Source: Eubacteriaceae bacterium ES3
GTDB taxonomy: Bacteria; Bacillota; Clostridia; Eubacteriales; Eubacteriaceae
NCBI GenBank assembly: GCA_030586155.1
Contig: CP130741.1
Location: 986,680-1,050,679 of the forward strand
Length of the DNA: 64,000 bases
Direction: 5' to 3'
Shown here: positions 1-64,000 of the stretch, one piece after another
How the letters are laid out: every line of letters begins with the position of its first letter
Numbering within the stretch: position 1 is the first letter of the stretch
The notes under the pieces: generated by a model
The model's input: the letters and a program-made list of their open reading frames with translations, nothing else
Databases searched by the model: none
What the model was told of the DNA's origin: nothing
Position numbers and translations under genes: made by a program

Positions 1-85
1 CATCAACCGCTTCCTCCAGCAGGGAATCGATGAAAAGTCACCCTTCGATCAGAGTATTGAAATGATGGATAAGGCCATTCTATGA
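1..85 (+). CDS. fliI: FliI, flagellar export ATPase (C-terminal fragment)
   Basis: Reading from base 2, the frame gives 27 residues beginning INRFLQQGIDEKSPF and ending at TGA 83-85. This looks like the extreme C-terminus of the flagellar type III export ATPase FliI, where an I-N-x-F-L-x-Q-G segment is usual. The stop overlaps the fliJ start in an ATGA junction, the typical fliI-fliJ translational coupling. Only the tail is in the window, so the catalytic domain cannot be seen. The assignment leans on the neighbour as much as on the sequence. Confidence 0.75.
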   Translation, partial: INRFLQQGIDEKSPFDQSIEMMDKAIL

Positions 86-531
86 AAAAATTTAATTTTA
101 AATTAGGAAAACTTTTAACCTATAAAGACCAGAACCTGGAAAATGAAATGATGGTTTTGGGGGAATTAAATAAAGAACTGGATCAGTGTGAGAAGAATCT
201 GATTGACCAGCAGAATAAACTGATTCAGAAAAAGAAAGAATATGAGGATGCACTGTCAGGATCGATTTCACCTATGGCCTGTCAAGTGCATTTGCATTAT
301 ATTGATGCCGTCAAAGAAGAAATAAAGCGCCTGGAAAAAGTTTTAGAACAGGCTCGCAAAAAAGTTGAGAAACAGATAGAAGTTGTTAAAAATCTTAAAC
401 TTGAGACCCGTTCTCTTGAAATTATGAAAGAAAAGCGTTATGATGAGTATATGCAGGAAATCAATAAAGAAACGGAAAAGGAGCTGGAAGACTTTGTCTC
501 AACTGCTAAAGAGATGAGCAAACATTCTTGA
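82..531 (+). CDS. fliJ: FliJ-like flagellar export chaperone
   Basis: A 149-residue, highly charged protein that is almost entirely predicted coiled coil, rich in Glu and Lys with heptad-like spacing, beginning MKKFNFKLGKLLTYK. FliJ proteins have this length, this composition and an N-terminal F-x-F-x-L-x-x-L-L motif. FliJ escorts export substrates and sits as a stalk in the FliI ATPase ring at the base of the flagellum. The start codon overlaps the fliI stop (ATGA). No flagellar gene follows, so this seems to be the end of that transcription unit. FliJ is poorly conserved, so the call rests on length, coiled coil and synteny. Confidence 0.8.
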   Translation: MKKFNFKLGKLLTYKDQNLENEMMVLGELNKELDQCEKNLIDQQNKLIQKKKEYEDALSGSISPMACQVHLHYIDAVKEEIKRLEKVLEQARKKVEKQIEVVKNLKLETRSLEIMKEKRYDEYMQEINKETEKELEDFVSTAKEMSKHS

Positions 532-649
532 CAGATAAGATAGTGGTCTGGCCGGTTTAAACTTTAAGATTCGACAGCTTAAATCAGTTTTGAGATGTAA
601 AGATATGCTTCGTAATTTATTTTTAATTAAAAATACGTGAGGTGATTAG

Positions 650-1561
650 ATGAGTTATGATACGATTATTATAGGTGCAGGTCCGGCGGGACTGACTGCT
701 GGCGTTTATGCTGGACGGGGAATGTTAAAAACCCTGATTCTTGAACGTGGCGGGATTGGCGGACAGATTGCCACCAGCTGGGAGATTGAAAACTATCCTG
801 GAGCACCCCCAGAGAGTACTGGACCGGCTCTGACAGAACGAATGCGAGAACAATGTGTTGAATTTGGGGTTGAATTTAAAACAGGGATTTTTAATGGATT
901 TGAAAAACAGAGTGATCATATTAGGGTAAAAACTGAAAATGGTGATTTGCTCACAAAAACCTTGATTCTGGCTACCGGATCTGAACCAAGTATGATCGGC
1001 TGTAAGGGTGAAGTCGAACTCCGCGGGATGGGTGTATCCTATTGTGCAACCTGCGATGCCAACTTCTTCAAAAATATGAAGGTTGCTGTAATTGGTGGCG
1101 GTAATACCGCCCTAGAAGAAGCTCTTTTTTTGACAAAATATGCATCGTCGGTCACCGTCATTCATCGTCGTAATGAATTGCGTGGGGCCAAAATTCTTCA
1201 GAATCGTGTCAGAGACCACGAAAAAATTGACTTTTTACTTGATTCGGTGGTCGAAGAAATTATTGGCAATGCCTATGTGGAAGCGATTAAGGTAAAAAAT
1301 CTTATAACTGATGAGGTAGAAACCATTCCGATGGACGGTGTCTTTGTTTTTGTTGGTCAGAAACCCAATACAGAGGGTTTTGAAGGGCTTTTAAAACAGA
1401 ATGATCATGGCTATCTTTTAACGGATGATGAAATGAGAACTGATATTGAAGGGGTATTTGCAGCAGGTGATATCAGACAAAAGTCCTTGAGACAGGTAGT
1501 TACTGCAACTGGGGATGGTGCTATCGCGGCATCAAATGCCATTAAGTTTATCGAAGGTTAA
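650..1561 (+). CDS. trxB: Thioredoxin reductase (NADPH-type)
   Basis: A 303-residue flavoprotein with the TrxB domain order. The N-terminal FAD motif GAGPAG is at residues 9-14, the redox pair C132-A-T-C135 follows, and a second Rossmann motif GGGNTA is at 149-154 with HRR near 172, which is usual for NADPH binding. A C-terminal FAD motif AAGD completes the fold. It reduces thioredoxin in the cytoplasm with electrons from NADPH. The HRR motif argues against the ferredoxin-dependent clostridial variant, which lacks a pyridine nucleotide site. No thioredoxin gene is adjacent. A ribosome site GAGGTG lies just before the ATG. The gene stands alone between flagellar genes and rpoN. Confidence 0.9.
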   Translation: MSYDTIIIGAGPAGLTAGVYAGRGMLKTLILERGGIGGQIATSWEIENYPGAPPESTGPALTERMREQCVEFGVEFKTGIFNGFEKQSDHIRVKTENGDLLTKTLILATGSEPSMIGCKGEVELRGMGVSYCATCDANFFKNMKVAVIGGGNTALEEALFLTKYASSVTVIHRRNELRGAKILQNRVRDHEKIDFLLDSVVEEIIGNAYVEAIKVKNLITDEVETIPMDGVFVFVGQKPNTEGFEGLLKQNDHGYLLTDDEMRTDIEGVFAAGDIRQKSLRQVVTATGDGAIAASNAIKFIEG

Positions 1562-1672
1562 GTGTTAATAAAAGCAATTTACTGGGATTATCAGACCAGT
1601 CAAAAAATAAAATTGCGATTGGGGCTGGAGTGATCCGGTCTTTTTCATTTAGAGAGATTAATTTTTAAACTT

Positions 1673-1708
1673 CAATTGTCCATATATTGAACAATTGAGG
1701 ACTATAAT
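1673..1708 (+). promoter_or_regulatory. Inverted repeat next to a TATAAT box upstream of rpoN
   Basis: CAATTGT (1673-1679) and ACAATTG (1691-1697) form a perfect 7-bp inverted repeat with an 11-bp spacer. TATAAT follows at 1703-1708, about 110 bp ahead of rpoN. I see no good -35 at normal spacing. The repeat could be an operator over the promoter or chance in AT-rich DNA. Confidence 0.3.
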
Positions 1709-1817
1709 AAAAAGAAAAATTTGGATGTTGCTTAATCTTCTAAAATAGTTACAAAAATAAAAAAACTTTATAAATGTGCGCTAATTTAAGTGTACATAAA
1801 TTAATGCCAGGTGGAAA

Positions 1818-3218
1818 ATGAAACTTGATTTAAATATTACCCAAACACAAAAACTGATCATAACCCAGGAGATGCGCCAGGCAATTGAAATTCTCCAGAT
1901 GACATCTAACGAGCTGAATAACCTGATTGAAAAGGAGACAATGGAAAACCCGGTGCTTGAATTTCCGGAAGGCCCCATTAAGGGTGAACTAAGCGCCCCT
2001 GCCCAGAAAGAGTCAGGTGAAACGGATGTGAAATGGGACGAATATATAGCATATATGCAATCGTATCCTGTGATTGGGCAGTCGTCCGTTGGTAAAGATG
2101 AAAATGAATTCGGCTTTGAGAAATTTTCTTATCGAGAGAATACTTTACACGATTATCTTCATTTTCAATTTAGTCTCTTAAAAAATGAATTATCCTCCCG
2201 AAAGGGATTAATTGGTGATTATCTGATCGATTGCATTGATGATAATGGTTATTTGCTGGTCGATGAAAATTATATTATAGAGGCACTTTCAATTAGCTCG
2301 GATGAATATGAAGCGACTGTCAGCTTAATCCAGACATTAGATCCGGAAGGCGTTGGTGCCAGAAATATTGAAGAGTGTCTGAGCATCCAGTTGGAAGCCA
2401 GAGGCTATGAGAAAGATTCAGCATACTTAAAAATGGTTAAAAACCACTTAAAAGATCTCGCCGACCATCATTATAAAAAAATCGAAAAGGAAACTGGGTT
2501 GAGTTTAGAAGAGATAGCTGAATTTAAAAAAGAATTAAAGTGTCTGGAACCAAAACCCGGACGTGAATTTTCAGGTTGTGAGTCTGTCTCTTATGTAATC
2601 CCTGACGGGAAAATTGAAATTAGCGGAGATAAGCTAGTGGTAACGATTAATGAGATTTCAGCACCTAAACTTCATATCAGTCCAACTTATCAAAAGATGT
2701 TAATGACGGAGACCCAGGACTCCAAAGCGGGAGAGTATCTGTCAAAAAAAATGAATGGTGCCATTTTTCTCATCAAAAGTATTGAACAGCGTCGACAAAC
2801 GATAAAAAATGTCATTGAGGCCATTGCCAGCTACCAGGAAGATTTTTTCTTTAATCCTAAAACCGGATTGAAGGCTCTGACTTTGAAAGATATTGCCCAA
2901 ATGATTGAGATGCACGAATCGACAGTGAGCCGGGCAATTCGAGGAAAATATATAGAAACACCAAACGGTACTTTGCCCTTGAAGTTTTTCTTTAAACGTG
3001 GTTTTAGTGATGGAGAAGAAGACCGGTCATCAGAAGTTGTTAAAAATTGGATTAAAGAGCTGATTGACAAAGAAGATAAGAAAAAGCCATTGAGTGATCA
3101 GAAAATTGTGGAAATGTTAAAATTTAAAAATATCGATGTGGCCAGGCGTACAGTCTCAAAGTATCGGGAGGCGATGAATATCGAGTCCTCAACCAAACGG
3201 AAAGAGATTTGTCATTAA
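1818..3218 (+). CDS. rpoN: RNA polymerase sigma-54 factor
   Basis: A 466-residue protein with the sigma-54 architecture. The Gln- and Leu-rich activator-interacting region I is at residues 1-50 (L-x-I-T-Q-x-x-x-x-T-x-x-M-R-Q-A-I-x-I-L-Q). The core-binding region is in the middle, a helix-turn-helix is near 355-385, and the RpoN box ARRTVSKYR is at 442-450, close to the canonical ARRTVAKYR. It directs polymerase to -24/-12 promoters and needs an enhancer-binding ATPase; none is seen in this window. A ribosome site CAGGTGG precedes the ATG. The cggR promoter begins soon after its stop. Confidence 0.95.
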   Translation: MKLDLNITQTQKLIITQEMRQAIEILQMTSNELNNLIEKETMENPVLEFPEGPIKGELSAPAQKESGETDVKWDEYIAYMQSYPVIGQSSVGKDENEFGFEKFSYRENTLHDYLHFQFSLLKNELSSRKGLIGDYLIDCIDDNGYLLVDENYIIEALSISSDEYEATVSLIQTLDPEGVGARNIEECLSIQLEARGYEKDSAYLKMVKNHLKDLADHHYKKIEKETGLSLEEIAEFKKELKCLEPKPGREFSGCESVSYVIPDGKIEISGDKLVVTINEISAPKLHISPTYQKMLMTETQDSKAGEYLSKKMNGAIFLIKSIEQRRQTIKNVIEAIASYQEDFFFNPKTGLKALTLKDIAQMIEMHESTVSRAIRGKYIETPNGTLPLKFFFKRGFSDGEEDRSSEVVKNWIKELIDKEDKKKPLSDQKIVEMLKFKNIDVARRTVSKYREAMNIESSTKRKEICH

Positions 3219-3253
3219 GCGAGTTTTCAATCTGGATGTTTACGATCTTTTAC

Positions 3254-3302
3254 TTGTTTTTTAAAATAAAATGGGGTATAATCTTTTCGTCCCGGCGGGA
3301 CA
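3254..3302 (+). promoter_or_regulatory. cggR promoter with CggR-like operator
   Basis: A -35 TTGTTT (3254-3259), a 17-bp spacer and a perfect -10 TATAAT (3277-3282) are followed by GTCCC-GGC-GGGAC (3289-3301) at the expected transcription start. The right half reads GCGGGACA (3295-3302), which resembles the GCGGGACA half-site I recall for Bacillus subtilis CggR operators. Its place over the start site suggests autorepression. The same box recurs ahead of pgk at 5541-5548. Confidence 0.65.
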
Positions 3303-3333
3303 AAAAGTGACTAATGCCAAAGGAAGGGATATC

Positions 3334-5447
<2,114 letters not shown>

Positions 5448-5484
5448 AATGGTCGGGAAAAAATAAGCTTTCGATCTGTAACAG

Positions 5485-5555
5485 TGTCCCGTACTACTGA
5501 GGATCAACGGATCTGAAATGATTCATTTGATTCTGTTTAGGCGGGACATTTTTCA
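5485..5555 (+). promoter_or_regulatory. gapA-pgk intergenic hairpin with operator-like boxes
   Basis: TGTCCCG (5485-5491) and CGGGACA (5542-5548) are perfect complements about 50 nt apart, followed by TTTTTC. Smaller stems (GATC/GATC, AAATG/CATTT) fit in the loop. As RNA this is a partial terminator or processing site. As DNA it repeats the GCGGGACA box of the cggR promoter. I see no convincing -10 box here, so an RNA role seems more likely. Confidence 0.5.
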
Positions 5556-5588
5556 TTAAATTTGAATTCAGTGTGAAAGGAAAAGATA

Positions 5589-6779
5589 ATGAGTAAAAAA
5601 ACGGTATCCGATATCGATTTAAAGGGTAAAAAAGTATTAATGCGGGCAGATTTTAATGTGCCAATTGATGAAAATGGAAAAATCACAGATGAAACCAGAA
5701 TTCTGGCAGCTTTACCGACGATGGAGACTATTTTAAATAACGGTGGGGCACTGATTCTGATGTCTCACCTGGGAAGACCTAAAGACGCGCCAGACCCGAA
5801 GTTTTCCCTTGCCCCGGTTGCAAAAAAACTGTCTGAAGTGCTCAAAAAAGAAGTAATCTTCAATGAAGATGGCCAGGTTGTTGGAGACATAACAAAAGAA
5901 GCGGCAAGTAATTTAAAGGCTGGGGAAGTCATGCTTTTAGAAAACACTCGATTTAGACCGGAAGAAAAGAAAAATGATCCGGCTTTTTCGAAAGAGTTGG
6001 CCTCACTAGGGGACGTGTTTGTTAATGATGCATTTGGGACTGCCCATCGGGCCCATGCTTCAACAGTCGGTGTTGCGGAGGTAATACCAGGTGTTTCTGG
6101 TCTTTTGATTCAGAAAGAGCTTGATTTTATGGGAAAAGCGCTTGATGATCCTGCCCGACCTTTTGTAGCAATTTTAGGTGGCGCAAAAGTTTCAGACAAA
6201 ATTGGCGTGATCAATAATCTTCTGGATAAAGTGGATACTTTGATTATTGGCGGTGGAATGGCCTATACCTTCTTAAAGGCTCAAGGTCATGAGATAGGCA
6301 AATCTTTACTGGAAGAGGATAAGGTTGAACTGGCTAAGGAACTGATGGCTAAAGCTATTTCTAAAGGGGTCAGTATGCTTCTGCCGGTAGATGTGGTCGC
6401 AGCAGATACTTTCGCAGCTGATTCACCTTATGTCACGGTGGATATCAATGCTATTCCAGCCGATAAAATGGGATTGGATATTGGACCAGTGACCTGTCAG
6501 ACCTTTTCAAAAGCTATTCACGAAGCAAAGACTGTCATCTGGAATGGTCCAATGGGCGTGTTTGAAATGCCGGCTTTTGCAGTAGGAACGGAAGAAGTGG
6601 CTAAAGCCATGTCAGAAACAGACGCGATTACAATTATCGGTGGCGGGGATTCAGCTGCAGCTGTAAAAATATTGGGATATGAAGAAGGAATGAGCCATAT
6701 TTCCACTGGCGGAGGGGCTTCCCTGGAATTCCTTGAAGGTAAGAAACTGCCTGGTATTGAAATTCTGCTGGATAAATAG
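5589..6779 (+). CDS. pgk: Phosphoglycerate kinase
   Basis: A 396-residue monomer with standard PGK motifs: RADFNVP near residue 19 for substrate binding, the SHLGRPK loop, [11 protein letters not shown] in the hinge region and the nucleotide loop GGGDSAAA in the C-terminal lobe. It transfers the acyl phosphate of 1,3-bisphosphoglycerate to ADP, the first ATP-yielding step of glycolysis. The start follows GAAAGGAAAAG. It lies 141 bp after gapA and 9 bp before tpiA, whose ribosome site overlaps the pgk stop. Confidence 0.97.
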
Positions 6780-6788
6780 GAGAAAAAA

Positions 6789-7526
6789 ATGAGAAAACCA
6801 ATTATTGCCGGAAACTGGAAAATGAATATGGATCTGAATGAAACCGTAGAATTAATGAATACCCTAGTTCCCCTGGTTGGGAAAGCTTCAGTAGAAGTAG
6901 TATTCTGTCCTCCTTACTTAAGCCTGCAAAAAGCGGTTGAAATGGCTGATGGCACAGTTATTGGAATAGGTGCTCAGAATATGCACTACGAAAAAAGCGG
7001 AGCATTTACTGGTGAAGTGTCTGGAGAAATGTTGAAAACTATTGGTGTCACATATGTTGTGCTGGGCCATTCTGAAAGACGCGAATACTTTAATGAATCA
7101 GATGAAGCGGTCAATAAGAAAGCTGTTAAAGCACTTGAACTTGGAATAACGCCAATTGTCTGCTGTGGAGAAACCCTGGAAGAAAGAGAGGGGGGCAAGG
7201 CAAAAGATAAGGTTGTGGGACAGATAAAAGCTGGACTTAAAGATATTGCAGCAATTGAGAAAGTTGTTGTGGCCTATGAGCCGATCTGGGCAATAGGAAC
7301 CGGTAAAACGGCAACTAAAGAAGAAGCAGATGAAGCTTGTGGCTGGGTTAGAGAAACAATTTCTTCTATGTACGGACAGGAAGCAGCAGAAAAAGTTCGG
7401 ATTCAGTATGGCGGAAGCGTGAAAGCGGAAAATATTAAAGAGTTGATGGCCATGCCTAATATTGATGGCGCTTTGGTTGGCGGGGCTTCTTTAAAAGCCA
7501 GTTTTGCCGAAGTTGTTAATTACTGA
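6789..7526 (+). CDS. tpiA: Triosephosphate isomerase
   Basis: A 245-residue TIM barrel with all catalytic residues visible: K11 in GNWKMN, H94 in LGHSERR, and E164 in [11 protein letters not shown], which also carries the flexible loop 6. It interconverts dihydroxyacetone phosphate and glyceraldehyde-3-phosphate. The start is 9 bp after the pgk stop and the shared TAGGAG gives the ribosome site, so the two are translationally linked. gpmI follows after 27 bp. Confidence 0.97.
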
Positions 7527-7553
7527 GTAGATTGAGTTAAGAAGGGGTGCATC

Positions 7554-9089
7554 ATGAAAAAAGAATTAACTGCCCTGATCATTCTGGATGGTTACGGTTA
7601 TACACAATGTGAAAAAGGAAATGCCGTAGAGCTGGCGGATACACCTTATCTGGATTGCCTGACACAAAAATATCCTCATACCCTGATCACTGCAAGTGGT
7701 CTTGGGGTAGGATTACCGGAAGGTCAAATGGGAAATTCAGAAGTGGGCCATTTGAATCTGGGTGCTGGACGAATTATTTATCAGGAGCTGACCAGAATTA
7801 CTAAATCGATCGATGATGGTGATTTTTTTGAAAATGAAGCACTTCTTTCTGCAGTCACCTGGGCCAAAGAGAATAATAAAGCACTGCATTTAATCGGCCT
7901 CTTGTCAGACGGTGGGGTTCACAGCCACGAGAAACATTTGTATGGATTGTTGGAACTGGCAAGACGAAATAATTTGACCGAGGTTTTTGTCCATTGTCTG
8001 ATGGATGGCCGGGATACTGCACCTAACAGCGGTTTGTCACATATTAAAGCGCTGGAAGAAAAAATGCAGGAGTTGGGCGTGGGTAAAATTGCGACGATAA
8101 CGGGTCGTTATTATGCGATGGATCGTGATAATCGATGGGATCGTGTTGAAAAAGCATATAACGCCATGACCATGGGGCAGGGAATACAGGAAGCATCAGC
8201 AGGTGCAGCGATGGAAAAATCCTATGCCGGTAAAATCACTGACGAATTTATTCTCCCTACCGTAATTGGTGATGACAAAAAAGGTATGATTAAAGAAAAG
8301 GATGCGATTATTTTCTTCAATTTCCGACCAGACAGAGCCAGAGAAATTACCCGCTGTTTTATTGAAAAAGACTTTGACCAGTTTGAGCGTCAATCAGGAT
8401 ACCTGAACGTAAAATATGTTACTATGACTCAGTATGATAAAAGTTTTGAGAATATTCAAATTGCATACAAACCAGAAGTTATCAAAAATACCCTGGGCGA
8501 ATATCTAAGTGGTCTTGGTGTTTCCCAGCTGCGAATAGCAGAAACTGAGAAATATGCCCATGTAACCTACTTTTTTAATGGCGGACTGGAAAAACAGTAT
8601 CCTCTTGAAGATCGAATTCTTGTTCCTTCTCCACATGTGGCGACATATGATCTGCAACCGGAGATGAGCGCTTATGAGGTGGCCGAAAAAGCAGTTGCTG
8701 CTGTTGAAAGTGAAAAATATCAACTGATGGTTTTGAATTTTGCCAATGCGGATATGGTTGGGCATAGTGGGATTTTAGAAGCTGCTGAAAAAGCAGTAGA
8801 GGCAGTTAATGAATGTGCAAAAAAAGTGATAGAAGCAATTCTTGCAAAAGGCGGTTCGATAATTGTCACTGCTGATCATGGTAATGCAGAAAAAATGATT
8901 GACTATGAAAGTGGAATGCCATTCACTGCCCATACCTCCAATCCTGTAAAATGTATTTTGTTGGGACAGGGAAATGTGACTTTGAGAGACGATGGGAAAC
9001 TGGCTGATATTGCTCCCACATTGCTGGAGTTGATGGAATTACCAGTTCCATCAGAAATGACCGGGACCAGTTTAATTGATAAAAGCTGA
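7554..9089 (+). CDS. gpmI: Phosphoglycerate mutase, cofactor-independent (Mn-dependent)
   Basis: A 511-residue alkaline-phosphatase-superfamily mutase. D12 (LDGYG) and the phosphoserine S62 in GQMGNSEVGH are in place, as are the metal-site motifs DGRDT and TADHGNAE near the C-terminus. It interconverts 3- and 2-phosphoglycerate without 2,3-bisphosphoglycerate. It closes the cggR-gapA-pgk-tpiA-gpmI operon. Enolase, which often follows, is absent here and a strong terminator comes next. Confidence 0.97.
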   Translation: MKKELTALIILDGYGYTQCEKGNAVELADTPYLDCLTQKYPHTLITASGLGVGLPEGQMGNSEVGHLNLGAGRIIYQELTRITKSIDDGDFFENEALLSAVTWAKENNKALHLIGLLSDGGVHSHEKHLYGLLELARRNNLTEVFVHCLMDGRDTAPNSGLSHIKALEEKMQELGVGKIATITGRYYAMDRDNRWDRVEKAYNAMTMGQGIQEASAGAAMEKSYAGKITDEFILPTVIGDDKKGMIKEKDAIIFFNFRPDRAREITRCFIEKDFDQFERQSGYLNVKYVTMTQYDKSFENIQIAYKPEVIKNTLGEYLSGLGVSQLRIAETEKYAHVTYFFNGGLEKQYPLEDRILVPSPHVATYDLQPEMSAYEVAEKAVAAVESEKYQLMVLNFANADMVGHSGILEAAEKAVEAVNECAKKVIEAILAKGGSIIVTADHGNAEKMIDYESGMPFTAHTSNPVKCILLGQGNVTLRDDGKLADIAPTLLELMELPVPSEMTGTSLIDKS

Positions 9090-9118
9090 TTAATTGACTC
9101 TTGTTAGCGATTTCAGAT

Positions 9119-9146
9119 AAAAAAGTCTCGTTAGAGACTTTTTTTA
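9119..9146 (+). terminator. Terminator of the glycolytic operon
   Basis: AAAAAGTCTC-GTTA-GAGACTTTTT, a 10-bp stem with a 4-nt loop whose 3' arm runs into a T tract. It lies about 30 bp after gpmI and ahead of secG. Confidence 0.9.
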
Positions 9147-9201
9147 TGATTGAAAAATTGAGGTGCATATGATATGATAACGTGCATGAGAATTTACGGA
9201 G

Positions 9202-9438
9202 GTGAGAACAATAGAAACAGCATTACTGGTTGTCTTAATTGCATCCTGCATTGTTCTGATTACTGCCATTTTACTTTCACCGGGTAAAGCTGCAGGTATG
9301 TCAGGATCTATCGCAGGAGGTGCCGAATCTTTATTCGGAAAGAAAAAGGCGCGGGGTTTTGAGGCCGTTCTTGAACGAGCTACTAAAATTTCAGGCGTGG
9401 TTTTTATGTTGACAGCATTTATTTTATCAATAGTTTAA
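9202..9438 (+). CDS. secG: SecG, preprotein translocase subunit
   Basis: About 75-78 residues with two hydrophobic segments (after E5 to about residue 25, and a C-terminal one at about 62-78). Between them is a Gly/Ser/Lys loop ending in GGAESLFGKKKARGFE, matching the conserved SecG loop (GGxxxxxFG). SecG is a small membrane partner of SecYE in protein export. The start is uncertain. GTG 9202 lies inside the strong ribosome site GGAGGTG (9198-9204). The codon at correct spacing is ATA 9211, giving a protein that begins at I-E-T. The gene is flanked by terminators and is monocistronic. Confidence 0.85.
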   Translation: MRTIETALLVVLIASCIVLITAILLSPGKAAGMSGSIAGGAESLFGKKKARGFEAVLERATKISGVVFMLTAFILSIV

Positions 9439-9440
9439 TA

Positions 9441-9470
9441 ACGGAAAAGCCAAGAGGCTTTTCCGTCTTT
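9441..9470 (+). terminator. secG terminator
   Basis: ACGGAAAAGCC-AAGA-GGCTTTTCCGT followed by CTTT: an 11-bp perfect stem directly after the secG stop. The T tract is short, but the stem itself carries TTTT. Confidence 0.8.
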
Positions 9471-9568
9471 GCGAGTACGGTTAGAATACTGTAAACGGTG
9501 TTTTGACTGTACTCGACTATTAAATTTTGCATCTAAAGATGCAGTACTTTTCATAGGGGGAATTTAGA
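9471..9568 (+). promoter_or_regulatory. Structured hppA leader
   Basis: The 98 bp ahead of hppA hold GAGTAC...GTACTC (about 9472-9522) and a tight hairpin GCATCT-AA-AGATGC (9529-9542). The ribosome site AGGGGG lies just before the ATG. No convincing -10/-35 pair is visible, so the promoter position is unclear and one of these stems may be an operator or RNA control element. Confidence 0.35.
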
Positions 9569-11539
9569 ATGGAATTATTGTTTATAGCTCCAGTCATTGG
9601 AGTTGTAGCGTTAATTGTTGCGCTGATTTTTAGTAAGCGTGTAACAGCAGTTGACGCCGGAACAGACCGAATGAAAGAACTGGCTTCTTACATTCATGAA
9701 GGAGCAATGGCGTTTTTAACCCGAGAATACAAAATGCTTGGGATTTTCATTGCGGTATTATTTGTAGTATTAACGGTCACACCAGGTCTTGGGTTAATGA
9801 CAGCCATCTGCTTTTTAGTTGGTGCCTTTTTCTCAATCCTTGCTGGATTCTTCGGAATGCAGGTTGCGACAAAAGCCAATGTGCGAACCGCTAATGCAGC
9901 AAAAGAGAGTGGCATGAACAAAGCCCTGGCAACAGCCTTTTCTGGTGGTGCTGTAATGGGTATGTGCGTAGTAGGTTTAGGACTACTGGGAGTCAGTGTT
10001 CTTTATCTGGTATTTGGTGATGTTACTATTATTACCGGATTTGGTCTGGGTGCTTCATCAATCGCTCTTTTTGGTCGAGTTGGTGGTGGTATCTATACAA
10101 AAGCTGCTGACGTAGGAGCTGACCTGGTAGGTAAGGTAGAAGCCGGTATTCCTGAAGATGATCCACGTAATCCCGCTGTTATTGCTGACAATGTTGGCGA
10201 TAATGTTGGCGATGTTGCAGGTATGGGAGCCGACTTGTTTGAATCTTATGTTGGTTCACTTATCTCAGCAATGACTTTGGGTGTTCTTGCATTAGGTGGT
10301 ATTGAAGGGATTGTATTCCCATTAATGCTGGCTGGTGTTGGAATCCTTGCTTCTATTATCGGAACTTTCTTTGTTCGCGGTAAAGAAGGAGCAAATCCTC
10401 AAAGAGCTCTGGATATGGGGACCTATGTCAGTGGTGTTATTGTTATTATTGCTGCATACTTTTTGTCTCAATATTTCACAGGTGGATTATCAGCTTTTGT
10501 AGCCATTGTATCTGGTCTGGCAATCGGTATTATTATTGGTAAATTAACTGAATACTACACTTCAGAACACTTTAAACCAGTAAAGCATATTGCTCATCAA
10601 TCACAAACTGGTCCAGCTACTACAATTATTAGTGGTCTGGCAGTTGGTATGCAGTCAACAGCTTTCCCAATTTTGGGTATGGCGATTGCTATCTATATTG
10701 CTTACACAGCATTTGGCCTGTTTGGAATTGCTCTAGCTGCTGTTGGAATGCTTTCAACTGCTGGTATGACCATTGCAGTTGATGCTTATGGTCCGATTGC
10801 TGATAATGCCGGTGGTATTGCAGAAATGGCTGAACTTCCTGGTTCAGTTCGTGAGATCACAGATAAATTAGACGCTGTTGGTAACACTACTGCTGCTATT
10901 GGAAAAGGTTTTGCAATCGGTTCTGCTGCCTTAACTGCATTAGCACTGTTTGCTTCTTATGCCCAGGCTGTAGAGTTAACCGTTATTGATATCCTGAATC
11001 CTAATGTTATCATTGGTATGCTGGTTGGTGGTATGTTGCCATTCTTATTCTCAGCTTTAACAATGGAAGCTGTTGGTTCTGCTGCTAATGAAATGATCGA
11101 AGAAGTTCGTCGACAGTTCAGAGAACGTCCAGGTATCATGGAAGGAACAGAAAAACCAGACCATGCACGATGTGTTGATATCTCAACTGCTGCTGCTCTG
11201 AAACGAATGATTGTTCCTGGTCTGTTAGCTGTTATTGCACCGCTGGCAATGGGGATGATTCTTGGCGCTGATGCTTTAGGTGGTCTTTTAGCTGGTGCTC
11301 TGGTAACAGGAGTTCTGATGGCAATCTTCATGGCTAATGCCGGTGGTGCCTGGGATAATGCCAAGAAGTTCATCGAAAGTGGAGAACATGGCGGAAAAGG
11401 TAGTGAAGCACACAAAGCTGCAGTTGTTGGAGATACAGTAGGGGATCCATTCAAAGATACATCTGGTCCTTCTATTAATATCCTAATTAAACTTATGACT
11501 ATTGTTTCATTGGTATTTGCACCATTATTTATGCTATAA
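9569..11539 (+). CDS. hppA: Membrane-bound ion-pumping pyrophosphatase
   Basis: A 656-residue, roughly 16-helix membrane protein. The pyrophosphate site is clear: [11 protein letters not shown] near 181, the DNVGDNVGD repeat at 207-215, and [10 protein letters not shown] near the C-terminus. It couples hydrolysis of cytoplasmic pyrophosphate to export of H+ or Na+. The motif GNTTAA at 438-443 has Ala where K+-independent enzymes have Lys, so this is the K+-dependent class, which contains the known Na+ pumps. In an acetogen with sodium bioenergetics a Na+ pump is plausible, but the transported ion is inference. The gene is single, with its own leader and terminator. Confidence 0.96.
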
Positions 11540-11583
11540 AAGTTTATTGGTCGGTAATGTAGTTGACTGACTTAAATTATTTT

Positions 11584-11623
11584 AAAATCCTGTTGACGGG
11601 TTTCCGTCAGCAGGATTTTTTTT
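11584..11623 (+). terminator. hppA terminator
   Basis: AAAATCCTG-T-TGACGG-GTTT-CCGTCA-G-CAGGATTTTTTTT: a long stem with one small internal mismatch and an eight-T tract. Confidence 0.92.
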
Positions 11624-11702
11624 AATATAAATGAGTAAGTTAATATCAGCTTAGAAAAAACTTAATCCAACAATAAATTGTCGTTCTATAAATATAAATC
11701 GA

Positions 11703-11731
11703 TTGACAAAATAAAGTCAGTGCATTAAAAT
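11703..11731 (+). promoter_or_regulatory. Promoter of the RHH-clpB unit
   Basis: Consensus -35 TTGACA (11703-11708), 17-bp spacer, -10 TAAAAT (11726-11731), 20 bp ahead of the first ATG. I found neither a CIRCE element nor tandem CtsR heptads, so the usual clostridial heat-shock operators seem absent. Confidence 0.75.
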
Positions 11732-11750
11732 TATACATAGGGGTGATGAA

Positions 11751-12383
11751 ATGAAAAAAAGTGTCTACAGTTTAATGCTGTTTGATGAAATTGTCGAAAA
11801 AATCGATCAGATGGCATATGAGAACAACACCAACCGCTCCCAATTGATTAATGACCTTTTGGCAGAAAGAATTGGCATGGTTACACCTGAACAGAAAATT
11901 CAGAAAATTCTGGAACAGTTGGATGAGAATTTCAATAAGACTTTGTCAGTCAGCCAGATCAATAAAAACTCCAGTATTCAATTTGGCAAAAGCCTGAAAT
12001 TTAAATATCGGCCAAAAATTCGGTACTCTTATGAGTTTTTAAGCAATCAGGAGGGCAAATATGCGGTTTTAAAAATTAGTTGCCGTACAAAATCGGAAAT
12101 ATTAAATGAGCATTTTGAATCCTTTTTTAATTTGATATCTGACATTGAGAAGGAAAAAGAGGACGAACGTGATCACTGGGAAGAAAATACAACCAGCCAC
12201 AAATTTATCAGGGAATTTCAGGAGGAAGGCGGATTGTCTAAGGATGTGGAAAGTGTCGCCGGCAATTTGACTGCCTATTTGAAAATGATTGATGAAGCCA
12301 TGAATGTCTATTTTTCCGAAATTGATTCAGGTGAAGATTTGTCAAATCAGATGAATCAGATCTATCAGAAATTTATGAAATAA
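11751..12383 (+). CDS. Ribbon-helix-helix (CopG/Arc-like) protein upstream of clpB
   Basis: A 210-residue protein. Residues 1-45 look like a ribbon-helix-helix DNA-binding domain: a beta strand K-S-V-Y-S-L-M-L, then a helix with the N-x-T-N-R-S-Q-L-I-N-D-L-L pattern typical of this fold. The rest, about 165 residues, is charged and partly helical and I do not recognise it. It contains a basic segment with many aromatic residues (SLKFKYRPKIRYSYEFL) and an acidic helix with KEKEDERD. It lies 16 bp before clpB behind a single strong promoter, so it may regulate the unit or work with the disaggregase. Function is not established. Confidence 0.6.
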   Translation: MKKSVYSLMLFDEIVEKIDQMAYENNTNRSQLINDLLAERIGMVTPEQKIQKILEQLDENFNKTLSVSQINKNSSIQFGKSLKFKYRPKIRYSYEFLSNQEGKYAVLKISCRTKSEILNEHFESFFNLISDIEKEKEDERDHWEENTTSHKFIREFQEEGGLSKDVESVAGNLTAYLKMIDEAMNVYFSEIDSGEDLSNQMNQIYQKFMK

Positions 12384-12399
12384 TCGAGGTGAATAATAT

Positions 12400-15003
12400 A
12401 TGGATATGAATTTATTTACTCAGAAATCACTGGAAGCAATTAAGACTGCTGAACTTTTAGCGGGTGAATACAACCATATGGAGATTGAGCCGGAACACTT
12501 GTTAATGGCATTAATTACTCAGGAAAATGGTGTAGTAGGACGGATTTTTGATCGTTTAGGGAAAAATTCCTTGTCAATTGTAGAAGACATCAAGCACGAA
12601 TTATCCAGAAGGCCAAGCGTCTCAGGACCTGGACGAGAACAGGGAAAAGTTTATATCAGTGGGGATACTGAAAAAGTATTAAATGCTTCGTATAAAGAAG
12701 CAAAAAAATTGGATGACCAGTATATCTCAGTTGAATGTATTTTATTAGGGATTTTTAGTCTCAGTAAAAAATCCAAGGCTGTAGAGATTCTGGATCGTTA
12801 TGGTGTAAAAAAGGATGAGGTTGAATCGATCATTAATGAGGTGCGAGGTGGTCAGCGGGTCACCAGTGATCATCCGGAAAACACATATGAAGCCTTAAGT
12901 CAATATGGACATGACCTGGTTCAGGATGCTAAAGATAACAAACTTGATCCTGTAATTGGCAGGGATGCTGAAATAAGACACGCGATTAGAATTTTAAGCC
13001 GTAAAACGAAAAATAATCCGGTCTTAATTGGTGAGCCGGGTGTAGGTAAAACAGCAATCGTTGAAGGTCTGGCGGCTCGAATAGTAGCCGGCGATGTACC
13101 GGAAGGCTTAAAAGACAAACGTATTATTGCTTTGGATTTAGGGGCGATGGTGGCTGGAGCTAAATATCGAGGCGAATTTGAAGAGCGTTTAAAAGCGGTT
13201 CTTAAAGAAGTGGTTGACAGCAATGGCGAAATCATTCTCTTTATTGATGAGCTGCATACCATTGTCGGAGCCGGTAAAACTGAAGGTGCGATGGATGCCG
13301 GTAATATGTTAAAACCGATGCTTGCCCGTGGGGAACTCCATTGTATTGGAGCAACAACTCTTGATGAATATCGACAGTATATAGAAAAGGACCCTGCCCT
13401 CGAACGCCGCTTCCAGCCAGTTCTGGTTGATGAACCAAGCGTCGAGGATACCATATCAATATTGCGTGGATTAAAGGATACCTATGAACGCTTCCACGGC
13501 GTACAGATTCTTGATACTGCTTTAGTTGCTGCTGCAACACTGTCAGACCGCTATGTTTCAGATCGATTTTTGCCGGATAAAGCCATCGATTTGATCGATG
13601 AAGCTTGTTCCAAAATTCGAACTGAACTTGATTCCATGCCAGAAGAAATGGATGAAGTCAGACGAAAAATGATGCAGCTGGAAATAGAAGAAGTGGCACT
13701 AAAAAAAGAAAAAGACAATTTAAGCAAAGAACGTCTGGAAAGGCTTCAAAAGGAGCTGGCAGAATATAAAGATCGATTTAATGAAATGAGTATTCAGTGG
13801 GAAAATGAGAAATTTTCAGCAGAAAATTTAAAACAGATTCAGGAAGAACTTAATGACCTAAACTATCAGCGGGAAAAAGCGGTCAGAGAAGGCGATTATC
13901 AAAAAGCATCTGAGCTGGAATATGGTCTAATACCGCAAAAGACCGCAAAATTAGAAGAATTAAAGCAGGCTGCTGAAGATAAAAACGATGAGGCAAGTTT
14001 AAAACGCGAAAAAGTGACAGAAGAAGAAATTGCTGAAATTATTTCTGACTGGACCAATATTCCCTTAAGTAAACTGGTTTCAGGTGAACGGGAAAAACTT
14101 TTATCACTGGAAGATACATTAAAAGATCGGGTAATTGGTCAGGAAGAGCCGATTATTAAAGTAGTGGATGCGATTATTCGTTCTCGAGCCGGTATTAAAA
14201 ACCCCAACAGTCCTATTGGTTCATTCCTGTTCTTGGGTCCGACCGGTGTAGGGAAAACGGAACTGGCTAAGGCCGTCGCTGCTACATTGTTTGATTCCGA
14301 AGACAATATGATCAGAATCGATATGAGTGAATATATGGAGAAATTTTCTGTTTCTCGATTAATTGGAGCCCCTCCGGGATATGTGGGTTATGAAGAAGGC
14401 GGCCAGCTGACTGAAGCAGTTAGAAGAAAACCATATAGTGTTATTCTCCTGGATGAAATTGAAAAAGCCCATAAGGATGTCTTTAATATTCTGCTGCAGA
14501 TTCTTGATGACGGACGAATCACTGATTCGCAAGGCAGAACGGTAGATTTTAAGAATACCATCATTATTATGACTTCCAACATTGGTTCAGAATATCTGCT
14601 TGAAGGAATCAATCAGGATGGAGAAATCAAACCTGAAGCAGAAGCAGCTGTTATGGATCTTTTAAAAAGCTATTTCAGACCGGAGTTTTTAAACCGAATT
14701 GATGAGATTGTACTCTATAAACCCCTTAGTAAAGCGTCTATTGGAAAAATTGTTGATTTAATGCTTGATGATATCTTAAAGCGTCTGAAAGATAAACGCA
14801 TTACTTTTACCCTTAGTCAAGCCGCTAAAGATCAGATTATTAATTTGGGATTCGATCCGGCTTATGGAGCCAGACCATTAAAACGTTACCTGCAAAAACA
14901 TATCGAAACAATGATTGGTAAGGAAATTATCAAAGGAAACATTCACGAAGGGCAGAATCTGACCATTGGTTTAAATGATAATGGAGACTTTTACATCTCC
15001 TGA
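12400..15003 (+). CDS. clpB: ClpB, ATP-dependent disaggregase
   Basis: An 867-residue Hsp100 protein with the full ClpB layout: Clp_N repeats (1-145), AAA1 with Walker A GEPGVGKT near 211, the coiled-coil M domain (about 400-530, rich in Glu/Lys) that marks ClpB rather than ClpC, AAA2 with GPTGVGKT near 613, and the C-terminal D2 small domain with [12 protein letters not shown]. It threads aggregated proteins with DnaK in the cytoplasm. ATG 12400 is taken, though ATG 12406 is also possible. It is in one unit with the upstream RHH protein. Confidence 0.95.
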
Positions 15004-15004
15004 T

Positions 15005-15030
15005 AGAAAAGAGGCGCAAGCCTCTTTTCT
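15005..15030 (+). terminator. clpB terminator
   Basis: AGAAAAGAGGC-GCAA-GCCTCTTTTCT: an 11-bp perfect stem starting 2 bp after the clpB stop. The T run is inside the 3' arm only, so termination may be partial and read into the RNA element that follows. Confidence 0.75.
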
Positions 15031-15036
15031 GTCAGG

Positions 15037-15236
15037 AGACAAAGTAAATATACGCACCTGAGCACCGACAATTGGCTTTTCAGTAGGCTGCATCGGGGCG
15101 AACAGTTGCTCGAAAACGCCTTTAATTAGCGTTTCCAAATTGGGCAACTTTATGAATCCGCAGCAGCCTACGAAATTCAATTGGGCGGTGCGGGGTTTGT
15201 CTACGCACTGAAAGAGGCATTAGCCTCTTTTTGTTT
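15037..15236 (+). ncRNA. Rod-shaped structured RNA candidate
   Basis: Nested complementary segments run in order: AGACAAA (15037-15043) with TTTGTCT (15196-15202), GCACCG (15062-15067) with CGGTGC (15186-15191), CAATTG (15069-15074) with CAATTG (15178-15183), GTAGGCTGC (15083-15091) with GCAGCCTAC (15163-15171), GTTGC (15105-15109) with GCAAC (15144-15148), and AAACGC (15114-15119) with GCGTTT (15129-15134). A terminator GAGGC-ATTA-GCCTC plus T tract closes it at 15213-15235. No credible ORF is present on the + strand. Strand choice rests on the terminator. Length and shape would fit a 6S-like or raiA-type RNA, but I cannot place it in a family. Confidence 0.6.
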
Positions 15237-15304
15237 TGCCTAAAGATGACAAGCGAATTCTTTTATGATAGAATTCTCTTAAAAGAAAATTGGCGAGGTG
15301 TGAG

Positions 15305-16330
15305 ATGGAAAAACGTTTATTGGGTAAGACCGGATTGGAAGTTTCACTGGTTGGTTTTGGCGGTATTCCTATTCAGCGATGCAGTCAATGGGAAGTTGAC
15401 GATATTGTCGAAGCACTAATTGAAGAAGAGATTAATTTTATTGATACAGCCAGAGCTTATACAACCAGCGAGGAAATGCTTGGCGAATCGCTCAAAAAAT
15501 GGGGGCGTGAGCATTTTTACCTGGCAACAAAAACGCCAAAGCTTGACTATGACGGTGTGATAGCAGATGTCAAAGAAAGTCTTTCCTGTTTGCAGACCGA
15601 TTTTATTGATTTGTATCAGTTTCATAATGCTAAAACAATGGAAGCCTATGAAAAAATTATGGAACCCGGTGGAGGATATGATGCGCTAAAGCAGTGTCAG
15701 TCTGATGGTCTTATTGGTCATATCGGGATCACCTCTCACAGTTACGAAGTACTTGACCGGGCTCTGTCTGAAGGTCATTTTGCAACCATCCAATTTCCTT
15801 ATAATTATGTTGAAAACAAAGGAGCCAGGCTTTTTAAAACGGCCAAAGAATTAAATGTCGGTGTAATTGTTATGAAACCACTGGCAGGCGGTGCTTTTAT
15901 CAATGCTTCTTTTTCGCTGCGGTGGGTTGGGGAAAATCCTGATATCAGCCTGATGATTCCTGGGATGGATTCCGTAAAGCAGGTGATAAAAAATGCCAGA
16001 GTAGGAAAAGCATTTAGACCATTGACTGAGGAAGAAAGAAAGATTTTTGAAAAGGATGCGAATGATTTAGGGGAAGGCTTTTGCCGCCGATGCGGTTATT
16101 GTGCGCCTTGTCCACAGGGGATTGATATTCCCATGCAATTCATTGTTGAAGGTTACTACAGACGATATAATCTTGAAGAATGGGCATTGGATCGATATCA
16201 GAGTTTTACAGCCAATGCATCGGATTGCATTGAGTGCGGAGAGTGCGAACCGCGTTGCCCTTATCATCTGCCCATTCGGGAAATGCTCAAAAAAACCCGC
16301 AGCCTTTTTGATCCCTTGATGGATAAATAA
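15305..16330 (+). CDS. Aldo/keto reductase with C-terminal ferredoxin domain
   Basis: A 341-residue protein. The N-terminal TIM barrel has the aldo/keto reductase tetrad: Asp and Tyr in D-T-A-R-A-Y, Lys in A-T-K-T-P and His in Y-Q-F-H-N. The C-terminal 80 residues hold two cysteine clusters, CRRCGYCAPCP and CIECGECEPRCP, which should bind two [4Fe-4S] clusters. Such fusions are common in anaerobes and are thought to link a carbonyl reduction to ferredoxin-type electron flow; the substrate is unknown. ATG 15305 after GAGGTGTG is preferred to the in-frame start five codons earlier. It is convergent with gldA. Confidence 0.85.
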   Translation: MEKRLLGKTGLEVSLVGFGGIPIQRCSQWEVDDIVEALIEEEINFIDTARAYTTSEEMLGESLKKWGREHFYLATKTPKLDYDGVIADVKESLSCLQTDFIDLYQFHNAKTMEAYEKIMEPGGGYDALKQCQSDGLIGHIGITSHSYEVLDRALSEGHFATIQFPYNYVENKGARLFKTAKELNVGVIVMKPLAGGAFINASFSLRWVGENPDISLMIPGMDSVKQVIKNARVGKAFRPLTEEERKIFEKDANDLGEGFCRRCGYCAPCPQGIDIPMQFIVEGYYRRYNLEEWALDRYQSFTANASDCIECGECEPRCPYHLPIREMLKKTRSLFDPLMDK

Positions 16331-16366
16331 AAAACTGGCACAGCAGTAGCTGTGCCAGTTTTTTTA
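16331..16366. terminator. Bidirectional terminator between the aldo/keto reductase and gldA
   Basis: AAACTGGCACAGC-AGTA-GCTGTGCCAGTTTT, a 13-bp stem with A run on the left and T run on the right, between two convergent genes only 38 bp apart. Confidence 0.92.
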
Positions 16367-16368
16367 TG

Positions 16369-17466
16369 TTAAATTTCCAGATAGAGTTGTCCCAGAGCGT
16401 CAGCAGCCATAATGGCAGCATAAACTACATCTGCATCCACATCAAACGGCATATTGTGAATGGTTTCACCAGGATCAGCAGCAGCTTTAGCTACTTCCAT
16501 AATTTTTTCCGGTGTTGGTTCAGTACAGCCCAATTCGGCCAGGGTAATAGGCAGCCCAACAGATAGACAGAAATCAATCACTTCTTCGATTTCTTCGATT
16601 GAACGGTTTTCCATTACCAGTTGTACCAGGGTACCAAAAGCAACTTTTTCACCATGATACATATGATGGCATTCAGAAAGAACAGTTAAACCATTATGAA
16701 TCGCGTGGCAGGCAGCCAGACCACCGCTTTCAAAACCAACGCCGCTTAAGTAGGTATTAGCTTCAATAACATTTTCTACTGCAGGAGTACAGGCTTTTGC
16801 TTCAACAGCCAGTTTTGCTTTTAAGCCATCTTCAATTAAAATATCATAGCAAAGTTTAGCCAGTGCCAGAGCAGATTTTGTTGGATGAGCGCCTGACATA
16901 GTCGTTCCGTTTGAAGCTACTGTTGCCAAAGCTTCAAAATATGTAGCCAGGGCATCTCCCATACCGGCAACAAAAAGTCGGGCGGGCGCTTCCTTGATAA
17001 TATCAGTATCCATGATGACGATTTCAGGATTTTTTGGAAGTACCAGATATTCATCAAAGATCCCATCTTCGGTGTATAAAACCGAAAGTGCTGAACATGG
17101 AGCATCCGTTGAAGCAATTGATGGTACGATAACGACTGGCAGTTTTTCGTAATGAGCAGTTGCTTTGGCAGTATCAAGTGTTTTACCACCGCCAACACCA
17201 ACGATTACATCACATCCGTTAGTTTTAACGATTTCCTGGAGTCTGCCAACTTCAACTTTTGAACATTCACCGCCGAATTTTTCTGCAGTAAATTTAATGC
17301 CTGCTGCTTCAAAAGCAGCTTTTAATTCTTCTGATTTAGTGCGCATCATGGTTCCGCTCATGAGAACCAGAGCAGAAGAACCAAGTTTTGAAACGTGCTC
17401 TGGCAGTTTTTCAACTTCACCAGCACCCTGAACATAACGACTTGGGGACATAATAATTTTTTGCAT
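16369..17466 (-). CDS. gldA: Glycerol dehydrogenase
   Basis: A 365-residue iron-containing-alcohol-dehydrogenase-superfamily protein. The NAD motif GVGGGKTLDTAKA is near 92-104, the metal site includes the Asp in GMGDALATYFEA, and downstream His residues lie in A-I-H-N-G-L and Y-H-G-E-K-V-A-F-G. It oxidises glycerol to dihydroxyacetone with NAD, or runs in reverse. The ribosome site GGAGGTAGAAAG precedes the ATG. The minus-strand gene stands alone and shares a 250-bp divergent region with pgi, with TATAAT visible at the gldA side (about 17492-17497 on the minus strand). Confidence 0.92.
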   Translation of the reverse strand: MQKIIMSPSRYVQGAGEVEKLPEHVSKLGSSALVLMSGTMMRTKSEELKAAFEAAGIKFTAEKFGGECSKVEVGRLQEIVKTNGCDVIVGVGGGKTLDTAKATAHYEKLPVVIVPSIASTDAPCSALSVLYTEDGIFDEYLVLPKNPEIVIMDTDIIKEAPARLFVAGMGDALATYFEALATVASNGTTMSGAHPTKSALALAKLCYDILIEDGLKAKLAVEAKACTPAVENVIEANTYLSGVGFESGGLAACHAIHNGLTVLSECHHMYHGEKVAFGTLVQLVMENRSIEEIEEVIDFCLSVGLPITLAELGCTEPTPEKIMEVAKAAADPGETIHNMPFDVDADVVYAAIMAADALGQLYLEI

Positions 17467-17654
17467 CTTTCTACCTCCGAAATCTTCATTTCGTCATTAT
17501 TATAACAAATTATGTCTTGAAAGAATGGTCAATCAAAGAGAAAAAAAAGATTTGAAAAGCAAGGTAATTAAATAATTTACAAAAAAACGATTAAAACAGG
17601 TAAAATCTTGCATGAACAAGGAATAAATTTAACTTTTTTCTTACACTGTGGTTC

Positions 17655-17682
17655 TTGGGTATTAGTAAGATTGTGGTATAAT
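17655..17682 (+). promoter_or_regulatory. pgi promoter
   Basis: -10 TATAAT at 17677-17682 with TTGGGT at 17655-17660 (16-bp spacer). The -35 is weak. The rest of the 17467-17718 divergent region is AT-rich and shows no other clear element. Confidence 0.55.
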
Positions 17683-17718
17683 GTTATAAATTAATTAAGT
17701 TAAAGAAGGATGGAAACC

Positions 17719-19059
17719 ATGAGTATTCGTTTTGACTGTTCTTATGCAGGAATTAAAGAAAATGAATTTTTATTTCATTATGATCAATTAAAATTGGCCG
17801 ATGCTGCTCTAATGGAAAAAAGTGGGCAGGGGAATGATTTTCTGGGTTGGATCGATTATCCTGTATCATACGATCAAAAAGAGTTTGATCGTATTAAAGT
17901 GGCAGCAGAGAAGATAAAGACTACCTGTGATGCTCTGATTGTAGTAGGGATTGGTGGCTCTTATTTGGGGGCAAAGGCAATGATCTCTGCTTTAACTAGT
18001 CCATTTTATAATGAACTGCCAAGAGAAATTCGTAAAGCACCAAAAATTTATTTTGCCGGTCAGAATATCAGCGGAAAGTATCTTGAAGATTTGCTGAAAC
18101 TATTGGAAAATGAATCTGTTTGTGTGAGTGTGATCTCCAAATCAGGGACAACAACAGAACCGGCCATTGCTTTTCGTTTAATTAAAGCTTTTATGGAAGA
18201 AAAGTATGGAAAAGATATGGCTAAAGATCGGATATTTGTGACCACGGATGCTAAGAAAGGAGCCTTAAAATATCTGGCGGAAGAGGAAGGCTATGAAACT
18301 TTTGTAATCCCTGATGATATTGGCGGCCGTTACTCTGTGTATACCGCTGTCGGACTTTTGCCAATAGCGGCTGCAGGAATCGATATTAATGCCTTTATGA
18401 ATGGAGGCCTGGCAGGGTTTAATGAATATCAAAGCATTAGCCTGGAAAATAACCCTTGTTTTCGGTATGCTTTATATCGCAATATCCTATATACAAAAGG
18501 AAAGAAAATCGAAATTTTGGTCGATTATGATCCTTCTTTTGAATATCTTGGCGAGTGGTGGAAACAACTGTATGGTGAAAGTGATGGGAAAGATGGTAAA
18601 GGTCTATTTCCTGCCGCTGTTCATTTCTCCACAGATTTACATTCTTTAGGACAGATGATCCAGGAGGGGCCAGAAAATCATTTTGAAACGATCATTGCGA
18701 TTGAAGAAAAACAGTCAGATCTTAGCGTTCCTGGAAGCGGAGATGATCTGGACGGTTTGAATTATCTGGCTGGAACAAATATTGATAAAATTAATGAAAA
18801 GGCTATGAATGGGACGCTTTTAGCCCATGTGGATGGTGGAGTTCCAAACGGAGTTATTTATTTGGAGCGTCTTGACGCTTTTACGTTAGGTAAACTGGTT
18901 TATTTTTTTGAGAAGGCCTGTGGCTTAAATGGCTATTTGTTGGGTGTTAATCCCTTTGATCAGCCAGGTGTTGAAGCCTATAAAAAGAATATGTTTGCCC
19001 TTTTACATAAACCGGGTTACGAAGAACTGACAAAAGAATTGGAACAGCGACTAAAATAG
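17719..19059 (+). CDS. pgi: Glucose-6-phosphate isomerase
   Basis: A 446-residue enzyme of the short Firmicute type. The SIS phosphosugar fold is marked by [11 protein letters not shown] and [14 protein letters not shown]. The PGI signature is [15 protein letters not shown]. It interconverts glucose-6-phosphate and fructose-6-phosphate. ATG 17719 is chosen because AGAAGGA lies 9 bp upstream. An in-frame ATG three codons earlier sits on that ribosome site. It is monocistronic, apart from the lower glycolytic operon. Confidence 0.96.
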
Positions 19060-19070
19060 TTTAGTTTGAG

Positions 19071-19119
19071 AAACGTTTCAGTCATTTGCAAAAAAATGAT
19101 TGGGGCGTTTTTTTCTTTA
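19071..19119 (+). terminator. pgi terminator
   Basis: AACGTTTCAGTCATTT pairs with AAATGATTGGGGCGTT, using several G-U pairs, and is followed by a seven-T tract. The putP promoter begins within about 20 bp. Confidence 0.8.
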
Positions 19120-19142
19120 CTTTTTTTAAGTTTCGTTATAAT
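19115..19142 (+). promoter_or_regulatory. putP promoter
   Basis: -10 TATAAT at 19137-19142 with TTTACT upstream at about 16-bp spacing, directly after the pgi terminator and 42 bp ahead of the TTG start. Confidence 0.5.
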
Positions 19143-19183
19143 ATATACGTTAGTTTTTATTCTAAAGAAACAGGGAGGGCACA

Positions 19184-20638
19184 TTGAATACGGAAATTAT
19201 TATTTTTATTATTTATTTGGCAGTGCTGATTGGAATTGGTTTGTATTTTTACCGGAAAACCTCCAGTATTGAAGGTTTTTTACTGGGTGGACGAGGGCTT
19301 GGAAGCTGGGTAACGGCAATTTCTGCTCAGGCCAGTGATATGAGCGGATGGCTGCTGATGGGTTTACCAGGAGCTATTTACGTTGGCGGGGCACCGGAAA
19401 TATGGATTGGAATTGGTTTATTAATTGGAACAATTGTTAACTGGTTCCTGACTTCAGCCCGTTTACGCGTTTATACCGAAAAAGTAGATGCACTGACCTT
19501 ATCAACATTTTTCGAGCATCGATTTAAGGATCCGACTAAAGCATTACGGGTAATCTCAGCGATTATTATTCTGGTCTTTTTCACAACTTATGCATCATCA
19601 GGTCTGGTGGCATCAGGGAAATTGTTTCAGCTGATGTTTGAATGGGATTATACAATTGCGGTGATCGTGGGTGCGGTTGTTATTATGGTTTACACATTAT
19701 TGGGAGGTTTTCTGGCAGTTTCCTATACGGATCTGATTCAGGGGATGCTGATGATTGTTGCAATTGTTGTTGTGCCGATCCTCGCTTATTCATCGATGGG
19801 ATCAATGGAACTTGTAACTCAGACTATGGCAGAGCAAGGGCTGTCAACAAGTCTTTTTACTGAAGGGGTGACTATTCTAGGCATCGTTTCAACGATGGCC
19901 TGGGGACTTGGCTATTTTGGCCAACCGCATATATTAGCCAGGTTTATGGGAATTAAAAGTATTAAAGAAATCCCTAAGGCACGTGTAATTGCAATTATCT
20001 GGGTGATTATAGCTTTGTTTGGAGCGATTATGGTAGGAATACTTGCTATTCCTTTATTTCCAGGACTTGCTGATGGCACGCAGGAAACAGTTTTCATGCT
20101 GATGATCAGAGAATTTTTCCCACCATGGATCGGAGGGATTTTCCTGGCTGCGATAATGGCAGCAATTATGTCAACAATCGATTCACAGCTGCTTGTTTGC
20201 TCATCAGCCTTGACAGAAGATATTTACACAGTATTTTTCAAGAAAGCACCTACTGAAAAACAGGTGGTATTATTTGGTCGTTTAGCTGTTGTTGGAATTG
20301 CTCTGATTGCACTTGTATTGGCACTGTCGCCTGATAATACAGTTATGGGACTGGTTTCTTACTCCTGGGCTGGCTTTGGAGCTGCTTTTGGACCACTGGT
20401 AATTTTTGCATTGTATTCAAAGAATACTTCCTGGCAGGCTGCACTATCTGGAATGGTTGTTGGTACTTTGACCGTTATTGTCTGGAAAAATGTCGGACTG
20501 GGATCGGTGATGTATGAAATTGTACCAGGTTTTATTTTTAATATGCTTGTAATGCTGATAGTAAATCGTCTAACCAAACCTGACCCGCAGATAGCAGGGG
20601 AATTTGATGCAGTGGCAGAAGAAGCATCATTAAAATAA
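19184..20638 (+). CDS. putP: Sodium/proline symporter (PutP-like, SSS family)
   Basis: A 484-residue membrane protein with about 13 hydrophobic segments. It carries SSS-family signatures such as GGRGLGSWVTAISAQASDMSGW near residues 35-54 and the segment TIDSQLLVCSSALTEDIY at about 335-352. This pattern is that of Na+/proline symporters, which import proline or related compounds using the sodium gradient. It starts at TTG with GGGAGG 8 bp upstream; no ATG start fits. Substrate is inferred from family only. It is a single gene between two terminators. Confidence 0.88.
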   Translation: MNTEIIIFIIYLAVLIGIGLYFYRKTSSIEGFLLGGRGLGSWVTAISAQASDMSGWLLMGLPGAIYVGGAPEIWIGIGLLIGTIVNWFLTSARLRVYTEKVDALTLSTFFEHRFKDPTKALRVISAIIILVFFTTYASSGLVASGKLFQLMFEWDYTIAVIVGAVVIMVYTLLGGFLAVSYTDLIQGMLMIVAIVVVPILAYSSMGSMELVTQTMAEQGLSTSLFTEGVTILGIVSTMAWGLGYFGQPHILARFMGIKSIKEIPKARVIAIIWVIIALFGAIMVGILAIPLFPGLADGTQETVFMLMIREFFPPWIGGIFLAAIMAAIMSTIDSQLLVCSSALTEDIYTVFFKKAPTEKQVVLFGRLAVVGIALIALVLALSPDNTVMGLVSYSWAGFGAAFGPLVIFALYSKNTSWQAALSGMVVGTLTVIVWKNVGLGSVMYEIVPGFIFNMLVMLIVNRLTKPDPQIAGEFDAVAEEASLK

Positions 20639-20662
20639 CAAAATGTACTTTTAAGTAACAAG

Positions 20663-20703
20663 AAAACCCGATTACAGAGTATAAGCTTTGTAATCGGGTT
20701 TTA
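20663..20703. terminator. Bidirectional terminator between putP and the LiaF-like gene
   Basis: AAAACCCGATTACA pairs with TGTAATCGGGTTTT around a short loop, with A and T runs on both sides, between convergent genes. Confidence 0.92.
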
Positions 20704-20719
20704 TTATTTTTAATAGGCT

Positions 20720-21181
20720 TTAAAATTTGGGATTTTCGAAATTAAGCCCCCCGAAACACAGGTCGGCCCGCACCGAGAGAGATTTTGCATGCGAGGGATC
20801 TTCACAGACGGTTTCATCATTTACACCACCGAATTTTGCCCGATCAACTAGATTTAACTTGAAATTTCTGGGGATAATAACATTTAATCCACCGTTTCTG
20901 ATTTCGATATCCATACGATAGTCTTGTTCATCGGCAGCAACCTGACTTAAATCCAACTCCATGCCACCACAGAAAACGCCGACCTTAAGATCTTTCATTC
21001 TCTGCTCACTTAAATTCTTGACCTTGGCCCCAAAAAGGACCATTTCATCTAAAGAATCTTCACTCAAATCCATTTTCTGTTCAAATTCTTTACTCTTTTT
21101 AAATATAATGGCACAATGTGCTGCAGTTAAGCTCAAACAGCTAAGGGCAATACCGCCGATAATAAGATTTCTGATTTTCAT
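20720..21181 (-). CDS. LiaF-like cell-envelope protein
   Basis: A 153-residue protein with an N-terminal hydrophobic segment (about residues 5-25). The following domain repeats short strands of the type F-G-G-V/L-x-x-x (VLFGAKVKN, VGVFCGGMELDLS, NGGLNVIIPRNFKLNL, LCFGGLNFENP). This is the beta-solenoid pattern of the LiaF C-terminal domain, linked in Bacillus to envelope-stress sensing. Here the four-helix LiaF N-terminus is replaced by one membrane anchor and no lia two-component genes are near. The ribosome site GAGGAGGT precedes the ATG. The exact role is unknown. Confidence 0.65.
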   Translation of the reverse strand: MKIRNLIIGGIALSCLSLTAAHCAIIFKKSKEFEQKMDLSEDSLDEMVLFGAKVKNLSEQRMKDLKVGVFCGGMELDLSQVAADEQDYRMDIEIRNGGLNVIIPRNFKLNLVDRAKFGGVNDETVCEDPSHAKSLSVRADLCFGGLNFENPKF

Positions 21182-21440
21182 GACAGACCTCCTCTTTTTT
21201 TATTAGTTTACCATTTTTCAAGCTAAAATAAAAAGAAAATTAAAGGTTACGTGCTATAATTTTATCAGATTTACATTTTTTAAATGAATTAATGATTTAA
21301 AAGTCGAAAGCGTTAATTTTGTTGAAGTGGTTTTATGATTTATGAAGGAAAAACTAAACACAAATTATCAATTTATGTTATAATAGACAGGCTGGCTGAG
21401 CTTTGTCTTGATGATTATTAAAGCACAAAGAAAGGTTACA

Positions 21441-21953
21441 ATGGAAAATAAAAAGTATAGTGAAGAGTTCAGAGCAATTGTAGCAGATATTACAGAACAT
21501 CATGAATTTCAGAAGTTGAAGAATATCACACATCATGGTAATGGATTATTTACGCATGCAGTTGCAGTTGGTTACTATTCATTTCGTGTGGCTAAGGCAC
21601 TGGGTATGGATTATGTTTCCGTTACCAGAGGAGCAATTCTCCATGATTTTTATCTGGAAGCCTGGCAGGAAACTAAAAAGGATTCTAAAGGGATTCAGCG
21701 TATTAAAGATATGCACGGGTTCTCACATCCCAAGGCAGCACTTGTTAATGCAAAGAAATACTTCGAATTAAATGAAAAGCAGGAAGATATGATTGTTAAA
21801 CATATGTTTCCTTTAACACCTATTCCACCAGCTAATATGGGAAGTTGGGTAGTTACCATAGTAGATAAAATTGTTGCAACTCAGGAATTGGCAGTGGCTA
21901 GAACACAGCCGATCAGGAGAATAAAAAACTTGTTTGTCCGGGCTGAGGCTTAA
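21441..21953 (+). CDS. HD-domain phosphohydrolase, small
   Basis: A 170-residue protein with HD-superfamily metal residues: a first His in T-H-H-G-N-G-L-F-T-H, the HD pair in I-L-H-D-F-Y-L near residue 74, and a distal V-D-K. Such proteins hydrolyse phosphate esters or nucleotides; the substrate cannot be told. ATG 21441 is preferred because AAAGG lies 6 bp upstream, while the ATG 11 codons earlier has no ribosome site. A TATAAT at 21379-21384 marks a likely promoter. The stop lies inside the loop of a hairpin at 21925-21965. Confidence 0.7.
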   Translation: MENKKYSEEFRAIVADITEHHEFQKLKNITHHGNGLFTHAVAVGYYSFRVAKALGMDYVSVTRGAILHDFYLEAWQETKKDSKGIQRIKDMHGFSHPKAALVNAKKYFELNEKQEDMIVKHMFPLTPIPPANMGSWVVTIVDKIVATQELAVARTQPIRRIKNLFVRAEA

Positions 21954-22001
21954 ACAAACAAGTTTATGGATCTCTACTTGTCGTATTGATAGGTAGAGAT
22001 A
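21925..22001 (+). other. Two hairpins between the HD gene and the isocitrate dehydrogenase gene
   Basis: AAACTTGTTTGT (21926-21937) pairs with ACAAACAAGTTT (21954-21965) across the HD stop codon, and ATCTCTAC pairs with GGTAGAGAT at 21970-22001. Neither is followed by a T tract, so they look like mRNA stability or processing elements rather than terminators. TATAAT at 22010-22015 may give the next gene its own promoter. Confidence 0.45.
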
Positions 22002-22035
22002 CCAAACAACTATAATAATTGACGGAGGACTGGAC

Positions 22036-23229
22036 TTGTACGAGAAAGAGATTGAACGGGCACAGGCACATTTTGGAGATGTAATCAGAGAGCAACTCGA
22101 GCGGATTGAACGAATGAAGGTGCAAAGTGAATTTACGGATTATAACAGCAAAGATACAATTGTAATTGGTGTTGTTGGCGGTGACGGGATTGGTCCTTTT
22201 ATTACTGCGGAAGCCCAGCGCGTGCTGGAATTTTTATTGAAAGATGACGTGGAAAAAGGGCGAATTTCTTTTAAAATTATTGATGGGTTAACCATTGAAA
22301 ACCGGGCAGCTTGTGGAAAGGCGATTCCTGATGACGTACTTGAAGAACTTAAGGCCTGTGATGTAATTTTAAAAGGACCTACCACCACACCAAGAGAAGG
22401 CGATCCATGGCCAAATATTGAAAGTGCCAATGTAGCTATGCGACGGGAACTGGATTTATTTGCAAATGTACGACCGGTTAGTGTGCCGGAAAAAAATATT
22501 GACTGGACATTTTATCGTGAAAACACTGAAGGTGCCTATACTTTAGGTAGCAAAGGGATTCATGTTAATGATGATCTGGCAATTGATTTTACTGTTGCTA
22601 CTCAGGAAGGGTCTGATCGAATTATTCGAGCAGCCTTTGAATATGCAGAAAAATCAGGCAAAAACAAGCTTACGGTAGTCACTAAGGCTAATGTTGTAAA
22701 AACAACGGATGGTAAATTTTTGGATACAGCTAAGGCTATTTCCAAAGAATATCCAACAGTTGAAATGGATGACTGGTACATCGATATTATGACTGCTAAA
22801 CTGGTCGATGAAAAAAGACGTACCCAATTTAAAGTGATGGTTCTGCCAAATCTTTACGGTGATATTTTAACTGATGAAGCGGCTGAATTTCAGGGTGGTG
22901 TAGGAACTGCCGGTTCTGCTAATATTGGTAAAAAATATGCGATGTTTGAAGCGATTCATGGCTCAGCTCCTCGTATGGTAACAGAAGGGCGTGGTCAGTA
23001 TGCCGATCCTTGTAGTATTATTCGGGCGGCAGGAATGCTTATGGAGCATATTGGTTACCAGGAAAAAGCCGACATGCTAAAAAAAGCCCTGGATATCTGC
23101 GGTCTTTATGAAAAGAAACTGGTTCTTACTGGTCGTGATACTGGTGCAACTGGCGCAGAATATGCGGATTATGTAATGGAAACTTTATCAAATCCAGAAT
23201 TATCAAATATTTTTGAACAGTATCAGTAA
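22036..23229 (+). CDS. Isocitrate dehydrogenase (isocitrate/isopropylmalate dehydrogenase family)
   Basis: A 397-residue beta-decarboxylating dehydrogenase. It has GGDGIGP near 49-55, the substrate segment S-A-N-V-A-M-R-R-E-L-D-L-F-A-N-V-R-P, a Y-R-E-N-T-E-G-A-Y motif, and the metal-binding N-L-Y-G-D-I-L-T-D-E. The S-x-N pairing before the Arg residues and the ANVRP ending fit isocitrate better than isopropylmalate, and a true LeuB is encoded at 53450-54511. It makes 2-oxoglutarate, probably for glutamate synthesis. The start is TTG behind GACGGAGGA. An N-terminal helix of about 40 residues before the Rossmann motif is longer than usual. Confidence 0.82.
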   Translation: MYEKEIERAQAHFGDVIREQLERIERMKVQSEFTDYNSKDTIVIGVVGGDGIGPFITAEAQRVLEFLLKDDVEKGRISFKIIDGLTIENRAACGKAIPDDVLEELKACDVILKGPTTTPREGDPWPNIESANVAMRRELDLFANVRPVSVPEKNIDWTFYRENTEGAYTLGSKGIHVNDDLAIDFTVATQEGSDRIIRAAFEYAEKSGKNKLTVVTKANVVKTTDGKFLDTAKAISKEYPTVEMDDWYIDIMTAKLVDEKRRTQFKVMVLPNLYGDILTDEAAEFQGGVGTAGSANIGKKYAMFEAIHGSAPRMVTEGRGQYADPCSIIRAAGMLMEHIGYQEKADMLKKALDICGLYEKKLVLTGRDTGATGAEYADYVMETLSNPELSNIFEQYQ

Positions 23230-23253
23230 AAGTGTCTTCGGACACTTTTTTTT
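23228..23253 (+). terminator. Isocitrate dehydrogenase terminator
   Basis: AAAAGTGTC-TTCG-GACACTTTTTTTT: a 9-bp stem capped by a stable TTCG tetraloop, directly at the stop codon. Confidence 0.93.
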
Positions 23254-23328
23254 ATGGAAAAAACGAGATTGAATAAATATTTTGGGTATAATAATAGAAT
23301 CGTAATATTACTATGTAGGGAGGTTCAT

Positions 23329-24810
23329 ATGCTTGAAAAAATTGATTTAAACGTAAACATTGATAAAGAGCTTTATAAGTCGGAAAAAGATCGCTTATCG
23401 CTTAGACTTGGTGAATTACAAAGACAGGTGAAGGATCTTGATATTCCTGTAATGATTATTTTTGAAGGCTGGGATGCCGCTGGCAAGGGGACTTTGATTA
23501 ATTCACTCCTGATGCCTATGGATCCCAGATCATTTAGGGTTTATAACTTTAAAAAAGAAGAAACAGAGGATGAACGCTTTCGTCCGTTTTTATGGCGATA
23601 CTGGACAAAAACTCCTGAGAAAGGTCAGATTGCAATATTTAACCGCAGTTACTACAGTGACTTGATTTACAAAAAAAGAGATCAAAATACAAAACTCAGT
23701 AAATGGATGCAGGAGGCCAATGAATTTGAGGAGAGTTTATCTGAAGACGGGATGGTCATCTTCAAATTTTTCATTCATATCAGTAAAAGCGAGCAGAAAA
23801 AAAGATTTAGGAAACTCATGAGTCATGCTTCCACTTCCTGGCGTGTCACACCAAGGGATAAAAAGGAGAATAAACACTATGAAAAACTTTTTGAGCGTGT
23901 CAACAGAGGGCTGGAAATTACAGATAATCATTTTGCCCCCTGGAATATTATTGAGGGTGAAAATCGAAAATATGCTCTGATTAAAATATTAACAAGAATT
24001 GTAACCGGTCTTGAAAAAGCGGTTGAAATAAAAAAAGACCAGATAAAACCGGAACAGATTCCACTGATAAAAGAGGGAGATCTGCCTTATCAGTCACGGA
24101 TTCTTGATGGTATAGATTTGAGTAAGTCTCTTGATGAAGATGAATACCAGCAAGAACTCAAGGAATGTCAGCAAAAAATCAGAATACTTCAGTATGAATT
24201 ATATAGAAGAAGAATTCCTGCTGTACTCGGTTTTGAAGGCTGGGACGCAGCCGGCAAAGGCGGCTGTATCAAACGTCTTACCAGAAACCTGGATCCCCGT
24301 GGTTACACCGTGTATCCAACTGCTTCCCCCAATGATACAGAGAGAAAGCACCAATATCTATGGCGTTTTTGGCGGGATATACCGAAAAATGGTCACATTG
24401 CTGTCTGGGATCGTACCTGGTATGGTCGAGTGATGGTTGAGCCTATCGAAGGATTTTGCACCCAGGAAGAGTTTGACCGCAGTTATCGGGAAATAAATGA
24501 ATTTGAAAAGCAACTGGCAGACTGGGGGGCGATTGTGCTAAAATTCTGGCTTCATATAGATCAGGATGAACAGTATAAGCGATTTAGTGGTCGAGAGGAA
24601 AATCCTGATAAAGAATGGAAGATTACTGATGAAGACTGGCGTAACCGTGAGAAATGGAATATTTATGAGACTGCCGTCAACTCCATGCTGCTTAAAACAT
24701 CAACTGAATATGCGCCATGGATTATTGTTGAAGCACAAAGTAAATATTATGCTCGGGTTAAAGTCTTAAAAGAAACAATTAAAGCTATCGAAGATCGGTT
24801 AAAAAATTGA
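23329..24810 (+). CDS. Tandem-domain polyphosphate kinase 2 (polyphosphate:AMP phosphotransferase type)
   Basis: A 493-residue protein made of two PPK2 domains. Each has the Walker A motif GWDAAGKG (residues 47-54 and 304-311). The second domain has the full lid and catalytic set (L-D-P-R-G-Y, Y-L-W-R-F-W-R, W-D-R-T-W-Y-G-R-V). The first is more divergent (N-R-S-Y-Y-S-D-L). Two-domain PPK2 enzymes usually phosphorylate AMP to ADP from polyphosphate. ATG 23329 follows GGGAGGTTCAT; the longer in-frame start overlaps the preceding terminator and the TATAAT-like box near 23287. AMP specificity is inferred from the two-domain form. Confidence 0.88.
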   Translation: MLEKIDLNVNIDKELYKSEKDRLSLRLGELQRQVKDLDIPVMIIFEGWDAAGKGTLINSLLMPMDPRSFRVYNFKKEETEDERFRPFLWRYWTKTPEKGQIAIFNRSYYSDLIYKKRDQNTKLSKWMQEANEFEESLSEDGMVIFKFFIHISKSEQKKRFRKLMSHASTSWRVTPRDKKENKHYEKLFERVNRGLEITDNHFAPWNIIEGENRKYALIKILTRIVTGLEKAVEIKKDQIKPEQIPLIKEGDLPYQSRILDGIDLSKSLDEDEYQQELKECQQKIRILQYELYRRRIPAVLGFEGWDAAGKGGCIKRLTRNLDPRGYTVYPTASPNDTERKHQYLWRFWRDIPKNGHIAVWDRTWYGRVMVEPIEGFCTQEEFDRSYREINEFEKQLADWGAIVLKFWLHIDQDEQYKRFSGREENPDKEWKITDEDWRNREKWNIYETAVNSMLLKTSTEYAPWIIVEAQSKYYARVKVLKETIKAIEDRLKN

Positions 24811-24890
24811 ATAAGTATAACATTAAAAAATAAAAATCATGTGGGAGCAAAAAAACACCGGAATTTACTGCAAAAAATTACCTTTAATAA

Positions 24891-24923
24891 AGTGTATACA
24901 CTCAAAAACTAATATGTTATAAT
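24891..24923 (+). promoter_or_regulatory. nifJ promoter with palindromic operator candidate
   Basis: A perfect 12-bp palindrome AGTGTATACACT (24891-24902) covers the -35 position TATACA (24895-24900). A 17-bp spacer leads to -10 TATAAT (24918-24923), 62 bp ahead of the PFOR start. The overlap with the -35 box is what a repressor site would look like. The TetR-type regulator just downstream of nifJ is one possible partner. Confidence 0.55.
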
Positions 24924-24984
24924 TTTATAGATAAATTTTTGCCATTTTTATTGAAAACGACTGTTTACAACAAGGAGGAGAATC

Positions 24985-27900
24985 ATGCCAAAAAAAATGA
25001 TGACTATGGATGGAAATACAGCTGCTGCCCACGTGGCTTATGCATTTACTGAAGTTGCAGCAATATTTCCAATAACACCATCATCCCCAATGGCTGAAAG
25101 TGCGGATGTATGGGCTTCACAAGGACGAAAAAATATCTTTGGCGAAGTTGTAAAAGTATCAGAAATGCAATCTGAGGGAGGTGCTGCCGGAGCAGTACAC
25201 GGATCTCTTGCAGCAGGTGCTTTAACCACCACTTTCACAGCTTCACAAGGTTTACTATTAATGATCCCTAATATGTATAAGATTGCCGGTGAATTACTTC
25301 CAGGAGTATTTCATGTGTCTGCCCGTACGCTGGCAACTCAGGCTTTATCAATTTTTGGTGATCACAGTGATGTAATGGCTTGCCGTCAAACCGGATTTGC
25401 ACTGCTGGCTTCAGGTGGCGTTCAAGAAGTAATGGATCTGGCTGGGATTGCTCATTTGTCAGCAATTAAGTCACGCGTACCATTTGTTCATTTCTTTGAC
25501 GGGTTCAGAACCTCTCATGAAATCCAGAAAGTTGAAGTTCTGGAATATGAAGATCTTAAAAACCTGGCTGATTTTGATGCCATTCAGGCTTTTAGAGACA
25601 ATGCTCTGAGTCCGGAACATCCAGTAACACGCGGTACAGCTCAGAATCCTGATATTTTCTTCCAGGCCCGAGAAGCATGTAATCCATTTTATAATGAATT
25701 ACCAGGGATTGTTGCTGATTATATGGAAAAAATCTCTGAACTGACTGGACGCAGCTACCATTTGTTTGATTATTATGGCGCAGAGGATGCTGAAAATATC
25801 ATCGTTGCGATGGGATCTGTTACCGATACGATTGAAGAAACAATCGATTGTCTGGTAGGTCAAGGGGAAAAAATCGGTTTGATCAAGGTTCGTTTGTTTA
25901 GACCATTTGCTCCTGAATATTTCCTCAAGGTGCTGCCGGATACAGTTAAAAAAATTGCTGTCCTTGACCGTACTAAAGAGCCAGGATCTCTGGGAGAACC
26001 TTTATACCAGGATATCTGCACCATTTTCTATGGTAAAGAAAGACAGCCGCTTATTGTTGGTGGCCGATATGGTTTGAGTTCCAAAGATACAACTCCAACT
26101 CATATAAAAGCCGTTTTTGATAACCTGAAACTGGATGAACCAAAAGACAAGTTTACAGTTGGTATCGTTGATGATGTTACACACACTAATCTTGAATTGG
26201 GTGAAAACATCTACACGATTCCAGAAGGCACAAAAGGTTGTAAATTCTGGGGATTGGGTTCTGATGGAACCGTTGGTGCCAATAAATCAGCGATTAAAAT
26301 TATCGGAGACCACACTGATCTTTACGCTCAGGGATACTTCTCCTATGACAGTAAAAAGTCAGGTGGTGTAACGGTATCGCATTTACGATTTGGAAAAAAA
26401 CCAATTAAATCGACTTATTTGATTGTAAACTCTGATTTCGTTTCTTGTTCAACACAAGCTTACGTTTATCAGTATGATCTGTTAAAAGGTCTTAAAAAAG
26501 GTGGAACCTTCCTTTTAAATACGGTTTGGACACCAGAAGAACTGGAAGAGAAAATACCTGCTTCCATGAAAAAATATATTGCTGACAATGATATTAACTT
26601 CTATATTATAAATGCAACGAAAATTGCTGAAGAAATTGGCTTAGGTCGACGAACCAATATGATTATGCAGTCTGCTTTCTTTAAGCTGGCAGATATTATT
26701 CCGATTGAAGACGCCATTGCTTATTCCAAAGCTGGAATTCAGAAATCATATGGGAACAAGGGGCAGAAAATCGTTGATATGAACAACGAAGCAGTTGATC
26801 AGGGAATTAATGCACTGGTTAAGATTGATGTTCCTGAAAGCTGGAAAACTGCGGCTGATGCTGAAATGGCAAAAGAAGACGTGCCAGAATTCATTGAAAA
26901 AATCCTTCGACCGGTTAATCGTCTGGAAGGAGATGATATTCCCGTATCCGCATTTACCGGTGTTGAAGACGGAACCTTTATGGCGGGATCATCAGCTTAC
27001 GAAAAGCGTGGTATTGCAGTGAATGTGCCAAAATGGTTACCGGAAAACTGTATTCAGTGTAATCAGTGTTCATTTGTCTGTCCGCATGCTGTAATTCGTC
27101 CTGTACTTGTCGACAAAGATGAGAAAGCAGCAGCTCCGGAAGGGTTTGAAACAGTTGAAGCTAAAGGAAAGCAACTAGAAGGCCTTGATTACCGTATCCA
27201 GGTCAGCATAATGGACTGTACCGGTTGTGGAAACTGCCAGGATGCCTGCCCTGCTAAAACTAAAGCACTGGTTATGGAACCAATTGAAACCCAATCAGAA
27301 CAGATTCCATTATGGAACTATTCAACAACTGTAAAAGTTAAAGATAATTTAATGGCTAAAAATACCGTAAAAGGCAGCCAGTTCTGCAAGCCGCTACTTG
27401 AATTCTCAGGTGCCTGTGCTGGTTGTGGTGAAACACCTTATGCTAAAGCTATTACACAGTTATACGGAGATCGCATGATTGTTGCCAATGCAACAGGCTG
27501 TTCTTCAATCTGGGGAGCTTCTTCGCCTTCTACTCCTTACTGTACAAATGATGAAGGTAAGGGGCCTGCCTGGGCTAACTCACTGTTCGAAGATAATGCT
27601 GAATTTGGATTCGGGATGCTTGAAGCAACAGAAAAAGTTAGAGAAACGATTGCCAGCTATTTGGGAGCAATCATTGAATCAGACGCACCGGAAGCCGTTA
27701 AAGAAGCAGCCCAAGCTTGGATTGACAGTAAAAACGATGGTGAATTAAGTAAAATCACATCACCGAAACTGGTAGAAGCACTTTCTGCTTATCAGGCCGA
27801 TGGTGAAATTGCTGCCAAGGTTAAATTTGTAGTAGATAATGCCGCTTACCTGATTAAAAAATCTGTTTGGGTATTTGGTGGAGACGGTTGGGCTTATGAT

Positions 27901-28509
27901 ATTGGATACGGCGGATTGGACCATGTTCTGGCATCCCGTAAAAATATCAATGTCCTGGTAATGGATACAGAAATCTACTCTAATACTGGTGGACAGGCAT
28001 CAAAATCGACTCCGACTGCGGCAGTTGCTCAATTTGCTTCAGCTGGTGAACGAATCAAGAAAAAAGATTTGGGTATGATGGCGGCAACCTACGGCTATGT
28101 TTATGTCGCTCAGGTCGCTATGGGTGCAGATAAGAATCAATATATGAAAGTTCTTCAGGAAGCTGAGAACTATGATGGACCATCCCTGATTATTGCTTAT
28201 GCACCATGTATTAATCATGGTATTAAAGGTGGTATGAGCCGTACTCAGACCCATGAAAAACTTGCAGTTGAGGCTGGTTACTGGCATCTGTATCGATTTA
28301 ATCCGACATTAAAAGCGGAAGGAAAAAATCCATTCATTCTGGATTCTAAAGAGCCAGAAATTGATAAATTCACTGACTTCCTGGATACTGAAGTTCGATA
28401 TACATCATTAAAACTGACCTTCCCTGAAATTTCCAAAAGTCTATATGAAACTGCTAAAGAAGAAGCCTGGGATCGTTACCTTGGTTATAAAAGAATGGCT
28501 GAAATGTAA
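24985..28509 (+). CDS. nifJ: Pyruvate:ferredoxin (flavodoxin) oxidoreductase, single chain
   Basis: An 1174-residue PFOR with all domains in one chain. The pyrimidine-binding domain I begins the protein (ITPSSPMAE near 30). It is followed by domains II-III, a two-[4Fe-4S] ferredoxin domain with CIQCNQCSFVCP near 689 and CTGCGNCQDACP near 744, and the thiamine diphosphate domain with CAGCGETPY near 813 and GDGWAYDIGYGG near 966. It oxidises pyruvate with CoA to acetyl-CoA, CO2 and reduced ferredoxin, and can run in reverse in acetogens. The ribosome site AAGGAGGAG precedes the ATG. The gene is monocistronic with its own promoter and terminator. Confidence 0.97.
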   Translation: MPKKMMTMDGNTAAAHVAYAFTEVAAIFPITPSSPMAESADVWASQGRKNIFGEVVKVSEMQSEGGAAGAVHGSLAAGALTTTFTASQGLLLMIPNMYKIAGELLPGVFHVSARTLATQALSIFGDHSDVMACRQTGFALLASGGVQEVMDLAGIAHLSAIKSRVPFVHFFDGFRTSHEIQKVEVLEYEDLKNLADFDAIQAFRDNALSPEHPVTRGTAQNPDIFFQAREACNPFYNELPGIVADYMEKISELTGRSYHLFDYYGAEDAENIIVAMGSVTDTIEETIDCLVGQGEKIGLIKVRLFRPFAPEYFLKVLPDTVKKIAVLDRTKEPGSLGEPLYQDICTIFYGKERQPLIVGGRYGLSSKDTTPTHIKAVFDNLKLDEPKDKFTVGIVDDVTHTNLELGENIYTIPEGTKGCKFWGLGSDGTVGANKSAIKIIGDHTDLYAQGYFSYDSKKSGGVTVSHLRFGKKPIKSTYLIVNSDFVSCSTQAYVYQYDLLKGLKKGGTFLLNTVWTPEELEEKIPASMKKYIADNDINFYIINATKIAEEIGLGRRTNMIMQSAFFKLADIIPIEDAIAYSKAGIQKSYGNKGQKIVDMNNEAVDQGINALVKIDVPESWKTAADAEMAKEDVPEFIEKILRPVNRLEGDDIPVSAFTGVEDGTFMAGSSAYEKRGIAVNVPKWLPENCIQCNQCSFVCPHAVIRPVLVDKDEKAAAPEGFETVEAKGKQLEGLDYRIQVSIMDCTGCGNCQDACPAKTKALVMEPIETQSEQIPLWNYSTTVKVKDNLMAKNTVKGSQFCKPLLEFSGACAGCGETPYAKAITQLYGDRMIVANATGCSSIWGASSPSTPYCTNDEGKGPAWANSLFEDNAEFGFGMLEATEKVRETIASYLGAIIESDAPEAVKEAAQAWIDSKNDGELSKITSPKLVEALSAYQADGEIAAKVKFVVDNAAYLIKKSVWVFGGDGWAYDIGYGGLDHVLASRKNINVLVMDTEIYSNTGGQASKSTPTAAVAQFASAGERIKKKDLGMMAATYGYVYVAQVAMGADKNQYMKVLQEAENYDGPSLIIAYAPCINHGIKGGMSRTQTHEKLAVEAGYWHLYRFNPTLKAEGKNPFILDSKEPEIDKFTDFLDTEVRYTSLKLTFPEISKSLYETAKEEAWDRYLGYKRMAEM

Positions 28510-28538
28510 ATAGAAGAGTATTTATAATAGTTTCACTA

Positions 28539-28583
28539 AAACTGGGTTTGATGACTTAAGCATCAAACCCAGTTTAATTTTTT
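28539..28583. terminator. nifJ terminator
   Basis: AAACTGGGTTTGATG-ACTTAAG-CATCAAACCCAGTTT followed by AATTTTTT: a 15-bp perfect stem. It also lies downstream of the convergent tetR gene. Confidence 0.93.
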
Positions 28584-28625
28584 GCAAAGAAAAAGATGAT
28601 TGGTTAAAATCATCTTGTAGACTTA

Positions 28626-29312
28626 TTATACAGATTCACTGGGTTTATTTATCAAATATTCATTGACATCCATTAGATATGGATATAGTTCGATTAATTC
28701 ATCAATCTTTTGGTTTGAGAGATTTACAAGAGCTGTGATCTCTTCATCCGAGTAGCCCAGATTTAAAAAGCAGGACCGTAATTTGGTACTGTACCAAAGC
28801 AAATGGTTATCGGTGAATTCATCGTCTAGCTCAGTAAGGAAACTGTGATAGGCCGAAAAAATTAGGGTCATAAAAAGCCGAAAGTTTTTTTCGAAACTCA
28901 GGTCATTGGGCTTCATTAATTTAAGAAGTTGGGCATAGCGGTCAGACAAAGTTGTTTCAAAGCTGGCTTCCAGATCGATCTCGTCATTTTTGGTATCCAG
29001 TAAAAACTGTTCTTTTAACGGATTGCATTTACGAATGCGCATGGCAAGATTTTCGAATGAGATAATATATAGAAAAATATCCTGGTCCGGATCTATAACG
29101 TATTTCAAATAGGTTGAAAGAATCTGGTGGTCTTCTTTATAAATTTCAATGGCAATGTTTTTTTTACTTTTAAAATACTGAATGATTACATCTTGTGAGA
29201 CACCTGCAGCTTCAGCGATGTAGCGAAAACCTGTTTCGTATCCTTCCTCAAAAAAAAGGCGCTTAGCTGTTTCGTAAATTTTCTGTTTCAAGTTAAGATC
29301 TGCGTTATTCAT
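28626..29312 (-). CDS. TetR-family transcriptional regulator
   Basis: A 228-residue protein. Residues 8-55 form the TetR helix-turn-helix (I-Y-E-T-A-K-R-L-F-F-E-E-G-Y, then I-A-E-A-A-G-V-S-Q-D-V-I-I-Q-Y-F-K-S-K). The acidic, Leu-rich C-terminal part is the ligand and dimer domain and does not reveal its ligand. It is convergent with nifJ and divergent from galE, with 172 bp of very AT-rich DNA in front. Its target could be itself, galE or the palindrome ahead of nifJ. Confidence 0.85.
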   Translation of the reverse strand: MNNADLNLKQKIYETAKRLFFEEGYETGFRYIAEAAGVSQDVIIQYFKSKKNIAIEIYKEDHQILSTYLKYVIDPDQDIFLYIISFENLAMRIRKCNPLKEQFLLDTKNDEIDLEASFETTLSDRYAQLLKLMKPNDLSFEKNFRLFMTLIFSAYHSFLTELDDEFTDNHLLWYSTKLRSCFLNLGYSDEEITALVNLSNQKIDELIELYPYLMDVNEYLINKPSESV

Positions 29313-29484
29313 ACTATCCCCCGACTTCTTTTTTTATATTTAACCATAAATAATATGATTTAGCAAGATTTCTTCAACTAATCATATTTAAAATTATACT
29401 ATATTAGAAAAATATATTATATAATGTAGGAAATGAATATTATGATGGATATCATTAAGTTTATAGTATGAAAAAGGAGTGTGT

Positions 29485-30474
29485 ATGAAAATTCTTGTAT
29501 GTGGAGGAGCTGGCTATATAGGTTCCCATGTTGTGAAAACATTACTGGAAAAGCAGTTTGAAGTCGTGGTAGTGGATAATCTTTCGACCGGTCATTTAAA
29601 ATCGTTGCCAGTTTCTGTGTGTTTTGAAGAAGGCGATATTAGAGACTCTGATTTTTTAAATAAGGTTTTTTTAAAACACCAGATAGATGGAGTAATGCAT
29701 TTTTGTGCTAATTCACTGGTAGGTGAATCGATGGAGAAGCCAATTTTATATTATGAGAATAATGTATCAGGGACCTTAAATCTATTGAAAGCTATGGTTA
29801 GAAATGGCGTGCTTAAATTTATCTTCTCGTCAACGGCTGCCGTTTATGGTGAACCGGAAATTTTACCAATTACTGAAGAAACGAAAAAAAATCCAACCAA
29901 TACTTATGGTGAAACAAAACTGGCGGTAGAAAAAATGTTACCCTGGCTAGAAAAAGCGTATGACCTTAAGTATATGGTTTTTCGTTATTTTAACGCGGCA
30001 GGGGCCAGCGAAAATGGAGAAATTGGCGAGGACCATACACCGGAAACACACCTGATACCATTAATATTAAAAACGGCTCTTGGCCAGAGAGAAAAAATTT
30101 CCATTTTTGGAACGGATTATGAAACAGATGATCGAACCTGTATCAGGGACTATATTCATGTCATGGATATTGCTTCAGCTCATATTTTAGGGATGGAAAA
30201 ATTATTTGCAGGTGGACAAAGTGATATATTTAATCTGGGACAGGGGAAAGGTTTTTCAGTTAGAGAAATTATTGAGAAGAGTAAGGAACTGACAGAAACA
30301 GAATTTCTTGTTGAAGAAGCTGCGCGAAGACCAGGAGATCCTGCAGTCCTTATTGCTGAATCACAAAAAGCCAAGCAGGAATTAGGCTGGCAGCCTGTTT
30401 ACTCGGATGTTGAAACAATCATAAAAACAGCCTGGGAATGGCACAAAAACCACCCCCAGGGCTATCTGGACTAA
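29485..30474 (+). CDS. galE: UDP-glucose 4-epimerase
   Basis: A 329-residue extended short-chain dehydrogenase. It has the NAD motif GGAGYIGSH at residues 7-15, the catalytic Ser in S-S-T-A-A-V-Y-G, the Y-x-x-x-K pair in T-Y-G-E-T-K, and F-R-Y-F-N-A-A-G-A as in GalE. It interconverts UDP-glucose and UDP-galactose for envelope sugars or galactose use. ATG 29485 is preferred to GTG 29479, which overlaps the ribosome site AAAAGGAG. Its TAA stop overlaps the stop of the convergent oxidoreductase gene. Confidence 0.93.
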   Translation: MKILVCGGAGYIGSHVVKTLLEKQFEVVVVDNLSTGHLKSLPVSVCFEEGDIRDSDFLNKVFLKHQIDGVMHFCANSLVGESMEKPILYYENNVSGTLNLLKAMVRNGVLKFIFSSTAAVYGEPEILPITEETKKNPTNTYGETKLAVEKMLPWLEKAYDLKYMVFRYFNAAGASENGEIGEDHTPETHLIPLILKTALGQREKISIFGTDYETDDRTCIRDYIHVMDIASAHILGMEKLFAGGQSDIFNLGQGKGFSVREIIEKSKELTETEFLVEEAARRPGDPAVLIAESQKAKQELGWQPVYSDVETIIKTAWEWHKNHPQGYLD

Positions 30475-31808
30475 TTATTTAGTTGTTTTTCAAGTATCAT
30501 CCCGATCAGATGAACGGGGTCTTTAGGCGTCGAGTAGGGTGGGGAATAAGCAAGATCAAGATGAAAAATATCACAGACTTTAGCTTGACAGGTAATCAAG
30601 GTGACAAAGACATCAAGTCGTTTGTCTACACCTTCATGCCCGACAATCTGCACGCCCAGTAAGGTTTGTGTTTTACGGTCAGCAATAGCTTTAATCATCA
30701 TTTCGTTACCGCCGTAGGAAGCTGGTCGGTCAGGCTTAATATCTTTTACCACTACGATATCATATCCCAAATTTTTGGCTTCACTCTCGGAAAGTCCAGT
30801 ACTGCCAATTGTCAGATCCATAAATTTAAAGATACCAGTTCCCAGATTACCAGGGTAGGCAATATCACCACCGGTAATGTTTTCTCCGCAGATTCGTCCT
30901 GTTTTATTGGCCGTTGAGCCTAAAGGACGATAATGCGGTTTTTTTGTAAGGATTGACCAGGTCTCAATACAGTCGCCACAGGCGTAAACATCGGTATCAA
31001 TGGTCATCATACGTTCATCAACTTTAATAGCACCGGTTGTTCCCAGGAAAATACCAGCTTTTTTTGCCAGCTCAACTTCCGGTTTAACACCGGTTGCGAC
31101 TAGTACCATCTCACCGGCTATTTTTTGTCCGCTTTCAAGTAATACACCGTCTTTTAAAATTTCAACAACATTGGCATTTTTCAGGTAACAAAAATCACGT
31201 TGATCCAGTTTTTTCTCAAGGTATTCAGACATATCCGGATCCAGATTGGGCGTAAGTTTACCGGCACGTTCTACTAAGGTTGTCTGGACACCGCGATCAT
31301 TCAAGTTTTCCAGGACTTCAAGGCCGACAAAGCCGGAACCGATAACTACTGCAGTCTGCGGTTTTTTCTGATCGACAAAATCCTTAATGCGAATGGAATC
31401 CTGTACATTTCTAAGGGTAAAAACGTGATCCTGATTAAGTCCTTTAATGGGAGGGCTAAATGGTTTAGCTCCGGTTGCAATTATCAGTTTATCATAATAA
31501 TCAGTAAAGGATGCACCTGTCTCCAGGTTTTTAACCAAAACAGATTTTTCAGAAAGATTTATATTTAAAACTTCATGGCGAATTTTTATATCCACACCAT
31601 ATTTTGATTTGAAAAAATCTGGTTTTCTAGGGGCTATATCCATTAGTGATTTAACACGGCCACCGATGAAATAGGGGAGCCCACAGCCAGAATAAGAAAT
31701 ATCCTGGTCTTTTTCATAGATAACAATTTGGGCATCGGGATCGTTTCGACTGGCTTTTGCAGCAGCAGAGGTGCCACCGGCAACTGCACCGATAATGATA
31801 AGTTTCAT
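30471..31808 (-). CDS. CoA-disulfide reductase-like / NADH oxidase-like flavoprotein
   Basis: A 445-residue pyridine nucleotide-disulfide oxidoreductase. It has the FAD motif GAVAGGTSAAAKA at residues 7-19 and a single redox Cys, C42, in S-G-C-G-L-P-Y. The NADH motif G-S-G-F-V-G-L-E is near 170, A-C-G-D-C-I-E follows, and a C-terminal dimerisation domain includes S-P-P-Y-S-T-P-K-D-P. The single-Cys class covers CoA-disulfide reductase, NADH oxidase/peroxidase and persulfide reductases. No rhodanese tail is present. Here it probably serves oxygen or sulfur stress defence. ATG at 31808 follows AGGAGAAAA. It overlaps galE by 4 bp at the 3' ends. Confidence 0.82.
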   Translation of the reverse strand: MKLIIIGAVAGGTSAAAKASRNDPDAQIVIYEKDQDISYSGCGLPYFIGGRVKSLMDIAPRKPDFFKSKYGVDIKIRHEVLNINLSEKSVLVKNLETGASFTDYYDKLIIATGAKPFSPPIKGLNQDHVFTLRNVQDSIRIKDFVDQKKPQTAVVIGSGFVGLEVLENLNDRGVQTTLVERAGKLTPNLDPDMSEYLEKKLDQRDFCYLKNANVVEILKDGVLLESGQKIAGEMVLVATGVKPEVELAKKAGIFLGTTGAIKVDERMMTIDTDVYACGDCIETWSILTKKPHYRPLGSTANKTGRICGENITGGDIAYPGNLGTGIFKFMDLTIGSTGLSESEAKNLGYDIVVVKDIKPDRPASYGGNEMMIKAIADRKTQTLLGVQIVGHEGVDKRLDVFVTLITCQAKVCDIFHLDLAYSPPYSTPKDPVHLIGMILEKQLNN

Positions 31809-32003
31809 AAAGTTTTCTCCTTTTTGGAATACCATCAGTCAGAAAAATATGTTAAACGTTACAATATAATTTAATTATAGAGATTATATGAAGGCTTGGC
31901 AATGGTGTTTTCTACCAAAAAGAGTAATAAATTTGAATTTATCTGGAGATTTGAAAAAGTCGTTGAGAAATTAAATTTTAGGGTATATTAATTATAGCAG
32001 CTA
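31809..32003. other. Intergenic region left of the IS array
   Basis: About 195 bp of AT-rich DNA between the flavoprotein start (minus) and the first direct repeat. It should hold the minus-strand promoter of that gene and, near GGGTATATTAATTATAG (31981-31997), what was probably the original upstream region of the usp gene now located at 37312. No stronger element is visible. Confidence 0.4.
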
Positions 32004-32014
32004 TTTAATTTTAA
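32004..32014. repeat. 11-bp direct repeat, copy 1 of 4 (IS target site)
   Basis: TTTAATTTTAA precedes the left inverted repeat of IS copy 1. Identical copies lie at 33765-33775, 35526-35536 and 37287-37297. The preceding CTA also matches the end of the right inverted repeat, so the true duplication could be 11 to 14 bp. Confidence 0.8.
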
Positions 32015-33764
32015 TAGGTAATTGCGAAATGAAAACAAAAATGAAAAAAATGAGAAAGTAGAGCATGAAGAGAGCTGATTAAAAAAGTATGACAAAAAAA
32101 GCAGGAAGCGTTGCAAAAAAAAGGCGCAAAAATAAAAGCCTGAGAAAAGCCTGAAAAAAACTTTATTTTAGCAGTTAGGCAATCAGTTTTTTAAGACTGC
32201 GGATGTATTGAAGCTGATGAATGTTGTCAGCAAGAATGACAGTAATCAGCTGGGTAATGCCAGCCAGGAGCAGATCCGCGCGAAGCGTCCGAGCATTTCT
32301 TGTTTTGCGACCGGCAACACAGAAAGAATCTTTGAAATGATTGAGTGACTGTTCAACAACACCGCGAATTTTATAGATTTGCTGCCACTCGTCAGTACCC
32401 CGAAGCGTACCTGGGTAAGCTCTAAGGTTTTTTTCAGGGTAAACATAGAACATCCGGCCACAGGAAGAAGGTGTGCAGGGTTTTTCGCAGAAACACTGAC
32501 GTTTGGATTTACCGGATTGCTGCCTGACCCATCGGGTTTTGGGACAGGTAAATTTAAAGCGGACGAGACCATTTTTACGCCTGGTTTTACCTTCCGGTTT
32601 CATGGGAAGTGAAGGGTTGTCCGGACAACAGGGGATACCATGCTCATTAACCGGGCAATCGGAATAAGAAAGGGAGCCCCGCGAATTGAGGGGAATGAAG
32701 GCTTTTTCAAACTTTAAATCAGTCAGCAGCGAGTGATAAATGACTGAGCTGTCAAAAGCGGCATCACCAATAAAAAGTTTGGGAACAATCAGCGGATGCT
32801 TTTTAAAAAAGTCGGAAAGAACAGGAATAAGTGCTTTGGTATCATGGAGCGACTTGTCCTCGTCGGGAGAATCAGACTTTTTCTCAACAGCAATATCAGG
32901 ATGATCAACCAGAAAGTTGGCATCATAAAAAGAGATATCCCGGACAATGCCAAGGCCGTTGGTGATCATGCCGAATTTATAGACATAACAGAAATGACCG
33001 TTGATATAAAGCTGTTTAATAGAAGAATTGGCTTTAGCGTGGGTGGGCATGGCGCCATAGGCGGCCTTGTAGGGATCATAGGAATCATCCAGCTGATGGG
33101 TTTTCTTGAAAGCTTTGAGCTGTTTGATGATTTTATTGGCAAATTTGGGATTATTTTCAGTAACATAGGCTTCAATTCCCGAAGTATCAAAGATGGTCAT
33201 CATGGCCTTATGAGCATCGATCTTTTGGCAGATTGGTTCAGTTACATCAACAAGTTGATGAAAAAACGATTGTAAGTCCGGAAGATAATCTTGCTTGAAG
33301 CGAGTCAGCTGGGATGCGTGGGGAACTCTGCTGAAACCGCAGAAATCCCTTAATTCGCTGGAAAACTTGAGAAAAGTGATCAGCAGGGTGTCAGTGGGAA
33401 TGGAAAAAATTCGCTGCAGAATGAATGCCCAAAGAATGGAACAAAGCTCAAAATCACGGTGTCGCCCATTACAAGCATAGTAATGACTGTAAAAAGAATG
33501 TGGAACCAGAGCATGAAGGTCAAGTTTTTCTTCCAGCAGTGAAAGAAAGTGATGTTTGTCCTGTTCAAAAAAATGAGTGCAATCAGCATAAATTTCAGCA
33601 AACGAAAGCTGTTTTTGTGGTAAAATATCCATATATAACTCCTTTCAGGATGATGGATTGTTGTGGTTGTAACTCAATTTTATCATAATCTGGTGAGGAG
33701 TTATATTTTTTTATGTTAAAAATATCCCGCTATTATGCGGGTTATGGCATTTCGCAAATGCCTA
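32015..33764 (-). mobile_element. Insertion sequence, tandem copy 1
   Basis: A 1750-bp element. Its ends are imperfect inverted repeats: TAGGTAATTGCGAAATG (32015-32031) and CATTTCGCAAATGCCTA (33748-33764), 15 of 17 matching. It carries one transposase gene on the minus strand. It differs from copies 2 and 3 only by C instead of T at 33089, as far as I could compare. A small hairpin CCCGC-TATTAT-GCGGG sits just inside the right end. Confidence 0.92.
32175..33632 (-). CDS. DDE transposase, copy 1 (IS4-superfamily, possibly IS1182-like)
   Basis: A 485-residue transposase with a DDE/RNase H fold: first Asp in T-I-F-D-T-S-G-I-E, second in F-I-G-D-A-A-F-D-S, and Glu in the signature Y-x2-R-x3-E-x6-K (YKIRGVVEQSLNHFK) that marks the IS4 superfamily. 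A cysteine-rich insertion lies before the Glu, with about ten Cys between residues 310 and 400, which may bind zinc. It cuts and joins the element ends. The ribosome site AAAGGAG lies before the ATG at 33632. This copy reads D at the residue where the other two read N (H-Q-L-D/N-D-S). The open frame is intact. Confidence 0.9.
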   Translation of the reverse strand: MDILPQKQLSFAEIYADCTHFFEQDKHHFLSLLEEKLDLHALVPHSFYSHYYACNGRHRDFELCSILWAFILQRIFSIPTDTLLITFLKFSSELRDFCGFSRVPHASQLTRFKQDYLPDLQSFFHQLVDVTEPICQKIDAHKAMMTIFDTSGIEAYVTENNPKFANKIIKQLKAFKKTHQLDDSYDPYKAAYGAMPTHAKANSSIKQLYINGHFCYVYKFGMITNGLGIVRDISFYDANFLVDHPDIAVEKKSDSPDEDKSLHDTKALIPVLSDFFKKHPLIVPKLFIGDAAFDSSVIYHSLLTDLKFEKAFIPLNSRGSLSYSDCPVNEHGIPCCPDNPSLPMKPEGKTRRKNGLVRFKFTCPKTRWVRQQSGKSKRQCFCEKPCTPSSCGRMFYVYPEKNLRAYPGTLRGTDEWQQIYKIRGVVEQSLNHFKDSFCVAGRKTRNARTLRADLLLAGITQLITVILADNIHQLQYIRSLKKLIA

Positions 33765-33935
33765 TTTAATTTTAATAGGTAATTGCGAAATGAAAACAAA
33801 AATGAAAAAAATGAGAAAGTAGAGCATGAAGAGAGCTGATTAAAAAAGTATGACAAAAAAAGCAGGAAGCGTTGCAAAAAAAAGGCGCAAAAATAAAAGC
33901 CTGAGAAAAGCCTGAAAAAAACTTTATTTTAGCAG
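33633..33935. other. Non-coding DNA spanning the IS copy 1/copy 2 junction
   Basis: This 303-bp gap holds the right end of IS copy 1 (transposase ribosome site and minus-strand promoter region, hairpin at 33726-33742, inverted repeat 33748-33764), the 11-bp repeat at 33765-33775, and the non-coding left end of copy 2 (inverted repeat 33776-33792, then A-rich DNA). No gene is seen. The same holds for 35394-35696. Confidence 0.85.
33765..33775. repeat. 11-bp direct repeat, copy 2 of 4
   Basis: TTTAATTTTAA shared by IS copies 1 and 2; identical to the outer flanks of the array. Confidence 0.8.
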
Positions 33936-35525
33936 TTAGGCAATCAGTTTTTTAAGACTGCGGATGTATTGAAGCTGATGAATGTTGTCAGCAAGAATGA
34001 CAGTAATCAGCTGGGTAATGCCAGCCAGGAGCAGATCCGCGCGAAGCGTCCGAGCATTTCTTGTTTTGCGACCGGCAACACAGAAAGAATCTTTGAAATG
34101 ATTGAGTGACTGTTCAACAACACCGCGAATTTTATAGATTTGCTGCCACTCGTCAGTACCCCGAAGCGTACCTGGGTAAGCTCTAAGGTTTTTTTCAGGG
34201 TAAACATAGAACATCCGGCCACAGGAAGAAGGTGTGCAGGGTTTTTCGCAGAAACACTGACGTTTGGATTTACCGGATTGCTGCCTGACCCATCGGGTTT
34301 TGGGACAGGTAAATTTAAAGCGGACGAGACCATTTTTACGCCTGGTTTTACCTTCCGGTTTCATGGGAAGTGAAGGGTTGTCCGGACAACAGGGGATACC
34401 ATGCTCATTAACCGGGCAATCGGAATAAGAAAGGGAGCCCCGCGAATTGAGGGGAATGAAGGCTTTTTCAAACTTTAAATCAGTCAGCAGCGAGTGATAA
34501 ATGACTGAGCTGTCAAAAGCGGCATCACCAATAAAAAGTTTGGGAACAATCAGCGGATGCTTTTTAAAAAAGTCGGAAAGAACAGGAATAAGTGCTTTGG
34601 TATCATGGAGCGACTTGTCCTCGTCGGGAGAATCAGACTTTTTCTCAACAGCAATATCAGGATGATCAACCAGAAAGTTGGCATCATAAAAAGAGATATC
34701 CCGGACAATGCCAAGGCCGTTGGTGATCATGCCGAATTTATAGACATAACAGAAATGACCGTTGATATAAAGCTGTTTAATAGAAGAATTGGCTTTAGCG
34801 TGGGTGGGCATGGCGCCATAGGCGGCCTTGTAGGGATCATAGGAATCATTCAGCTGATGGGTTTTCTTGAAAGCTTTGAGCTGTTTGATGATTTTATTGG
34901 CAAATTTGGGATTATTTTCAGTAACATAGGCTTCAATTCCCGAAGTATCAAAGATGGTCATCATGGCCTTATGAGCATCGATCTTTTGGCAGATTGGTTC
35001 AGTTACATCAACAAGTTGATGAAAAAACGATTGTAAGTCCGGAAGATAATCTTGCTTGAAGCGAGTCAGCTGGGATGCGTGGGGAACTCTGCTGAAACCG
35101 CAGAAATCCCTTAATTCGCTGGAAAACTTGAGAAAAGTGATCAGCAGGGTGTCAGTGGGAATGGAAAAAATTCGCTGCAGAATGAATGCCCAAAGAATGG
35201 AACAAAGCTCAAAATCACGGTGTCGCCCATTACAAGCATAGTAATGACTGTAAAAAGAATGTGGAACCAGAGCATGAAGGTCAAGTTTTTCTTCCAGCAG
35301 TGAAAGAAAGTGATGTTTGTCCTGTTCAAAAAAATGAGTGCAATCAGCATAAATTTCAGCAAACGAAAGCTGTTTTTGTGGTAAAATATCCATATATAAC
35401 TCCTTTCAGGATGATGGATTGTTGTGGTTGTAACTCAATTTTATCATAATCTGGTGAGGAGTTATATTTTTTTATGTTAAAAATATCCCGCTATTATGCG
35501 GGTTATGGCATTTCGCAAATGCCTA
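33776..35525 (-). mobile_element. Insertion sequence, tandem copy 2
   Basis: A second 1750-bp element in the same orientation, offset from copy 1 by exactly 1761 bp, with the same inverted repeats at both ends. It seems identical to copy 3. Confidence 0.92.
33936..35393 (-). CDS. DDE transposase, copy 2
   Basis: An intact 485-residue transposase identical to copy 3 and differing from copy 1 by one residue (N for D in H-Q-L-N-D-S, from T at 34850). Same catalytic Asp, Asp and Glu motifs and Cys-rich insertion as copy 1. All three copies being intact suggests the amplification is recent and that each could still be active. Confidence 0.9.
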   Translation of the reverse strand: MDILPQKQLSFAEIYADCTHFFEQDKHHFLSLLEEKLDLHALVPHSFYSHYYACNGRHRDFELCSILWAFILQRIFSIPTDTLLITFLKFSSELRDFCGFSRVPHASQLTRFKQDYLPDLQSFFHQLVDVTEPICQKIDAHKAMMTIFDTSGIEAYVTENNPKFANKIIKQLKAFKKTHQLNDSYDPYKAAYGAMPTHAKANSSIKQLYINGHFCYVYKFGMITNGLGIVRDISFYDANFLVDHPDIAVEKKSDSPDEDKSLHDTKALIPVLSDFFKKHPLIVPKLFIGDAAFDSSVIYHSLLTDLKFEKAFIPLNSRGSLSYSDCPVNEHGIPCCPDNPSLPMKPEGKTRRKNGLVRFKFTCPKTRWVRQQSGKSKRQCFCEKPCTPSSCGRMFYVYPEKNLRAYPGTLRGTDEWQQIYKIRGVVEQSLNHFKDSFCVAGRKTRNARTLRADLLLAGITQLITVILADNIHQLQYIRSLKKLIA

Positions 35526-35536
35526 TTTAATTTTAA
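35526..35536. repeat. 11-bp direct repeat, copy 3 of 4
   Basis: TTTAATTTTAA between IS copies 2 and 3. Confidence 0.8.
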
Positions 35537-37286
35537 TAGGTAATTGCGAAATGAAAACAAAAATGAAAAAAATGAGAAAGTAGAGCATGAAGAGAGCTGA
35601 TTAAAAAAGTATGACAAAAAAAGCAGGAAGCGTTGCAAAAAAAAGGCGCAAAAATAAAAGCCTGAGAAAAGCCTGAAAAAAACTTTATTTTAGCAGTTAG
35701 GCAATCAGTTTTTTAAGACTGCGGATGTATTGAAGCTGATGAATGTTGTCAGCAAGAATGACAGTAATCAGCTGGGTAATGCCAGCCAGGAGCAGATCCG
35801 CGCGAAGCGTCCGAGCATTTCTTGTTTTGCGACCGGCAACACAGAAAGAATCTTTGAAATGATTGAGTGACTGTTCAACAACACCGCGAATTTTATAGAT
35901 TTGCTGCCACTCGTCAGTACCCCGAAGCGTACCTGGGTAAGCTCTAAGGTTTTTTTCAGGGTAAACATAGAACATCCGGCCACAGGAAGAAGGTGTGCAG
36001 GGTTTTTCGCAGAAACACTGACGTTTGGATTTACCGGATTGCTGCCTGACCCATCGGGTTTTGGGACAGGTAAATTTAAAGCGGACGAGACCATTTTTAC
36101 GCCTGGTTTTACCTTCCGGTTTCATGGGAAGTGAAGGGTTGTCCGGACAACAGGGGATACCATGCTCATTAACCGGGCAATCGGAATAAGAAAGGGAGCC
36201 CCGCGAATTGAGGGGAATGAAGGCTTTTTCAAACTTTAAATCAGTCAGCAGCGAGTGATAAATGACTGAGCTGTCAAAAGCGGCATCACCAATAAAAAGT
36301 TTGGGAACAATCAGCGGATGCTTTTTAAAAAAGTCGGAAAGAACAGGAATAAGTGCTTTGGTATCATGGAGCGACTTGTCCTCGTCGGGAGAATCAGACT
36401 TTTTCTCAACAGCAATATCAGGATGATCAACCAGAAAGTTGGCATCATAAAAAGAGATATCCCGGACAATGCCAAGGCCGTTGGTGATCATGCCGAATTT
36501 ATAGACATAACAGAAATGACCGTTGATATAAAGCTGTTTAATAGAAGAATTGGCTTTAGCGTGGGTGGGCATGGCGCCATAGGCGGCCTTGTAGGGATCA
36601 TAGGAATCATTCAGCTGATGGGTTTTCTTGAAAGCTTTGAGCTGTTTGATGATTTTATTGGCAAATTTGGGATTATTTTCAGTAACATAGGCTTCAATTC
36701 CCGAAGTATCAAAGATGGTCATCATGGCCTTATGAGCATCGATCTTTTGGCAGATTGGTTCAGTTACATCAACAAGTTGATGAAAAAACGATTGTAAGTC
36801 CGGAAGATAATCTTGCTTGAAGCGAGTCAGCTGGGATGCGTGGGGAACTCTGCTGAAACCGCAGAAATCCCTTAATTCGCTGGAAAACTTGAGAAAAGTG
36901 ATCAGCAGGGTGTCAGTGGGAATGGAAAAAATTCGCTGCAGAATGAATGCCCAAAGAATGGAACAAAGCTCAAAATCACGGTGTCGCCCATTACAAGCAT
37001 AGTAATGACTGTAAAAAGAATGTGGAACCAGAGCATGAAGGTCAAGTTTTTCTTCCAGCAGTGAAAGAAAGTGATGTTTGTCCTGTTCAAAAAAATGAGT
37101 GCAATCAGCATAAATTTCAGCAAACGAAAGCTGTTTTTGTGGTAAAATATCCATATATAACTCCTTTCAGGATGATGGATTGTTGTGGTTGTAACTCAAT
37201 TTTATCATAATCTGGTGAGGAGTTATATTTTTTTATGTTAAAAATATCCCGCTATTATGCGGGTTATGGCATTTCGCAAATGCCTA
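35537..37286 (-). mobile_element. Insertion sequence, tandem copy 3
   Basis: The third 1750-bp element, again at a 1761-bp offset in the same orientation. Its right inverted repeat ends at 37286 and the flank TTTAATTTTAA follows at 37287-37297, only 14 bp before the usp start codon. Confidence 0.92.
35697..37154 (-). CDS. DDE transposase, copy 3
   Basis: An intact 485-residue transposase identical to copy 2 (T at 36611). It is transcribed away from the usp gene. The region between its start and the element end holds the likely transposase promoter on the minus strand, with the -10-like TATGATAAAAT. Confidence 0.9.
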   Translation of the reverse strand: MDILPQKQLSFAEIYADCTHFFEQDKHHFLSLLEEKLDLHALVPHSFYSHYYACNGRHRDFELCSILWAFILQRIFSIPTDTLLITFLKFSSELRDFCGFSRVPHASQLTRFKQDYLPDLQSFFHQLVDVTEPICQKIDAHKAMMTIFDTSGIEAYVTENNPKFANKIIKQLKAFKKTHQLNDSYDPYKAAYGAMPTHAKANSSIKQLYINGHFCYVYKFGMITNGLGIVRDISFYDANFLVDHPDIAVEKKSDSPDEDKSLHDTKALIPVLSDFFKKHPLIVPKLFIGDAAFDSSVIYHSLLTDLKFEKAFIPLNSRGSLSYSDCPVNEHGIPCCPDNPSLPMKPEGKTRRKNGLVRFKFTCPKTRWVRQQSGKSKRQCFCEKPCTPSSCGRMFYVYPEKNLRAYPGTLRGTDEWQQIYKIRGVVEQSLNHFKDSFCVAGRKTRNARTLRADLLLAGITQLITVILADNIHQLQYIRSLKKLIA

Positions 37287-37297
37287 TTTAATTTTAA
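37287..37297. repeat. 11-bp direct repeat, copy 4 of 4
   Basis: TTTAATTTTAA at the right edge of the array, followed directly by the ribosome site ATGGAGGTAGG of the usp gene. Confidence 0.8.
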
Positions 37298-37311
37298 AAC
37301 ATGGAGGTAGG

Positions 37312-38178
37312 ATGATGTTTAAACGAATGATGATTGCTTCAGAAATGTCTGTGGATTCTTTTGAAATATTTGATCGGGTTAATGATCTGAAAATGCTGGG
37401 TACGGAAGATTGTATCCTTCTTCAATGTGTCAATGCTTCGGAAACCAATATTCAAGTTGCGTCTTATATGCAAAAGATCACGGAAGAAAATACCGAGAAA
37501 CAAAAAGAGATTCTTATCGATCAGGGTTATCAGGTTGAAACACAAATACTTACCGGAAGCCCGAAAAAAGAAATTAATCGGCTTTCTGTTGATGAAAAAA
37601 TAAATCTGATTGTAGCCGGTGCAGCCAAGCATACGATTATCGGGGAGTCTTTATTTGGGGGCGTGGCCTATGAACTGATGTATCATGCCATCAGGCCTCT
37701 GTTGCTCGTGCGTACGAGTGGGGACAGCGAAAAAGTCAATCCGAAACTATTCGACCATGTTCTTTATGCGACTGACTTTTCTGAAAATGCACGCACGGCC
37801 TATGCTTATATAAAAGAAATGGTCAGGAGTGGGATTAAAAAAATTACTCTGGTCCATGTGCTGGATAAGGATGTGATTAATCCATATCTTTTGGATCAGG
37901 CAGAAAATTTTAAAAAAATTGACCAGGAACGGTTGATGGAGATTAAAGAAGAACTTGAGACTTTGGGTGAGGTTGATATTTCTGTGGAGCTGCCATTAGG
38001 TTCGCCGACTGGTGAGCTGTTAAGGCTAATTGATGAAAAAGATATTTCGCTGGCTGTTATGGGAAGTCAGGGAAGAGGCTTTCTGGAACAGGTTTTTCTT
38101 GGCAGCGTGAGTCACAATATTGCCAGACACGCAAATGCTTCAGTACTATTGATTCCGGCTGCAAGAAACATTTTTTAG
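37312..38178 (+). CDS. Tandem universal stress protein
   Basis: A 288-residue protein of two UspA domains. The first (about 1-140) is divergent. The second begins V-L-Y-A-T-D-F-S-E-N-A near 147 and ends with the ATP-binding loop G-S-Q-G-R-G-F-x9-G-S-V-S near 247-263. Tandem Usp proteins bind ATP and help survival under stress; the target is unknown. The start follows GGAGGTAGG. The IS array inserted 14 bp upstream has separated the gene from its former promoter region, so present expression may depend on sequence in the IS end. Confidence 0.88.
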   Translation: MMFKRMMIASEMSVDSFEIFDRVNDLKMLGTEDCILLQCVNASETNIQVASYMQKITEENTEKQKEILIDQGYQVETQILTGSPKKEINRLSVDEKINLIVAGAAKHTIIGESLFGGVAYELMYHAIRPLLLVRTSGDSEKVNPKLFDHVLYATDFSENARTAYAYIKEMVRSGIKKITLVHVLDKDVINPYLLDQAENFKKIDQERLMEIKEELETLGEVDISVELPLGSPTGELLRLIDEKDISLAVMGSQGRGFLEQVFLGSVSHNIARHANASVLLIPAARNIF

Positions 38179-38218
38179 AGAAAAAAGGAAAATTACATTT
38201 GTAAGAGAGTTGGATATT

Positions 38219-38266
38219 AAAAAGGCGATCCCATAAATCATACAAGGTATATAGGGATCGCTTTTT
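38219..38266. terminator. Bidirectional terminator between usp and the chemoreceptor gene
   Basis: AAAAAGGCGATCCC pairs with GGGATCGCTTTTT around a 21-nt loop, with A and T runs on each side, between convergent genes. Confidence 0.88.
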
Positions 38267-38274
38267 GATGAGAT

Positions 38275-41001
38275 TTAGTATTTATCATTATCTGAGTCTG
38301 TGCGAGAAATATTTAGTTTATCCGAAAATGATTTGGCCAGACTGGACTGATTAATGGATTTGGTATTTTTGCAGGAAATGTTTTTTAGTTCAAAAACATC
38401 GACCATTGATTTAAGGATATCAGCCTGATTGGAAAGTTCCTCACTGGCAACCGCACTTTCCTCTGCGGTTTCAGAGTTAGATTGAACCACTCTTGAAACC
38501 TGCTCTATCCCCTGTGTAATCCGCATAATTTCGTCGGCCTGATGATTGGAGTCAGCCGCAATGTTTCCCACCAGTTCGGTGACTTTTTCGATTTGGGCTA
38601 GAATAACACTTAAGCTTTCTGCAGTCTCATCAGCAATCTTTGTACCCACAGAGACTTTTTCAATAGAACCTTCAATTAGCGAGCTTGTTTGTTTAGCAGC
38701 TTCAGCACTGCGGGCAGCAAGGGCTCTGACTTCTTCGGCAACAACGGCAAAACCTTTACCATGGCTGCCGGCCCGGGCGGCTTCAACGGCGGCGTTTAAG
38801 GCCAGGATATTTGTTTGGAAGGCAATATCATCGATTACTTTAATGATCTTTGAAATGTTTTGGGAAGAATCATCGATATCAGACATAGCTGTAACCATAC
38901 CTTCCATTTGACGATTTCCGGTTTGAGCATTCTTTTGAACCTCTGTTGCACGTTTGTTGGCTTCGGAAGCATTGTCGGCATTGCGTCTGCTTTCTGATAA
39001 AATTTCTTCAATAGAGGCACTCAGTTCCTGAATTGAGGCAGATTGTTCACTGGCTCCCTGAGACAGCTGCTGGCTGCCATCTGAGATTTGATGGGCACCT
39101 GACTCCACCTGTGAAGCTGATTTTTCAATTTCTGTCATTGTCTTAGTGAGATCATCGGTGATTTTGCTTAAAGCTGTTTTTATATAGGCAAAGTCCCCCA
39201 GGTAATCATTACTGATATCTACGTTAAAATTACCATTGCCGATGGCTGTCAGCTGGCTGGTGATCTCCTCCACATAGGTTTTCAGGAAGGCGATGGTATG
39301 GTTAAGATCATTCTTAATCTGATTATGATCACCTAAGTACTGGCCTGTTATAGATACGGATAAATCTCCCAGTGAAAGGTGAGCAAGAACGGTGGAAGCT
39401 TCTAGAATCGGAGCCAGGGTCGCATCGAGGGTTTGATTAAAACCTTCGATGATCAGCTTGTATTCGCCGTTTAAATTTTCTGAATTGCCGCGATTAGTCA
39501 GATTTCCGTCAATGGCAAGTTTAGTCATTCTACGGGTCTCATCGATAAGAATCTGTACATTTTCAAGCATCCTGATCATTGCCGGAATCATTTCATCATT
39601 TTCGCTGCGGCGACCAATTTCTTTGAGTTGCTCCAGGTCACGAAGGTCACCATCTGCCAGATTGGTTGATAAATCGACGATGCTTTTCAGCTGCTGATGG
39701 ACAATATTGATTGAGCTGGCAATTTCCGCATATATGCCGCAACAGCTGGAATTGACGGTTTGAGACAGATCGTTCTGACTCATCAGGCCCAGGACCCGAT
39801 TTCCTTCTTCAAGTGCGGATAATCCATCGATGCAGGCATTGATGCTTTCTTTAAAAGCATTAAAATCACCTGGGTAATCAGCAGTAATTTTTGGCGGAAT
39901 TTCGCCTTTGCCTATTCGACTTGTATAGTCTATGGCAGTAAAAAGCGGATCAATTACTGAGTCGAGAGTGTTATTAAATCCAGTCAGAACTTCCTGGTAA
40001 GCACCATTAAACTGGCTGGTATCTGAGCGCAGAGAAAGTTCCCCGATAACGGCAGATTGCGATAAACTGTTGACTTCATTAATCAGGCCGCGAATGGATA
40101 AAGTCGTTTCTTTTAGAGCCGGCAGGATTTCATCTTCATCATATATAACTTCAATATCTGTGCTGACATCTCCATCTGATATTTTTTTCAGCGTTGCGAT
40201 AACGGTATTCTGCAGATCATCAGCGAATTCGTCCATAGCTTTGGCCATATCACCGATTTCGTCCTTGCGGTCAAATCGAAGTCTTCTGGATAACGAACCC
40301 CGTCTCATAGTTTTGATCATTTCACTGGTTTTTTGCAGCGGCCTGCAAATTAGATTGCGAAGAATAAAGGCAAATACCAAAGCGATAATAATTCCGGCGA
40401 CAGTAATAATATTGAGTAAAATAAAGGTCTGTTGACCGTTTGTGACATTTTGAGAAGCTTGCGCTGAACCTTCAAGAAGCGCCTGGTCCATAAGCTGGTT
40501 GATTGCGTCTTCCTGATTTTTCATACTGATGTTCAGAGAGCCGTTTTCCTCGATCATGGGAATAGCCTGAGCATCGTTATTTTCAGTGATCAGAGGCAGA
40601 ATTTTATTCATTTCTGCTTTGTGAAGTTCACGTGCCGCCAGGAATTGCTCATATAAGTCTTGCATGGCTGGAGAAAGATCGGTGTTTAAAAAATCTTCCT
40701 GAAGAGAGTTGATTTTTAGACTTTCATCTGCGATGGTATTATAGAGTGAATCGATAATATCGGGATCATCTTCAAGGAGCATCTGAGCGGTTGTAAACTG
40801 AACCTTTTCAAAGGCTGTTGAGATTTGACCAATACTGGCGATTTGAATGGTGGTGTTGTTATACATGGATTCACTTGCATGGGAAAGGTTCATGGAACTC
40901 ACAACCCCAAAAAAACCGACAATCGCTGCCACTAGAGCAACTATCAGAAAACTTAACAAGAGTTTGGTTCTTATCTTCAAATCAGAGATCCATCTGGACA
41001 T
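38275..41001 (-). CDS. Methyl-accepting chemotaxis protein with a poly-HAMP array
   Basis: A 908-residue receptor. TM1 lies at about 12-34, a four-helix-bundle sensor at 35-190, TM2 at 192-215 and a HAMP domain at 216-268. About 350 residues of repeated HAMP-like segments follow (recurring G-D-L/V-S and Y-x-G-D-F/H motifs, such as [27 protein letters not shown] and YLGDFAYIK). The signalling coiled coil occupies about 620-880, with the hairpin tip [18 protein letters not shown] near 725. The tip should bind CheA and CheW. The ligand is unknown. The cytoplasmic HAMP chain is much longer than in standard receptors. The ribosome site AAGGAGG precedes the ATG. Confidence 0.92.
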
Positions 41002-41318
41002 AATGCCTCCTTGCGATGCCTTTAATTAGGATTAATTCACCTTTAAAGCCATTATAATTGTGAGCTTTTAAAAAGTCAAATATTAATAAAATTCAAAACG
41101 GACAATATAACATATTTATTCAAAAAAAACAAATATAATTTATTAAAATATGTAATAAATTAAGTTGCTAAAATTTATATCTCAAAAAGTCTTTTAAATA
41201 AATCATTTCATGGTAAAATATATTTTTAAGAGAATTAATAGTTATAAATTATAGGGAATTGGGTTTAGGTTATTTTGATATAATTTATGAAGAATACACA
41301 AAAAGTGAGGACGAAAAA
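41002..41318. promoter_or_regulatory. Divergent promoter region of the chemoreceptor and smsCB
   Basis: 317 bp of AT-rich DNA. On the minus strand a near-consensus promoter drives the receptor: TTGACT (41074-41079 as AGTCAA) and TATAAT (41051-41056 as ATTATA) with a 17-bp spacer. This is a housekeeping-type promoter, not a sigma-28 one. Toward smsC only -10-like TAAAAT (about 41214) is visible. The short in-frame extension of smsC from 41259 has no ribosome site. No cysteine-regulator-type site is recognised. Confidence 0.6.
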
Positions 41319-42047
41319 ATGCTTAAATTGGAGAATATTTCTTTTGAAGTAGATAATGAAAAAGAGATACTTAAGAATGTCAACCTGACTATTGAAAAGG
41401 GCAAATTTATTGCGATTACCGGCCCCAATGGCGGCGGAAAATCGACTTTAGCCAGAATTATTTCCGGCGTTTTAAAACCCACAAAAGGGACGATTACATT
41501 TAATGGCGAGGATATTACAGATCTGGATATAACTGCGCGAGCTAATAAAGGGATCAGTTTTGGTTTTCAACAGCCGGTTCGTTTTAAAGGTATCACAGTA
41601 TTCGATTTACTTAAAATTGCTGCAGATCGCGAACTTGATGCTCACGAAGCCAGTCATTTTCTGTCGGATGTAGGTCTTTGTGCCAAGGACTATATTTTTA
41701 GAGAATTAAACGACGGCTTATCTGGAGGTGAAATCAAGCGTATTGAAATTGCCACTATTATCGCCCGAAATACCAGCTTTTCTATTTTTGATGAACCGGA
41801 AGCGGGCATAGATTTGTGGAGCTTTAATCATTTAATTGATATATTTATGAAGATGCATCAGGAGCAGGACAAGTCGATTGTGATTATCTCACACCAGGAG
41901 CGAATTCTTGATGTTGCAGATGAGATTATTGCCATGGTTGACGGAGCGATTGTGCGTCGGGGAGCTAAAGAGGCGGTATTACCTGAGCTGCTGCACTGTG
42001 AAGATCCCCAAAACTGCCTGAATTGTCAGGATATTCTGGAGGCATAG
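41319..42047 (+). CDS. sufC: SmsC/SufC-like ABC ATPase of Fe-S cluster assembly
   Basis: A 242-residue ATPase with Walker A GPNGGGKST at residues 35-43, a Q-loop in G-F-Q-Q-P, the signature L-S-G-G-E near 146, Walker B ending F-D-E-P-E-A-G-I-D and a switch His in I-S-H-Q-E. SufC energises assembly of Fe-S clusters on its partner scaffold in the cytoplasm. ATG 41319 is chosen over an upstream in-frame start 60 bp earlier because of GTGAGG just ahead. The gene lies 2 bp before the scaffold gene. There is no sufS, sufU or sufD here, so this is the minimal two-gene form. The C-terminus carries Cys residues (C-E-D-P-Q-N-C-L-N-C). Confidence 0.9.
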   Translation: MLKLENISFEVDNEKEILKNVNLTIEKGKFIAITGPNGGGKSTLARIISGVLKPTKGTITFNGEDITDLDITARANKGISFGFQQPVRFKGITVFDLLKIAADRELDAHEASHFLSDVGLCAKDYIFRELNDGLSGGEIKRIEIATIIARNTSFSIFDEPEAGIDLWSFNHLIDIFMKMHQEQDKSIVIISHQERILDVADEIIAMVDGAIVRRGAKEAVLPELLHCEDPQNCLNCQDILEA

Positions 42048-42049
42048 AC

Positions 42050-42970
42050 ATGAATGAACTTGCAAAAAAATTATTAAAAGAAGTAACTGGTCTGGAAGAA
42101 ATGCCTAAAGGGGCTTACAGTATAAGAGAAAACAGCAAAAGTCTGGCTAAGCAGTCCAGCGAAAATATAGATATTGTCAGTAAAAAAGATAATTCAGGAA
42201 TTGACATTATCGTCAAACCCAATACGAAATCGGAAAATGTCTTTATCCCTGCGCTGGTTACCTGTGGTGGTGTCAGTGATCTTGTTTATAATGACTTTTA
42301 TATTGGTGAAAATGCGGATGTGACAATTATCGCTGGTTGCGGAGTAGGAACAGGTGATTCCTGTGATGGTTCTGAGCATAACGGCATTCACCGATTTTTT
42401 CTGGCGAAAAATTCAAAAGTGCGTTATGTGGAAAAACACATCGGTGAAGGAGAAGGAACCGGAAAACGGGTAATTGACCCAGTCTCTGAAATTCTTCAGG
42501 AAGAAGGTTCGTATATGGAAATGGAGACTACACAGATAAAGGGAATCGATTCTACCAGACGTGTGACTAGAGCGAAACTTAAAGATAATGCGAAACTTGT
42601 GATTAAAGAAAAACTCATGACCCATGGTGATCAGTTTGCCGAGTCCAGTTTTGAGGTGGATATGGATGGCGTAGACTCCAGTGTAAATTTGATTTCCCGA
42701 TCAGTAGCCAGAGAAAAATCGCGACAAACCTTTATCTCAAAAATAAACGGGAATACCAAATGTATGGGACATTCTGAATGCGATGCGATTATTATGGACC
42801 AAGGAGTTGTCAGTGCTATTCCTGAGATAACCGCCAATCATTTGGATGCTACATTGATTCATGAGGCGGCAATTGGTAAAATAGCTGGTGATCAGATGAT
42901 TAAATTGATGACTTTAGGCCTTACAGAGTCTGAGGCTGAAGCAAAAATTATCGACGGATTTTTAAATTGA
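42050..42970 (+). CDS. sufB: SmsB/SufB-D-like scaffold of Fe-S cluster assembly
   Basis: A 306-residue SufBD-fold protein, much shorter than classical SufB (about 470 residues) because the N-terminal domain is reduced. Conserved features are G-V-G-T-G-D-S-C near 104, G-H-S-E-C-D-A-I near 242, and the C-terminal H-E-A-A-I-G-K-I. The Cys and the His-Glu pair are candidate cluster ligands, as in SufB. With the adjacent ATPase it should form the minimal Fe-S assembly machine described for archaea and anaerobes. ATG 42050 follows CTGGAGG and lies 2 bp after the smsC stop, so the two are translationally coupled. Confidence 0.9.
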   Translation: MNELAKKLLKEVTGLEEMPKGAYSIRENSKSLAKQSSENIDIVSKKDNSGIDIIVKPNTKSENVFIPALVTCGGVSDLVYNDFYIGENADVTIIAGCGVGTGDSCDGSEHNGIHRFFLAKNSKVRYVEKHIGEGEGTGKRVIDPVSEILQEEGSYMEMETTQIKGIDSTRRVTRAKLKDNAKLVIKEKLMTHGDQFAESSFEVDMDGVDSSVNLISRSVAREKSRQTFISKINGNTKCMGHSECDAIIMDQGVVSAIPEITANHLDATLIHEAAIGKIAGDQMIKLMTLGLTESEAEAKIIDGFLN

Positions 42971-43075
42971 TGGTTAAAAAGGGTATTAATCCCTTTAAAT
43001 AGTGTCATATCGTGTTCACCTGAAATTAGTTCTTTCTTTTAAAGGAATTAAGTCGCAGAAGGAGATGGTAATTTA

Positions 43076-43483
43076 ATGAAAATCAAACAATTATTACTGC
43101 CCATCGACGGTAGTGAGAGAAGCCTTAAATCTATAGAGCTGGTAAAAACCCTTTACCAGCCGGGAACAGTCAAGATTGATCTGATTATGGTCAGCGAAGA
43201 TATGGATGAAATTATATCTGAAGAAAAGTTTGAAGCGGCAGAGGAAGAGGCCATGCCGATTCTTCTAAAAGCTGCTGATGAGCTTAAAGGATATGATGTG
43301 AACTGTGAATTGTTGACTGGAAAAGCCGGCGAAGAAATCCTTAATTATGCGGAAGAACATTATACTGATATTATTTTTATGACCAAGTCAACCCGTCATG
43401 GCTGGCTCAGAATGATCGGTTCGGTCTCTACTTATGTGGTGAAATATGCTAAATGTATCGTTGTAATTGTACCGGAAATATAA
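43076..43483 (+). CDS. Universal stress protein, single domain
   Basis: A 135-residue UspA domain starting with the strand I-K-Q-L-L-L-P-I-D-G-S-E-R and including a G-K-A-G-E-E-I segment. The C-terminal loop reads T-K-S-T-R-H-G-W-L-R-M-I-G-S-V-S, where the canonical ATP loop G-x2-G-x9-G-S/T is only partly kept, so ATP binding is unsure. Function is in general stress tolerance. The ribosome site AAGGAGATGG precedes the ATG. It is single, about 100 bp after smsB. Confidence 0.8.
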   Translation: MKIKQLLLPIDGSERSLKSIELVKTLYQPGTVKIDLIMVSEDMDEIISEEKFEAAEEEAMPILLKAADELKGYDVNCELLTGKAGEEILNYAEEHYTDIIFMTKSTRHGWLRMIGSVSTYVVKYAKCIVVIVPEI

Positions 43484-43486
43484 AAT

Positions 43487-43532
43487 AAGAGCTGCCACAA
43501 ACTGGTTTATCAGTTTGCGGCAGCTCTTTTTA
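43487..43532. terminator. Bidirectional terminator between usp and the exporter genes
   Basis: AAGAGCTGCC pairs with GGCAGCTCTT, extended by inner pairing CAAACTG/CAGTTTG and a T tract. It overlaps the last codons of the convergent exporter gene. Confidence 0.88.
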
Positions 43533-43979
43533 AATTATGTTGCTTTTGCGGTTTTGACGAATCTGGTGAATCAGTTTAGCGGTAGAAGAAACGATGATAA
43601 TTCCCATCGATAGAGCTGCGGATACGGCAATGGTATAAAGTCCGGTTTCAACACCTGCTGCGATGTCACCATTTAAGAAATTGAGCATTGTATAATAGAC
43701 ACTACCGCCTGGGACCAGGGGGATTAGCGAAACGACAAGATAAATAGTAGTGGGAGAAGCTGTCAGGCGGGCCATAATTTCGGAATAAAGAGCAATCGAT
43801 AGGGTTGCGAGGAAACAATTAAAAACGTCACCATCAAAAAAAAGTTGACCCAGCTGAAAACTGAATTGGGCGATAAAACCGCCAAATGCTGCATAGAATA
43901 ATTTATTCCGACGGATATTCATGATTATCGCAAAAGCCAGAGAGCCCCCGAATGCATAAAGACAAGTTAGAAGATTCAT
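43530..43979 (-). CDS. Threonine/serine exporter, small subunit (ThrE_2/DUF3815 type)
   Basis: A 149-residue membrane protein with four to five hydrophobic segments and the conserved P-L-V-P-G-G-x-x-Y motif near residue 87. It corresponds to the C-terminal half of the ThrE exporter, split here into two genes. The pair is thought to export threonine and serine. Its ATG overlaps the preceding stop by one base (TAATG), so it is translated with its partner. Confidence 0.82.
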   Translation of the reverse strand: MNLLTCLYAFGGSLAFAIIMNIRRNKLFYAAFGGFIAQFSFQLGQLFFDGDVFNCFLATLSIALYSEIMARLTASPTTIYLVVSLIPLVPGGSVYYTMLNFLNGDIAAGVETGLYTIAVSAALSMGIIIVSSTAKLIHQIRQNRKSNII

Positions 43980-44746
43980 TAAATAACCCCCAGTACAGAT
44001 TGAAAAAGGCTTAGCGGCAAAGCCACACCGGTAGCGATGGCAGCACCGATTAGAAGGGCTTCAATCCCTTTGGTGATGCCGGCCAAATAATCACCGGCAA
44101 TGACATCCCGCAATGATTGTGTGATTGCAAGACCCGGAACCAGCGGCATGATCGAACCAATGATGATCGTATTAAAGCTCTCGGCAATACCCAGCAGCGT
44201 TACGGTAACAGAAAGCGTTGAAATCATCATCCCGGCAATAATCGTGATAAAAAAACGATTGGTTTCAAACTTTGCCATATAGTGGGTTTGCAGGTTAATA
44301 AGGACACCGATGCAAAAGGCAATCAGACTGTTTTTAATGCTGCCGCCAAAGAAAAGAGCGAACATTAAAGCCGCAAAACCAGTGGATATAACCTGGAGAC
44401 AAAAAGGATATTCAGGGATTAACCGAATAGCCTCGATTTCAGCGATGATTTCCCCGTAGTCGAGAGTTTCCCGGGACAGTCGTCGGGATAAATCGTTAAT
44501 CTCATCAACAATGGTCAGATCGATACTGCGTTTATGTATACGTCGGGTTCTGGTAATTGTTCTGCCACCATCCTTACGGATATAGATGATGATGGTGGTG
44601 GGGATTACAAAAATTTCGGCTTCTTTAGCTCCTAGAGATAAACAGACACGGGAGATCGATTCTTCAACCCGGTAGGTTTCAGCACCACTGGATAATAGCA
44701 ATGTGCCCATTTCAATCGCTATGTGGCTGATTTCTGAGAGTGTCAT
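43979..44746 (-). CDS. Threonine/serine exporter, large subunit (ThrE/DUF1212 type)
   Basis: A 255-residue protein. An N-terminal cytoplasmic domain (about 1-110) with G-A-E-T-Y-R-V-E-E and I-V-D-E-I-N-D-L-S-R is followed by about five membrane helices containing M-P-L-V-P-G-L-A-I-T, the ThrE signature. Together with the 149-residue partner it forms a complete ThrE. The start overlaps the coaBC stop by four bases (ATGA). The shared operon with coaBC is a neighbourhood, not evidence of shared function. Confidence 0.85.
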   Translation of the reverse strand: MTLSEISHIAIEMGTLLLSSGAETYRVEESISRVCLSLGAKEAEIFVIPTTIIIYIRKDGGRTITRTRRIHKRSIDLTIVDEINDLSRRLSRETLDYGEIIAEIEAIRLIPEYPFCLQVISTGFAALMFALFFGGSIKNSLIAFCIGVLINLQTHYMAKFETNRFFITIIAGMMISTLSVTVTLLGIAESFNTIIIGSIMPLVPGLAITQSLRDVIAGDYLAGITKGIEALLIGAAIATGVALPLSLFQSVLGVI

Positions 44747-45945
44747 CGTTTTGCTGAAAGAATTGCGTCAAGTATTTTATGAGCAACATCATGCTTGGAC
44801 ATCAATGGCAGTTCTGTTGTCTCGTTTGCTGTAATAAGGGTCACGCGATTTGTGGAGGTATTAAAACCAGCTCCGCTTTCTTTCAGATTATTGGCAACCA
44901 TCATATTAACGTTTTTATTCTCCAGTTTCAATACGGTGTTTTCAACCATATTCTGGGTTTCCATGGAAAAGCCGCACAGAAACTGATCACTGCGCTTTTT
45001 CTGGCCTAAGGTTTTTAATATATCGATGGTGGGAACCAGGGAAATATCTGTTTTGGCCTGATTTTTTTTAATCTTATGCTCAGAAACATCAGCAGGTTTA
45101 AAGTCTGCAACTGCGGCTGCTTTGATGGTAATATCGGTTTCTTCAAAATGTTCCATAACAGCCGAAAGCATTTCACTGGCTGAAAAAACTGGAATGAAGT
45201 GAACAAAGTCTGGAGGCGTCAATGCCGTTTTGCCACTGACCAGAGTGACATTAGCGCCTCTTAACATGGCAGCCCGGGCGATAGCATAACCCATTTTACC
45301 ACTGGAATGATTAGTAATGTATCGAACCGGATCGATGGCCTCACAGGTTGGTCCGGCGGTAACTAATATGTTCTGACCAGCCAGGTCTTTGGGATATGCA
45401 ATTTCCCTGATAATATGTTCTATCAAAAGACTTTCATCAGGTAGTTTACCGGCACCTACATCTTTGCAGGCGAGTATTCCGGTTGCCGGATTGATTATTT
45501 TATACTTATGAGCAGCCAGCTTCTCCAGATTTTCCTGGACAAAAGGATTATCATACATTGCGGTATTCATTGCCGGTGCTATCAGTTTTGGACAGCGGCA
45601 GGCCATGATTGTGGTCGTTAGCATATCATCGGCAATTCCACCGGCTATTTTACCAATGACATTGGCTGATGCCGGGGCAACCATAAAAAGATCTGCTCGT
45701 TTAGCCAGGGCTACATGAGCAACGTCATATCTTACGTTTCGATCGAATGTGTCGACAATGCATTTTTGGGAGGTTAAAGTTTCAAATACCAGGGGTGATA
45801 TAAATTCCTGGGCATTTTGGGTCATGATAACCTGGACATTGCATCCCATTTTAACAAGCTGACTTGCCACGTTTGCCATTTTGTAGGCGGCGATAGAGCC
45901 GGTAATCCCCAGCACAACGGTTTTATTTTTAAGTAGTGATTTCAT
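44743..45945 (-). CDS. coaBC: Bifunctional CoaBC (phosphopantothenoylcysteine synthetase/decarboxylase)
   Basis: A 400-residue fusion. The N-terminal flavoprotein CoaC domain (1-180) has G-I-T-G-S-I-A-A-Y-K, the catalytic His in V-A-H-V-A-L, and P-A-M-N-T-A-M. The C-terminal CoaB domain has T-A-G-P-T, the N-H-S-S-G-K-M-G nucleotide-binding motif near 215 and A-A-V-A-D-F. It makes 4'-phosphopantetheine in coenzyme A synthesis. It heads the minus-strand operon with the exporter genes and is divergent from an ECF S-component that may import pantothenate. Confidence 0.95.
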   Translation of the reverse strand: MKSLLKNKTVVLGITGSIAAYKMANVASQLVKMGCNVQVIMTQNAQEFISPLVFETLTSQKCIVDTFDRNVRYDVAHVALAKRADLFMVAPASANVIGKIAGGIADDMLTTTIMACRCPKLIAPAMNTAMYDNPFVQENLEKLAAHKYKIINPATGILACKDVGAGKLPDESLLIEHIIREIAYPKDLAGQNILVTAGPTCEAIDPVRYITNHSSGKMGYAIARAAMLRGANVTLVSGKTALTPPDFVHFIPVFSASEMLSAVMEHFEETDITIKAAAVADFKPADVSEHKIKKNQAKTDISLVPTIDILKTLGQKKRSDQFLCGFSMETQNMVENTVLKLENKNVNMMVANNLKESGAGFNTSTNRVTLITANETTELPLMSKHDVAHKILDAILSAKR

Positions 45946-46014
45946 TTTTCCCTCGATTAGTCGGTTTTAATCTATTATAGCAAAGGGAGGTGAGTGGGTA
46001 AATAGATCTTTGCC

Positions 46015-46042
46015 TTGAAGTTTTAGGAATTAATGTTATAAT
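46015..46042 (+). promoter_or_regulatory. Promoter of the ECF S-component gene
   Basis: TTGAAG (46015-46020), 16-bp spacer, TATAAT (46037-46042), 51 bp before the start codon. Confidence 0.6.
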
Positions 46043-46092
46043 AATACTGCATTGTATCCGACTTGATTGGAACGATAGCAGGAGGTAAAGAA

Positions 46093-46722
46093 ATGAAAAA
46101 CTCAAAGACCAGTGATCTGGTCAAACTGTCCTTTTTTGTGGCGATTATCGTCTTGATGGCAGTAACCCCGTTTTTGGGTTACATCCCGCTGGGATTCACC
46201 AGAGCAACAATTATTCATGTTCCGGTTATTATCGGAAGCATTATGATGGGACCGGTTTACGGAGCCATCATGGGCTTTGTTTTCGGATTGACCAGTTTTT
46301 TGAACAACACATTTAACCCGACTGTTACTTCTTTTGTCTTTACGCCATTTTATTCATTGGGAACCTATTCCGGAAATTTCTGGAGTCTTGTAATAGTTTT
46401 TGTTCCCCGAATTTTAGTCGGTATTGTTCCTCATTATGTATATAAAGGAATAAAAAAGATTAAGGATAATGATATTCTTGCCCTTGGTGTAGCAGGTGTA
46501 GCGGGTTCATTAACCAACACGCTGCTGGTAATGAACATGATTTATCTGTTTTTTGGTGAAAGCTACGCTTCAGTCCGGGAAACTGATTTTTCAGGCCTAT
46601 ATGCGGTTATTCTATCGGTTATTGCGATTAATGGGGTTCCAGAAGCGATCGTTGCTGGGATTCTAACTGTTGCAGTTTGTAAAGCTTTGTTGAAGATCAC
46701 TCAGAAGCCGGCATTGTTATAG
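46093..46722 (+). CDS. ECF transporter S-component, possibly for pantothenate (PanT-like)
   Basis: A 209-residue membrane protein with five to six hydrophobic helices. Features are an N-terminal F-F-V-A-I-I-V-L-M segment, a middle I-I-G-S-I-M-M-G-P-V-Y-G-A-I-M-G-F-V-F-G-L motif near 60-80 typical of S-components, and G-x-x-x-S-x-T-N-T in the second half. S-components capture a vitamin and dock to a shared EcfAAT energising module, which is not in the window. Divergence from coaBC suggests pantothenate as the substrate. ATG 46093 follows AGGAGGT. Confidence 0.78.
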   Translation: MKNSKTSDLVKLSFFVAIIVLMAVTPFLGYIPLGFTRATIIHVPVIIGSIMMGPVYGAIMGFVFGLTSFLNNTFNPTVTSFVFTPFYSLGTYSGNFWSLVIVFVPRILVGIVPHYVYKGIKKIKDNDILALGVAGVAGSLTNTLLVMNMIYLFFGESYASVRETDFSGLYAVILSVIAINGVPEAIVAGILTVAVCKALLKITQKPALL

Positions 46723-46755
46723 CTGATATAAAAATAGAGAATTAATTAAGAGTAA

Positions 46756-46788
46756 AAAAACTCCAGTTTTTTATAAGCTGGAGTTTTT
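46756..46788 (+). terminator. Terminator of the ECF S-component gene
   Basis: AAAAACTCCAG pairs with CTGGAGTTTTT around an 11-nt loop. Confidence 0.9.
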
Positions 46789-46923
46789 CATTTCTCTTTT
46801 TTAACGTAAGGATGAGAAAAGCAGGCGATAATTTATAGTGAATTATTCTTGTATAATAATAAGACTGATGGTAAGATTAATTTATTCTTTTTAGGAATTA
46901 CATAAGGCAATGTGGAGGGGTTT

Positions 46924-48135
46924 ATGTTTATCGCCAGACAGCCAATTTTTGATGCGAAATTAAATGTTTTTGGTTACGAGCTTTTATTCAGACAGGGCGA
47001 TCAATCAGCAGGTTTTGACGGTGTCACTTCGCAAGGAGCCAGCGCATCAGTGTTATTGGGATTATATGAGATTGGACTGGATCAAATCGTTGAAAATAAA
47101 CTGGCTTTTATTAATTTTGACGAGCAGTTTATCCATTCAGAAGCACTGGAACTGATCAGTTCAGACCGTATGGTCGTCGAAATGCTGGAGGACGTTGAAG
47201 TTGATGAACTGTTGTTGGAGCGGCTTAAAAGGGTAAAAGAAAAAGGCTACCAAATCGCGCTGGATGATTTTGATGAGGACCTGGAAACCTATCCGCTAAT
47301 GCCTTTTGCTGACATTATAAAATTTGATTTGATGGCAACACCTCTAGAGACAATTTGTGAGGCTGTTTTAAAAGCCAGGGGGCTCGGTAAAAAACTTCTC
47401 GCTGAAAAAGTGGAAACCCAGGAGGTTTATCTCGAGGCAAAAAAAATGGGATTTGAGCTCTTTCAGGGGTATTTTTTCAGTAAACCGCTGATTGCCGCAC
47501 AATCCTGCAACAAAGCACCAACAAAACTGCAGTATTTTCGGTTAATATCGGAACTTCATCAAAAGGATCCATCCTATGAGAAACTGGCAGAGCAGATTCA
47601 GCTTGATGTTCTGCTCAGTTACCGAATTTTAAGAATGGTAAGTGCCCGAACCGGGAAAAATCAGTTACAATCGATTAAAAATGCCTTAACTTTTATGGGG
47701 TTAGATGAAATTGAACGCTGGCTCAGTACGATGATGCTTCAGGATCTGGCAACGGACAAACCTCATGAATTAATCAGATTGTCAATAGTTAGAAGCCGAT
47801 TTGCTCAGGATTTATCAAGGCTTCTGGAAATGCCTTCTTCTTGCCAGCATCACGCCTCTTTAATGGGGCTGTTCAGCAGCCTGGATGGGATTCTTGATCA
47901 GTCATTAGAAGAGGCGCTTTCTGATATGGTAATCCCGGAGGTTATTAAAGACGCTTTAATTATGAAGCGGGGAGCGCTATTTGGAGTTTATAACTTAATG
48001 TTATATTATGAAAAAGGAGACTGGCTGGAAGTGGAAAGAATGGTGGAGTTATTATCTATCGACGAAGAATACCTGAATCAGGCTTATCAGTCGGCGATCC
48101 ACTGGGCCAGTGATGTACTTTTAATGATTAGCTGA
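46924..48135 (+). CDS. EAL-HDOD signalling protein (YuxH-like)
   Basis: A 403-residue protein. Its EAL domain (1-200) starts F-I-A-R-Q-P-I-F-D and has Y-E-L-L-F-R in place of E-A/V-L-x-R, D-D-F-D in place of D-D-F-G, and A-E-K-V-E-T. It ends in Q-G-Y-F-F-S-K-P. The C-terminal HDOD domain (about 205-400) includes L-L-S-Y-R-I-L-R and I-K-N-A-L-T-F-M-G. This family often has weak or no c-di-GMP phosphodiesterase activity and may act as a sensor. ATG 46924 is chosen; the GTG four codons earlier lies on the ribosome site GTGGAGGGG. tadA follows after 23 bp. Confidence 0.85.
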   Translation: MFIARQPIFDAKLNVFGYELLFRQGDQSAGFDGVTSQGASASVLLGLYEIGLDQIVENKLAFINFDEQFIHSEALELISSDRMVVEMLEDVEVDELLLERLKRVKEKGYQIALDDFDEDLETYPLMPFADIIKFDLMATPLETICEAVLKARGLGKKLLAEKVETQEVYLEAKKMGFELFQGYFFSKPLIAAQSCNKAPTKLQYFRLISELHQKDPSYEKLAEQIQLDVLLSYRILRMVSARTGKNQLQSIKNALTFMGLDEIERWLSTMMLQDLATDKPHELIRLSIVRSRFAQDLSRLLEMPSSCQHHASLMGLFSSLDGILDQSLEEALSDMVIPEVIKDALIMKRGALFGVYNLMLYYEKGDWLEVERMVELLSIDEEYLNQAYQSAIHWASDVLLMIS

Positions 48136-48158
48136 AGATGTGATTGGATAGATTGAAA

Positions 48159-48620
48159 ATGGTTAAACTACAGGATTACATGAAGCTGGCTATAGAAATG
48201 GCAAAAAAAGGTTTTGAACAAGGCGAAGTACCTATTGGAGCGGTTTTTGTCTGGGACGGGAAAGTAATTGCAAAAGCGCACAATTTAACAGAAAGCCTAA
48301 ATGATCCTACTGCTCATGCCGAGATGATTGTTATTCGTGAAGCAGCTAAAAAATTGGGAACCTGGCGTCTCAAGAGAGGCAAGCTCTTTGTAACCGCAGA
48401 ACCCTGCTATATGTGCACTGGGGCTATCATACAGGCTAGAATTCCGGTTCTGGTGTTTGGCATTAATGAGTGGAAAACCGGTGGTGTTGAATCAACTTTT
48501 AAAATTTCCAGGCATCCGAATTTCAACAAAGGGATGCAAATATATGGTGGAATTCTTGATGAAGACTGCAAAGCATTAATGCAGACATTCTTCAAAAATC
48601 GGCGATTAGATTCACAATAA
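48159..48620 (+). CDS. tadA: TadA, tRNA adenosine(34) deaminase
   Basis: A 153-residue cytidine-deaminase-fold enzyme. The zinc site is complete: H-A-E with catalytic Glu near residue 54, and P-C-Y-M-C near 84. E-V-P-I-G-A-V in the N-terminal part and a long C-terminal helix fit TadA. It converts A34 to inosine in tRNA-Arg(ACG). The start is uncertain: TTG 48144, ATG 48159 and ATG 48180 are all in frame and no strong ribosome site decides between them. It probably shares a transcript with the EAL-HDOD gene. Confidence 0.9.
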   Translation: MVKLQDYMKLAIEMAKKGFEQGEVPIGAVFVWDGKVIAKAHNLTESLNDPTAHAEMIVIREAAKKLGTWRLKRGKLFVTAEPCYMCTGAIIQARIPVLVFGINEWKTGGVESTFKISRHPNFNKGMQIYGGILDEDCKALMQTFFKNRRLDSQ

Positions 48621-48673
48621 AAACAAGGGTTAAAAAGAGGATTTTTGGAAACCGATATCAAAAAATAAGGCAT

Positions 48674-48702
48674 TGACAAAGGGCTTATTAATCGATATAA
48701 TG
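48674..48702 (+). promoter_or_regulatory. Promoter of the branched-chain amino acid operon
   Basis: A perfect consensus pair: TTGACA (48674-48679), 17-bp spacer, TATAAT (48697-48702). Transcription should begin near 48709 and run into the T-box leader. Confidence 0.93.
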
Positions 48703-48708
48703 ACTCAA

Positions 48709-49009
48709 ATAAAAAAATTAACAGCGATGACCAAGAGAAAGATACCGGTAATTGATTTTCAGAGAGTTGGAAGATGGTGTGAATCCAATAAACAATGGTA
48801 TGTAATACTCACTTGCGAGCTGCTGACCTGAAAGGATCTGTCAGATGTGATTAGGGAAAGCCGTACCTTTTAGGTGTCAACGTTAAACGACTATGGTTAA
48901 GGCAGTCTTCTGTTTGACCTGAAGAGAGAATAACTGTGAGGTTATTTTGCATTAGAGTGGTACCGTGGATATTATCCGCCTCTGTTTTTTTATAGAGGTG
49001 GATTTTTTT
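48709..49009 (+). promoter_or_regulatory. T-box riboswitch, probably leucine (CUC specifier)
   Basis: A roughly 300-nt leader with T-box landmarks: stem I starting near AGAGAGTTGG, the conserved GGTGTGAATCC, a specifier-loop segment AATACTCAC in which CTC (48808-48810) followed by A reads as a Leu codon, and the T-box core AGAGTGGTACCGTGGA (48954-48969). The core's TGGT bulge would pair with the ACCA end of uncharged tRNA. The terminator CCGCCTC...GAGGTGG plus T tract lies at 48975-49009. Uncharged tRNA-Leu should favour the antiterminator and switch on ilvC and the genes beyond. Confidence 0.92.
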
Positions 49010-49117
49010 GTTTTCAATATTTCTTATAAGATGTTTATTTAGCATATAAAAAGGATCCTGGTTTATCCGGCGATAATTTTATATAAATTAAGGTTTAGAT
49101 TTCAAGGAGGAAATTAA

Positions 49118-50113
<996 letters not shown>

Positions 50114-50126
50114 TTTAACCGGTTTT

Positions 50127-50153
50127 AAGAGCAGATCGCTTCTGCTCTTTTTT
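50127..50153 (+). terminator. Terminator between ilvC and leuA
   Basis: AAGAGCAGA-TCGCT-TCTGCTCTT plus a T tract. A clear intrinsic terminator inside the operon, so ilvC should be expressed more strongly than the downstream genes, unless these have a second promoter that I do not see in the 70 bp that follow. Confidence 0.88.
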
Positions 50154-50228
50154 ATAACCATCTAACAATAAAGTGGATGAGCTAAATTCAGTTTCAATTG
50201 AGACAAAAAATAACAGGAGGAGATAAAA

Positions 50229-51764
50229 ATGAGCAGAATCGTTAAAATTTTTGATACCACCCTTCGGGATGGTGAACAGTCACCAGGATGCAGCATGAAT
50301 TTAAAAGAAAAATTGGAGATGGCCAAACAGCTCGAAAGACTCAATATTGACGTTATTGAAGCCGGATTCGCCATTGCCTCTCCTGGTGATTTTGAATCAG
50401 TCCAGTTGGTGGCTAAAGAGATAAAAAATGCAACCGTGGCCAGTCTGGCCAGAAGTACGGAGAAAGACATTTCCACGGCTTATGAAGCAATAAAAAATGC
50501 TGTTAATCCGCGAATTCATTTTTTTATTGCAACCTCTGATTTACATATGGAGTATAAATTAAAAATGAAGCCGGAAGCAGTTCTTGAAAAAGCAATTGCA
50601 ATGGCCAAGTTTGCCAGAAATCTATGTGGTGAGGTAGAGTTTTCAGCTGAAGATGCTTCCCGCTCCAGACCGGAGTTTTTATACCAGGTGCTTGAAGCCG
50701 TTATCAATGAAGGGGTTTCAGTGGTAAACGTTCCCGATACAGTTGGCTATGCGACACCGGATGAATACTTTAAATTTATTGAAGGTATCAGAAATAATGT
50801 TCCCAATATCGATAAAGCGGTGATTTCTGCCCATGTTCATGATGATCTGGGACTGGCTGTCGCCAATTCACTGGCAGCTATCCAGGCAGGTGCCGGACAG
50901 GTTGAATGTACGGTTAACGGGATCGGAGAACGAGCCGGCAATGCGGCACTCGAAGAAATCGTAATGGCTTTAAAAACCAGAAATGATATTTATCAGGCAG
51001 ATACAAATATCGATACGACTCAGATTTATCGTTCCAGCCGTCTATTAACGAAGTTAACAGGAGTAAAAGTTCAACCCAATAAAGCGATTGTTGGAGAAAA
51101 TGCCTTTGCTCACGAATCGGGAATTCATCAGCATGGGGTTCTGGCTAACAAGCAGACCTATGAAATCATGACCCCAGAATCTATTGGATTGAAAGAGAAT
51201 AAGATGGTTCTGGGAAAACATTCAGGAAAACATGCTTTTGTTGATAAACTGTCCTCTTTGGGTTATTCATTTTCCGCTGAAGAGATTGTTGACTTATTTG
51301 AGCAGTTTAAAATGCTGGCTGATAAAAAGAAAGATATCTCTGATAAGGACATCTTAGCCCTGGTTGAACAGAAGCAACTGGCTATCCCTGAAGTTTATAG
51401 CCTGGATCGCTTTGTGATCTCTACCGGAAATACCATTTCTACGGCAGCAACCGTACGTCTTAGTAAAAATGGCGATCTGATTGAAGGGGTTTCTCTGGGA
51501 GATGGTCCGATCAGTGCCGGATTTAAAGCAGTAAGCGAACTGGTTGGTACTAAATTGACTCTGATTGATTACGGTGTGGAAGCCGTTACGGATGGAACGG
51601 ATGCCCAGGGTGAAGCCCAGGTTAAGATTTCCGATGGTAATCAGGTTTATCATGGCCGGGGTTTAAGTACAGATATTATTGATGCCAGTTTAAAAGCTTA
51701 TATTGATGCAGTCAATCAAATGATATATATTAATGAAACCCAGATAAATTCTGAGAAAGTGTAA
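50229..51764 (+). CDS. leuA: 2-Isopropylmalate synthase
   Basis: A 511-residue enzyme with the HMGL-like barrel ([13 protein letters not shown], residues 8-20), the metal-binding H-V-H-D-D-L-G near 203 and E-S-G-I-H-Q-H-G near 295. A C-terminal LeuA regulatory domain (about 385-500) marks feedback control by leucine. It condenses 2-oxoisovalerate with acetyl-CoA, the first leucine-specific step. The start follows ACAGGAGGAG. It lies 13 bp before cimA. Confidence 0.95.
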
Positions 51765-51777
51765 AGGAGGCAGTTAG

Positions 51778-53364
51778 ATGAGCGAAAAGATACTTGTTTT
51801 TGATTCAACTCTCCGTGACGGAGCTCAGGCTGAAGGGATTTCTTTCTCGGTTGAAGATAAAATTAGAGTTATGGAGACACTTGATCGCATGGGTGTTGAT
51901 TATATAGAAGCAGGGAATCCCGGTTCAAATCCCAAGGATATCGAGTTTTTTAATCGGATTAAAGATGCCAGGTTAAATCATGCTAAGCTGGTGGCTTTTG
52001 GCAGTACCAGACGTGGCGGAATCCATGTGGAAGATGATGCTAATCTTGCTGCAATCCTCGATACAAAAACGCCTGCAGTGGCAATTTTCGGGAAAAGCTG
52101 GACCTTCCACATTACTGATATCATAAAAACAACATTAGATGAAAATCTTAAAATGATTCAGGATACGATGGCTTATTTAAAAGCGCATGGGAAAGATGTA
52201 ACCTTTGATGCGGAACACTTTTTCGATGGTTACAAGGCTGATAAAAATTATGCTATTGAAGCGCTTATTGCCGCCCAGGAAGGCGGCGCCGATTGTCTGG
52301 CACTATGTGACACTAACGGTGGAACACTGCCTTCAGAGATTTATGAAATCGTAACAGATGTTAAAAGCAAACTGTCGATCCCATTAGGAATCCATTGCCA
52401 TAATGACAGCGGACTGGCAGTTGCCAACTCACTTATGGCAGTAGAAGCCGGAGTCCGTCAGGTGCAGGGAACATTCCTGGGATATGGTGAACGATCTGGA
52501 AATGCAAATCTCTCTTCAATTATTCCTAACTTGCAGCTCAAAATGGGTTATGATTGCTTGTCGGAAGAGGAAATGGAAAAACTGACGACCTCAGCGATTC
52601 GGATTGCCGAGATTTCTAATTTCACATTAAGTAATCAAATGCCTTTTGTAGGAAAATCAGCTTTTGCCCACAAAGGTGGAATGCATATTGATGCGGTTAT
52701 GAAAAATCCTGCCTCATTTGAGCATGTGCCACCGGAATCAGTTGGTAATGAACGGCGGATTTTGATGTCGGAAGTTTCCGGCCGCTCGACTATTATTCAG
52801 CTGATTAAGGAAGTGGATCCGACTCTGACCAAAAAATCGGACGAAACAACCCAGGTGATGGATCGAATCAAGGAACTGGAATACCAGGGCTATCAGTTTG
52901 AAGGTGCGGAAAGCAGTGTCAAACTATTAATCAGAAAAGAACTGGGTAAGCATAAACCCTATTTTGTTCTTGAAGATTTTAAAACAATTGGTGAAAAGCC
53001 GCATTCCAATGAGGGCTTGTGTTCATCAGCGGTGGTAAAAATTAATGTGGATGGCCAGTCAGAAATCAATGCAGCCGAAGGCGACGGACCGGTTAATGCC
53101 CTGGATAAGGCTTTGAGAAAGGCTCTGGAAGTATTCTATCCGAGCATTAAAAATGTTCGCCTGACTGACTTTAAAGTCCGTGTCATTGATTCAAAATCGG
53201 CGACCGCAGCAAAAGTGCGTGTCTTGATTGAAAGTTCAGACGGCCAGGATATCTGGACCAGTGTGGGTGTTTCAACCGACGTCATTGAGGCCAGTCTGAT
53301 TGCTCTGATTGATTCCATCGAGTATAAACTGCTTAGCGACGAGGAACAAAACAAGCTTGGTTAG
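51778..53364 (+). CDS. cimA: (R)-citramalate synthase
   Basis: A 528-residue LeuA relative with F-D-S-T-L-R-D-G-A-Q-A-E-G at residues 8-20, where LeuA has G-E-Q-S-P-G. The metal motif is C-H-N-D-S-G-L-A near 205, H-K-G-G-M-H-I-D near 297, and a C-terminal regulatory domain is present. The G-A-Q-A-E-G variant is usual for the CimA type. It condenses pyruvate with acetyl-CoA to citramalate, so isoleucine can be made without threonine deaminase. The ribosome site AAGGAGG directly follows leuA. The product could be questioned only against other LeuA paralogs. Confidence 0.92.
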   Translation: MSEKILVFDSTLRDGAQAEGISFSVEDKIRVMETLDRMGVDYIEAGNPGSNPKDIEFFNRIKDARLNHAKLVAFGSTRRGGIHVEDDANLAAILDTKTPAVAIFGKSWTFHITDIIKTTLDENLKMIQDTMAYLKAHGKDVTFDAEHFFDGYKADKNYAIEALIAAQEGGADCLALCDTNGGTLPSEIYEIVTDVKSKLSIPLGIHCHNDSGLAVANSLMAVEAGVRQVQGTFLGYGERSGNANLSSIIPNLQLKMGYDCLSEEEMEKLTTSAIRIAEISNFTLSNQMPFVGKSAFAHKGGMHIDAVMKNPASFEHVPPESVGNERRILMSEVSGRSTIIQLIKEVDPTLTKKSDETTQVMDRIKELEYQGYQFEGAESSVKLLIRKELGKHKPYFVLEDFKTIGEKPHSNEGLCSSAVVKINVDGQSEINAAEGDGPVNALDKALRKALEVFYPSIKNVRLTDFKVRVIDSKSATAAKVRVLIESSDGQDIWTSVGVSTDVIEASLIALIDSIEYKLLSDEEQNKLG

Positions 53365-53449
53365 TCCAGGCAGTCAGAAAGAAAAAAAGTGCGAACAGAT
53401 AATCAATAAGTTCGACTAAAGAAATATTAAAATTGTAGGAGAAAAGTGA

Positions 53450-54511
53450 ATGAATTATAAAATTGCAGTGATTCCTGGAGATGGAATCGGACCGGAAATA
53501 GTTGCCGCCAGTATTAAAGTGCTTGACGCTGTGGCAGACAAATTTGATCATACCTTTGATTATACTGAAGTGCTGGCTGGTGGTGCGGCTCTTGATGCTT
53601 GTGACACCCCGCTTCCTCAGGAAACTGTGGATATTTGCCTAAACAGCGATGCTGTTTTATTGGGTGCTCTGGGTGGACCAAAATGGGATACTTTACCAGG
53701 GGATAAACGCCCGGAAGCTGGTCTTTTAGCTCTAAGAAAAAGTTTAGGTCTTTTTGCCAATCTGCGACCAGCCATCCTTTACGAAGAGTTAAAAGATGCC
53801 TGTCCTCTAAAACCGGAAGTTATTGGTGAAGGTTTAGATGTTATGGTTGTTCGAGAACTGACAGGTGGTATCTATTTTGGTGAAAAAGGCCGGGACGGAG
53901 AAACTGCAGCTTGGGATATTATGAAATATTCTCGTCCGGAAGTGGAAAGAATTGCCAGAACCGCTTTTACCATTGCCATGAAACGTGGCAAAAAGGTAAC
54001 TAATGTTGATAAAGCCAATGTTCTGGAAGTTTCCCGTTTCTGGAGATCTATTGTAGAAGAAGTTGCTAAAGACTTCCCGGAAGTTACCCTTAATCATTTA
54101 TATGTTGATAATGCAGCTATGCAGCTGGTTATTAACCCCAAACAGTTTGATGTTATCGTAACTGGTAATCTGTTTGGTGATATTTTATCTGATGAGGCAA
54201 GTATGCTGACCGGATCAATCGGAATGCTGCCTTCAGCTTCTATGTCAGATGGCAAGTTTGGTATGTACGAACCAATCCACGGTTCTGCTCCTGACATTGC
54301 TAACCAGAATAAGGCAAACCCGATTGCTACTATCGTATCGGTTGCCATGATGCTGCGCTACTCATTGGATTTAAACGAAGAAGCTGATGCAATTGAAGCA
54401 GCTGTTAAAAAGACACTGGCTCAGGGCTATCGAACAGGTGATATCTATTCTCAAGGTATGACGATGGTCAATACTGTTGAGATGGGTCAGAAAATCATCG
54501 AAAATTTATAG
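53450..54511 (+). CDS. leuB: 3-Isopropylmalate dehydrogenase
   Basis: A 353-residue beta-decarboxylating dehydrogenase with P-G-D-G-I-G-P-E near residue 9, the substrate loop with [26 protein letters not shown] (LeuB-type rather than isocitrate-type) and D-E-A-S-M-L-T-G-S. It oxidises 3-isopropylmalate for leucine. In the citramalate route the same enzyme usually handles 3-methylmalate. It follows cimA by 85 bp. The isomerase genes leuC and leuD are not beside it. Confidence 0.95.
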
Positions 54512-54549
54512 AATTATAGTATACAATTTAAAGTCAGAAAGGAATTACC

Positions 54550-56214
54550 ATGAAAAGTGATCAGGTCAAAAAAGGTGTTGAAACAACGCCACAACGTTCT
54601 TTATTTAAAGCTATGGGTTATATCGATGAAGAGCTTGAACAACCGCTGGTTGGGGTAGTTAATGCATTTAATGAAATCATTCCCGGGCACATTCACTTAA
54701 ACACTATCACAAAAGCGGTCAAAGAAGGTGTCAGAATGGCTGGCGGTACACCGATCGAATTCCCGGCTATTGGGGTTTGTGACGGCATCGCCATGGGTCA
54801 TAGCGGCATGAAATATTCATTGGCGTCGCGGGAACTGATTGCGGATTCAATCGAGATTATGGCGACAGCACACTCATTAGACGCTTTAGTGTTTGTTCCT
54901 AACTGCGATAAAATTGTTCCTGGTATGTTAATGGCAGCAGCACGCTTAAATATACCGGCCGTATTTGTCAGTGGTGGTCCCATGTTGGCTGGAAAATCAG
55001 TTGGGCAGAAAGACAGTGACTTGAATACGGCCTTTGAAGCAGTGGGTGCCTTTAATGCCGGAAAAATTGATGAAGACCAACTCAAAGAGTATGAAGATTC
55101 GGTTTGTCCGAGTTGCGGATCTTGCTCAGGGATGTTTACCGCCAATTCTATGAACTGTCTGACTGAAGTTCTGGGACTGGGTTTGCCTGGCAATGGAACT
55201 ATCCCAGCAGTTTTTGCTGAACGTGTACGTTTAGCTAAGAAAGCTGGGATTCAGGTCATGGAAATGTTCAAGCGCGATATAAAACCCAAAGATATTATGA
55301 CAGAAGCAAATTTCGTCAATGCCTTGGCTTGCGATATGGCACTGGGTTGTTCGACTAACAGTATCCTGCACTTACCGGCGATAGCAAGTGAAGCTGGCGT
55401 AACCATTGATTTACAGGAAGTTAATGCAATCTCTGCTAGAACACCACATTTGTGTAAGCTGGCTCCAGCAGGCGGTCATCATATCGAGGATCTGTACTAT
55501 GCCGGTGGTATCCAGGCACTGATGAAAATTTTAGCCGATGCAGACCTGATTGACACTTCATTGATGACGGTGACTGGAAAAACCATTGCTGAAAATATAA
55601 AATCAGCGGTTAATAAAAATCATGAGGTCATCCACCCAATCGACAATGCTTATGGTAAAACAGGGGGCCTGGCAATTCTGTTTGGCAACCTGGCTCCAGA
55701 CGGATGTGTGGTCAAACAGGGAGCGGTTGCTCCGGAAATGCTTTCCCATGAAGGGCCAGCTAGAGTATTCAACAGCGAAGAAGAAGCAACAGCAGCGATT
55801 CGTGGTGGTAAAATCAATAAGGGTGATGTGATTGTCATTCGTTATGAAGGTCCCAAAGGCGGACCGGGAATGCGGGAAATGCTTTTCCCAACTTCGGCAA
55901 TCGCCGGTATGGGCCTGGATAAAGACGTGGCATTAATCACTGACGGACGTTTCAGTGGGGCGACCCGTGGAGCATCTATTGGCCATGTTTCTCCGGAAGC
56001 GGCTGCTGGTGGACCAATTGCTCTGGTTGAGGAAGGTGACCTGATTGCCATTGATATTCTGGCACGGTCAATTTCTTTAAAAGTCAGTGAGGAAGAACTG
56101 GCACAGCGAAAAGAAAACTGGGTTCCTTTAGAACCAAAAATCAAGACCGGTTATCTGGCACGATACGGTAAGTTGGTAACCTCAGCTTCAACTGGAGCAG
56201 TTTTCGAAAAATAA
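54550..56214 (+). CDS. ilvD: Dihydroxy-acid dehydratase
   Basis: A 554-residue Fe-S dehydratase. Cysteine sites lie in the N-terminal half: C-D in G-V-C-D-G near 77, N-C-D-K near 118 and [10 protein letters not shown] near 188-197. The C-terminal domain has E-G-P-K-G-G-P-G-M and [10 protein letters not shown]. It dehydrates dihydroxy acids to the 2-oxo acid precursors of valine and isoleucine, and needs the Fe-S assembly machinery. The start follows AAAGGAATTACC, 38 bp after leuB. Confidence 0.96.
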
Positions 56215-56233
56215 GCTAAAGTATTACGATTCG

Positions 56234-56272
56234 ATAAAGCCAGAAATCATCGATGATTCTGGCTTTATTGAT
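56234..56272 (+). terminator. Hairpin between ilvD and ilvB
   Basis: ATAAAGCCAGAA pairs with TTCTGGCTTTAT, with the palindrome ATCATCGATGAT in the loop. The T tract is poor (ATTGAT), so this may be a weak terminator or mRNA stabiliser. Confidence 0.55.
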
Positions 56273-56298
56273 ATATAAATTTGAAGGGAAGTGAAAAA

Positions 56299-57960
56299 AT
56301 GGAAGATAAAAATTTGTTATTGGGATCCGAAATCGTTGTTAAATGTCTGGAAGAACAGGGAATTAAACATGTTTTTTCATTCCCTGGTGGTGCGGTGATT
56401 CCTCTCTTTGATGCTTTTTACCGGCTTGATCCTGATATTGCAGAAATTGGCCCTTGCCATGAACAAAATGGCGTACATGCTGCGGACGGTTATGCAAGAA
56501 CCAGTCATACGGTTGGGGTAGCCATTACCACATCAGGTCCAGGGGCAACGAATGCCATTACCGGAATTGCTAATGCATATCTGGATTCAGTACCGCTGGT
56601 TGTTTTTACCGGTCAGGTTGCGACGCCTTTGTTGGGAAAGGATTCATTCCAGGAAATTGATATTACCAGTGTGACCATGCAGATTACCAAACATAATTAT
56701 CTGGTAACCAGGGTAGAAGAGCTGGCAGATATCATTAGAGAAGCCTTCCAACTGGCACAGTCAGGCCGACCTGGACCTGTTGTAATCGATGTGCCTAAGG
56801 ATGTATTTTTGACAAAAGCTGAGTATAAACCTCAAGAAATAGAAAGTGTTGGTCTTTCTCACCCTGAAATTTCAGAAGTTTCTATTGAAAAAGCAGTCGA
56901 ACTGATTAGTCAGGCTCAAAGACCGATTATTTATGCTGGTGGTGGTGTGGTCAGATCGAATACTCACGGTGAACTTCTGGCATTTGTTGAAAAATCTGGA
57001 ATTCCGACAGCTAATTCGTTAATGGGTTTGGGTGGTATTCCCCGTGATCATCAATTGTCGATGGGCCTGGTTGGGATGCACGGTTCCCAGGAAACAAATC
57101 TGGCAGTGATCAAATCAGACCTTTTAATTGCTGTTGGTGCGCGATTTAGTGATCGGGTGACAGGGAATTGCGATGCTTTTGTGCAAAACAAGAAAATTAT
57201 TCACATTGATATAGATCCAACTGAATTTGCTAAAAATGTCAAAACTGATTTGCCGCTACAGGGAAATATTAAAGATGTCCTGCCTATGTTAACCGAAAAA
57301 ATCGAAAAAAAATCCTATCCTGAATGGATGGCACAGATTGATACCTGGCGATTACCGGTGCCTGAGGAAAATATCTATACCCCGAAAAATATCTTAAATC
57401 AGATGAATATGGCCTATCCAGACAGCTTTGTTGTAACAGAGGTTGGTCAGCATCAGATGTGGACAGGACAGTTTTGGAATGTAAAACGTCCGGGTCAGTT
57501 TATTACTTCTGGTGGTCTGGGAACGATGGGCTTTGGTTTAGGCGCAGCAATAGGCGTTCAGCTGGCTAATCCTGAAGATGATGTTCTGCTGATTGCCGGT
57601 GATGGCAGTTTTAGAATGAATTGCCAGGAGCTGATTACTGTCAGAAAATACAATCTGCCTCTTAAGATATTTGTCTTTGATAATGAGACTTTAGGGATGG
57701 TCAGACAGTGGCAGAAGCTGTTTAGCGAAAAACGATATGCCCAGACTGATATTGCTCAGTGTACGGATTATATTAAATTAGCGGAAGCCAGCGGGATTCC
57801 AGGCTTTTTAGTAACGGATCTGAAGGAACTTGAATCAGTTCTTAAAGAAGTTAAAAAAATTGAAGGACCGGTGCTGGTTCAGGTTAAAATTTCTAATGAA
57901 GAAGGCGTATATCCTATTGTACCAGCCGGATGCGCCATCGATGAAATCTATTATGAATAA
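56299..57960 (+). CDS. ilvB: Acetolactate synthase, large subunit
   Basis: A 553-residue thiamine-diphosphate enzyme. The catalytic Glu is in G-P-C-H-E-Q-N-G near residue 50, the FAD-binding middle domain includes L-M-G-L-G-G-I, and the ThDP motif G-D-G-S-F-R-M-N ends in N-E-T-L-G-M-V near 465. It joins two pyruvates, or pyruvate and 2-oxobutyrate, as the common first step for valine, leucine and isoleucine. ATG 56299 after GAAGGGAAGTG is chosen over TTG 56281. No ilvN regulatory subunit follows, though this synthase class normally has one. Confidence 0.94.
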   Translation: MEDKNLLLGSEIVVKCLEEQGIKHVFSFPGGAVIPLFDAFYRLDPDIAEIGPCHEQNGVHAADGYARTSHTVGVAITTSGPGATNAITGIANAYLDSVPLVVFTGQVATPLLGKDSFQEIDITSVTMQITKHNYLVTRVEELADIIREAFQLAQSGRPGPVVIDVPKDVFLTKAEYKPQEIESVGLSHPEISEVSIEKAVELISQAQRPIIYAGGGVVRSNTHGELLAFVEKSGIPTANSLMGLGGIPRDHQLSMGLVGMHGSQETNLAVIKSDLLIAVGARFSDRVTGNCDAFVQNKKIIHIDIDPTEFAKNVKTDLPLQGNIKDVLPMLTEKIEKKSYPEWMAQIDTWRLPVPEENIYTPKNILNQMNMAYPDSFVVTEVGQHQMWTGQFWNVKRPGQFITSGGLGTMGFGLGAAIGVQLANPEDDVLLIAGDGSFRMNCQELITVRKYNLPLKIFVFDNETLGMVRQWQKLFSEKRYAQTDIAQCTDYIKLAEASGIPGFLVTDLKELESVLKEVKKIEGPVLVQVKISNEEGVYPIVPAGCAIDEIYYE

Positions 57961-57974
57961 TTAAATTAAAATCT

Positions 57975-58052
57975 GAAGTCCTCGGTATAGGAAAACCCTG
58001 TATCAAGCGGCTTCATTTTTTTGACGCAAAAATGTTACTCCAGGACTTTTTG
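57975..58052 (+). terminator. Tandem terminators after ilvB, with alternative pairing
   Basis: GAAGTC (57975-57980) pairs with GGCTTC (58009-58014), followed by ATTTTTTT. AAGTCCT (57976-57982) can instead pair with AGGACTT (58042-58048), followed by TTTG. The left arms overlap, so the two forms exclude each other. The element lies upstream of the ClC promoter, so it most likely ends the ilv operon. Confidence 0.65.
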
Positions 58053-58082
58053 TTGACCTTAAACGTACTAGAAGGCTATAAT
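58053..58082 (+). promoter_or_regulatory. ClC gene promoter
   Basis: TTGACC (58053-58058), 18-bp spacer, TATAAT (58077-58082), 28 bp before the GTG start. Confidence 0.75.
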
Positions 58083-58109
58083 AAAATCAGTGAAAAGGGG
58101 AGGTGCTGA

Positions 58110-59330
58110 GTGAAAGATGCAAAACAAAGCCTGATTCTGACAATAACAGTTGCAGTTCTAGGGGCGGTTATTGGAGGGATTACCTGGTTTGTATTAACAG
58201 TAATGAATAGCGGGATAGATTTTGTCTGGAAATATTTACCCGGCCAGCTGGACTTTTCAATATATCCCATCATGGTTTGTGGTCTCGGCGGCTTGCTCAT
58301 CGGGCTGTGTACGAAAAAGTTTGGTCCTTACCCATATGAGATGGCAGAAGTCCTGCAGGAAGTTAAAAAAGGGGAGAAAATTCCTTATAATAATCTTCAT
58401 GTTGTGGCTATGGCGGCCCTTTTACCGCTTATTTTTGGCGGCAGTCTGGGACCGGAGGCCGGGCTTACCGGTATGATAGCAGGACTTTGTTTCTGGTTTT
58501 CAGACCGTTTTAAAGCAACGATTAAAGAAGTGGAGCTGATTCCTGAAATTGGAATCGCGGCGACTGTTGGGGCTATATTTGGATCCCCATTATTTGGTTT
58601 TATGAATGATATTGAAACCGAGAATGAAAAAACCTTTCTGCCTAAAAACAGTAAAACATTTTTATATTTAGTGGCGATTTTTTGTGGTTTAGGGATTCTG
58701 GTGTTTTTGAACACATTAACTGGCAGAGAAATGGGGTGGGGAAAATTTCCGGATATTTCTGAAATCAACATGAAAAGCTGGTTGATTGCCCTTCCGTTAG
58801 CGCTCATCGGGGTAGGTGCAGGACTGTTTGAAAACATAATGGAAAAAGGAATTAAAAAAATGTCCAAGCCTTTTGACCAGCTGATTATTACTAAAGCAAT
58901 TATTGGTGGTGTGGTGCTGGGGGCCTTTGGAATATTTTTGCCATACGTTATGTTCTCAGGAGAACACCAAATGAAAGAAATTATGGAAATCTGGCAAACA
59001 ATGGGATCGCTTACCTTACTTTTGACTGGTATCTTCAAGCTTATGGTAGGTGTAATCTGTAAGGAATTAGGCTGGCGGGGCGGAAAGATTTTCCCGACAA
59101 TTTTTTCCGGCGTCTGTATCGGTTATGCCCTGGCACCTTTTCTGCCCGTTGATCCGGTCTTTTCTGTGGCCATTGTCACGTCAGCTTTAACCGGTTTTAT
59201 CTTAAAAAAACCGATTGCAGTTGTTCTTTTGCTGTTGATCATTTTCCCGATTGACGGGATTATTCCTGTGACTTTAGGAGCCGTTGTCGGAGGTGCTTTT
59301 CCCAAGCTATTTGGGCCGAAGAATGAATAG
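58110..59330 (+). CDS. ClC-family chloride channel/antiporter
   Basis: A 406-residue membrane protein with about 10-12 hydrophobic segments. The ClC fold is suggested by G-G-S-L-G-P-E-A-G near residue 110, which holds the gating Glu at the place of G-R-E-G-P in classical ClCs, and by a second G-W-R-G-G-K-I-F-P-T motif near 316, equal to the G-x-F-x-P helix. It moves chloride or a similar anion, perhaps with proton exchange. There is no CBS domain. The start is GTG behind GGGGAGGTG. Anion specificity is not visible, and no fluoride riboswitch lies upstream. Confidence 0.85.
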   Translation: MKDAKQSLILTITVAVLGAVIGGITWFVLTVMNSGIDFVWKYLPGQLDFSIYPIMVCGLGGLLIGLCTKKFGPYPYEMAEVLQEVKKGEKIPYNNLHVVAMAALLPLIFGGSLGPEAGLTGMIAGLCFWFSDRFKATIKEVELIPEIGIAATVGAIFGSPLFGFMNDIETENEKTFLPKNSKTFLYLVAIFCGLGILVFLNTLTGREMGWGKFPDISEINMKSWLIALPLALIGVGAGLFENIMEKGIKKMSKPFDQLIITKAIIGGVVLGAFGIFLPYVMFSGEHQMKEIMEIWQTMGSLTLLLTGIFKLMVGVICKELGWRGGKIFPTIFSGVCIGYALAPFLPVDPVFSVAIVTSALTGFILKKPIAVVLLLLIIFPIDGIIPVTLGAVVGGAFPKLFGPKNE

Positions 59331-59337
59331 ATGGTAT

Positions 59338-59366
59338 AAAAAAAGATGCAATAAGCATCTTTTTTT
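59338..59366. terminator. Bidirectional terminator between the ClC and HD-GYP genes
   Basis: AAAAAAAGATGC-AATAA-GCATCTTTTTTT between convergent genes, with A and T runs on both sides. Confidence 0.9.
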
Positions 59367-60447
59367 ATTGGAAAGACGGAGTAAGAACTTCAACAATGGT
59401 GATATTAAGAGTCGAATTATTACTTAAATCAACTTCGTATGGCTTGACATCCTGACGGCCGTGTTTAAAAACACGAATCATTGGACGCATACAGAAATTA
59501 GAATAATTTTTAACAACCATACCGATATGATCGTTGCTGAGACGAACGTAGGTACCAATCGGATAGGGGGCAATTTTAGTGATAAACAACTCGACCAGCT
59601 CCGGGTCAAAAGCCGAGTGCGTTGATCCCATCAGAAATTCCACCACCTCTGAGGGTACAATTCCTTTACGGTAGGGGCGGTCTGAGGTCATGGCATCATA
59701 AACATCGGCGATCGAAATAATTCGTCCGTAAAGAGAAATTTCTTCACCTTTGAGATTATTTGGATAGCCGCCACCTTCAAATTTTTCATGATGGTGGAGG
59801 ATGGCGGTTTTTGAAGCATCGCTGATATTAAAGCGTTTGGAAATATAATCATAACCGGATGAAGAGTGCTTCTTCATTTCAGTAAACTCCTGCTCATTCA
59901 GGCTTCCAGGCTTGCATAGAATATCCTGGGAGACGAAAATTTTTCCGATATCATGAAGAATAGCGCCAACTCCGAGGTCACACAGTTCTTGCCTCCTTAG
60001 TCCCAGAGAAACGCCCAGGACGATTGATAAGACAGCAACATTGACCGAATGATAATAGGTGTAATCGTCAAAAACTTTAAGATCGATCATATTAATCATC
60101 ATATTCTGGTTGTTGAGGATTTCGTCGACGATGGAAGTGACCTGACTTTCAACCTGTCTGATTTGCTCTGGTGATAGTTCTCCACCAAGTTCGGAACGGA
60201 TAAAAACATCTTTGATACATTTGACAGATTGGGCTCGTACGCGGTCATCTATGATATTACTGATATAAAGATCTTTTGATAAATCATCCTCAATATATAT
60301 ACCATTGTAATTAAGTTTTTTTATTCGTTTTATATAATCTTCAGTAAGCGTCACATCACGTGATAATATCAGCTCACCATTGTTTCCCCAAAGGCTGTTA
60401 CTCAGTACCATGCCTTCACGGAGGCAAAATGTTGGTACATATCTCAT
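59365..60447 (-). CDS. HD-GYP domain protein, likely c-di-GMP phosphodiesterase
   Basis: A 360-residue protein. An N-terminal domain (1-110) precedes the HD-GYP core, which has H-S-V-N-V-A near 134, I-L-H-D-I-G-K near 164 and H-H-E-K-F-E-G-G-G-Y-P near 217. A C-terminal stretch with P-I-G-T-Y-V-R-L-S-N follows. HD-GYP enzymes hydrolyse cyclic di-GMP to GMP using a di-iron or related metal site. The usual D-G-x-G-Y-P is G-G-G-Y-P here, still with the GYP triad. It is a single minus-strand gene with its own promoter. Confidence 0.9.
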   Translation of the reverse strand: MRYVPTFCLREGMVLSNSLWGNNGELILSRDVTLTEDYIKRIKKLNYNGIYIEDDLSKDLYISNIIDDRVRAQSVKCIKDVFIRSELGGELSPEQIRQVESQVTSIVDEILNNQNMMINMIDLKVFDDYTYYHSVNVAVLSIVLGVSLGLRRQELCDLGVGAILHDIGKIFVSQDILCKPGSLNEQEFTEMKKHSSSGYDYISKRFNISDASKTAILHHHEKFEGGGYPNNLKGEEISLYGRIISIADVYDAMTSDRPYRKGIVPSEVVEFLMGSTHSAFDPELVELFITKIAPYPIGTYVRLSNDHIGMVVKNYSNFCMRPMIRVFKHGRQDVKPYEVDLSNNSTLNITIVEVLTPSFQ

Positions 60448-60522
60448 AGGATCCTCCAGTAGTGTATATGCTCGTAGTTCATTGCAGTTTATGCAGAAAA
60501 TTAAAAATAGGTTTACTTATTA

Positions 60523-60551
60523 TTTATATCAGAAATTTGAATTTTTGGCAA
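60523..60551 (-). promoter_or_regulatory. HD-GYP gene promoter
   Basis: On the minus strand, TTGCCA (60551-60546), 17-bp spacer, TATAAA (60528-60523), about 75 bp ahead of the start codon. Confidence 0.65.
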
Positions 60552-60607
60552 TAACTTTGCTAAAATCAGGACATTTATTTTTCAATAATTGAGTTTAATT
60601 AAGGATT

Positions 60608-61312
60608 CTAATTAAATGAAATAAATTCTTTAATTAATGGATTGGAATCATTCGTTAAATCAGCAGGCATTCCCGAGAAAAGGATCTTTCCCTGGTGGAT
60701 AAATGTCAGCGTATCGCAGATACGAAATGCCTGGCTGAGGTTATGGGTAATGATTAGTGTGTTAAGGTCAGGATGTTCCTTTCTTTTTATCAGTGCAGCT
60801 TCAATTATCTGAATACTCTGGGGATCGATGCTGGCGGTGGGTTCGTCGAGCAGCAATAATCTGGGAGAAAAGGAAAGTGCTCTGGCCAATGCCGTTTTTT
60901 GAGCTTCTCCACCAGAGAGTTTTTTTGCATTCTGATCACGGATGTCTTCGAGCTTGAAGGCAGATAGCTGTTCAGCCACGATACGCTCCTGGTCAGTTTT
61001 ACCATAATGGCGTAATTTTAAAGGAAAAGCAATATTTTTTTCAACCGATTTCGACAGAAGAAAAGCTTGTTGGCTGGCATAAGTCAGCAACTGGCTGAGG
61101 CTTTCATCAAGTGGCGCATCATCGTATAAAATTTCGCCTGCTGTAGATCCTGTCAAACCGGCAATAATCCGCATTAAGGTACTTTTACCTGAACCGTTGG
61201 GACCGATTATACCATTGATTTGACCGGCCTTAAAAAACAGGTTTTTCTCTTGAATATCCAGAACCGTCTTTGGGCCATAGTTTTTCTTGAGCTGATTAAT
61301 TCTTAAGTTCAT
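60608..61312 (-). CDS. tupC: Tungstate ABC transporter, ATP-binding protein
   Basis: A 234-residue ABC ATPase with Walker A G-P-N-G-S-G-K-S-T near 37-45, a Q-loop in Y-A-S-Q-Q, the signature L-S-G-G-E near 131, Walker B L-L-L-D-E-P-T-A and the switch H in I-T-H-N. It powers oxyanion import with the TupB permease. Its start overlaps tupB by 17 bp. The family alone would not fix the substrate; the tungstate call comes from TupA. Confidence 0.88.
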   Translation of the reverse strand: MNLRINQLKKNYGPKTVLDIQEKNLFFKAGQINGIIGPNGSGKSTLMRIIAGLTGSTAGEILYDDAPLDESLSQLLTYASQQAFLLSKSVEKNIAFPLKLRHYGKTDQERIVAEQLSAFKLEDIRDQNAKKLSGGEAQKTALARALSFSPRLLLLDEPTASIDPQSIQIIEAALIKRKEHPDLNTLIITHNLSQAFRICDTLTFIHQGKILFSGMPADLTNDSNPLIKEFISFN

Positions 61313-62003
61313 CCAGATCTCCGATCACAAATTTATAGAGAATTGAATTGGTGATAAATGAAATTGACATCAAAATGAGTCCCATGGCGATGGATAAGCT
61401 GTACTCACCCATGTTGTTATTCATGGCAATAAAGGTAGTCATAACTCGGGTATAGCCCTTAATATTACCACCCACAATCATCACAGCGCCCACTTCTGAG
61501 ATTGCTCTGCCAAATCCTGTTACCAGTGCGATCATGATGGTTGTCCGCAGTTCAGAGATTATCAGCAGCAGCAGGGTCAAGCCTTTAGCACCCAAAGTTT
61601 TACCTGTTTCCACAATCTCCTGCCCGTTACTGGTTGCATAGTTGAAAATGACGCCTGTTATGATTGGCGTAACCAGAAAGGTTTGGGCAATTATCATGGC
61701 AGTTGCGGTATACATGAGTTTATATTGACCAAATGGTCCTGAACGGGCTAACATTAGAGCGGTGAATAAACCAATAATAACTGGCGGAAAAGACATAAAA
61801 GTGTAAAGCATTCGGGAAACCCATTTCTTACCTCTGAACTGGTGGATGCCCAGAAAAACACCTGAGGGAACACCAATCACTGTGCTGATGGCTGTGGAAG
61901 TAAAAGATACGAATAATGACAAAGAGACGATCTGGTAAATTTCCGGATCGAGAGATATAATGAGTTGTATGGCTTCTTTAAAACCGTCAAGTATATAATC
62001 CAT
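61296..62003 (-). CDS. tupB: Tungstate ABC transporter, permease
   Basis: A 235-residue inner-membrane protein with five to six helices and the ABC permease EAA-type loop E-T-G-K-T-L-G-A-K-G near 135, which docks to the ATPase. A segment G-F-G-R-A-I-S-E-V-G-A-V follows. It forms the channel for tungstate with TupC. It is separated from tupA by 114 bp that hold a strong hairpin, so it may be translated from a less abundant mRNA. Confidence 0.9.
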   Translation of the reverse strand: MDYILDGFKEAIQLIISLDPEIYQIVSLSLFVSFTSTAISTVIGVPSGVFLGIHQFRGKKWVSRMLYTFMSFPPVIIGLFTALMLARSGPFGQYKLMYTATAMIIAQTFLVTPIITGVIFNYATSNGQEIVETGKTLGAKGLTLLLLIISELRTTIMIALVTGFGRAISEVGAVMIVGGNIKGYTRVMTTFIAMNNNMGEYSLSIAMGLILMSISFITNSILYKFVIGDLDELKN

Positions 62004-62036
62004 TTTTATGACTCCAATATCTGGAAGATGGTATTT

Positions 62037-62081
62037 ATACTATCAAAAAGCCAGCTAAATCAGCTGACTTTTTAATAGTAT
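62037..62081 (-). terminator. Hairpin between tupA and tupB
   Basis: ATACTAT-AAAAAG-CAGCT pairs with AGCTG-CTTTTT-ATAGTAT, with small bulges. On the minus strand the 3' arm has a T run, so it could terminate most transcripts after tupA and set the binding protein above the permease and ATPase. Confidence 0.7.
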
Positions 62082-62117
62082 ATTTCAGATTCTCGAGGGA
62101 TCTGATGCTACATTTAT

Positions 62118-62987
62118 TTATTCACCAGCGTTAGGTGTGAATAAAGGATCGCCGGCAATTGTATACTCGCCAATTAATGTTTGAGTTTCAGCTGAAAGAA
62201 TCCAGTCAATAAAAGACTGAGCACCATCTGCATTAATCTGTTCATTGATCTCAGGATTAACAGCAATAACACCATACTGGTTAAAGAGTAAAGGATCGCC
62301 TTCACATACTACATCAAGGTCAATTGTGTCTTTCATGTTAATATAAGTTGCTCGGTCAGAAAGGGTATATCCCAGCATTTCATTGGCTACTGTGATGGTA
62401 TCCCCCATGCCTGATCCAGTTCTGACATACCAGTCACCATCAGGAGTAATACCTGCAGCTTCCCAAATGGCCAACTCTTTTGAGTTAGTACCGGATTTGT
62501 CATCACGAGATACAAAAGTAGCTGGAGTTGTAGAAATCTGTGTAAAAGCAGCAACAACATCATCGGCGGCTGAGGTCATAACCATAGCTGGATCAGTTGT
62601 TGGTCCCAGTACGACAAAGTCGTTGTACATTACATCGAACCGTTCAAGGCCGTAACCATCAGCGACAAACTGTTCTTCCTGTGATTTGGCATGAACAAGC
62701 AGCACATCGGCTTCACCGTTTTGTCCCATTTCCAGGGCTTTACCAGTACCGACAGCAACAACTTTTACAGCAATGCCAGTCTGGGCTTCAAAATCTGGAA
62801 TGATAACATCAAGCAAACCACTGTCCTGGGTACTGGTCGTTGTAGCCAGAATAATTTCACCATTTGAGCCGGCTTCGAGAGGCTCATCACTTGCTGTGTC
62901 AGTGCTGCTGCAGGCAGTAAAACTTAAAACAGTCAGAATACTTAATAACAATACTCCTAGTTTAACCGAAAATCTTTTCTTTTTCAT
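62118..62987 (-). CDS. tupA: Tungstate-binding lipoprotein
   Basis: A 289-residue exported binding protein. A lipoprotein signal (K-K-K-R-F then a hydrophobic run) ends in the lipobox L-S-F-T-A-C with Cys at 26. The mature part has A-T-T-T-S-T-Q-D-S-G-L-L near 48, the TTTS motif that binds the oxyanion in TupA, and V-V-L-G-P-T-T-D-P near 124. TupA binds tungstate with very high affinity and prefers it to molybdate. The ribosome site AGGAGGAAG precedes the ATG. It is the first gene of the minus-strand operon behind a structured leader. Confidence 0.93.
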   Translation of the reverse strand: MKKKRFSVKLGVLLLSILTVLSFTACSSTDTASDEPLEAGSNGEIILATTTSTQDSGLLDVIIPDFEAQTGIAVKVVAVGTGKALEMGQNGEADVLLVHAKSQEEQFVADGYGLERFDVMYNDFVVLGPTTDPAMVMTSAADDVVAAFTQISTTPATFVSRDDKSGTNSKELAIWEAAGITPDGDWYVRTGSGMGDTITVANEMLGYTLSDRATYINMKDTIDLDVVCEGDPLLFNQYGVIAVNPEINEQINADGAQSFIDWILSAETQTLIGEYTIAGDPLFTPNAGE

Positions 62988-63172
62988 TTCTTCCTCCTAA
63001 AATATATAATACAGGTATCCCTGTTTTCAGGGCAATAAAAAACGACTGAAATCAGTCGTGCAGAATAAAAACCATCCTCTACACACTGGAAAGCGCAACC
63101 GTTTCCAGTTGCACTCTATCGACTTGAAAACCATAGATAACCTTTAGGCCTGCAAGTTCGGATTGCTTCTTG
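62988..63172 (-). promoter_or_regulatory. Structured tupABC leader RNA, riboswitch candidate
   Basis: About 185 nt of leader on the minus strand. Pairings given as plus-strand spans: GCAAG/CTTGC (63152-63156, 63169-63173), a closing stem CTGCA/TGCAG (63150-63154, 63059-63063), TCTAT/ATAGA (63115-63119, 63133-63137), and ACTGGAAA/TTTCCAGT (63085-63092, 63102-63109). It ends in a terminator-like stem ACGACTGA/TCAGTCGT (63042-63059) with a T run on the minus strand. The closing stem and terminator base overlap by a base, as in a switch. A molybdenum- or tungsten-cofactor type RNA would fit the gene, but I cannot match a family with certainty. Confidence 0.6.
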
Positions 63173-63178
63173 CTAGCT

Positions 63179-63207
63179 AGTGTAACAAAAAACCTGATGT
63201 CAGTCAA
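63179..63207 (-). promoter_or_regulatory. tupABC promoter
   Basis: On the minus strand, TTGACT (63207-63202), 17-bp spacer, TACACT (63184-63179). Transcription would begin near 63172, at the edge of the structured leader. The 63208-63330 stretch holds nothing else I can name. Confidence 0.7.
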
Positions 63208-63333
63208 TATAAACATAAGTGAACAAGAATCTATTAATGATTTTAAAGTCTACGAGAATATAAAAATAAAAGGGTTATGATCAGGAGATTCTGGAGATGA
63301 CAAAAAATCATCAGTGCTAGTAAGGCAGACGTG

Positions 63334-63362
63334 TTGACAGTGTACATAGTGAGTGATACTAT
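63334..63362 (+). promoter_or_regulatory. Promoter of the [2Fe-2S]/hydrogenase-like operon
   Basis: Consensus -35 TTGACA (63334-63339), 17-bp spacer, -10 TACTAT (63357-63362), 28 bp before the ATG. Confidence 0.8.
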
Positions 63363-63390
63363 GATGAAAATAGTAAAGTTGGGGAAAAAC

Positions 63391-63630
63391 ATGAAAATGA
63401 TAAAAGTATGCATCGGCAGCTCCTGTCATGTCAGAGGATCTTATCAGGTGGTGCAGATTTTTAAACGTTTACTTAAAGATAAAAATCTTCAAGAAGATTT
63501 TGTACTGGAAGGCTCATTTTGTATGGGACATTGTCAGGATGGGGTGTCAGTGGAATGCGAAGGGAACTTTTACTCGGTAACAGAGGACACGGCAGAGTTT
63601 ATATTCACTCAGATAACAGGAGAAAAGTAA
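63391..63630 (+). CDS. Thioredoxin-like [2Fe-2S] ferredoxin (NuoE C-terminal type)
   Basis: A 79-residue protein with four Cys in the spacing of thioredoxin-like [2Fe-2S] ferredoxins: C-I-G-S-S-C near residue 6 and F-C-M-G-H-C near 45. The same fold forms the C-terminal domain of NuoE/HydC. It should carry electrons for the next gene product. ATG 63391 is chosen because GGGGA lies ahead; the longer frame from 63331 would run over the promoter. The stop directly abuts the TTG start of the next gene. Confidence 0.82.
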   Translation: MKMIKVCIGSSCHVRGSYQVVQIFKRLLKDKNLQEDFVLEGSFCMGHCQDGVSVECEGNFYSVTEDTAEFIFTQITGEK

Positions 63631-64000
63631 TTGGGAATTATTGATTTTTCTAAGGATAAGTGCCGGAATTGCTATAAATGCATCAAGGTTTGTCCGGTAA
63701 AAGCCATAAAACTAATGGATAAGCATGCCCAGATCGTTTCTGATAAGTGTATTGGCTGTGGCGACTGTATAAAGATATGTCCACAGAATGCTAAGGAAAT
63801 TCAAAGTGATCTTAACCTGGTCAAAGAGTGGTTGGGCAATGTACAGATAGCAGTTAGTCTGGCAGGTGTTTTTCCGGCTACGGCTGACCTGCCTCATCCC
63901 CGACAGTATTTGGGGGCTTTACGAAAATTGGGCTTTACCGTTATCGAAGAGATGTCTGTGGCTATCGATGAGCTTGCCCGCGAAATTGAGCTTGAATTTA
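63631..64000 (+). CDS. [FeFe]-hydrogenase-domain protein with N-terminal ferredoxin domain (partial)
   Basis: The first 123 codons of a longer gene that runs off the window. Two [4Fe-4S] motifs, C-R-N-C-Y-K-C-I-K-V-C-P near residue 11 and C-I-G-C-G-D-C-I-K-I-C-P near 42, precede a segment with V-S-L-A-G-V-F-P-A-T and L-G-F-T-V-I-E-E, as in the large-subunit domain of [FeFe] hydrogenases. With the short [2Fe-2S] partner this resembles the hydrogenase-like sensor (HfsB-type) modules of clostridia, which often add a PAS domain and a SpoIIE-type phosphatase. The H-cluster Cys motifs lie outside the window. It starts at TTG 63631 with AGGAG 9 bp ahead. Confidence 0.72.
   Translation, partial: MGIIDFSKDKCRNCYKCIKVCPVKAIKLMDKHAQIVSDKCIGCGDCIKICPQNAKEIQSDLNLVKEWLGNVQIAVSLAGVFPATADLPHPRQYLGALRKLGFTVIEEMSVAIDELAREIELEF

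Follow-up and report, generated by a model that had tools for sequence, protein, structure and literature searches.

The structured stretch of DNA downstream of clpB is very probably a 182-bp palindromic non-autonomous element (MITE) that has inserted into the clpB terminator, moved by an IS1182-type transposase which targets terminator hairpins and duplicates them. It lies in a window of 64,000 nucleotides, the whole stretch analysed, from Eubacteriaceae bacterium ES3, whose genome is referred to here as G000. RNA folding of positions 15037-15236 yielded one long rod with an MFE of -82.2 kcal/mol, and none of 200 dinucleotide shuffles folded equally well (mean -51.76, sd 3.59, z -8.48), in agreement with the nested complementary arms described by an earlier, sequence-only reading. 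The separate terminator that this reading had placed after the rod was also recovered by a terminator scan, at 15210-15231. What the reading had missed is that this terminator repeats the clpB hairpin, that the unit has definite bounds (15029-15210) with inverted ends, and that it recurs in the genome. The boundaries were set by fuzzy matching to the ends of the family together with the flush repeat in the flanks. The 182-bp unit is flanked by two copies of the clpB terminator hairpin, forming a 21-nt direct repeat (15008-15028 and 15211-15231) with 18 of 21 positions identical and the 3 differences all in the loop. The features of the locus are as follows.

14996..15039, plus strand: extended stem that takes in the stop region of clpB, the left hairpin and the element's left end, with 20-nt arms that are 95% complementary (inverted pair; locus fold)
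15008..15028, plus strand: left-hand hairpin of the target duplication, the intrinsic terminator of clpB, AAAGAGGCGCAAGCCTCTTTT (direct repeat; flank comparison of copy L002)
15029..15210, plus strand: 182-bp palindromic element, very probably non-autonomous (MITE), folding as a rod (fold; repeated copies; boundaries)
15029..15043, plus strand: left terminal repeat, diverged in the window copy from the family consensus CAGACTGAAGACAAA (alignment; inverted pair)
15196..15210, minus strand: right terminal repeat, AGACAAA type if read inwards from its end (inverted pair; alignment)
15211..15231, plus strand: right-hand terminator hairpin of the target duplication, AAAGAGGCATTAGCCTCTTTT, with T-rich sequence after it (direct repeat; terminator scan)

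Alignment of the copies gave the family consensus ends CAGACTGAAGACAAAG and CAGTGTGTAGACAAAC. The window copy has terminal inverted repeats in an imperfect form, its left end being off the consensus at four positions (CTGTCAGGAGAC vs CAGACTGAAGAC). All four changes increase pairing with the clpB stop region, and the CTGTCAAAAAA left end is retained in two other G000 copies (L023 and L027). The drift looks like templated quasi-palindrome correction, by which the clpB terminator would have been lengthened. The 69-codon antisense frame noted earlier does exist, at 14971-15180. The stop-free run over the window element is 60 aa, compared to a median of 47 and a maximum of 61 among 68 copies of normal length, and the frame is therefore taken as incidental.

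The element belongs to a dispersed family. A DNA search of G000 returned 8 matches, corresponding to seven elements and one reverse-strand self-match of the clpB hairpin, and the same-genus relative G006 gave at least 13 (13 of 155 candidates scored). Among the 61 genomes searched, 10 further ones, all of the same genus, showed weaker and mostly partial matches, and 49 showed none. Scanning GTDB contigs with a conserved-core pattern found 105 stretches; among the 80 listed, 57 fell in the JASGLP01 assembly, 20 in contigs titled Acetobacterium and 3 under other titles. With up to 3 mismatches, the right-end pattern occurred at 115 places in G006 and 4 in G000, against 1 and 0 for the reversed-pattern control. 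The element thus has the size of a MITE (182 bp, below the limit of 500 bp), no coding sequence (longest stop-free run 60 aa, similar to other copies) and many dispersed copies; terminal inverted repeats are present in the family consensus, target-site duplications accompany 57 of 81 copies (21 nt in the window copy) and are complemented by unoccupied sites, and the type of end is common with autonomous IS1182-family elements.

Several copies depart from the basic form. Six copies in G006-type contigs (L032, L048, L063, L100, L114 and L120) carry an extra insertion of ~190 bp at the same spot in one arm, where query positions 155-160 jump to about 342 in the alignment; this insertion is apparently a nested element. 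Small CCAAGGGGTCAGACCC-type inserts are found in one or both rod arms of L015, L016, L023, L027 and L064. The core pattern was also seen in a contig titled Candidatus Obscuribacterales (L052), which may be mis-binned. In G006 one element lies ~70 nt from the 6S RNA gene, a position that has none in G000 (L085 vs L001).

Insertion sites were compared copy by copy. The 134 distinct core contexts listed include some that represent one copy in overlapping loci or one read both ways, and the 81 distinct copies with both ends recognised by fuzzy search were kept, the remaining ones being dropped before counting. Of these 81 copies, 57 have a direct repeat no more than 2-3 nt from each end, with a length of 16-29 nt (median 22), and the other 24 have no clear flush repeat. 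A looser comparison of 109 copies gave a median match of 27 between the two flanks of one copy vs 12 between copies, with 69 of the 109 above the 99th percentile. The duplicated sequence varies from locus to locus and corresponds to the local hairpin in almost every case; the few exceptions, clear repeats without a hairpin, include that of the L054 copy at 4009. When a hairpin was sought in the right flank independently of the repeat, it started no more than 2 nt from the element in 48 of the 57 copies, compared to 11.8% of shuffled flanks. For all 49 hairpins starting within 3 nt of the element, the far end also falls no more than 3 nt from that of the repeat, and hairpin length follows repeat length closely (Spearman 0.864, p 1.3e-15). 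On the expected side, 47 of the 57 copies show a preceding A tract or a following T tract (5 of 8 bases). Of the 50 copies with enough flank, 42 have the stop codon of a gene no more than 100 nt away, vs 147 of 780 random positions, and the elements are located at a median of about 13 nt past the stop codon. Among 29 copies of a sister subfamily, 11 have a left end with at most 2 mismatches to CAGACTGTCAAAAAA. Both ends could be identified in 2 of the 29, so that the duplications of this subfamily are supported by single loci (L012, L013, L017 and L036).

Unoccupied sites carry the hairpin once. At prfA, the element in genome G015 lies between GCTCTCCAATGATAGAGGGC and GCTCTCCAATGATGGAGGGC. Of 17 prfA loci read, 10 (L227-L236) have a single homologous hairpin without the element, one is occupied, and six are cut off or lack that hairpin. 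At trpS, G006 carries the element between two AGGCGG...CCGCCT hairpins and G000 has a single hairpin. A further unoccupied site is located in the window.

28593..28616, plus strand: unoccupied site with a single hairpin, at which G006 (L078) has the element between two hairpins (alignment)

The site at 53.4 kb of the window, compared with L034, shows no clear hairpin in G000. Among the clpB 3' regions of 19 genomes, of which that of G007 is readable to 26 nt only, the element is found solely in G000 and G006. A clean unoccupied clpB site with the same terminator was not found there, the relatives read other than G006 having different terminators or none obvious. The G000 and G006 copies at clpB are in opposite orientation between similar hairpins. 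Their identity is 83.5%, lower than the 92% that each shows to a relative elsewhere. The two copies therefore look like independent insertions into one terminator, and an in-place inversion is not favoured on the same figures.

The two arms of the rod are kept complementary, as indicated by compensatory double changes at paired positions. These changes, proposed by the sequence-only reading as a check, were found at 9 of 37 pairs in an alignment of 22 more diverse copies and at 2 of 41 pairs among 40 close copies. Such upkeep is expected whether the element works as folded DNA or as folded RNA. This bears on the reading that the MITE has since been co-opted, with the read-through rod serving as a clpB 3' UTR in transcript stability or as a decoy, which is compatible with the best explanation and which we consider rather unlikely. 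The complementary arms, the position of the elements just past stop codons and the left stem extended into the clpB stop region are consistent with it. However, upkeep of the palindrome is equally expected if movement needs folded DNA, and the copy number is very uneven among close relatives.

As to the mover, matches to NF033551 (IS1182-family transposase) are present in 17 of 19 genomes of the genus at E 0.001 and exceed the cut-off in 10. Of 18 IS1182 loci tested in the genus, one subtype has the ends CAGACTGTCAAAAAA / CAGACTGTCAAAGAA, represented by L198, L214 and a copy in G000. L198 and L214 are bordered by the same hairpin on both sides, with one or no difference, and the G000 copy (L206/L218) is broken, with flanking hairpins that are similar but diverged. 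The L214 protein scores 362.6 bits against NF033551 (cut-off 270) and clearly has the sequence of an IS1182 transposase. Seven further IS1182 relatives include four with the same hairpin on both sides (L277, L279, L282 and L283) and one adjoining two different hairpins (L284); L281, truncated at the start of its record, and L285 gave no convincing ends. The ends of L282-L284 are CAGNNTGTAGACAA, close to the element consensus. Thus L198, L214, L277, L279, L282 and L283 are like the clpB element in end type and in having the same hairpin on both sides, but they carry a transposase gene and have no likeness to the palindromic element beyond the ends. The transposase gene of L198 contains one in-frame stop, and that of L282 is possibly interrupted, its match falling in two pieces.

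Other candidates were set aside. The remaining IS1182 loci of the genus, with ends such as CGGGACCTGTG or GGGGCTGTCGG, are not of the element's end type. The IS1202/ISNCY family is known for a long target duplication; in G000, the NF033594 matches that were examined proved to be an unrelated element with ends TGTTAATTAGC. The window also contains, at about 32175-37288, three tandem insertion-sequence copies 1761 bp apart with 489-aa frames, which recur at seven more genomic places. As a mover these are rejected, being without ends of the element's type. No intact IS1182-family transposase with precisely these ends turned up in G000 or in G006, whose assembly is 85% complete. This result, together with the fact that the element and the IS1182 elements have only their ends in common, would fit movement by another transposase family with convergent IS1182-like ends. 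We regard that possibility as quite improbable, since L282 and L283 agree with the element in their ends and in the duplication of the hairpin, as L198 and L214 do with the sister subfamily. An IS1182-type transposase is thus the preferred mover.

The view that the rod is a dedicated structured regulatory RNA gene 3' of clpB with its own function draws on its very stable fold and on the compensatory changes that keep the arms complementary. We consider it very unlikely, as the copies are dispersed at unrelated genes, each with locus-specific flanking duplications, and the element is absent 3' of clpB in the readable same-genus genomes except G006. The covariance search proposed earlier, including the 6S and raiA models, returned no Rfam family at cut-off at the locus. 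The suggestion of a 6S RNA is not supported, with no RF00013 match here and the 6S gene of G000 located at C1:2336868-2337049 (49.9 bits), and neither is that of a raiA-type RNA. Relaxing E up to 10 produced 12 matches, all below the gathering score and mostly to eukaryotic miRNA and snoRNA models. The sole Rfam match at gathering score in the window is a Moco (molybdenum/tungsten cofactor) riboswitch at 63058-63175 on the minus strand (53.5 bits). Near the element, the only promoter-like site lies 3' of it and is at chance level. Of the proposal that the locus is a stable RNA rather than a gene, the complementary arms and the lack of a protein gene thus stand, but the unit is a dispersed element with a target duplication, and a dedicated RNA is not supported. 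Two terminators arising by tandem duplication or chance beside an unrelated rod, which the three differing loop bases of the window hairpins might suggest, can be practically dismissed, as flank hairpins agree within a locus and differ between loci, and the unoccupied relatives checked have a single hairpin.

Based on the natural insertions, we propose a mechanism for the insertion of the MITE. An IS1182-family DDE transposase would act in trans on CAGNNTGNAGACAAA-type ends and join the 3' ends of the element to the 5' foot of the hairpin on each strand, the target being treated like an extruded cruciform. Gap repair would copy the entire hairpin, resulting in an insertion between two hairpins with a duplication as long as the hairpin. 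The outer hairpin copy with its T tract would still be able to terminate transcription, and the rod would form a 3' UTR in transcripts that read past the first hairpin. Judged from the sequence, any RNA from the rod is probably such a clpB read-through product.

The length of a target duplication is usually fixed by the transposase, and ISfinder gives variable direct repeats for IS1182. Duplications of hairpins at many terminators suggest a transposase recognising DNA shape, and because the duplication length follows the hairpin length, we infer that a cruciform is recognised. More generally, we lean towards the view that this IS1182 branch and its MITEs read DNA shape and not sequence, and that cruciform strand transfer at both 5' feet duplicates terminators of any size.

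Similar targeting has been reported for IS1272 and TnSha1, IS1182-family elements of staphylococci that target hairpins, often terminators (PMC5678879, PMC4923244). According to these reports, the transposase family is the same, the hairpin is a target whatever its sequence, and one terminator can receive insertions in both orientations, as in the clpB copies here. However, IS1272 and TnSha1 delete the target hairpin wholly or partly without target duplication, whereas the whole hairpin is duplicated here; they are also described there as full insertion sequences or a composite transposon, with no MITE. Hairpin duplication is drawn for IS1272, in the part of the report available, only as a hypothetical pathway b (PMC5678879). 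Hairpin replacement of the IS1272 type was not seen in the present family, with a hairpin on both sides of the element and a single one at unoccupied sites. Bacterial MITEs are described as short, intergenic and multicopy, with terminal inverted repeats, moved in trans and giving transcripts that fold stably (PMC10969869). The clpB element has these features in common with them, but none in the available part of that account has a target duplication that corresponds to a terminator hairpin. No description of hairpin duplication by the present family was found in searches of one open-licence library.

These results carry a caution, that a stable rod at the end of a gene can be a mobile element and not an RNA gene. 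Across 57 natural insertions the target's own hairpin appears to set the length of the duplication, and recognition of cruciforms or hairpins by IS1182-family transposases becomes directly testable. They also raise the question of whether the deletion seen with IS1272 and the duplication seen in the clpB-element family are two outcomes of one reaction. If DNA shape is indeed what is read, the target itself would set the duplication length, and each insertion would keep a working terminator, a do-no-harm niche that may allow more than 100 copies in one genome.
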